From positions 1-33,072 of the forward strand of contig CAJBDJ010000003.1 of assembly GCA_903951825.1 (NCBI GenBank): a stretch of DNA of 33,072 bases, read 5' to 3'. How positions within the stretch are numbered: position 1 is the stretch's first letter; each line of letters starts with the position of its first letter. Positions 1-33,072 of the stretch are shown here, piece after piece. The position numbers were made by a program, and so were the translations under genes. Below the pieces are notes generated by a model. The model did not search any database, was not told the DNA's origin, and saw only the letters and a program-made list of their open reading frames with translations. The stretch comes from an uncultured Pseudomonadota bacterium (GTDB lineage Bacteria > Pseudomonadota > Gammaproteobacteria > Burkholderiales > Rhodocyclaceae).

Positions 1-1857
1 ATTGATGGTGTCTACGTGTCCAGCAACTACACCCTGGGTGCCAACCTGGAAGACCTGGTGATGAATGACACAGTCAGCGTATCGCTGAGCGGCAACGAGT
101 TGAACAACAGCGTCACGGGCAATGTCGGCAACGACACGCTGGACGGAGCTGGCGGTGCAGACAGCATGTCCGGCGGCCTGGGTAACGATACCTACGTGGT
201 CGACCATGTCGGCGACGTGGTGACCGAAGCGGCCGGTGCCGGCACCGACCTGGTTCGATCCAGTATCACGCTTACCCTGGCAGCCAACGTCGAGAACCTG
301 ACGTTGACAGGGACGGCAGCCATCAACGGCACCGGCAATACGCTAAACAACGTGCTGACGGGCAACACAGCCAGCAATACGTTGAACGGCGGGGCGGGTA
401 TCGATACCCTGATTGGTGGGCTGGGCAACGACACCTATGTCGTCGACAACGTTGGCGACGTGGTGACTGAAGCCGCCAGCGCCGGCACGGACACCGTTCA
501 GTCGAGTGTCACGCTCACGTTGGCAGCCAACGTCGAGAATCTGACCTTGACGGGGACGGCGGCGATCAACGGCACTGGCAATACGCTGAACAACGTGCTG
601 ACGGGCAACACGGCCAGCAATACGCTGAACGGCGGGGCGGGTATCGATACCCTGATTGGTGGGCTGGGCAACGACACCTATGTCGTCGACAACGTTGGCG
701 ACGTGGTGACCGAAGCGGCCAATGCTGGCACTGATCTCGTTCAGTCGAGTGTCACGCTCACCCTGGCGGCCAATGTTGAGAACCTCACTTTGACCGGCAC
801 AGCGGCGATCAACGGCACCGGCAATACGCTGAACAACCTACTGACGGGTAACACGGCCAGCAATACGTTGAACGGCGGCGCCGGCGACGACACGTTGGAC
901 GGGGGGGCGGGTATCGACACGCTGATCGGTGGGCTGGGCAACGACACCTATGTCGTCGACAACGTTGGTGACGTGGTGACCGAAGCGGCCAGCTCAGGTA
1001 CGGACACCGTTCAGTCGAGTGTCACCCACACGCTGGCAGCCAACGTCGAGAATCTGACTTTGACGGGGACGGCGGTGATCAACGGCACCGGCAATACGCT
1101 GAATAACGTACTGACGGGTAACACGGCCAGCAATACGCTGAACGGCGGCGCCGGCGACGACACGCTCAATGGCGGGGCGGGTATCGATACGCTGATTGGT
1201 GGGCTGGGCAACGACACCTATGTCGTCGACAACGTCGGCGACGTGGTGACCGAAGCGGCCAGCGCCGGCACCGATCTCGTTCAGTCGAGTATCACGCACA
1301 CGCTGGCGGCCAATGTCGAGAACTTGACTTTGACCGGCACGGCGGTGATCAACGGCACCGGCAATACGCTGAACAATGTGCTGACCGGTAACGCGGCCAA
1401 CAATACCTTGAACGGCGGGGCGGGGGCAGACACCCTGAACGGGGGCGCCGGAGCCGATACCTTGAACGGTGGCGCCGGCAACGATACCTACCTGTTCGGC
1501 CGCGGTGCAGGGGCGGACGTGATCAGCGACTACGACACCATTGTCGGAAACGTTGATGTACTTTCCGTCGCTGCCGGCGTCACCGCCAGCCAGTTGTGGC
1601 TGCGCCGTGTGGGTAGCGATCTTGAGTTGAGCATTATCGGCACCAGTGACAAGAGCACCCTCAAAAACTGGTATGCGGGCAATGCTTACCATGTTGAGCA
1701 GTTCAAGACGGCGGACGGCAAGAAGTTGCTCGACACTCAGGTGGATGTGCTGGTCGCGGCGATGGCGGCTTTTGCACCGCCGGCGGCCGGTCAGACAACG
1801 CTGCCGGCGGCGTATCAAACGGCGTTGAATCCGCTGATTGCCGCGAACTGGAAATAA
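1..1857 (+). CDS. RTX-type (haemolysin-like calcium-binding) secreted repeat protein, 5' truncated
   Basis: The reading frame is open from base 1, so the gene begins upstream and only the last 618 codons are here; the GTG at 16 is an internal codon. The protein is built from RTX nonapeptides (GGAGxDTLx, GGLGNDTYV) alternating with a segment of the type LAANVENLTLTGTAAINGTG, the usual architecture of large beta-roll proteins exported by type I secretion. Calcium binding by the nonapeptides is established for the family. After the last nonapeptides (about bases 1411-1500) comes a C-terminal block (FGRGAGADVISDYD, then LKNWYAGNAYHVEQF) resembling the haemolysin-type calcium-binding-related domain, and the tail probably carries the uncleaved secretion signal. 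No type I exporter genes lie in the window. A surface adhesin or extracellular enzyme is possible; any catalytic or adhesive part would lie upstream. Family assignment is firm, function is not. Confidence 0.85.
   Translation: MDGVYVSSNYTLGANLEDLVMNDTVSVSLSGNELNNSVTGNVGNDTLDGAGGADSMSGGLGNDTYVVDHVGDVVTEAAGAGTDLVRSSITLTLAANVENLTLTGTAAINGTGNTLNNVLTGNTASNTLNGGAGIDTLIGGLGNDTYVVDNVGDVVTEAASAGTDTVQSSVTLTLAANVENLTLTGTAAINGTGNTLNNVLTGNTASNTLNGGAGIDTLIGGLGNDTYVVDNVGDVVTEAANAGTDLVQSSVTLTLAANVENLTLTGTAAINGTGNTLNNLLTGNTASNTLNGGAGDDTLDGGAGIDTLIGGLGNDTYVVDNVGDVVTEAASSGTDTVQSSVTHTLAANVENLTLTGTAVINGTGNTLNNVLTGNTASNTLNGGAGDDTLNGGAGIDTLIGGLGNDTYVVDNVGDVVTEAASAGTDLVQSSITHTLAANVENLTLTGTAVINGTGNTLNNVLTGNAANNTLNGGAGADTLNGGAGADTLNGGAGNDTYLFGRGAGADVISDYDTIVGNVDVLSVAAGVTASQLWLRRVGSDLELSIIGTSDKSTLKNWYAGNAYHVEQFKTADGKKLLDTQVDVLVAAMAAFAPPAAGQTTLPAAYQTALNPLIAANWK
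185..1480 (+). repeat. Five in-frame tandem repeats (243, 243, 270, 270, 270 bp) in the RTX gene
   Basis: Taking the GNDTY codons as anchor, the phase recurs at 185, 428, 671, 941, 1211 and 1481. The first two units are 81 codons and the next three 90 codons; the 27-bp difference is exactly one extra RTX nonapeptide. Long blocks are nearly identical between units at the DNA level, which suggests recent expansion or gene conversion. Confidence 0.9.
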
Positions 1858-1871
1858 GGCGCAGGGCGTTC

Positions 1872-1925
1872 AAACCCCCTTGCTTGCCCCCATCGCTCCG
1901 GCTGCTGGCCGGGGGGTGGGGGTTT
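1872..1925 (+). terminator. Probable terminator hairpin after the RTX gene
   Basis: The arm AAACCCCC (1872-1879) is complementary to GGGGGTTT (1918-1925). An inner CCCCC (1887-1891) can pair with GGGGG (1912-1916). It starts 15 bases after the stop codon. The 3' T-run is only three bases and belongs to the stem, so rho-independent termination is plausible but not certain. Confidence 0.45.
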
Positions 1926-2124
1926 ATCGCAACAAAGGTAGCCGTGTTTTCTGCTCCAGGAAACTCAATTGCTCGCCGTCAAACGTCTCGCCACGTCCAC
2001 TGCGAAGACGACTTTGGCCTGCTTCGAGCTGGTTGCAGAAATCAACAGAGGGGCATCTGCCGGGAATCACCTGTTCGTGCTGCAAGTAGCAAGATGCAGG
2101 CGCCGCGCCGGGTTTGTCGGGGCG
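1926..2124. other. Non-coding gap between the RTX gene and argS; no gene seen
   Basis: This is part of the longest non-coding stretch in the window (1858-2159). Short open frames here have no recognisable protein features, and I see no tRNA, small RNA or repeat. Apart from the hairpin at its left end and the -10 box at its right end, I find nothing I can support. Confidence 0.5.
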
Positions 2125-2130
2125 TATAAT
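2125..2130 (+). promoter_or_regulatory. Candidate -10 box of the argS promoter
   Basis: A perfect TATAAT lies 29 bases upstream of the argS ATG and would give a 5' leader of roughly 23 nt. No good -35 hexamer occurs at 16-18 bp spacing (the 17-bp position reads GCCGCG) and there is no TGn extension, so the promoter may need an activator or may lie elsewhere. Confidence 0.4.
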
Positions 2131-2159
2131 CGCGCCTTTCGAATTTTTGCGGTAAATCA

Positions 2160-3923
2160 ATGGCTAAAGACGTCAAATCACAGCTTACCTCCCTGCTGCA
2201 ACAGGCTTTGGAGCGCGTCGCGGCAGAGGCTGGCGCGACGCCGATTTACCTTGAGCGCCCGCGCGATCCGACACACGGGGATTACGCGACCAATCTGGCG
2301 ATGCAACTGGCCAAGCTGCTGAAAAAGAATCCGCGCGACATTGCCATGCAACTGGTCAGCGCCATCCCGGCATCGGTATTGCTGCAAAAAGCAGAGGTTG
2401 CCGGTGCCGGGTTTATCAATTTCACCCTGGCGCCGCACGCCAAACTGCAAGCCGTGCGCGCCGTGCTGGTGGAGGGCGAGAACTACGGACGCAGCACGCA
2501 GGGCGGTTGGCAGAAGGTGCAGATCGAATTTGTCTCAGCCAATCCGACCGGCCCGCTGCATGTCGGCCATGGGCGCGGCGCGGCTTATGGCGCCTCGCTC
2601 GCCAATTTGCTGACCTTTGCCGGCTGGGATGTGACGCGCGAGTATTACGTCAATGATGCCGGTCGCCAGATGGACATTCTCGGCCTGTCGACCTGGCTGC
2701 GTTACCTTGAGCAATGCGGCGTTGCCATTCCCTTTCTGCCCAATGCGTATCAGGGCGATTATGTGCGCGACATGGCGGCGCAGATGCGGGTGGCGCACGG
2801 CGACAAATTGGTTCGCCCGGCCACTCAGGTGCTGGCTGGCACGCCCGGTCTGCCAGAGGCAGAGCGCAGCGACGACGAGGCCAAGCGCCAGCGTGACCAG
2901 CATCTCGATGCGTTGATCGCCAATGCCAAGGCGTTGCTCGGTGCCGATTGGGCTTACGTCCATCATCATGCCCTGTCGGAGCAGCTGGCCGACTGCCGCA
3001 ACGATCTCGAAGAATTCGGCGTCGATTTCGATGTCTGGTTCTCGGAGAAAGCGCTTTTCGACACCGGCCTGGTCGCCCGCTGCGTCGATCTGCTGGAGAA
3101 GAAGGGGCATCTTTATGTGCAAAACGGCGCCCGCTGGTTCCGCTCAACGACCTTTGGCGATGAGAAAGACCGTGTCGTGCAACGTGAAAACGGGCTTTAC
3201 ACCTATTTCGCCTCCGACATTGCCTACCACCTGAACAAGTTCGAGCGGGGTTTCGACAAGGTCATCAATATCTGGGGCGCCGATCACCACGGCTACATTG
3301 CCCGCGTCAATGGCGCAATCACCGCCCTTGATCTGGATGCATCCCGCCTGCAGGTGGCACTGGTGCAATTTGCGGTGCTTTACCGCAACGGCCAGAAGGC
3401 GTCGATGTCGACCCGCTCCGGCGAATTCGTGACGCTGCGCGAGTTGCGCAAGGAAGTCGGCAACGATGCGTGCCGCTTTTTCTACGCCCTGCGCAAGTCG
3501 GATCAGCACCTCGATTTCGATCTTGATCTGGCCAAGAGCCAGAGCAATGAGAACCCGGTTTATTACATCCAGTACGCGCACGCCCGCATTTGCTCGGTGC
3601 TTAACCAGTGGGCCGGCGACCTCGCCAGCCTCGCCGAGGCTGATCTCGGCGTTCTCGACAACCCGCGCGAACTGGCGATTGCCAGCAAGCTGGCCGAGTT
3701 CCGCGAGGTGATCGACAATGCCGCCCGCGAGTTGGCGCCGCATCTGATCGCCTTCTACCTAAAGGATCTGGCCGGCGAATTCCACGCCTGGTACAACGCC
3801 GAGCGTATGCTCGTCGATGATCCGCAGTTGCGCGATGCGCGTATCGCACTGGCCGCCGCCGTGCGACAGACGCTGCGCAACGGACTGGCGATTCTCGGCG
3901 TCAGCTACCCGGAATCCATGTAA
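2160..3923 (+). CDS. argS: Arginyl-tRNA synthetase
   Basis: This cytoplasmic class I aminoacyl-tRNA synthetase charges tRNA-Arg with arginine using ATP. At 587 residues it has full family length. The N-terminal domain (about 1-110) binds the tRNA D-loop. The HIGH signature reads HVGH at residues 134-137 within SANPTGPLHVGHGRGA. The KMSKS-equivalent loop is the ArgRS-type MSTRSGEF near residues 416-423. The C-terminal anticodon-binding helices include YIQYAHARICSVL and the family's terminal LGVSYPESM. The ATG at 2160 gives the expected N-terminus (MAKDVKSQLTSLLQQAL), though the Shine-Dalgarno is weak. It leads the set argS-SPOR-dsbA-SDR, whose genes are 12, 3 and 0 nt apart. Confidence 0.97.
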   Translation: MAKDVKSQLTSLLQQALERVAAEAGATPIYLERPRDPTHGDYATNLAMQLAKLLKKNPRDIAMQLVSAIPASVLLQKAEVAGAGFINFTLAPHAKLQAVRAVLVEGENYGRSTQGGWQKVQIEFVSANPTGPLHVGHGRGAAYGASLANLLTFAGWDVTREYYVNDAGRQMDILGLSTWLRYLEQCGVAIPFLPNAYQGDYVRDMAAQMRVAHGDKLVRPATQVLAGTPGLPEAERSDDEAKRQRDQHLDALIANAKALLGADWAYVHHHALSEQLADCRNDLEEFGVDFDVWFSEKALFDTGLVARCVDLLEKKGHLYVQNGARWFRSTTFGDEKDRVVQRENGLYTYFASDIAYHLNKFERGFDKVINIWGADHHGYIARVNGAITALDLDASRLQVALVQFAVLYRNGQKASMSTRSGEFVTLRELRKEVGNDACRFFYALRKSDQHLDFDLDLAKSQSNENPVYYIQYAHARICSVLNQWAGDLASLAEADLGVLDNPRELAIASKLAEFREVIDNAARELAPHLIAFYLKDLAGEFHAWYNAERMLVDDPQLRDARIALAAAVRQTLRNGLAILGVSYPESM

Positions 3924-3935
3924 GAAAGTCCCATC

Positions 3936-4562
3936 ATGAGCCGTGATATGAAGCCTCGCACCAGCCGCCCAGCCCGGAAAAGTTCCGCCGGCGGCACCCT
4001 CATCGGCATGTTCATCGGCCTCGTCCTCGGTGTCGGTGCCGCCGCCGCCGTTGTCTGGTACATGAACAAGTCACCTTTGCCCTTTGTCGACAAATCGCCG
4101 CCACCACGCAGCGAGCTGGTGCTCGGCAGCGATGGCAAAACGGCGCCGCCGCTGGCCTTGCCGGGCAAACCGGGCGACCCGATTCCGGAAAAGCGCTTCC
4201 AGTTTTACGACATTTTGCCGGGCAAGGCCGACGCCGTGCCGGACAAACAATCGCAGCCAGCCGCAGCCAAGGAGGAGGCAAAAGCCGAGGTACCGAAGAA
4301 GGAAGAAGAATCGCGCGAGAGTAAGCAACCGCTCTTCCTGCAAGCCGGCTCGTTCAGCACCGCGCAGGATGCCGACAACCAAAAGGCCAAGCTGGCGTTC
4401 ATGGGAGTCGAGGCGCTAGTGCAGCAGGTGATGGTGCAGGATAAAACCTACTTCCGCGTGCGCGTCGGCCCTTACACCAAAATTGATGAACTGAACAAAG
4501 TGCGCACCGAACTTGCCAAATCCGGCATTGAGTCGCAACTTGCCAAAAATACCAAGGAGTAA
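3936..4562 (+). CDS. SPOR-domain, FtsN-like inner-membrane protein
   Basis: A 208-residue bitopic protein. A short basic cytoplasmic tail (1-19) is followed by one membrane segment (about 21-43). A long linker rich in Pro, Ala, Lys and Glu (about 45-130) leads to a SPOR domain (about 131-206) containing LFLQAGSFSTAQDADNQKA and YFRVRVGPYTK. SPOR domains bind denuded peptidoglycan at the division septum, so a septal or cell-wall role is likely. The layout resembles FtsN, but the family is diverse and I cannot call it FtsN itself. It starts 12 nt after argS and ends 3 nt before dsbA; its last codons (AAGGAG) supply the dsbA ribosome-binding site. Confidence 0.85.
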   Translation: MSRDMKPRTSRPARKSSAGGTLIGMFIGLVLGVGAAAAVVWYMNKSPLPFVDKSPPPRSELVLGSDGKTAPPLALPGKPGDPIPEKRFQFYDILPGKADAVPDKQSQPAAAKEEAKAEVPKKEEESRESKQPLFLQAGSFSTAQDADNQKAKLAFMGVEALVQQVMVQDKTYFRVRVGPYTKIDELNKVRTELAKSGIESQLAKNTKE

Positions 4563-4565
4563 ACA

Positions 4566-5210
4566 ATGCGTTTTGATCGTCGCCATTTTGTTGTTGCTGC
4601 CCTGCTTTCGCTTTCAGCTCTGAGCGCCGGCAGCCCTGCCCTGGCGCAAAGCGAGGGCAGCGATTACACGCTGATCTCGCCGGCGCAGCCGACGGATGAT
4701 TCGGGCAAAATCGAAGTGCTGGAGTTTTTTAGTTACGGCTGCCCGCACTGCAGTGATTTCCATCCGCTGGTTTCTGCCTGGGCCGCCCGCCTGCCTTCCG
4801 ATGTCAGCTTCCGCCGCGTACCGGTCACCTTCGGGCGCGCTTCCTGGGCGAATATCGCCAAGCTGTATTTCACGCTCGAAACCACCGGCGACCTGGCGCG
4901 ACTCGACAACGAGATATTCAAGGCGATTCACGGCGAACGCATCAACCTGTTCGACGAGCGCACTTTGACTGAATGGGTGGTCAAAAAGGGCGTCGATCCC
5001 AAGCGCTTCAGCGAAACCTTCAACTCGTTCGGCGTCATGAGCAAGCTCAAGCGCAGCGAACAACTCGGGGTCGGGCACAAGATTCAGGGGGTTCCGGCAA
5101 TAACGGTGAATGGCAAATATCTGGTCGGCGGCAAGGACTTCACCGATCAACTGGCTATCACCGACAAACTGATTGCCAAGGTACGCAATGAAAAGTCGGC
5201 CAAAAAGTAA
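4566..5210 (+). CDS. dsbA: Periplasmic thiol:disulfide interchange protein DsbA
   Basis: A 214-residue thioredoxin-fold oxidase that introduces disulfide bonds into exported proteins. Residues 1-27 form a Sec signal (MRFDRRHFVV, a hydrophobic core, then ALAQ). The active site is C59-P-H-C62 in FFSYGCPHCSDFHPL, the DsbA-type CPHC. The cis-proline loop is GVPAI with Pro177. An all-helical insertion lies between them, as in the family. The start at 4566 is supported by AAGGAG at 4555-4560. Reoxidation needs DsbB, which is not in this window. Because pilus assembly commonly needs DsbA-made disulfides, a link to the pilus genes here is possible but only by inference. Confidence 0.95.
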   Translation: MRFDRRHFVVAALLSLSALSAGSPALAQSEGSDYTLISPAQPTDDSGKIEVLEFFSYGCPHCSDFHPLVSAWAARLPSDVSFRRVPVTFGRASWANIAKLYFTLETTGDLARLDNEIFKAIHGERINLFDERTLTEWVVKKGVDPKRFSETFNSFGVMSKLKRSEQLGVGHKIQGVPAITVNGKYLVGGKDFTDQLAITDKLIAKVRNEKSAKK

Positions 5211-5984
5211 TTGACCCTGAAAGTTTTTATTACGGGCGCCTCGTCGGGAATCGGCGAGGCGCTTGCCGTTTACTACGCCGCACGCGGCGCAAGGCTCGGG
5301 TTGGTGGGACGCCGCAGCGCGTCTCTGGCGGCGCTCAACCAGCGCCTCGGCGGGCAGCACGCCTGCTATCCGCTCGATGTCGGCGATGCCGTGGCAGTAC
5401 ACGATGCGGCGACTGATTTCATTGCCCGCTGCGGCGTCCCGGATGTAGTGATTGCCAGCGCCGGCGTCTCGGTTGGCACCTTGAGCGAATTTGCAGAAGA
5501 CCTGGCCGTCTTTCGGCGCCTCATGGAAACCAATGTTTTTGGCATGGCCGCCAGCTTTGCCCCGTTCATTCCGGCCATGCTGGCTGCTGGCGGTGAGCGG
5601 CGACTGGTCGGCATCGCCTCGGTGGCTGGCATTCGCGGGCTGCCCGGCGCCGAAGCTTACTCGGCATCGAAAGCCGCGGTGATCTCTTATCTGGAGAGCT
5701 TGCGCCTTGAGCTGCGACCCGCCGGGATCAAGGTCGTCACCCTCGTGCCGGGCTACATCGCGACGCCGATGACCGCCGTCAACACCTATGCCATGCCTTT
5801 TTTGCTGACGGCCGACGAGGCTGCCGAGCGCTTCGCCCGCGCCATCGCCGGCGGTGTTTCCTATGCGGTCATTCCATGGCAGATGGGCATTGTTGCCAAA
5901 CTGTTACGCTTGCTGCCCAATTGGCTTTACGACCGCCTGTTCAGCGGCGCCCCGCGCAAGCCGCGCGGTTTGCCGATCAACTGA
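5211..5984 (+). CDS. Short-chain dehydrogenase/reductase (SDR family)
   Basis: A 257-residue classical SDR. The Rossmann motif is TGASSGIG (8-15), the NAG equivalent is ASAG (82-85), and the catalytic triad is Ser137, Tyr150 and Lys154 (YSASK). The substrate cannot be deduced. The closest pattern I recognise is that of SDRs annotated as acetoin dehydrogenase or acyl reductases, and C-terminal residues such as WQMGIVAKLLRLLPNWLYDR suggest a lipid-like substrate or membrane contact. The start is a TTG immediately after the dsbA stop codon, with no ATG before the Rossmann strand, so translation is probably coupled to dsbA. A convergent gene follows after 69 nt. Confidence 0.85.
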   Translation: MTLKVFITGASSGIGEALAVYYAARGARLGLVGRRSASLAALNQRLGGQHACYPLDVGDAVAVHDAATDFIARCGVPDVVIASAGVSVGTLSEFAEDLAVFRRLMETNVFGMAASFAPFIPAMLAAGGERRLVGIASVAGIRGLPGAEAYSASKAAVISYLESLRLELRPAGIKVVTLVPGYIATPMTAVNTYAMPFLLTADEAAERFARAIAGGVSYAVIPWQMGIVAKLLRLLPNWLYDRLFSGAPRKPRGLPIN

Positions 5985-6023
5985 AGCAGCGGCGCACGCT
6001 GGCACCTTGGGGAATTTTGCCGG

Positions 6024-6043
6024 CAACCGCCCCGGCGCGGTTG
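6024..6043. terminator. Candidate terminator hairpin between convergent genes
   Basis: CAACCGC (6024-6030) and GCGGTTG (6037-6043) form a perfect 7-bp stem with a 6-nt loop. It sits between the SDR stop (5984) and the pyrC' stop (6054). On the plus strand it is followed by the T-rich ATTCTT; on the minus strand by a less T-rich stretch. It could serve both transcripts. Confidence 0.45.
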
Positions 6044-6053
6044 ATTCTTGCGC

Positions 6054-7301
6054 TCACGCCTGATAAACGACGCGCCCGCCAACCAGGGTCGTCCGCACTT
6101 CGCCGCACATCATGTAACCCATCCAGGGCGAGTTTTTGCCGCGGCTCCTGAGGCTTTGCGGGGTCAACAGCCAGTTTGCGCCAGGGTCGAAAATACAAAT
6201 GTCTGCCGCCGCGCCGATGGCCAGCTGGCCGCTCGACAACCCGAGAACAGCCGCCGGCGCCGAGGTGATGCGGGCAAGCGCCTGGGGCAGCGAAAGCTTG
6301 AGCGTTTCGGCCCATTTCAGGGTCAGCGGCAGCAGCAGTTCGAGGCCACTGGCGCCCGGCCGGGCTTCGCCGAAAGGCAGCAATTTGTCGTCGGCAGCGA
6401 CCGGCGTATGGTCGGAACAGATTGCCGCCAAACCCGAGGCAGCCGCGGCCGACAGCGCCAGGCGGTCACTTTGTGCGCGCAGCGGCGGGTTGAAGCGGGC
6501 ATGAGGATTGAAAAAGCCGATGTCGTTCTCGGTCAGCAACAGGTGGTGAACGCCGATATCGAAACTGAGCGGCAAACCTTCGTCAATTGCTCCCTTGACC
6601 AGTGCGACGCCGGCAGCAGAAGAAAGACGGGTGAGATGGACGCGGCAGCCGGAGTCGCGCACCAGCTGCACGATGGTGGCGATGGCGATGGTTTCGGCGG
6701 CGACCGGAATCCCGGCCAGGCCGAGGCGACTGGAGACTTCGCCAGCGTGCGCGATGCCGTTGCGCGAGAGCCAGTAATCCTGCGCCTGCAGCCAGATGGC
6801 AAAGCCGAAGGTGGCGGCGTATTCCATCGCGCGCAGCAAGGCTTCGGTATCGACCACCGGTTTGTTGGCCTGCGAAAAGGCGATGCAACCGGCTTTTTTG
6901 AGGCCGGCCAGCTCGGCCAGGCGCTCGCCCTTGAGACCGAGCGTCAGCGCGCCCAGCGGCAACACGCGCGCCTTGCCGATTTCGCCGCCGCGATGCACCA
7001 GGCGATCGGCCAGCTCCGGTTCGTCGAGCGGCGGATCGGCATCGGGCGGGACGACAACGCAGGTGACGCCACCAGCGACCGCCGCCGCCAGTTCGGCTTC
7101 GATGCTGTTGAGGCGGGCGCCGAGGTCGATGAACCCGGGGCAGACCACCTGGCCGTCAGCATCAATCGTCTGGTCGGCAGAAAAACCGGCCGGCGCAGCG
7201 TCCAGCCCGGCGATTTTGCCGTCGACAACAAACAGGGAAGTGAGCCGGTCAACCGCGTTTTTCGGGTCAATCACGCGGCCGTTCTTGATTTCGATGTTCA
7301 T
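6054..7301 (-). CDS. pyrC': Non-catalytic dihydroorotase-like subunit of aspartate transcarbamoylase (PyrC')
   Basis: A 415-residue amidohydrolase-fold protein of the dihydroorotase family, downstream of pyrB. The fold signatures remain (VVCPGFIDL, the C-terminal SDHTPVAADDK and GQLAIGAAADICIFDP), but the metal site is destroyed. The usual HxH after PGFIDL reads G61-A62-R63, and the usual HAED is QAQD. This matches the inactive PyrC' (pseudo-dihydroorotase) of Pseudomonas, which is needed to assemble the dodecameric class A ATCase rather than to make dihydroorotate. An active dihydroorotase must then be encoded elsewhere. The ATG at 7301 is preferred over an upstream TTG: it lies one base after the pyrB stop and is preceded by GGGGAAC. 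Some pipelines would call it active pyrC. Confidence 0.92.
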   Translation of the reverse strand: MNIEIKNGRVIDPKNAVDRLTSLFVVDGKIAGLDAAPAGFSADQTIDADGQVVCPGFIDLGARLNSIEAELAAAVAGGVTCVVVPPDADPPLDEPELADRLVHRGGEIGKARVLPLGALTLGLKGERLAELAGLKKAGCIAFSQANKPVVDTEALLRAMEYAATFGFAIWLQAQDYWLSRNGIAHAGEVSSRLGLAGIPVAAETIAIATIVQLVRDSGCRVHLTRLSSAAGVALVKGAIDEGLPLSFDIGVHHLLLTENDIGFFNPHARFNPPLRAQSDRLALSAAAASGLAAICSDHTPVAADDKLLPFGEARPGASGLELLLPLTLKWAETLKLSLPQALARITSAPAAVLGLSSGQLAIGAAADICIFDPGANWLLTPQSLRSRGKNSPWMGYMMCGEVRTTLVGGRVVYQA

Positions 7302-7302
7302 T

Positions 7303-8262
7303 TCAGTTCCCCGCCACAATGCTCATTACCGCCATACGCACGGCGATTCCGAAAGTCACTTGCGGCAGGATGACCGCCTGTGGGCCGTCGGCGACCGCCG
7401 AGTGGATTTCGACACCGCGATTCATCGGGCCGGGGTGCATCACAATGGCGTCGGCCTTGGCCAAGGCGAGCTTCTGCGGTGTCAGGCCGTAGTGGCGAAA
7501 ATATTCGCCGGCCGAGGGCAGCAGAGCGCCCGTCATACGCTCGTTCTGCAGGCGCAGCATGATGATCACGTCGACGTCCTTGAGGCCTTGCTCCATGTCG
7601 TGAAAGACATGCACGCCGAGTTTGTCGAGGTGCTTGGGGAGCAGGGTTTCCGGGCCGATGGCGCGAACTTCCGGGACGCCGAGCGTGGTCAGCGCGTGAA
7701 TGTCGGAGCGGGCGACGCGCGAATGCAGGATGTCGCCGACGATGGCCACGCGCAATTGCGTGAAATCCTTTTTGTAGTGGCGAATCGTGTACATGTCGAG
7801 CAAGCCTTGCGTCGGATGGGCATGACGCCCGTCGCCGGCATTGACGACATGAACATCGTCGCGGCCAATGTTTTGCAGGTGTTCGGCAATCAGGTAGGGG
7901 GCGCCGCTCGAAGCATGGCGCACGACGAAGAGATTGGCGTGCATGGCGACCAGGTTGTCGATGGTGTCGAGCAGGGTTTCGCCCTTGCTGGCCGAGGATT
8001 TGTTGATGTCGAGATTGATCACGTCGGCACTCAGGCGTTTGGCGGCAATCTCGAAGGTCGTCCGGGTGCGCGTCGAATTCTCGAAAAACAGGTTGAAAAC
8101 GCTTTTCCCGCGTAGCAGCGGCACCTTTTTGACATCGCGCGCCGAGACTTCCATGAACGATTCGGCGGTGTCGAGAATTTGCGTCAGGATGCGTTCTGGC
8201 AGGCCGTCAAGCGACAGCAGGTGGGTCAGTTCGCCGTCCTTGTTCAACTGCGGGTTATGCAT
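7303..8262 (-). CDS. pyrB: Aspartate carbamoyltransferase catalytic subunit
   Basis: Condenses carbamoyl phosphate and aspartate to carbamoyl aspartate, the committed step of pyrimidine synthesis. From the chosen ATG it is 319 residues. The carbamoyl-phosphate loop is S63-T-R-T-R-T68 within [13 protein letters not shown]; other family blocks are [27 protein letters not shown] and the C-terminal [12 protein letters not shown]. The ATG at 8262 gives the family-like N-terminus [16 protein letters not shown] and overlaps the pyrR stop by 8 nt; an ATG at 8295 would overlap pyrR by 41 nt and add atypical residues. With PyrC' immediately downstream, and no regulatory pyrI seen, this is probably a class A enzyme. 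Confidence 0.96.
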
Positions 8263-8776
8263 TTTCCAGTCTCCAGGCGAGTTGGCCGTCAGCATGGCGG
8301 GTCAGCACCAGATTCTGGCCGTCGCGCAATTCAACCTGCCAGACGCAATACGTCGCACCGATCGGCAGTTCGCGCCCGCCGCGGTCGGCGAGTACGGCCA
8401 GGCTGACCGAGGCCGGACGCCCGTAATCGAACAGTTCGTTGAGGGCGGCGCGCGTCGTCCGGCCGGTATACAAAACGTCATCGACGAGGATCAGGTGACG
8501 CCCCTCGACATCAAAGGGAATCACTGTCGGCTTGACCTGTGGATGGAGACCTTTTTCAGCGAAATCGTCGCGATAGAAAGAAACGTCGATGAGGCCGATC
8601 CCTTCGCTGAGACCGAGCGACTCTTTCAGCCGTTCGGCGATCCAGGCGCCGCCGCTGTGAATGCCGATGAAGGCGGGATGGCGGTGCAGATGCGGGCGAA
8701 TCAGTTCGGCCAGTTGGCGACACTGTGCCTCGGCATCGGCGGGCGGCGATGTCGACACGTCAGGCAGAAGGGGCAT
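8255..8776 (-). CDS. pyrR: PyrR bifunctional regulator / uracil phosphoribosyltransferase
   Basis: A 173-residue type I phosphoribosyltransferase. The PRPP-binding motif is [18 protein letters not shown]. The early [14 protein letters not shown] loop and the DVSFYRDDF and [10 protein letters not shown] segments are typical of PyrR. In Gram-positives PyrR binds pyr mRNA; in proteobacteria the gene often precedes pyrB and has UPRTase activity, while its regulatory role is less settled. I see no PyrR-binding attenuator, because no leader exists: the gene overlaps ruvX by 17 nt (8760-8776) and pyrB by 8 nt. An upstream ATG at 8887 is rejected because it would overlap ruvX by 128 nt and add a non-homologous N-terminus. 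Confidence 0.93.
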
Positions 8777-9194
8777 GGTGCGGGCTTTCGAACCAGGTTT
8801 GCAGGATGAGTTGAGCCGCGACGGCATCGCGCAGCGGCTTGGCGGATTGACTGTTACGCCCGCTTTCGCGCAGACGACTGTCGGCATCGATCGAGGTCAG
8901 GCGTTCGTCGGCAAAGGCGACGGGGAGATTGAAGCGGCGTTGCAAGCGTTCGGCAAATTTGGTCGCCAGGCGGGTCATCGTGTGCGCTGTGCCGTCGGCG
9001 TGCGTTGGCAAGCCGACAACCAGTTGCACCGGCCGCCACTCGGCAATCAGCAAAGCAATCGCGGCAAAGCGCTGAGCGTTCGATTCGCCGTGTATGACCG
9101 TCAGCGGGTGAGCGCTCGCTAGCAAAGTTTCGCCAGTGGCAACGCCAATCCGCTTCTCGCCAAAATCGAAGGCGAGGACGGTGCCCTCAGGCAT
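8760..9194 (-). CDS. ruvX: RuvX/YqgF, RNase H-fold nuclease (Holliday junction resolvase-like; 16S pre-rRNA maturation)
   Basis: A 144-residue protein, typical of the YqgF family. The first acidic strand is [13 protein letters not shown], followed by QLVVGLP, the second acidic motif FADERLTS, and the last Asp in [14 protein letters not shown], which together form an RNase H-like active site. The family has been linked both to processing of the 16S rRNA 5' end and to recombination intermediates. The start overlaps the yqgE stop by 8 nt and the end overlaps pyrR by 17 nt, so it is the second gene of a tightly coupled five-gene operon. Confidence 0.94.
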
Positions 9195-9747
9195 GTCCGG
9201 CGACGTCGGAGAGTTGGGCGAAGCTGATGCCCAGCTTTTGCAAGGCGGCCGACAGGCGTTCTTCCGGCGGCAGATCGAAAAGAATGGCGGGCTTGGCGGG
9301 GACGGTCAGCCAGGAATTTTGCGCCAGCTCACTCTCCAGTTGCCCGGCCTCCCAGCCGGAATAACCGAGGGTGACGAGAATTTCCGTCGGTACGCCGGCG
9401 CTGCCGACCGCCGCCAGCACGTCGCGCGAACTGGTCAGGCCGACTTCCTGATTGACGACCAGCGTTGATTGCCAGAGCCCGATCGGGCGATGCAGGACGA
9501 AACCGCGATCCATTTGCACCGGGCCGCCGAAATAAACCGGCAAACCGGAGAGCTGGTCGGCTTCCAGCTTGATGTCGATCTTGTCGAAGAGGCTGCCGAG
9601 ATTCATGTCGATGGGCCGATTGACGATAATGCCGAGCGCCCCATTGTCGTTGTGCTCGCAAATATAGACCAGGGCACGGGCAAAATAGGGGTCTGCAAGC
9701 GCCGGCATGGCGATGAGGAAGTTATCGGTCAGATTGACGTTGTCCAT
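9187..9747 (-). CDS. yqgE: YqgE/AlgH family protein (DUF179)
   Basis: A 186-residue protein with the family signatures [17 protein letters not shown] near the N-terminus, ALGIIVNRP, and later [14 protein letters not shown]. The biochemical role is unknown; in pseudomonads the family is called AlgH because of an effect on alginate production. It is routinely encoded next to ruvX, as here. The ATG at 9747 is chosen because residues after it match the family from the second codon, while an open extension to 9930 runs through the divergent phr gene. No Shine-Dalgarno precedes the ATG, and the candidate promoter's start site would fall almost at the ATG. Confidence 0.93.
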
Positions 9748-9762
9748 GCACGGAATTTTAAT
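9734..9762 (+). promoter_or_regulatory. Candidate phr promoter
   Basis: TTGACG (9734-9739) and TTTAAT (9757-9762) are 17 bp apart, each one mismatch from consensus. Transcription would start near 9769 and give a leader of about 17 nt. The -35 lies inside the first yqgE codons, and the -10 overlaps the -10 of the opposite promoter. Confidence 0.55.
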
Positions 9763-9783
9763 CGCCGTCAGGGTACAAACCAA
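9755..9783 (-). promoter_or_regulatory. Candidate promoter of the yqgE-ruvX-pyrRBC' operon
   Basis: On the minus strand TTGGTT (9783-9778) and TAAAAT (9760-9755) are 17 bp apart. Transcription would begin around 9748, next to the yqgE ATG at 9747, implying a nearly leaderless message. The -35 hexamer overlaps the region just before the phr ATG. Confidence 0.45.
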
Positions 9784-9785
9784 CC

Positions 9786-11201
9786 ATGAATCATGAAAAA
9801 GCCCTCGTCTGGTTTCGCCGCGATTTGCGCGATACCGACCATGCCGCGCTGAGCGCGGCACTTGCCGGGGCGCAGCAGGTTTATTGCGCCTTTGTTTTCG
9901 ACACTCGCATACTCGATGCCCTGCCTTCACGATGCGATCGGCGGGTGCATTTCATCCACGCCTCGCTGCTCGAACTCGATGCCGCACTGCGCGCCCGCGG
10001 CGGCGGCCTGATTGTCCGCCACGGCTGGGCCGAGGATGAGATTCCCCGTCTGGCGCGCGAACTTGGGGTCAGCGCGGTGTTTGCCAATCGCGATTACGAA
10101 CCCGCTGCCAAGCAACGCGATACCGCCGTTGGTACGAAGTTGGGCGCGTCGGGGATTGACTTCCACTGCCTGAAGGATCAGGTGATTTTCGAGCACGACG
10201 AGGTACTGACGCAGGCCGGCAAGCCTTTTTCGGTGTTCACGCCTTATAAAAATGCCTGGCTCAAACGCTTGAGCCCGGTCGACAGTGCCGCCCATCCTTG
10301 TGCTGGCGCGATTGCCGGCGGCGAACTGGCCGGCGTGCCGAGTCTGGCGGCGATTGGTTTTTCGGCGACCGATTTGCGCGAAGTCGGCATCATCCCCGGC
10401 ATGTCCGGCGCCCGGCAATTGTGGAGCGATTTCAGCGATGGCCGCCTCAAGCGTTACGCGGCGCTGCGGGATTTTCCGGCGGTCAAGGGCGTTTCCTATC
10501 TCTCCGTCCATCTGCGCTTTGGCACGCTGTCGATCCGCGAACTGGTGCGCGCCGCGCACGCAGCCGCGGCGGAGACCTGGCTGAGCGAACTGATCTGGCG
10601 CGATTTCTATTTCATGATTCTTGACCACTTCCCGCAAGTGGGGCGCGGTCAGGCGTTCAAAGCCGAATACGACCGGATTCAGTGGGCCGACTGGCCGGCG
10701 GGTCTGGCCGCCTGGTGTGCAGGGCGTACCGGCTATCCGCTGGTTGATGCGGCGATGCGCCAGCTCAACCACTGCGGCTGGATGCACAACCGTCTGCGCA
10801 TGGTCGTTGCCTCTTTTTTATGCAAAGACCTTGGCATCGATTGGCGACTGGGCGAAAAATACTTCGCCGAGCAACTCAACGACTTCGATCTCTCGGCGAA
10901 TAACGGCGGCTGGCAGTGGGCGGCGTCAAGTGGCTGTGACGCGCAACCTTATTTCCGGATATTCAACCCGGTCACGCAGTCGGAAAAGTTTGATGCCGAG
11001 GGTAAATTCATCCGCCGCTACGTTCCGGAACTGGCCAAGCTTCCCAACCAGTACATTCACGCCCCCTGGCGCATGGGTCGCCTCGAACAGGAAGCGACAG
11101 GTGTCGTCATCGGCCGCGATTACCCGGCACCGATCGTTGACCACGCGGTCGCCAGAGAGCACACACTGGCGCGTTACGCGGTCGTCAAACAGGCGGCTTA
11201 A
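9786..11201 (+). CDS. phr: Deoxyribodipyrimidine photolyase
   Basis: A 471-residue flavoprotein that uses light to split cyclobutane pyrimidine dimers. The N-terminal photolyase alpha/beta domain begins [16 protein letters not shown]. The C-terminal helical FAD-binding domain contains [44 protein letters not shown] and [19 protein letters not shown], the standard CPD class I signatures, including the Asn-rich FAD/DNA-contacting segment. Length matches the E. coli enzyme. A cryptochrome-like role is less likely given the intact block set but cannot be excluded by sight. The gene diverges from yqgE across a 38-bp gap and converges on the glycerate kinase gene with a 4-bp overlap. Confidence 0.95.
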
Positions 11202-12469
11202 CCGGCACCGGTGATCAGGATGGCACGAAAATCGTTGACGTTGGTCAGGGTCGGCCCGGTGACCAGCGCATCGCCGAGCGCCTCGAAAAAACTGTGGGCA
11301 TCATTGTTGTCGAGCGCCTGCTGCGGGTTGATGCCAAGCGCCCGGGCGCGTTCCAGGGTGTCCGGATAGAGCCGTGCGCCGGCAATTTCCGCCAGCCCAT
11401 CGACGCCATCGGTATCGCCGGCCAGCGCGTAAATGCCGGGATGAGCCTTGAGTGAGGTGGCCAGCGAAAGAAGAAATTCCACATTGCGGCCGCCACGCCC
11501 GTTGCCGCGCACGGTCACGGTTGTTTCGCCGCCGGAGAGCAGGATGCAGGGCGGTGCGAACGGTTGGCGGTGGCTGGCGACCTGCAAGGCAATACCGCCG
11601 AGCGCCTTGCCGAGGTCTCGTGCCTCGCCTTCGAGCGCCGCACCAAGGATGTGAGCACTGACGCCGGCACGACGGGCGATTTCTGCGGCGTGCTCGAGCG
11701 CCATTTGCGGGGTCGCGACAATCCTGGCGTGACACCGGCTCAAACGCTGATCGCCGGGCTTGATCGATTCGCCGCGACCCGACTCAAGAGTCTCGCGTAC
11801 GGCAGGAGGGAGTTCAATGTTGAAGCGCTCGATAATCGCCAGCGCATCGCCGCAAGTCGTGCGGTCGGCAACGGTCGGCCCGGAGGCGATGTCGGCCGGA
11901 TCGTCACCCGGCACGTCGGAAATCAGCAAACTCAAAACACTGGCCGGATGGCAGGCCGCCGCCAGACGTCCACCCTTGATCGCCGACAGGTGGCGGCGCA
12001 CGCAATTGATCTCGCTGATGCTGGCACCGCAGCGCAAGAGCTGGCGGCTCACTGCCTGTTTGTCAGCCAGCGTGATTCCCGCCAATGGCAGGGGCAGCAA
12101 GGCCGATCCGCCACCGGAGAGCAGGCAGAGCACCAGATCGTCGGCACGCAAGCCGCTGACCAGGTCGATCATCCGCTGCGCTGCGCCCTGCCCGAGATGG
12201 TCGGGTAGCGGATGCGCGGCTTCGACGATTTCAATTTGCCGGCACGCCACGCCGTGACCGTAGCGAGTCACCACCAGGCCGCCGGCAATGGCCGGGTAAT
12301 GCGTTGCGACCACCCTGGCCATTTCTGCCGAGGCCTTGCCGGCACCGATGACCACCAGGCGCCCGGCCGGGGCGACCGGTAAATGCCGGGGAAGGCAAAC
12401 GGACGGTTGAGCGGCGGCAATGGCCGCCAGAAACATCCGCTGCAACAAGTCGGCGGGATCAGGCGACAT
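11198..12469 (-). CDS. Glycerate 2-kinase (GckA/TtuD, MOFRL family)
   Basis: A 423-residue protein of the DUF4147/MOFRL type of glycerate kinase, which phosphorylates D-glycerate, in this family usually to 2-phosphoglycerate. Visible motifs are VVIGAGKASAEMA (about 39-51), CLLSGGGSALLPLP (about 115-128), the C-terminal LSGGETTVTV, GRGGRNVEF and AGDTDGVDGLAEIAGA. The gene was once annotated as hydroxypyruvate reductase ttuD, so databases may disagree. The start at 12469 shares its A with the TGA of the upstream reductase (TGATG). It ends the glycerate module, and its stop overlaps the phr stop. Confidence 0.92.
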   Translation of the reverse strand: MSPDPADLLQRMFLAAIAAAQPSVCLPRHLPVAPAGRLVVIGAGKASAEMARVVATHYPAIAGGLVVTRYGHGVACRQIEIVEAAHPLPDHLGQGAAQRMIDLVSGLRADDLVLCLLSGGGSALLPLPLAGITLADKQAVSRQLLRCGASISEINCVRRHLSAIKGGRLAAACHPASVLSLLISDVPGDDPADIASGPTVADRTTCGDALAIIERFNIELPPAVRETLESGRGESIKPGDQRLSRCHARIVATPQMALEHAAEIARRAGVSAHILGAALEGEARDLGKALGGIALQVASHRQPFAPPCILLSGGETTVTVRGNGRGGRNVEFLLSLATSLKAHPGIYALAGDTDGVDGLAEIAGARLYPDTLERARALGINPQQALDNNDAHSFFEALGDALVTGPTLTNVNDFRAILITGAG

Positions 12470-13347
12470 CAGTTTGGCCGGCGGCACGCCGCAGAACGCT
12501 CAGCAGGCGCGAGCTGTCGTCGGCGGCGAAGCCGGCAGCCGTGAGCGCCGCGAGTTGCTGCCGCAGGATGCTGCCGCAGGATGCTGCCGATGGGCAGCGG
12601 AATGTTGCTGCGCGTGGCGGCTGCCATAATCATCCCGATATCCTTGTGATGCAGGCGGGCTTCGATGCCGGCGGCAAAATCGCCGCGCAGCATTTTGTCG
12701 CCGAAAAAATCGACCACGCGCGAGGCAGCGGAACCGCCCTGCAGCGCCGTTCGCACCCTGGCGAAATCGACACCGGCGGCCGTCGCCAGATGGGCGGCTT
12801 CGGCACAGGCCTCGATCGCCGCGACCATCACCAGTTGATTGCAGGCCTTGGCCACCTGTCCGGCGCCCGAATCGCCGACCCGGACAACGGTTTTCGCGAG
12901 GCAGGCAAACAGCGGTTGCAGACGGGCGGCCAATTCCGCCTTGCCGCCCCACATGATCGCCAGCGTCGCCGCCCGCGCCCCGGCGGTGCCGCCAGAGACC
13001 GGGGCATCGACAAAATCGACGGCGCACGCCGCATGACGCTCGGCGACAATCCGCGCCGAAGCTGGCGAAATGGTCGAAAAATCGACATGAATGGCGCCCG
13101 CCGAGAGCCCGCCGCGCAATTCTTCTGCCAGCGCCAGAACATCGTCGTCGCCAGTGACATTGGTACAGACGATCTCGCATTGCGCAGCGAGCGCCGCCGG
13201 ATTGGCGGCAAATTCGGCACCCAGCGCCAGCAAACCTGTCGCCGCTTGCCGCCGGCGGCTCCAGACCCGCAGCGGGTAACCGGCAGCGAGCAAATGTTCG
13301 GCCATCGGGCGACCCATGCCGCCGAGGCCGATAAAGCCGATGTTCAT
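12469..13347 (-). CDS. 2-hydroxy-3-oxopropionate (tartronate semialdehyde) reductase-like protein with a frameshifted C-terminus
   Basis: A 292-residue 3-hydroxyisobutyrate dehydrogenase-family protein. The NAD(P)-binding motif is GLGGMG (7-12), the substrate motif DAPVSGG (114-120), and the catalytic lysine K167 in GAGQVAKACNQ. Homology is normal up to Gln259. There a 13-bp tandem duplication (12561-12586) shifts the frame, and the last 33 residues become an Arg/Ala-rich tail unlike the family. With one copy removed, the other frame continues with AALTAAGFAADDSSRLL and stops at 12461-12459, giving 291 residues, the same length as the neighbouring paralogue. The protein may be impaired, or the duplication may be a sequencing or assembly error. 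It overlaps the upstream paralogue by 4 nt (ATGA). Confidence 0.85.
   Translation of the reverse strand: MNIGFIGLGGMGRPMAEHLLAAGYPLRVWSRRRQAATGLLALGAEFAANPAALAAQCEIVCTNVTGDDDVLALAEELRGGLSAGAIHVDFSTISPASARIVAERHAACAVDFVDAPVSGGTAGARAATLAIMWGGKAELAARLQPLFACLAKTVVRVGDSGAGQVAKACNQLVMVAAIEACAEAAHLATAAGVDFARVRTALQGGSAASRVVDFFGDKMLRGDFAAGIEARLHHKDIGMIMAAATRSNIPLPIGSILRQHPAAATRGAHGCRLRRRRQLAPAERSAACRRPN
12561..12586. repeat. 13-bp perfect tandem duplication causing a frameshift
   Basis: CCGCAGGATGCTG occurs twice in direct succession (12561-12573 and 12574-12586), and the preceding GCTG and following CCG extend the match. Thirteen is not a multiple of three, so the duplication changes the reading frame of the reductase gene near its 3' end. 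Confidence 0.95.
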
Positions 13348-14219
13348 TCCGCTGACGACATTTTTTCGAGCAGCTTGAGCGCGGCGATTGAGTCGTCCTC
13401 GCCCATGCCGCTGCCAACCATCGCGTTGAACAACTGGGCAGTCGCCGCCGACGCCGGCAACATCAGGCCGAGGCGATGCGCCTCTTCCATGACGATGCGC
13501 AGATCCTTCTGGTGCATCCAGGCCTTGAAGCCCGGCTTGAAGTTTCTGTCCAGCATCCGCTGGCCGTGGTTTTCAAGTATCCGCGAGGCCGCAAAGCCGC
13601 CGAGCAACGCCGTCCGCACCTTGCTCACATCGACCTCGTTGCGGGCAGCAAAATTGAAGGCTTCGGCAACCGCCATGACGCCCACCCCGGTCAAAATCTG
13701 GTTGCAGGCCTTGGCCACCTGACCGGCACCAACGCCGCCGATCAGGGTTACCGATTTGCCCAGCACTTCGAACAACGGCCGGACGCGCTCGAAGATCTCC
13801 GGCTCACCGCCGGCCATGATCGTCAGGCTGGCGTTGATGGCGCCGGTTTCGCCGCCGGAGACCGGGGCATCGATGAAGGCAATCCCGCGAGCGGCGAGTT
13901 GCCCGCCGATCTGGCGTGCGGCATTCGGGTTGATCGTGCTCATGTCAACGAGCACCAGCCCCGGCCGGGCGCCGCTGGCCAGCCCCTCGGCGCCGAGGGC
14001 AACGGCTTCGACGTCGGGAGCATCGGCGACCATCGTAAACACCACCTCGGCGTGGGCGGCGACCTCAGCCGGCGAGGCATGAAGGGCGGCGTCAACTTCA
14101 GCGAAGGCCTCCAGCGCCGCCGGGCGGCGCGCCCAGAGATGCAGGCGGTGGCCGGCTTTGGCCAGGTGCAGCGCCATCGGGCGCCCCATCAATCCCAATC
14201 CGATAAAGCCGATATTCAT
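13344..14219 (-). CDS. 2-hydroxy-3-oxopropionate reductase / 3-hydroxyisobutyrate dehydrogenase family protein
   Basis: A 291-residue intact member of the beta-hydroxyacid dehydrogenase family. The Rossmann motif is GLGLMG (7-12), the substrate loop DAPVSGG (117-123) and the catalytic lysine K170 (GAGQVAKACNQ). The C-terminal helix is normal (GSGMGEDDSIAALKLLEK). Given the neighbouring glycerate kinase and hydroxypyruvate reductase, reduction of tartronate semialdehyde to D-glycerate (GlxR/GarR-like) is the best guess; 3-hydroxyisobutyrate or another short hydroxyacid is possible. The ATG at 14219 has AAGGAG eight bases upstream and overlaps the previous stop as ATGA, and its own stop overlaps the next gene in the same way. 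Confidence 0.88.
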   Translation of the reverse strand: MNIGFIGLGLMGRPMALHLAKAGHRLHLWARRPAALEAFAEVDAALHASPAEVAAHAEVVFTMVADAPDVEAVALGAEGLASGARPGLVLVDMSTINPNAARQIGGQLAARGIAFIDAPVSGGETGAINASLTIMAGGEPEIFERVRPLFEVLGKSVTLIGGVGAGQVAKACNQILTGVGVMAVAEAFNFAARNEVDVSKVRTALLGGFAASRILENHGQRMLDRNFKPGFKAWMHQKDLRIVMEEAHRLGLMLPASAATAQLFNAMVGSGMGEDDSIAALKLLEKMSSAE

Positions 14220-15226
14220 CTCACGATCTCCTTGGTCATCAATTGTCGAGCCGCCCACACCTCGGGGTTGAGCAGGTTGGGCGGCCGCCGCCCATGCAGT
14301 GCATCAATCAGATTGTCGGCGGCGCGCTGCGCCATGGCCAGCCGGGTCGCCGCGCTGGATGAACCGATATGCGGGGTTAACACAACGTTGTCGAGGGTCA
14401 GAAAACACGCATCCAGTGCCGGTTCGTTTTCAAAAACATCCAGTGCCGCTCCGGCAATCTGCCTTTGTTGCAATGCTTCGATCAGCGCCGCATCGTCAAC
14501 AATGCCGCCGCGTGCGACATTGATCAAACTCGCCTGCGGCTTCATCAGCGCCAGTTCCTTGCTGCCGATGCAGTGGTGGGTGGCCGCCGAGTATGGCACC
14601 AGCAAGACAAGAAAATCAGCATTGCGCAAGAGGGTTTCCTTGTCGACCCAGCTTGCTTTGCAGGCCGCTTCGTCAGCCACCGCCAGTCGCTGGCGGTTGT
14701 GGTAGATCACCGGCATCGAAAACCCGGCAGCCCGCCGGGCAACGGCCTGACCGATACGCCCCATGCCAAGGATGCCGAGGGTGGCATGGTGTACGTCGTT
14801 GCCCAGCCAGGGGTCGTGAAATTGCCATCCCTGCCAGTTCCCGGCACGCAGCCAGCGGTCGGCACTGACGATACGCCGGGCGCTGGCGAAAATCAGCGCC
14901 CAGGCGGTATCCGCCGTGGTTTCATCAAGCACGCCGGGAGTATGGGTGGCGCTCACCCCGGCACGCGCCAGCGCCGCCAGATCGAAATTGTTATAGCCGA
15001 CCGCGACATTGCTGACGACCCGCAACCGGCTTGCGGCAGCGATGGTCGCCTCATCAATGCGATCCGACAGCAGGGTTATGGCGCCATCCTTGTCGGCCAG
15101 GCGGGCGGCGAGATCGGCCGGTTCCAGCGGCGCATCGCGGTCGTGGTAATCGACCTCGAAATATTGCGCAAGACGCTCGATGACCACCGGGAAAAGTGCT
15201 CGACAGACGAGGATTTTCTGCTTCAT
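14216..15226 (-). CDS. D-2-hydroxyacid dehydrogenase (glyoxylate/hydroxypyruvate reductase)
   Basis: A 336-residue NAD(P)-dependent D-isomer-specific 2-hydroxyacid dehydrogenase. The nucleotide-binding motif is GILGMGRIG (151-159). The catalytic set is Arg239 (NVARGGIVDD), Glu268 (FENEP) and His286 (LTPHIGSS). The segment SNVAVGYNNFDLAAL is typical of the glyoxylate/hydroxypyruvate reductase branch. The likely reactions are hydroxypyruvate to glycerate or glyoxylate to glycolate, which fit the glycerate kinase and semialdehyde reductases downstream. The gene starts 27 nt after the pilL stop with a purine-rich GGGAGA ahead of the ATG, and I see no terminator between them. Confidence 0.9.
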   Translation of the reverse strand: MKQKILVCRALFPVVIERLAQYFEVDYHDRDAPLEPADLAARLADKDGAITLLSDRIDEATIAAASRLRVVSNVAVGYNNFDLAALARAGVSATHTPGVLDETTADTAWALIFASARRIVSADRWLRAGNWQGWQFHDPWLGNDVHHATLGILGMGRIGQAVARRAAGFSMPVIYHNRQRLAVADEAACKASWVDKETLLRNADFLVLLVPYSAATHHCIGSKELALMKPQASLINVARGGIVDDAALIEALQQRQIAGAALDVFENEPALDACFLTLDNVVLTPHIGSSSAATRLAMAQRAADNLIDALHGRRPPNLLNPEVWAARQLMTKEIVR

Positions 15227-15253
15227 TCGCCATCTCCCGCGAGACCGGGCAAG

Positions 15254-18200
15254 CTAAAGGTAGCTGGCCACCAGACTCAACAGCTCGTCTTCGTCGTAGG
15301 GCTTGCCAAGGTAATGATTGGCACCGATCTCCATCGCGAACTTGCGATGTTTTTCAGCCGTGCGCGAGGTGATGATGATCACCGGCAAGTGCTTGAGCCG
15401 CCGGTCGGAACGAATATTGCGCAAAAGATCGAAGCCGTCCATGCGCGGCATTTCGATATCCGAAAGCACCACATCGGGCAGGGTGTCGATCAATTGCTCG
15501 ATGGCATCGACCCCATCCTTGGCCAGCAGCACCTGATAGCCTTCGCGGGTCAGCAGGCGGCTGGTGATCTTGCGCACCGTCAACGAGTCATCAACGACCA
15601 TCACCGTCGGCACCACCGCCGCCATGACCGGGGCGACAACCGGCGCCGCCGGGCGCACGGATGGCACCGGCGCGCGACCGGCGAGGGCAACCGGGTTGAG
15701 GATGAGCACCACCTCGCCATCGCCGAGCACCGTTGCGCCGGAGATGCCGACCAGTCGCGCCAGCTGCGCTCCGACATTCTTGACCACCACCTCGCGATTG
15801 CCACGCAGCTCATCAACCTGCACGGCGACGCGCTGGCTGCCCGAGCGCAGCAGCAGCACCCAGTAACGGCGATGCACTTCCGGCAGCGCCTCGCCATCGC
15901 CGAGCAAATGCGCCAGGTAGTGAAGCGGGTAATGGCGATCCATCCATTCGACCTCGCCTTTTTCACGCAGGCTGGCGAGGGGCGCTTCCTTGATCTCCAT
16001 GACCTGCTCGATCATCGTCGATGGAATCGCGAAAAGTTGCGCACCGGCGCGCACCAGTACCGTCTGCGTCACCGCCAGGGTGAGCGGCAAATAGAGCCGG
16101 AAGTTGCTGCCCTGGCCGGCCTCAGAAACAATTTCGATCCGCCCGCCAAGCGCCGCGACTTCAGTCTTGACGACATCCATGCCGACACCGCGACCGGACA
16201 CCTGGCTAAGTTCGCTGGCCGTCGAAAATCCCGGGGCGAAGATGAAGTCGACGAGCCGCGCCTCGTCAATTTCGGCGGCCGGGGCGAGGAGCCCTGCGGC
16301 TTCGGCGCGGGCGCGAATTGCCGCTTTGTCGAGGCCGCCACCATCGTCGGCCACGGCAAGGATGATTTCATTGGCTTCCTGCGCCAGCGTGATGGTAATT
16401 TCGCCCGTTTCGCTCTTGCCTGCGGCAAGACGCGCCGCCCGGCTTTCGATGCCGTGGGTGACGGCATTGCGCAACATGTGTTCGAGCGGGGCAAGCATTT
16501 TGTCGAGCACCGAGCGGTCAACTTCGACCTGCCCCCCCTTGATTTCCAGATTGGCGCGCTTGCCGACTTCTTTAGCCGTCTGCCGGACGATACGATAAAG
16601 ACGCTCGGACTGACTGGCGAAGGGCAACATGCGGATGCCCATCAACTCCTGCTGCAAGGCCCGGTTGAGGCGTGACTGATCGATCAGCGCGGCGTTGGCA
16701 TCGTCCAGATTCTTGAGCAGGCTTTGCTGCACCGTCGCCACGTCATTGACCGACTCGGCCATGAACCGGCTGAGTTCCTGGAAGCGCGTGAAACGGTCGA
16801 GTTCAAGCGGGTCGAACTGCTCGTCGCCCTCCGGGGTGCGAGCCACGCGTGCCTGAATCTGACCTTCGGCCTGAATTTCAATATCGCGCAACTGGCGCCG
16901 CAAACGAATGACGTTTTCGGTCAATTCCAGCAAGGAGGTCTTGAGGTTGCGCATTTCGCCTTCGATACGCGCGCGCGCTATCGACAACTCTCCGGCCTCA
17001 TTGACCAGCCGGTCAATCAGCTCGGCGCGAACCCGCAGTGTTGCCTGCTGGCTGGCTTCGCCTTCCCTGTCGCCCCCCATATCGACGGCAATTGCCGCCT
17101 GTCCTTCGGGAACCAGGGCAGCGGGAAGCGTCGCCTCGCCACTGCGCAGTCCTTCCAGCCCGAGCGCCAGAAGATCGCAGCCATTCTCGATTTCGTCGAT
17201 GAAGGCCGCCGTTACCACTCCGGCACGCAAGCCGTCGCCGACGCGCGTCTCAAGCAAATGCGTCAATTCGCCCAGGTTCATCGCCCCGGCCATCCGCGCA
17301 TTGCCCTTGAAAGTGTGCAGCAGGCGGGCAATCGCGCTCGGCGCGGCATTTTGCGTCAGGTCGCCGCGCCACAGGCGAAGCTGTGCCGTCAATTGGCTCA
17401 AGTGCTGATCGGCTTCTTCAAGGAAAATCGGCAACAACTGTTCATCAAGATCATCGCGCAATTGCGCCATGATCTGCGGCTTGGCAGCCGGTATCTCGAT
17501 GCCTGCTTCGGCGGGCAACGGAGAAGCGGGTTCAACGCTATCGAGTTCACTGGCGGCCGCTTCGGCCGCCGGGTGGACGATGAAGATGTCGTTCAGGGCA
17601 GCGATGAGCTGCGTTTGTTCGACGAGCGGCTGTCCCCGCAAAAGAGTGGCAAACAGGCTTTCGAGCGTCATGATCGCCTGACGAACGGTCTCCAGGCCCT
17701 CGATACTGTCTGCCCGCCCCGAGTTGTCGCGCCGCAGCAAGGCGTGTTCGAGGGCGATGGCCAGATGATTGAGCGGCATCAAACCAACCGTTGCGGCAAT
17801 GCCTCCCAGCGTATGCGCCGCCCGCGTCATCTCGAAGGTGGTCGGCGCAGCGGGATGAGCGTCCAGTACGGCATAAGCGTCGAGCAGTGTCCGCAGATGG
17901 TCGCCGGCTTCGTCACGGAAAATATCGTAGAGCGTCAGCGCCGGCGGAGCTGGTATTACCGGCATTTCAGGCGCCGACGAAGCTTCCTCGGGGGTGGAAT
18001 CGGCAGTCATTTCCGACGTTGACCGCAAATTTTGTTCTACGCCGACCAGCAAGTCCTCAAGTGCCGCCGCAGCGGCTTCCAAATGAGTTTCTGCGGGTAT
18101 TGAGGCTTGATTTTCGACGGCTGCAATTGGGGCGGGCAAAACCGGAGCAGGCGATTCCAATCCCCGTAGACGCTCGCAGCGCACTACCAGCGCCGATGGA

Positions 18201-20563
18201 TCGGGGGCGGCCGTCTTGTTTTCGAGGGCGGCCACCCAGCGCACAAACAGCGCATGAGCCTCGTCAATCATGCCCTGCAAGTCGGCGGTGACCGGCAACT
18301 CCTGACGCAACCATTTGTTGAGTGTTTGCTCCATCGACCAGGCCGCCTCGCCGAGGTCGACCAGCCCGACCATGCGCCCGCTGCCCTTGAGGGTATGGCT
18401 GGCGCGGCGAATCGTCGTCAAGGCCTCGGTATCGAGCGGGTCGGCAGCAAGCAGGGCTCGATGTTGAGCCATGCTGGCGAGCACGCCAACGGCTTCCTCA
18501 AGGAAAATCGAGAGCAGTTCGGCATCAATTTCTTCGACGCTGGACTCCGCAAGAATCAGGGTTTCCGGCGATGGCAGCGGCAATTCGACAACCGGCGGCA
18601 GCAGTTGCGAAAGTGCCTGATCGACCGCCGGCTCGAGTGCTTCGCCGGCCTCAAGCGCCTTGAGTACGGTATTGGCGACCTCGCCGAGTTCGGGGTCTTC
18701 AACCAGATCAGCGCCGATTTGCAAGGATTCAAGGTTTTGCCGCAACTCATCGCGTAACTGGTTGTTTTCCGGGGCTTCCTTGTAAGCATCGAACAGGGTC
18801 TGGGTTTCCTGCTTCTGTTGCTGCAGTTCCGCCTCAAACGAGGGTGTCGCCGCCCCCGGTGCGTCAGCGGCGAGGCTTTCCTGCGAGCGCGCCAGGCGTT
18901 GCAGGAAAGCGTCATAACTGGTTTCACCGGCCTTCAGGGCATCGACAAAGAAACCCAGCTGCGACAATTCGTCGGCGACGGCCTCAAATTCGCCGGCAAC
19001 CGGCTGAAAGTCCGGCCGTGAAAATTTCTGAATCCGTGCGCCGCTTTCGTTGAGGGCTTTGACTGCGCCAAAGTGCCCAAGCATCGTCAGGGCGCCGGCG
19101 ATTTGCTTGAACTGTGCGGCCAGCCCGGCAATATCGTTCGGCTGCTGCGGATTGCGGAAAAAAATATCGAGCGTCTGCTCGATTTGCGCCAGATTATTCT
19201 GTATCTCGCGGCCAACCTGGCCGATCAGCAAGCGCTCCTGAGCCCGACGACTCATTTCATCGAGCAGCGGCAAGCCTTCCCTGGAAGCTGGCGAACGTCC
19301 GGCGATGCAGGCGTAGAGACGATCGACCATGAGATCGACCTGCTGCGCAAAGTCGCCACCAAGGCGCCGGAAGTTTTCCTGGGCATTTTGCAAGAGCAGA
19401 ATTGCCGTTGCCACTTCCATAGCGACGTTGTCGCTGTAATGCGCAGCATCTTCGCAGACCCATCTGGCGACCGCTGCGAATCCCTGTCCCAGGCGCTTGA
19501 GATCGGTACTGCCGAGCGCCTCGGTCAATTGTGCGCAATGGCTCGCATGCTGAACAAATCCGGGGAGCGCCGCGAGATTGCCGGAACACACTTTGGCCCA
19601 GAAATCTTCGGCACTGGCGAGCGCTTCACGCAAACGACGCAAGATGCCGTCCTGATCGGGACTGGTTATTTTGCTTGCAGTCGCGGCCGGGATCAGCCCG
19701 GGTAACTGGAAGACATCCTGGACACCATCGATCGTCGCGCTGGTTCCGCGCGGCGCCAAGGCAACCCCATACAGCGCATCGCGCATCAGACGCCCGGCAA
19801 CCGAGCTGGATCCTTCGAGCAAGTGCCTGATTTGCAGATCGATACGTGCAAAGACCCGACATAAGGCTGCCTTGTCACCATAATCAATCGTCGGCAATGA
19901 CTCCATGAAAGCCAGCGCAACCCACCAAAAAGCACGCGCCGATGCCCCTTCCTGACTCGCTTCGATACGTGCCACCACCTGACGCATCGGCGCCAGTGCG
20001 TCGGCAAGGTCGTCCGGCGTATTCAACCAGTCGAGCAAAGCCTTCTGGAAGCGCGCACGCTCGCTTTTCAGGAGTGCCTGCAGTGCATCGGCAGACAGCG
20101 GCACGAGCGGCGTTTCGCGTCGCGGCGGACGCTGCGAGCAATCGGGGAAAAAGAGTTCGCCGGCGCGTGGCGGCGGTAACCCGCGCGCCGCCGCCAGCGC
20201 CGCGTGCACCGGCAAAAGGCGCAGCGGCTGATTGGCTTCGCCGGCAATCAGGTCGTCTAAATAAGCGTGAATCGCCACCATCGAAAGTTCCGGCGCCTGA
20301 CTGGAAGGATCGGCGGCATTACCTTCCTCGATGGCCAGCAGCAAGGCTTCAAGGGATTCGATGATTTGCGTTACGCCATCAAGCCCAACAATCGAAAGCG
20401 CCCCATAGACCTGGTGCACGTGCGTGCGACAGAACTTGAGGAGGGTTGCGTCACCGCTGGTTCGATACTCGCCGAGCGCCTGCTCGGCACGCCCCAAGGC
20501 GAGATCGATTTCCGGTTTGACCCAGGTCAGTGGCCCGAGGTCGAATTCACTGACCGCATTCAT
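15254..20563 (-). CDS. pilL: PilL/ChpA hybrid chemosensory histidine kinase with multiple Hpt domains and a C-terminal receiver
   Basis: A 1769-residue cytoplasmic CheA-type kinase of the Pil-Chp system, which controls type IV pilus activity. Histidine-phosphotransfer motifs occur at His50 (HVHQVYGALSIVG), His723 (SHTLKGSGRMVG), His917 (AHTLGGIAATVG) and His1083 (LHTFKGNARMAGA). The kinase core follows: a dimerisation helix near 1175-1300 (LVNEAGELSIARARI), an N-box near 1359 (EHMLRNAVTHGIES), VADDGGGLD, and a G2 box near 1456 (GRGVGMDVV). A CheW-like domain spans about 1490-1620. The receiver (about 1652-1769) has phospho-acceptor Asp1702 in LSDIEMPRMDG and a KPYD lysine. The central part (about 170-650) is a divergent helical region that may hold further degenerate Hpt units. 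It is translated after pilJ with a 25-nt gap. Confidence 0.95.
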   Translation of the reverse strand: MNAVSEFDLGPLTWVKPEIDLALGRAEQALGEYRTSGDATLLKFCRTHVHQVYGALSIVGLDGVTQIIESLEALLLAIEEGNAADPSSQAPELSMVAIHAYLDDLIAGEANQPLRLLPVHAALAAARGLPPPRAGELFFPDCSQRPPRRETPLVPLSADALQALLKSERARFQKALLDWLNTPDDLADALAPMRQVVARIEASQEGASARAFWWVALAFMESLPTIDYGDKAALCRVFARIDLQIRHLLEGSSSVAGRLMRDALYGVALAPRGTSATIDGVQDVFQLPGLIPAATASKITSPDQDGILRRLREALASAEDFWAKVCSGNLAALPGFVQHASHCAQLTEALGSTDLKRLGQGFAAVARWVCEDAAHYSDNVAMEVATAILLLQNAQENFRRLGGDFAQQVDLMVDRLYACIAGRSPASREGLPLLDEMSRRAQERLLIGQVGREIQNNLAQIEQTLDIFFRNPQQPNDIAGLAAQFKQIAGALTMLGHFGAVKALNESGARIQKFSRPDFQPVAGEFEAVADELSQLGFFVDALKAGETSYDAFLQRLARSQESLAADAPGAATPSFEAELQQQKQETQTLFDAYKEAPENNQLRDELRQNLESLQIGADLVEDPELGEVANTVLKALEAGEALEPAVDQALSQLLPPVVELPLPSPETLILAESSVEEIDAELLSIFLEEAVGVLASMAQHRALLAADPLDTEALTTIRRASHTLKGSGRMVGLVDLGEAAWSMEQTLNKWLRQELPVTADLQGMIDEAHALFVRWVAALENKTAAPDPSALVVRCERLRGLESPAPVLPAPIAAVENQASIPAETHLEAAAAALEDLLVGVEQNLRSTSEMTADSTPEEASSAPEMPVIPAPPALTLYDIFRDEAGDHLRTLLDAYAVLDAHPAAPTTFEMTRAAHTLGGIAATVGLMPLNHLAIALEHALLRRDNSGRADSIEGLETVRQAIMTLESLFATLLRGQPLVEQTQLIAALNDIFIVHPAAEAAASELDSVEPASPLPAEAGIEIPAAKPQIMAQLRDDLDEQLLPIFLEEADQHLSQLTAQLRLWRGDLTQNAAPSAIARLLHTFKGNARMAGAMNLGELTHLLETRVGDGLRAGVVTAAFIDEIENGCDLLALGLEGLRSGEATLPAALVPEGQAAIAVDMGGDREGEASQQATLRVRAELIDRLVNEAGELSIARARIEGEMRNLKTSLLELTENVIRLRRQLRDIEIQAEGQIQARVARTPEGDEQFDPLELDRFTRFQELSRFMAESVNDVATVQQSLLKNLDDANAALIDQSRLNRALQQELMGIRMLPFASQSERLYRIVRQTAKEVGKRANLEIKGGQVEVDRSVLDKMLAPLEHMLRNAVTHGIESRAARLAAGKSETGEITITLAQEANEIILAVADDGGGLDKAAIRARAEAAGLLAPAAEIDEARLVDFIFAPGFSTASELSQVSGRGVGMDVVKTEVAALGGRIEIVSEAGQGSNFRLYLPLTLAVTQTVLVRAGAQLFAIPSTMIEQVMEIKEAPLASLREKGEVEWMDRHYPLHYLAHLLGDGEALPEVHRRYWVLLLRSGSQRVAVQVDELRGNREVVVKNVGAQLARLVGISGATVLGDGEVVLILNPVALAGRAPVPSVRPAAPVVAPVMAAVVPTVMVVDDSLTVRKITSRLLTREGYQVLLAKDGVDAIEQLIDTLPDVVLSDIEMPRMDGFDLLRNIRSDRRLKHLPVIIITSRTAEKHRKFAMEIGANHYLGKPYDEDELLSLVASYL

Positions 20564-20588
20564 GGTCTGGTGCAGTCCTTGTCAATTG

Positions 20589-22703
20589 TCAAGCCACCCG
20601 GAAACCGGCAACCGAACCCTTCAGCTCGGAGGCCAGCTCAGTCAATTCGTCAACCGCCTGGGCGGTGCGCTGCGTACTGGTCGTCGTCTGCTCGTTGACA
20701 CGCAGAATATCCTGCATCAGGCGCGCCACCTTGGTCGCCGAATTGGCCTGCCCCTGGGTCGATAGTGAAATATTCTCGATCAGCTCGGAGAGATTGCGTG
20801 AAACCTCACCGATTTCCGCTAGCGCCTGACCGGCGGCGTCGGAGAGCTTGGCGCCATCGACAACGCCGCGCGTTGATTCCTCCATCGCCGAGACGGCATC
20901 CTGAGTATCGGTCTGAATCGTTTTGACGATCGCCGAAATCTGCTTCGTCGCTTCGGCCGAGCGTTCAGCCAGCCGCTGCACCTCTTCGGCCACCACCGTG
21001 AAGCCGCGTCCCGCATCACCGGCCGATGCTGCCTGGATGGCTGCATTCAAGGCAAGAACGTTGGTTTGCTCGGTAATATCCGAAATCAGTTCAACGATCT
21101 CGCCGATTTCCTGCGAACTTTCACCGAGGCGCTTGATCCGCTTCGAGGTCTCCTGAATCTGGTTACGGATTTCGTTCATGCCCTTGATTGAATCCTGCAC
21201 CGCCGCCGTTCCCTTGACCGCCGCCGCCAGTGACTGGCGTGCCACCTGCGCCGATTCGGTGGCGCTGCCGGAGACTTCGTTCATCGACCGCGCCATGTCC
21301 AGCGCCGATTGACCCACCTCCTGAATTTCACTCGATTGACGCCCGGCCGCAGTGATCAGCTCGGAGGAGTTTTGACGGGCGAGTTCGGTCGCCTGCGTCA
21401 CGCGATTGGCCGCGTCATTGATCCGGCCAACCAGCACGCGCAGCTCTTCGATGGTGTAGTTGATCGAGTCGGCAATAGCGCCGGTTACGCTTTCGCTCAC
21501 TGTTGCCGTCACTGTCAAATCACCATCGGCAAGGTCGCCGAGTTCGTTCATCAGACGCAGGATGGCCTCCTGATTCTCGCGATTGAGCGATTCGGTTGCA
21601 CGACGCTCCTTGTCGAGCGCTTCGGCACGGCGACCCATATCCTGAAGGTAAGTCATCGCCATCAGGATCAACACACCAATTGCCAGGACGACCAGGAGAG
21701 ACATCAGCCCCAGATAGAAGGCACGGCTGGCAAGCTCGCCCTGATAGGCGGCAGCGAGATCGTCACTGGCCTTCAGAAGATCGTCGCTTTCGCGGAAAAT
21801 GCGCGAAGCTGCCTGTTTGGACAGCACCAGCGGCTGCATCACGTTCAAAATGCCGGCGGTCGCATCCTGATATTCCTTGAAGGCGAGCTCCAGCGCCTGA
21901 AGCTTGTCGCGAACAGCCGCATCGCCACCCGTCTTGATCAAATCCTGCAATTGCTCACGGAAAAAGTTGGCATCCTGCCCCATGACAAAAGCGACTTCCG
22001 GGTTGATTTCTTCACCGGCCAGCAAGGCAGCCGCATTCTTGGCAATACGCTGGGTCAGCATCACCAGCTGGTTAGCCGCCACGACATCGCGCGCTGCGCC
22101 GCCGGATTGCAGCTTGAGCGCAGCCAGTTGCTCGGTCAGCTCAAGAAGGGCACCGTTGCGAGCATCGATGAGGGCAACGTTTTTGCCCAGTTCGACGAGA
22201 TTTTTTTCCTGCTCGACGACCGTTAGCGCATCCTTGTCCGTCACCCGCCAGCGCTCGCCGAGGGCGTCGATTTGCGGACGAACGGCGGCTGGCGAAGGTG
22301 GCACCTTGAGCCCATTGATCTCGCCCCCGAGGCTCAGCCGCTCAAGCAGGCTGGCAAAGGTATCGCGGGATTCCCTGAGCTGCGCAAAAGCCTCTATCTT
22401 TCCTTGCACCGCCAGTGAGGAAGCTTTGGCCATCCGCTGCGAGAGCATGCGCATTTCGCCTGCGGCCGAAACATAGGCCGTGCCATGCAGCGACGCCCGA
22501 TTGTCGCGATAGACCAGGGTGCCGATCAACAACAACAAGACCAGAAATATGCCACCCAACACCTTCATCGTCTGGGTAGCCGACTGCCGGGCAAGAAAAC
22601 CCGGCAGTCGCCATGGATCGACATTCGGCTTCTCACTCGTTATCGTCTCGCCGCCGACATGATTGGCCGACCCCGGGGTCGGCAGTTTTAAACCAAAAAC
22701 CAT
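20589..22703 (-). CDS. pilJ: PilJ, methyl-accepting chemotaxis-type receptor of the pilus chemosensory system
   Basis: A 704-residue transmembrane receptor. A cytoplasmic leader of about 45 residues precedes TM1 (about 47-65). The periplasmic helical sensor region contains two PilJ-type modules (for example [17 protein letters not shown] and [15 protein letters not shown]). TM2 lies at about 330-352 and a HAMP-like linker follows. The signalling tip near 540-566 reads [20 protein letters not shown], then [18 protein letters not shown]. It should signal through PilI to the PilL kinase. The ATG at 22703 has GGAGA at good spacing. The C-terminus has no CheR-docking pentapeptide, and no methyltransferase or methylesterase gene is adjacent. 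Confidence 0.95.
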
Positions 22704-22721
22704 TGTTGTCTCCGCTCAAGG

Positions 22722-22739
22722 GGGGTTAGGTCAAACCCC
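22722..22739 (-). other. Hairpin spanning the pilI stop codon, upstream of pilJ
   Basis: In the transcript GGGGTT and AACCCC form a perfect 6-bp stem with a 6-nt loop. The pilI TGA lies across the stem-loop junction, and the pilJ Shine-Dalgarno follows a few bases after the hairpin. No T-run follows, so this is not an ordinary terminator. It might influence mRNA processing or pilJ translation. Confidence 0.35.
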
Positions 22740-23243
22740 GATTGTCATGAATTCATGGTCATCAAGCAGCGCACGAATAGAGAGCTTACGCCAGATGACT
22801 CCTTGCCTGTCCGAGTAGCGCGCCGCCTCCCAGGGCGCCGCAGCCGGATCATTTGCTTCCTGGGCAAAATCCTCGGGCTTTTTCAATCCCAGCATACGTG
22901 TCACCAGCAGCGAGGCGTTGCTTCCGTAGCGCGAACCGACGAGCAGCAAGCGGGCATTGTTGTTGCGGGCCGTGGGCGCCCCGTGACAAAACATCGAAAA
23001 ATCGGCCACCGCATGCAAATTGCCGCGAATATTGGCAATTCCCGCAAACCACGGGCGCGTCAGTGGCACCTGCGTCAACCGGGGCGCCTGAACAATTTCA
23101 CCACTATCGGCCAGATCAATCAGCCAACCGACGTCGCCCGCCTGCAATGCGAGCCACGAAGAAGCACCATGACCCTGTGCCGCACTGGTCAAACGCCCGG
23201 CAAGGTAGGCCTGAAAATCACGAAGACTAGTTTTTTTTGCCAT
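22731..23243 (-). CDS. pilI: PilI, CheW-like adaptor protein
   Basis: A 170-residue single-domain CheW homologue that couples PilJ receptors to the PilL kinase. CheW-type features are GWLIDLADSGEIVQAPRLTQ near the N-terminus, PWFAGIANIRGNLHAVADFS in the middle, and the C-terminal WRKLSIRALLDDHEFMTI. The gene begins ATGGC followed by eight A residues (plus-strand T-run at 23231-23238), a possible slippage tract. It starts 3 nt after pilH and ends 27 nt before pilJ. Confidence 0.93.
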   Translation of the reverse strand: MAKKTSLRDFQAYLAGRLTSAAQGHGASSWLALQAGDVGWLIDLADSGEIVQAPRLTQVPLTRPWFAGIANIRGNLHAVADFSMFCHGAPTARNNNARLLLVGSRYGSNASLLVTRMLGLKKPEDFAQEANDPAAAPWEAARYSDRQGVIWRKLSIRALLDDHEFMTIGV

Positions 23244-23246
23244 CGC

Positions 23247-23612
23247 TCAGGGAAGTGCAGCCACCTTCAGCAACAACTCCTGAACGTTGAGCGGCTTGAC
23301 CAGATAGTCAATAGCTCCTTGCCGCAAACCCCAAATCTTGTCGGTTTCCTGCCCCTTGGTAGTGCACACAATCACCGGAATCCCCTTGGTTTCTTCGCTA
23401 CGGGTCAGGGTGCGCGTTGCCTGATATCCATTGAGGCCGGGCATCACGACATCCATCAGGATCAAGTCGGGCTTGCTTGCCTTGGCTTTGGCGATCCCCT
23501 CCTCACCATTCTCTGCGGTGGTGACCTGGTACCCGGCCTTGGTCAGCAAATCAACGGCAAAGAAACGTTCGGTAGGCGAGTCGTCAACGACGAGAATGTT
23601 TTTTATCGGCAT
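23247..23612 (-). CDS. pilH: PilH, CheY-like response regulator
   Basis: A 121-residue stand-alone receiver domain. The acidic pocket is Asp10/Asp11 (ILVVDDSPTE), the phospho-acceptor Asp54 (LILMDVVMPGLNG), the switch threonines are in VCTTKGQE (about 82-89) and the conserved lysine is Lys106 (YLVKPL). Its order after pilG and before pilI, and the PilH-like text (DDSPTERFFAVDLLTKAGY), support the name. In Pseudomonas PilH is linked to PilT-driven retraction and may act as a phosphate sink. Confidence 0.94.
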   Translation of the reverse strand: MPIKNILVVDDSPTERFFAVDLLTKAGYQVTTAENGEEGIAKAKASKPDLILMDVVMPGLNGYQATRTLTRSEETKGIPVIVCTTKGQETDKIWGLRQGAIDYLVKPLNVQELLLKVAALP

Positions 23613-23630
23613 GATAATTCCAGTAACGGG

Positions 23631-24038
23631 TCAGGAAAGGCCAGCGGCAGTGGGCGAGGTGTAGGTGGCAACCGCCTGGAGCAGGCTGTCTTTGGTGAAT
23701 GGCTTGGTCAGGTATTGATCGGAGCCAACCATGCGCCCCCGGGCGCGATCAAAAAGGCCATCCTTGGAAGACAGCATGATCACCGGCGTGGACTTGAAAC
23801 GCGTATTTTTCTTGATCAGGGAGCAGGTCTGATAACCATCGAGGCGCGGCATCATAATGTCGCAAAAAATTATCTGCGGCTGATGGTCGGCGATTTTCGC
23901 CAACGCATCGAAACCATCGTCGGCGAGCACCACTAGACACCCGACCTGCACAAGAAATATCTCTGCGCTGCGGCGTATGGTGTTGCTGTCGTCGATCACC
24001 ATGACCTTGACATCGCGCAAATTGGATAATTCAGCCAA
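23631..24038 (-). CDS. pilG: PilG, CheY-like response regulator
   Basis: A 135-residue stand-alone receiver domain and first gene of the pil-chp cluster. The acidic pair is in VMVIDDSNTIRRSAE, the phospho-acceptor is Asp60 (IIFCDIMMPRLDG), and the lysine is Lys112 (YLTKPFTKDSLL). In Pseudomonas PilG promotes pilus extension and raises cAMP. The start is a TTG at 24038, preceded by the purine-rich GGGAGAGGG at good spacing; the next ATG is inside the first beta strand, so it would truncate the fold. A direct repeat of TTAGGCG lies 24-40 bases upstream of the start. Confidence 0.93.
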   Translation of the reverse strand: MAELSNLRDVKVMVIDDSNTIRRSAEIFLVQVGCLVVLADDGFDALAKIADHQPQIIFCDIMMPRLDGYQTCSLIKKNTRFKSTPVIMLSSKDGLFDRARGRMVGSDQYLTKPFTKDSLLQAVATYTSPTAAGLS

Positions 24039-24061
24039 TGACCCTCTCCCGACCCTTGCTG

Positions 24062-24078
24062 TTAGGCGTTATTAGGCG
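24062..24078. repeat. Direct repeat TTAGGCG, one helical turn apart, upstream of pilG
   Basis: TTAGGCG occurs at 24062-24068 and 24072-24078, exactly 10 bp apart, within the 216-bp gap between the divergent pilG and thiD genes. The spacing suits two protein contacts on one face of DNA, but the site is short and could be chance. Confidence 0.3.
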
Positions 24079-24254
24079 CTACTCCCCGAAATCATCATAC
24101 TACGGCGGCCTTCAAGCCACCATGTCGAATTCGCTTTTGCCGCACCGGGAACGGCTTGCCGGCTGGCCAGACAGCCGGATTGACCAGGCGAGTTCGGATA
24201 AAATCGGCGCCATCTTACCGAACAGACCCGTCATTCGCCATTTTTGCGGTCACC

Positions 24255-25100
24255 ATGCTCCATCCCCCCCCTCCCCCAACGCCACCGATCGTCCTTACCT
24301 TTGCCGCCAGCGACCCGACTTCCGGCGCCGGCATCCAGGCCGATGTTCTGACGCTGGCCAGCCTCGCTTGCCACCCGCTGACGGCCATCACTGCTATCAC
24401 GGTGCAGGACACCCGCGGCGTCCACCGCGTGCACCCATTGAGTGCTGAATTGCTTGAGCGGCAAGCGCGGGCTGTCCTTGAAGAGATGTCGGTGGCGGCG
24501 TTCAAAATTGGCTTACTGGGCAGCGTCGAGAACGTACTGGCGGTGGCCGGCATTGTCTCGGACTATCCGGAAATCCCGCTGATTTTTGACCCGGTGCTCG
24601 CCTCTGGCCGCGGCGATGCGTTGTCCAGCGAAGCGATTATTTGCGCCATGCGCGACAGGCTGCTCCCGCACACTACGGTATTGACCCCCAACGCCCCCGA
24701 GGCACGGCGTCTGGCCGCAGGCGACGACGATGACGGCGAGCCTTCGCTGTCTACCTGTGCCCGGCGCCTGATCGACATGGGCGCCGACTATGTGCTGATC
24801 ACCGGTACCCACGAAGCCACCCCGCAGGTCGTCAATATCTTGTTCGGCACCGGCGGCGAGATTCGCCGTGATTCCTGGGAACGCCTGCCCGACAGTTATC
24901 ACGGTTCGGGCTGCACGCTGGCCTCGGCAATTGCCGCTCGCCTTGCCGCCGGCGCTTGTATCGAGGATGCCGTGCGCGACGCCCAGCACTACACTTGGCA
25001 GGCGCTGGCCGGCGGCTTCCGGGCCGGTCTCGGGCAATTCATTCCCGACCGCATGTTTTGGGCGCCCGGCAAACCGGTGCGCGGATGCAACGATGTCTGA
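24255..25100 (+). CDS. thiD: Hydroxymethylpyrimidine/phosphomethylpyrimidine kinase
   Basis: A 281-residue ribokinase-fold enzyme making HMP-PP for thiamine synthesis. Motifs are the N-terminal [17 protein letters not shown], the middle [23 protein letters not shown], and the anion-hole segment [15 protein letters not shown]. The ATG at 24255 is used because homology begins a few codons later; it opens with a proline run encoded by C8-T-C5 (24264-24277), an unstable-looking homopolymer. The gene overlaps thiE by 8 nt, so HMP-PP synthesis and its condensation step are co-expressed. No TPP riboswitch is visible upstream. Confidence 0.94.
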
Positions 25101-25731
25101 TTCCCGCCGTTTGCGCGGCCTCTACGCGGTCACCCCCGAATCCGGTGACGCCCGCGTGTTGCTCAAGCAAGTCGAAGCCGCACTGGCCGGCGGTTGCCGG
25201 CTGCTTCAGTTTCGCGACAAGACGAATCCGATGCCCGAGCGCGTCGCGCGTGCCGGCGCCTTGCGCCGTTTGTGCAGCGCTTTCAATGCCCGCCTGATCA
25301 TCAATGACGATCTGGCGCTGGCCAAACTGGTCGATGCCGACGGTCTCCATCTGGGCAAGGATGACGGCAATTTGGCGCTGGCGCGGGCGCTGCTGGGCGA
25401 TGACAAAATTCTCGGCGCCTCCTGCTATGCCGACTTTGCGGCAGCACAAAAGGCGCAGGCCGCCGGCGCTGATTATGTTGCCTTTGGCGCGCTCTATCCG
25501 TCCGTCACCAAGCCCGCTGCAGCGCTGGCGCCGGCCACGCTGTTCTTGATGGCAAAAAGCAGTTTGACCGCCGCCAGTTGCGCGATTGGCGGCATTACCC
25601 TCGACCATGCCCCCGCCCTGATTGCCGGCGGCGCCGACCTGCTCGCCGTCATCACCGATCTTTTTGACGCCGGCGACATCACCGCCCGCGCCGCCGCCTA
25701 TCAGCAACTTTTTGAGGAATCCCCGCCATGA
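25093..25731 (+). CDS. thiE: Thiamine-phosphate synthase
   Basis: A 212-residue TIM-barrel enzyme joining HMP-PP and the thiazole phosphate to give thiamine phosphate. Family blocks appear in order: [68 protein letters not shown]. The ATG at 25093 lies inside the end of thiD (8-nt overlap). The stop overlaps the hemL start as ATGA (25728-25731). The thiazole branch (thiC, thiG and others) is not in the window. Confidence 0.95.
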
Positions 25732-27011
25732 ACTCCCGCAATCAACAACTTTTCGAGCGCGCCCAGCGCCACATTCCGGGCGGCGTCAATTCGCCGGTAC
25801 GCGCCTTTCGCTCGGTGGGCGGAACTCCCCGCTTTTTCCAGAAAGGCGTCGGCGCCCGGGTTCAGGATGCGGATGGCACATGGTACGTCGACTACGTCGG
25901 TTCCTGGGGCCCGATGATTCTCGGTCACGCCGATCCGGCAGTCATCGCCGCCGTCCAGTCTGCCCTCGTCGACGGCCTCTCGTTCGGCGCGCCGACCGAG
26001 AGGGAAGTGGACATGGCCGACCTGCTCTGCACCCTCGTACCGTCGATGGAGATGGTGCGTCTGGTCTCCTCCGGCACCGAAGCGACGATGAGCGCCATCC
26101 GTCTGGCGCGTGGCTACACCGGCCGCGATCTGCTGATCAAATTTGAAGGCTGCTATCACGGTCATTCCGACAGCTTGCTGGTCAAGGCCGGCTCCGGCGC
26201 GCTGACTTTCGGCAACCCCTCGTCAGCCGGCGTTCCCGCCGATCTGGCACAGCATACGATGGTGTTGGCCTATAACGATCCGCAACAACTTGTCGACGCA
26301 TTCGCCGAACATGGCTCCAGAATCGCCGCCGTAATCGTTGAGCCGGTCGTCGGCAACATGAACCTGATTGTCCCCACGAGCGAATTCCTCAAGGCCATGC
26401 GCGATCAATGCACCCGGCACGGTGCCGTGCTGATTTTTGACGAAGTCATGACCGGCTTTCGCGTGGCTCTGGAGAGCGCCCAGGGGCTTTTTGGCATCAC
26501 TCCTGACTTATCAACCTTCGGCAAAGTCGTCGGCGGCGGCATGCCGCTCGGCGCTTTTGGCGGCAAGCGCGAGATCATGGCGCAAATTGCCCCGCTCGGC
26601 CCGGTTTATCAGGCCGGAACCTTGTCCGGCAACCCGCTGGCCACAGCGGCCGGTCTGGCCACCCTGAGGCGGGTTCAGGAAGAAGGCTTCTATCCGGCGT
26701 TGAGCGCAAAAACCAAAGCCTTGTGCGATGGTCTGGTTGCCGCGGCCAGAAGGCACGGCGTTGCCTTCAGCGCGCAGAACGTCGGGGGCATGTTCGGCAT
26801 CTACTTTGCCGAACACTGCCCGGGAACCTACGATGAAGTTCTTGCTTGCGACAAAGAGGCTTTCAATCACTTTTTCCACGCCATGCTGGATGCCGGTCAC
26901 TATTTTGCGCCCTCGGCATTTGAAGCAGGATTTGTGTCGGCAGCCCATTCCGATGCCGATATTGCAGCGACAATCGCTGCCGCCGACACCTATTTTGGAT
27001 CGTTGACATGA
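25728..27011 (+). CDS. hemL: Glutamate-1-semialdehyde 2,1-aminomutase
   Basis: A 427-residue PLP enzyme converting glutamate-1-semialdehyde to 5-aminolevulinate in the C5 tetrapyrrole pathway. The N-terminus is canonical ([19 protein letters not shown]). The PLP lysine is Lys266 in [19 protein letters not shown]; other blocks are [17 protein letters not shown] and [11 protein letters not shown]. Length is standard. It follows thiE with an ATGA overlap and precedes the gdx gene with another ATGA overlap. Presence of hemL, rather than a hemA-type ALA synthase route, is normal for this bacterial group. Confidence 0.97.
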
Positions 27012-27340
27012 GCAATGGCCTGGCCTGGTTGCTGGTACTCCTTGCCGGTCTTTGCGAAATCGGTTGGGCGGTCGGACTCAAATACACCGACGGATTCAGC
27101 CGCCTGTGGCCATCTGTCGCCACCGTGGCAGCGATGATCGCCAGTGTCGTCCTGCTCGGCTGGTCGCTCAAAACACTGCCGCTGGGTACCGCTTACGCCG
27201 TGTGGACGGGCATTGGCGTGGTCGGCACGGCACTCCTCGGAATTGCGCTTTTCGGGGAGTCGCGGGAAGTGGCGCGGCTGGTGTCGATCGGACTGATCAT
27301 CGCCGGCATTGCCGGCCTCAAGCTACTGACGGCTGACTAA
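27008..27340 (+). CDS. gdx: Small multidrug resistance family exporter of the Gdx/SugE type (guanidinium exporter)
   Basis: A 110-residue protein with four membrane helices, as expected for SMR transporters, which work as dual-topology dimers. The essential helix-1 glutamate is Glu17 ([20 protein letters not shown]), and the later [20 protein letters not shown] closely matches E. coli Gdx (SugE), a guanidinium/proton antiporter. Specificity for guanidinium is inferred from this similarity; quaternary ammonium export remains possible. The start overlaps the hemL stop (ATGA). The usual guanidine riboswitch cannot be present immediately upstream because that sequence is hemL coding. The stop overlaps the convergent corA stop by 4 nt. 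Confidence 0.9.
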
Positions 27341-27358
27341 CTCAGCCAGCCTTTTTTT
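27331..27358 (+). terminator. Rho-independent terminator of the thiD-thiE-hemL-gdx operon, inside the corA 3' end
   Basis: GGCTG (27331-27335) pairs with CAGCC (27347-27351), directly followed by seven T residues (27352-27358). An alternative stem is GGCTGA/TCAGCC (27331-27336/27342-27347). The gdx stop codon lies in the loop, and the T-run is the Lys-Lys region of the corA C-terminus on the other strand. Confidence 0.65.
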
Positions 27359-28656
27359 CGGAAGAACCAAAACGGGGCAATCACCGAGACCACCATCAAT
27401 CCCAGTGAGAATGGGTAGCCGTATTCCCAGCCCAGTTCCGGCATGAACCGGAAGTTCATGCCATAGACACTGGCGATCAAGGTTGGCGGCAGAAGGCCGA
27501 CCGAAACCACCGAAAAGAGTTTGACGATCTTGTTCTGGTTGATATTGATGAAGCCGACCGTGGCATCCATCAAGAAGTTGATTTTGCCGAAGAGGAACGA
27601 GGTATGCCCATCGAGCGACTCAATGTCGCGCATGATCTGTCTTGCGTCTTCAAGTTGTCCGCTGGTCAGGAACTTGCCGCGCATCAGGAAGGAAAGCGCC
27701 CGGCGGGTATCCAGCACATTGCGGCGGATACGCCCGTTGAGGTCTTCCTGACGGGCAATGTCGGCGAGGATGTTGCCCGCCTCGTCGTCGGTCAGGTTGG
27801 TATTGAGCACTTTTTTGCCGACTGACTCCAGTTCGGCATAAACATCCTCGAGCCGGTCGGCAGAATATTCGGCATCGGCCGCATAGAGGTCGAGCAGCAC
27901 ATCGGTGCCGTCGGTCACGTAGCCCGGCTGGGTGCGCGCCCGCAGTCGTTGCAGTCGAAAAACCGGGAGTTCCTCAGTGCGCACTGAAAAGAGGACATCC
28001 TTGTGGAGGATGAAGGCGACCGCCACGTTGCGCGACGAATTTTCGAGATCGAGCAGGAAATCGGAGTGAAGATGAACTTCGCCGTTGTCTTCGATATAGA
28101 AACGCGCACTCGCCTCAAGGTCGGTGAGATCTTCGGGATCAGGCAGTTCGAGGCCGAAATGCTTGCCGACCCACTCGCGTACGCGGGGTGTCGGGGCGAC
28201 GAGATCAACCCAGATCGGCTTGATATTGGCCAGCAACACCGGCCGATCGACGGTAATCTGGCTCAAACGCCCATTGTGCAATTCGAAAGCGTTAACCATC
28301 ACCTTGTTACTGGTGTGATGGCCGTCGCCGACCAGGTCTTCGCAGATATCCTCGGAGAGCAGCTCGAGAATCGAGTCAATACGCTCTTCGGCGATCTCTT
28401 TCCAGGCAATCAGGCGGTCTTCTTCGGGCAACGCGCTGACAATCAGTGCCACGGTGACCGTTGGCAAACGCGCGAAAAGGTGTCGCAGTTCGCTGATGTG
28501 CTGGCGCTGCACCAGATTTTCAACGACGCCATGGCGACCGGAGTCCTGACGTCGCGACACATCCTCAACCAGCCGGTGCCGGGCGAGCAGATTTTGCACT
28601 TCGGCGAGATCGTCTTTGACGATATCGGCGTCTGTCGTGTTGGTTGGGTCGCTCAT
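27337..28656 (-). CDS. corA: CorA-family Mg2+/Co2+ transporter with an N-terminal MgtE-N-like domain
   Basis: A 439-residue protein, well above the roughly 316 of E. coli CorA. The C-terminal CorA core (about 140-439) has a long cytoplasmic helix region and two membrane helices (about 379-397 and 412-432) with the pore signature Y398-G-M-N-F402 and a basic tail (FRKKGWLS). Residues about 47-109 form leucine-rich helices of the kind found in the MgtE intracellular N domain: [20 protein letters not shown], then [14 protein letters not shown]. This suggests an added regulatory or Mg-sensing part. Divalent ion is inferred from the GMN motif; Zn2+ efflux-type relatives exist. It lies 66 nt downstream of mtgA with its own candidate promoter. 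Confidence 0.88.
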
Positions 28657-28689
28657 GGTGCGCTTGCTGCAGTGCGGAATGATGAACTC

Positions 28690-28698
28690 ATTCTAGCA
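28690..28698 (-). promoter_or_regulatory. Candidate extended -10 promoter of corA
   Basis: TGCTAGAAT (28698-28690 on the minus strand) matches the extended -10 form TGnTAnAAT. No -35 is recognisable at the normal spacing. Transcription would start near 28683, giving a leader of about 27 nt before the corA ATG at 28656. Confidence 0.45.
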
Positions 28699-28722
28699 CC
28701 GCCCTATTGCGCCGGCGCCGCT

Positions 28723-29418
28723 TCAGGGAATATCGGCAGCCGGCATCCGCGCGAGAATGATGGCGGTTTTTCTGGCCAGCCCCGGCGCATTCCGATTGCG
28801 CTCATAAAACCGCGGGTTGGGCACCATGCCTGCCAGTCGCGCCGCCTGCTCGGCGCTCAACTGCGCCGCACTGATGTTGTAGTAATGGCGAGCGGCGGCC
28901 TCGGCACCGAAGATGCCGTTCCCCCACTCGATCACGTTGAGGTAAACCTCAAGAATCCGTCGTTTGCTCCACACCTGCTCGAGCATCAAGGTGATGATTG
29001 CCTCTTCGGCCTTGCGCAAATAGGTTTTTTGCGGCGAAAGAAAAAGATTTTTTGCCAATTGCTGACTGATGGTTGAACCGCCGGCGACGAAACGACCTTT
29101 TTTCTGGTTCTTTTCGATCGCTTTCTGCATACCTTGCCAGTCAAAGCCTTCATGATCGACGAACTTGGAGTCCTCGGATGCGACAATTGCCCGCTTCAGG
29201 TGGATCGAGATGCGCTCGTAGGGAACCCATGCCTTTTTGAGTTGCGTGGCCGGCGTTTTCTCATGCAACTCACCAAGGCGAATCTCCATGAAGCGCGTCG
29301 TACCCGGATTCACCCAATTCCAGAACATTACCCAGCCCAGCAACCAGAGTTGCCAAAGCAGAAAGATCGTCAGCAGGCCGAGCAGTACCCATTTGATCGC
29401 GCGGCCGATAGCGCTCAT
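28723..29418 (-). CDS. mtgA: Monofunctional biosynthetic peptidoglycan transglycosylase
   Basis: A 231-residue GT51 enzyme that polymerises lipid II into glycan strands. It has one N-terminal membrane anchor (about 9-31). The catalytic glutamate is Glu82 in [18 protein letters not shown]; other GT51 blocks are [15 protein letters not shown], the conserved KxxE region in [18 protein letters not shown], and [17 protein letters not shown]. No transpeptidase domain follows, so it is MtgA rather than a class A PBP. Its start overlaps the aroE stop as ATGA. Confidence 0.96.
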
Positions 29419-30263
29419 GCCGCCAGTTGGCTGCGCAATTCGGCCAGCACCGGTGCCGATTCAGGCACCACGCCACGCCACAGGGCAAAGGCTTCGGCAG
29501 CCTGTTCGACCAACATGCCGAGACCGTCGGCACAGCGGCTGGCACCTTGACGGCGCGCCTGTTGCAGGAAGAGTGTTTCCCCCTTGCCGTACATCATGTC
29601 GTAGGCGAGGCTGGCGGGGGAAAAAATCGCCTCGGGCAAGGGCAGGGAGACACCGGCAAGGCTGGCAGACGTCGCGTTGATTACCAGATCAAAGCACTTG
29701 CCGGTAATTTCGGCCATTTTTCCGCCATTGATCGAGGGGCGCAGGCCATCCCCGACGGCCGCGAGGTCGACGAATGAGGCGGCCAGTGCCACCGCCTTTT
29801 CCGGGCTGCGATTGGCGATGAACAGACGCTCCGGGCTCGCATCAAGCAAGGGTTTGATGACTCCGCGCGCGGCACCACCGGCGCCGAGCAACAAAATCCG
29901 TTTGCCGGCCAGGGCAAACCCGAGGTTGTGTGTAATGTCACGCACCAGACCGGCACCATCGGTATTGTCGCCAACGATCTCATGGTCGTTGAAAATCAGG
30001 GTATTCACTGCGCCGGCACGCTCGGCGCGCTGGCTCAGCCGCTGGCAAAGGCGGAAAGCCTCTTCCTTGAACGGCACCGTCACATTGGCGCCACGCCCGC
30101 CGCCTTCAATGAAGGCGCGAACACTGGCGGCAAACGCATCAAGCGGCGCGCATATCGCCTCGTAGGTCATTGCCTGCCCGGCAGCCGCCGCAAATCGCCG
30201 GTGGATGGCAGGGGATTTCGAGTGGGCAACCGGGTTGCCGAAAACACAGTAGCTGTCGCTCAT
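29415..30263 (-). CDS. aroE: Shikimate dehydrogenase
   Basis: A 282-residue NADP-dependent enzyme reducing 3-dehydroshikimate in aromatic amino acid synthesis. Substrate motifs are [20 protein letters not shown] and [11 protein letters not shown] (catalytic Lys), with the Asp in [13 protein letters not shown]. The nucleotide-binding loop is [14 protein letters not shown] and the NADP-recognition segment [10 protein letters not shown]. The ATG at 30263 starts right at the conserved block and overlaps the upstream TGA (ATGA). An in-frame extension to 30299 is rejected because it lies in the preceding gene. The C-terminal [19 protein letters not shown] is standard. Confidence 0.96.
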
Positions 30264-31150
30264 TTGGCGTCCAGTTGATCGCCCTTGACGAATTTCCATT
30301 CGCGGGTGATTTCGAGGATGTCCGTATCACGCCGAATGTCGGGCGGAAAGGCGGCATAAGGCGAGGCCATCATGACGATGCGACGCGCCGCATCGTCGAG
30401 TACTGTGTAGCCCGATGAGCGATTGATGTCGACCCGCGAAACCTGCCCATCGGCGGTGATGACCACGGTCAACAACAGTTTTCCGTACAATTTTCCGCGT
30501 GCCGCCTCGGGGTAATTCAGGGTGCCGAGACGCTCGATTTTATTGCGCCAATCTTCGATGTATTGGGCAAAGCGATACTCTTCAGTACGCGCACCAATAA
30601 ATTTTTTGCGCGGGCGCTTGTTGTATTCGTCGATCGACTTGCTGATTTCCCCCTCCAGCCGCGCCATGGCGCGCGCCGAATCGGCAAGGTCGAGACCGCT
30701 GGGATTGGGTGCCGGTGCCGGCTGCTCCTGCGCGCTGTGCGCCGGCGCTGTCCAGCGAATTCCCTTGGCTTGCGTCAGGAGGGCTTGTTGACGCGCCTCA
30801 AGGTCTTGCACACGTCGCCGCAAGACCTCGACGTCGGCGCCGCTGGTTTGCTGCGGGGTTGGTGGCAGGGGCGTTTTGGCGCGGCGCTTTTCATCGGTAT
30901 TGCCGCCGCCATCCAGATTGTTTTGCGCCAGCGCCTGCACCTCCCGCGGCTTGTGCGAGGACTTGGCGTTGACCAGAACAATGTCGAGCGCCTTCTCCTT
31001 CGAGCCGCGAGCGGCATCAGGAAATTTGAATTGCAAGGCAAGCAGGGCGGCGTGCAACACCACGGACAACGCGAGCCACCCGGCCAGCGGCGAAAAGCCC
31101 CGGGCAACAGGCGGCGGGTGTTTGAGCACGGCTGCCTTGGCCAATTTCAC
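30260..31150 (-). CDS. TonB-family energy transducer-like protein
   Basis: A 296-residue protein with an N-terminal membrane helix (about 23-41), a Pro/Ala/Gln-rich periplasmic linker with a short coiled-coil stretch ([19 protein letters not shown]), and a C-terminal TonB-type domain: [20 protein letters not shown], then [16 protein letters not shown]. It could transmit proton-motive force to outer-membrane receptors, but no ExbB/ExbD or receptor genes are adjacent, so the partner is unknown. The start is a GTG at 31150 that overlaps the rnb stop (GTGA), and the stop overlaps aroE (ATGA). Confidence 0.85.
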
Positions 31151-33048
31151 TGCTCAGCGTCCTCCATCAGATCGGGCGTCGGCTCATCGTCGAGACGGCC
31201 AAGGAAGCGACAGCTGAGTTCGGGCGCCAGCAAATCAATCTGCTCAATCGCCAGCATAATCCGCTGCCGTGGCGGCAAATCGGCGGGCAGCGAGGGAACC
31301 CGCAGCATCACCGGCAAGGCATCAAGCTTGACCCATTGTTCACGACGCACGGTGGCAGCAATTTCAGCGACGCCATGCTGTTGCAACCAGCGCAGGCTCC
31401 AGTAACGCTCCATCAGGCGCTGAAAATCGGCGTAGGCGGCGTACGTTGCCTCAAAATCACGCATAGCGCCAAACAACTCCACCGATTTCTGCGCAAAAGC
31501 CGGCGTCTCGCCCTTCAAGCAGGCGATTAACTGCCATTGATTGACCAGATCGCAATAGCGACGCAATGGCGAAGTCATCCAGGCGTATTGCGCGACGCCT
31601 AAACCTTCATGCGGCAGTGGCGAGGTCGTCATGCGCACCTTGCCCTGCGTCTGGGCGCGATACAGGCAGGCGATGTTGCGTTCGGCAAGCAGGCCGCCCC
31701 AGGTTGAGTTGGCGACGATCATCAGTTCGGCGACCAGTTTGTCGAGCGGGCTGCCGCGCTGACGTTCGGTGATCTCGACGATACAGTTGTCGGGATCGGT
31801 AAGATCGCCGTCAAGCGCAAAGTTGTAATCGTTATTCCCCTGCATTGCCGACGGCTTGCCGCGCCGCCCCTCGCAGGCGTTGGCAAAATGCCAAAGGTGC
31901 AGCAATTCGTCCTTGAACGGCTGATCCGCCAGCGCGCCGTTGATGCTGGCGGCGTTGAACCACGGTTCGACCTCGTGGTGACGCAGATTGGCGACGATCG
32001 GCACGCGCTCCAGCCGCGACTCGTGCGAAATCACCTCAAATACGTCGTTGACCGTGAGGTAAAGCGAAATGGCCGGGCAGTCGGCGCCGCCGGCCAAGGT
32101 GTAGTTTTGCACCACGGCATCGGGCAGCATGGTGATCTTGTGACCCGGCATATAAACCGTTGACAGCCGGGCGCGCGCCACCCCGTCGAGCGGCGAACCG
32201 TGCGCGATGGCCAATCCGGGCGCAGCGATGTGAATGCCGATCCGCGAACCGATGCCGGGCAGCTTGACGACAGACAGGGCATCGTCGATTTCCGTTGTAT
32301 TAGCATCGTCAATCGAGAAGGCGCGCACATCGGCGCGCGGCAAATCGACCGGCAAGGGCGGCGAGGCGAGCGCCGGGAAAGCGGTGCCGCGAGGAAATTG
32401 TTCGTGCAGAAAACGGCGGAAATGAAAAAAATAGGGCGATTTGAAGGCGCCGCACTTGAACAATAGCTGCGCGGCACTCAAGCCGCTTGCCGCACAGGCG
32501 GCTTCCAATGCCTTGCATTCCGGCTTGTTGCGATCCGGTGCGTAGAGCAGGGCATCGCTCAGCGCGGCGATTTCCGGCGGCAACCGAAAGGCATTCAGCT
32601 CGTCGATCCAGCCTTCAATCGCCAGCGCTTGCTGACGCTTTTTTTCAAGGCTGGCCAGAGCAGCTGCGAGAATGTCGGCGGGCGCTTTGCGGAAGCGACC
32701 CTTGCCTTTGCGGTGAAAATAGATGGGGGCGGCGTGCACGGCAAGCAGCACCGCCGTCGCTTCCGTGGGGGTCGGCTCGTGTCCATAGTAATCACGGGCA
32801 AAATCAAGAAACGAAAATTCGCCATCGTTGACGCACTCCCAGAGAAAATCGGGTTCGATTTCTTCAGCCAGCGGTGCCGCCTGATCGAGCAAACCAGCCG
32901 CCGCCGGCTTTTCAAAACGCAACAACACCGTGGCGGCCTTGATCTTGCTGCGTTTGCCGGTCGGCATTTCAACCTGCAACGAGGTGTCGTTATCGACCAT
33001 CACGCTGCCGGCCTTGAACCCGCCGTCTTCTTCAAACAATACATTCAT
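31147..33048 (-). CDS. RNB-domain (RNase II family) exoribonuclease
   Basis: A 633-residue protein of the RNase II/R family, which degrades RNA 3' to 5'. The catalytic metal motif is SIDDANTTEIDDAL, with Asp247, Asp255 and Asp256 matching E. coli RNase II Asp201, Asp209 and Asp210. The position of Asp207 is Glu253, as seen in some plastid and cyanobacterial relatives as I remember them. Further RNB blocks are STVYMPGHKITMLPD, LVAELMIVANSTWGGLLAE and YAWMTSPLRRYCDLVNQWQL. The N-terminal region is short and lacks an obvious RNase R-type basic tail. The ATG at 33048 is preferred over a TTG one codon earlier. It heads the rnb-tonB-aroE-mtgA operon. Confidence 0.92.
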   Translation of the reverse strand: MNVLFEEDGGFKAGSVMVDNDTSLQVEMPTGKRSKIKAATVLLRFEKPAAAGLLDQAAPLAEEIEPDFLWECVNDGEFSFLDFARDYYGHEPTPTEATAVLLAVHAAPIYFHRKGKGRFRKAPADILAAALASLEKKRQQALAIEGWIDELNAFRLPPEIAALSDALLYAPDRNKPECKALEAACAASGLSAAQLLFKCGAFKSPYFFHFRRFLHEQFPRGTAFPALASPPLPVDLPRADVRAFSIDDANTTEIDDALSVVKLPGIGSRIGIHIAAPGLAIAHGSPLDGVARARLSTVYMPGHKITMLPDAVVQNYTLAGGADCPAISLYLTVNDVFEVISHESRLERVPIVANLRHHEVEPWFNAASINGALADQPFKDELLHLWHFANACEGRRGKPSAMQGNNDYNFALDGDLTDPDNCIVEITERQRGSPLDKLVAELMIVANSTWGGLLAERNIACLYRAQTQGKVRMTTSPLPHEGLGVAQYAWMTSPLRRYCDLVNQWQLIACLKGETPAFAQKSVELFGAMRDFEATYAAYADFQRLMERYWSLRWLQQHGVAEIAATVRREQWVKLDALPVMLRVPSLPADLPPRQRIMLAIEQIDLLAPELSCRFLGRLDDEPTPDLMEDAEQ

Positions 33049-33054
33049 CAAAAA

Positions 33055-33060
33055 ATTATA
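33055..33060 (-). promoter_or_regulatory. Candidate -10 box just upstream of the rnb gene
   Basis: A perfect TATAAT on the minus strand (33060-33055) ends six bases before the ATG at 33048. A start site at normal distance would fall at or next to the ATG, so the message would be leaderless. The -35 would lie beyond the window edge, and no Shine-Dalgarno is visible. Confidence 0.4.
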
Positions 33061-33072
33061 ACCCCGCGAATT

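Follow-up and report, generated by a model that had tools for sequence, protein, structure and literature searches.

In the available portion of PMC3711429, a class of prokaryote frameshift pseudogenes or indel-mutated genes is described as "fs-gene singletons", and the available portion of PMC13207564 reviews fungal work on microhomology-mediated tandem duplications. A frameshifted beta-hydroxyacid dehydrogenase gene, here called TSR1, lies within the 33,072-nucleotide stretch of DNA analysed (the window) and can be placed beside both. As far as PMC3711429 could be consulted, TSR1 resembles its singletons in having a single-lineage break that is confirmed by protein comparison and situated near the 3' end, with no visible recoding signal, and it fits the class of recent indel-mutated genes. 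It differs from the singletons described there in that the break is a 13-bp tandem duplication carried on 19 contigs, which makes a sequencing error less likely than for those genes. The origin of the duplication fits the microhomology-mediated kind covered for fungi in that portion of PMC13207564, sharing with it a short microhomology-bounded copy that breaks the frame and is reversible in principle; unlike the fungal cases, this one is in a bacterium, with one state seen and no reversion shown. Among enzymes, the GarR/GlxR reductases (TIGR01505, NF008592, NF011633) resemble the TSR1 product, P0001, in the NAD_binding_2 and NAD_binding_11 domains over residues 1-260. A search of the literature on the TSR1 locus itself found nothing. 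With a probability of about 0.74, a recent slippage duplication has produced a real loss-of-function or impaired allele that dominates the sampled population. The features concerned are collected in Table 1.

Table 1. Features of the TSR1 locus, in window coordinates.
Feature	Position	Strand	Remarks
Frameshifted beta-hydroxyacid dehydrogenase gene TSR1 (P0001)	12469..13347	-	292 aa as written
Neighbouring frame with conserved family C-terminus, still open	12459..12584	-	stop at 12459-12461
Perfect tandem array	12556..12589	-	34 bp, period 13, 2.6 copies, 100% matches
Two 13-bp copies given by the sequence-only reading	12561..12586	-	seen in the window sequence
Companion paralogue TSR2 (P0124)	13344..14219	-	intact, 291 aa from ATG at 14219; 47% identical to TSR1
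Glycerate 2-kinase-like gene (P0244; DUF4147 + MOFRL)	11198..12469	-	downstream of TSR1
Glyoxylate/hydroxypyruvate reductase-like gene	14216..15226	-	upstream, same gene cluster

The 13-bp tandem duplication reported by the sequence-only reading was confirmed, with CCGCAGGATGCTG at 12561-12573 repeated at 12574-12586, and the perfect array proved longer than the two copies, consisting of two full units and an 8-bp overhang. A scan of the window for perfect duplications (period 4-60, matching run no shorter than one period or 10 bases, whichever is longer) returned it as the sole array of its kind. Its matching run of 21 bases was compared with 60 first-order Markov sequences as long as the window, in which the longest run was 12 (periods 8-60), and a chance repeat was ruled out. 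The same genome, over 323 kb, yielded nine perfect arrays with a period of at least 8. All seven with a period of at least 9 have periods divisible by three, and the other two, of period 8, barely reach the scan's lower limit (10 matched bases). Stop-to-stop frames of 180-1325 aa cover all nine, so the two period-8 arrays are not obviously frame-breaking; a frame-breaking duplication of such length is thus an exception within the sampled 323 kb. A hairpin at the array was also considered and rejected, since the DNA fold z-score of -1.56, with 13 of 200 shuffles as good, is not significant. Elsewhere in the window, a 613-aa ORF (16-1857) contains a large, imperfect array at 178-1445, built of tandem units about 243-270 bp long with 27-bp subunits; it resembles RTX-type calcium-binding repeats.

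In a database of about 5.8 billion proteins, the exact shifted protein is one sequence on 19 contigs, whose sources are hidden and may represent one site or the same reads deposited repeatedly. The longest of these contigs (102,670 bp) exceeds this assembly's own (100,792 bp), so at least one other assembly has the same shifted allele. TSR2 and the kinase return the same three figures (one sequence, 19 contigs, longest 102,670 bp), although the three genes need not sit on the same contigs for these counts to agree. A near-identical in-frame allele was not found among the matches listed (best 120 of 7354). An intact allele of the same species would rank second there; instead, the next-best protein listed is only 76% identical over 89% of the query. 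The shifted allele is most likely dominant in the sampled population, with the proviso that assemblies display majority states and hide minority forms. Assembly or sequencing error, an option that the sequence-only reading had kept and that a draft genome in 75 contigs might favour, is highly improbable when 19 contigs, one or more of them longer than this assembly's, record an identical protein. A single read should also be able to hold the 34-bp array, and the seven periods divisible by three indicate that chance short duplications are uncommon here.

The effect on the protein was followed along its sequence. Residues 1-259 of P0001 are family-like, and the 33 residues from 260 to 292 lie outside the family frame, which on the same strand, read as it stands, ends ...QQLAALTAAGFAADDSSRLLSVLRRAAGQTDVA. 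Pfam matches comprise NAD_binding_2 (PF03446) at 2-158 and NAD_binding_11 (PF14833) at 161-267, the latter covering only profile positions 1-108 of 122; the TIGR01505 match halts at 262 of 291, whereas four intact relatives reach 285-288. P0001 accordingly carries both domains of the beta-hydroxyacid dehydrogenase superfamily and lacks the superfamily's C-terminal segment, whose motif is present in the neighbouring frame. This motif, D-[TS]-[SAG]-x-L-[LFW]-x-[VM]-L, was sought in the last 60 residues and occurs in 119 of 119 listed homologues (the set besides the query in the best 120 of 7354 matches) and in the neighbouring frame; P0001 does not have it. Against the 119 listed family tails, the neighbouring frame has a mean local score of 73.7 (its shuffles 19.4), and the current tail scores 17.4, like shuffled sequence (16.3). 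The motif count among listed homologues and the tail scores bear out the claim that a frame shift has replaced a conserved C-terminus. What had been proposed for the one-copy form holds in part: coordinate arithmetic gives 291 residues, matching the 291 of the paralogue, and the ending that had been quoted is 13 residues short.

The shifted tail was then sought in relatives, using 128 loci (L001-L128, of which L032-L111 are 80 of 111 found); for the distant ones, a different family member, not a TSR1 orthologue, may have given the best match. It occurs in two of the 128, both being the window itself, and is absent from the other 126 loci and from the 119 listed homologues (best 120 of 7354), so relatives sharing the shifted tail, as the sequence-only reading had considered, were not found. 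The frame break is lineage-specific, as in a frameshift pseudogene or loss-of-function allele. In the genus, a match at E<=1e-70 exists in 69 of 76 genomes (one being the window's own), and 65 of the 68 other alignments end at query residue 259-268. Of the rest, that of G012 extends to 291 with two internal TGAs, that of G009 to 289 with one, and that of G069 ends at residue 240. Among the remaining seven genomes, two (G006 and G087) have partial matches beginning no more than 5 bases from a contig start, G055 has a partial match, G079 has one 49%-identical match that may be a paralogue, and G076 and G083 have no match at E<=1e-20. Repeated gene loss in the genus is unsupported, given the 69 matches and the contig-start or possible paralogue matches in several of the others. 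In the seventh genome, G018, which belongs to another species of the genus, the orthologous gene (L168, G018:C1:1382600-1383800) is broken independently at about residue 131-133, by either a real mutation or a sequencing error.

In the sister genome G068, the corresponding site is equally long, in frame and single-copy, and it lacks the 8-bp repeat. Since the array comprises two units and 8 bp, the single-copy state in the window's lineage would hold the 8-bp direct repeat CGGCAGCA (coding strand) at 13-bp spacing. Short direct repeats at such spacing are a classic setting for slipped pairing, which suggests that slipped pairing between these repeats made the duplication. Most simply, judging from one sister's DNA, the 8-bp repeat arose first, through substitutions in the window's lineage that would have placed the two copies 13 bp apart. 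Slipped pairing between them would then probably have generated the recent 13-bp duplication, putting one member of an old, adjacent pair of beta-hydroxyacid dehydrogenase genes out of frame.

Such a pair of identical copies, with its 8-bp overhang, also lends itself to precise loss, and the available portion of PMC13207564 describes reversible microhomology-mediated tandem duplications for fungi. A reversible slippage switch, in which cells alternate between one-copy and two-copy forms with the enzyme on or off, is nevertheless very unlikely. Phase-variable loci are recognised by a many-unit tract conserved in relatives; here there are only 2.6 copies, and the G068 site, having no repeat, offers no conserved device there. 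A single form is recorded, on 19 contigs, in assemblies that show the majority form only, and nothing positive was found for the switch that the sequence-only reading had entertained. There is a very slim chance that this minimal two-copy, microhomology-bounded 13-bp duplication represents a reversible metabolic off-switch in an environmental bacterium, which would act without a polar effect on the kinase because the shifted frame ends at the kinase start codon. Of the three explanations originally offered, a loss-of-function allele is favoured, assembly error is disfavoured, and nothing positive speaks for switching.

The age of the lesion was gauged against G068. Over codons 1-258, dN/dS for TSR1 is 0.155, barely the highest among the six genes kept (kinase 0.152, CheA-like gene 0.134, photolyase 0.123, hydroxypyruvate reductase 0.110, TSR2 0.072); the ORF at 8661-9122 (147 codons, dN/dS 0.898) was left out because, lacking a Pfam hit, it is perhaps not a real gene. 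Measured to four outgroups, the window's TSR1 has a mean distance of 0.60 where three sisters have 0.53, and the window's TSR2 has 0.28 where four sisters have 0.21. An excess of about 0.07 in both genes makes the whole lineage look faster and does not single out TSR1. P0001 deviates at four of 110 columns conserved in at least 95% (residues 1-252), against a median of one for listed homologues; one of the 119, the intact sister P0005, likewise deviates at four. With dN/dS roughly within the range of the neighbours and a rate excess no larger than that of TSR2, the lesion looks young, perhaps with slight relaxation. The event accordingly looks recent relative to the sister-species split, as had been proposed. 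An older pseudogene was rejected, with dN/dS hardly above the neighbours' and a rate excess like that of TSR2, although the column departures are at the high end. As a separate observation, TSR2 lies farther from the outgroups than four sisters do, and the genome measures 2.6 Mb, compared with 3.3 Mb in G068; lineage-wide relaxation or genome reduction is possible.

As to the enzyme, the NAD(P)-binding domain of P0001 survives, as do, to judge from alignment, almost all of its conserved residues ahead of 260. The active-site residues of the beta-hydroxyacid dehydrogenase family presumably also sit ahead of the shift, which could leave some activity. An unstable or inactive product is nonetheless the likeliest outcome, the replaced segment being conserved in every listed homologue. 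AlphaFold gave the intact sister protein P0006 a mean pLDDT of 88.7 in its best model, with a dip to 62 at 201-210 and C-terminal helices at 252-266 and 276-286 (block means 67-87). The best model of P0001 has a mean of 79.1, with values below 50 at 205-209, 222-232 and 260-292 and low-confidence helices at 252-265 and 275-287; alignment depth over 260-292 is zero, no homologue covering the tail in the prediction. The lower confidence of the best P0001 model lends weak support to a loss of stability. Structure prediction as proof of misfolding was rejected, because the five-model means of the two proteins are close (about 77 for P0001 and about 79 for P0006).

That closeness would suit a protein that still works, its new 33-residue tail being tolerated and the enzyme staying functional or oligomerising differently. 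So would the retained conserved residues, a dN/dS in the range of the neighbours, and a new tail whose frame runs open for 33 codons to stop precisely where the kinase begins. This reading is unlikely, however, since the lost tail holds the motif of every listed homologue, the best model falls below 50 throughout the new one, and a young lesion would give an ordinary dN/dS equally well. Programmed ribosomal frameshifting could restore the family tail, as the other frame is intact and open, but it is barely conceivable: no slippery heptamer is visible by eye at the site, and among the relatives inspected, which are in frame, the sister G068 has no such site. A damaged, most likely unstable or inactive product is therefore preferred.

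The kinase ATG (12469-12467) overlaps the TGA of the shifted frame (12471-12469) as TGATG; in G068, the TSR1 gene stops one base ahead of the kinase ATG. Given this overlap, the kinase should escape polar loss and is probably still translated. The suggestion that the paralogue covers the loss is doubtful: of 39 further loci examined in the genus (L002-L023, L112-L128), 38 have TSR2 next to a TSR1 orthologue (exception L016), and TSR2, at 47% identity, is an old, separate companion and no recent copy, leaving redundancy uncertain. The kinase, the two dehydrogenases and the hydroxypyruvate-reductase-like gene stand together (11198-15226) in the window and in G068, and a kinase match beside the TSR1/TSR2 pair occurs in none of 38 other genus loci (flanks of about 1.5 kb searched).

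The name tartronate-semialdehyde reductase, used in the sequence-only reading, did not find support. Neither P0001 (211.4 bits) nor TSR2 (314.6) reaches the TIGR01505 cut-off of 340.75, and the intact relatives P0005, P0006, P0007 and P0018 also score below it (222.7-238.5). P0001 and these four relatives thereby differ from GarR/GlxR, the 2-hydroxy-3-oxopropionate reductases, in falling under the curated cut-offs; P0001 has in addition lost its C-terminus, and its own genome has no glyoxylate carboligase above cut-off. For that enzyme (TIGR01504, cut-off 711.2), none of five genomes scored above the cut-off, the window's own reaching 323.2 bits; one of the five is only 85% complete, and in a control one of 14 genomes exceeded the cut-off. 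The safe name is a beta-hydroxyacid dehydrogenase in a glycerate/hydroxypyruvate gene cluster.

The mutation looks real but ordinary and changes no general picture. As an example it is clean: a frame-breaking mutation seen while still young, ahead of any decay of the old frame, and with its likely cause, the 8-bp direct repeats, readable in the sequence. Annotators should take warning as well, for TSR1, though broken, has normal length and domain matches and will therefore be called an intact 292-aa reductase.
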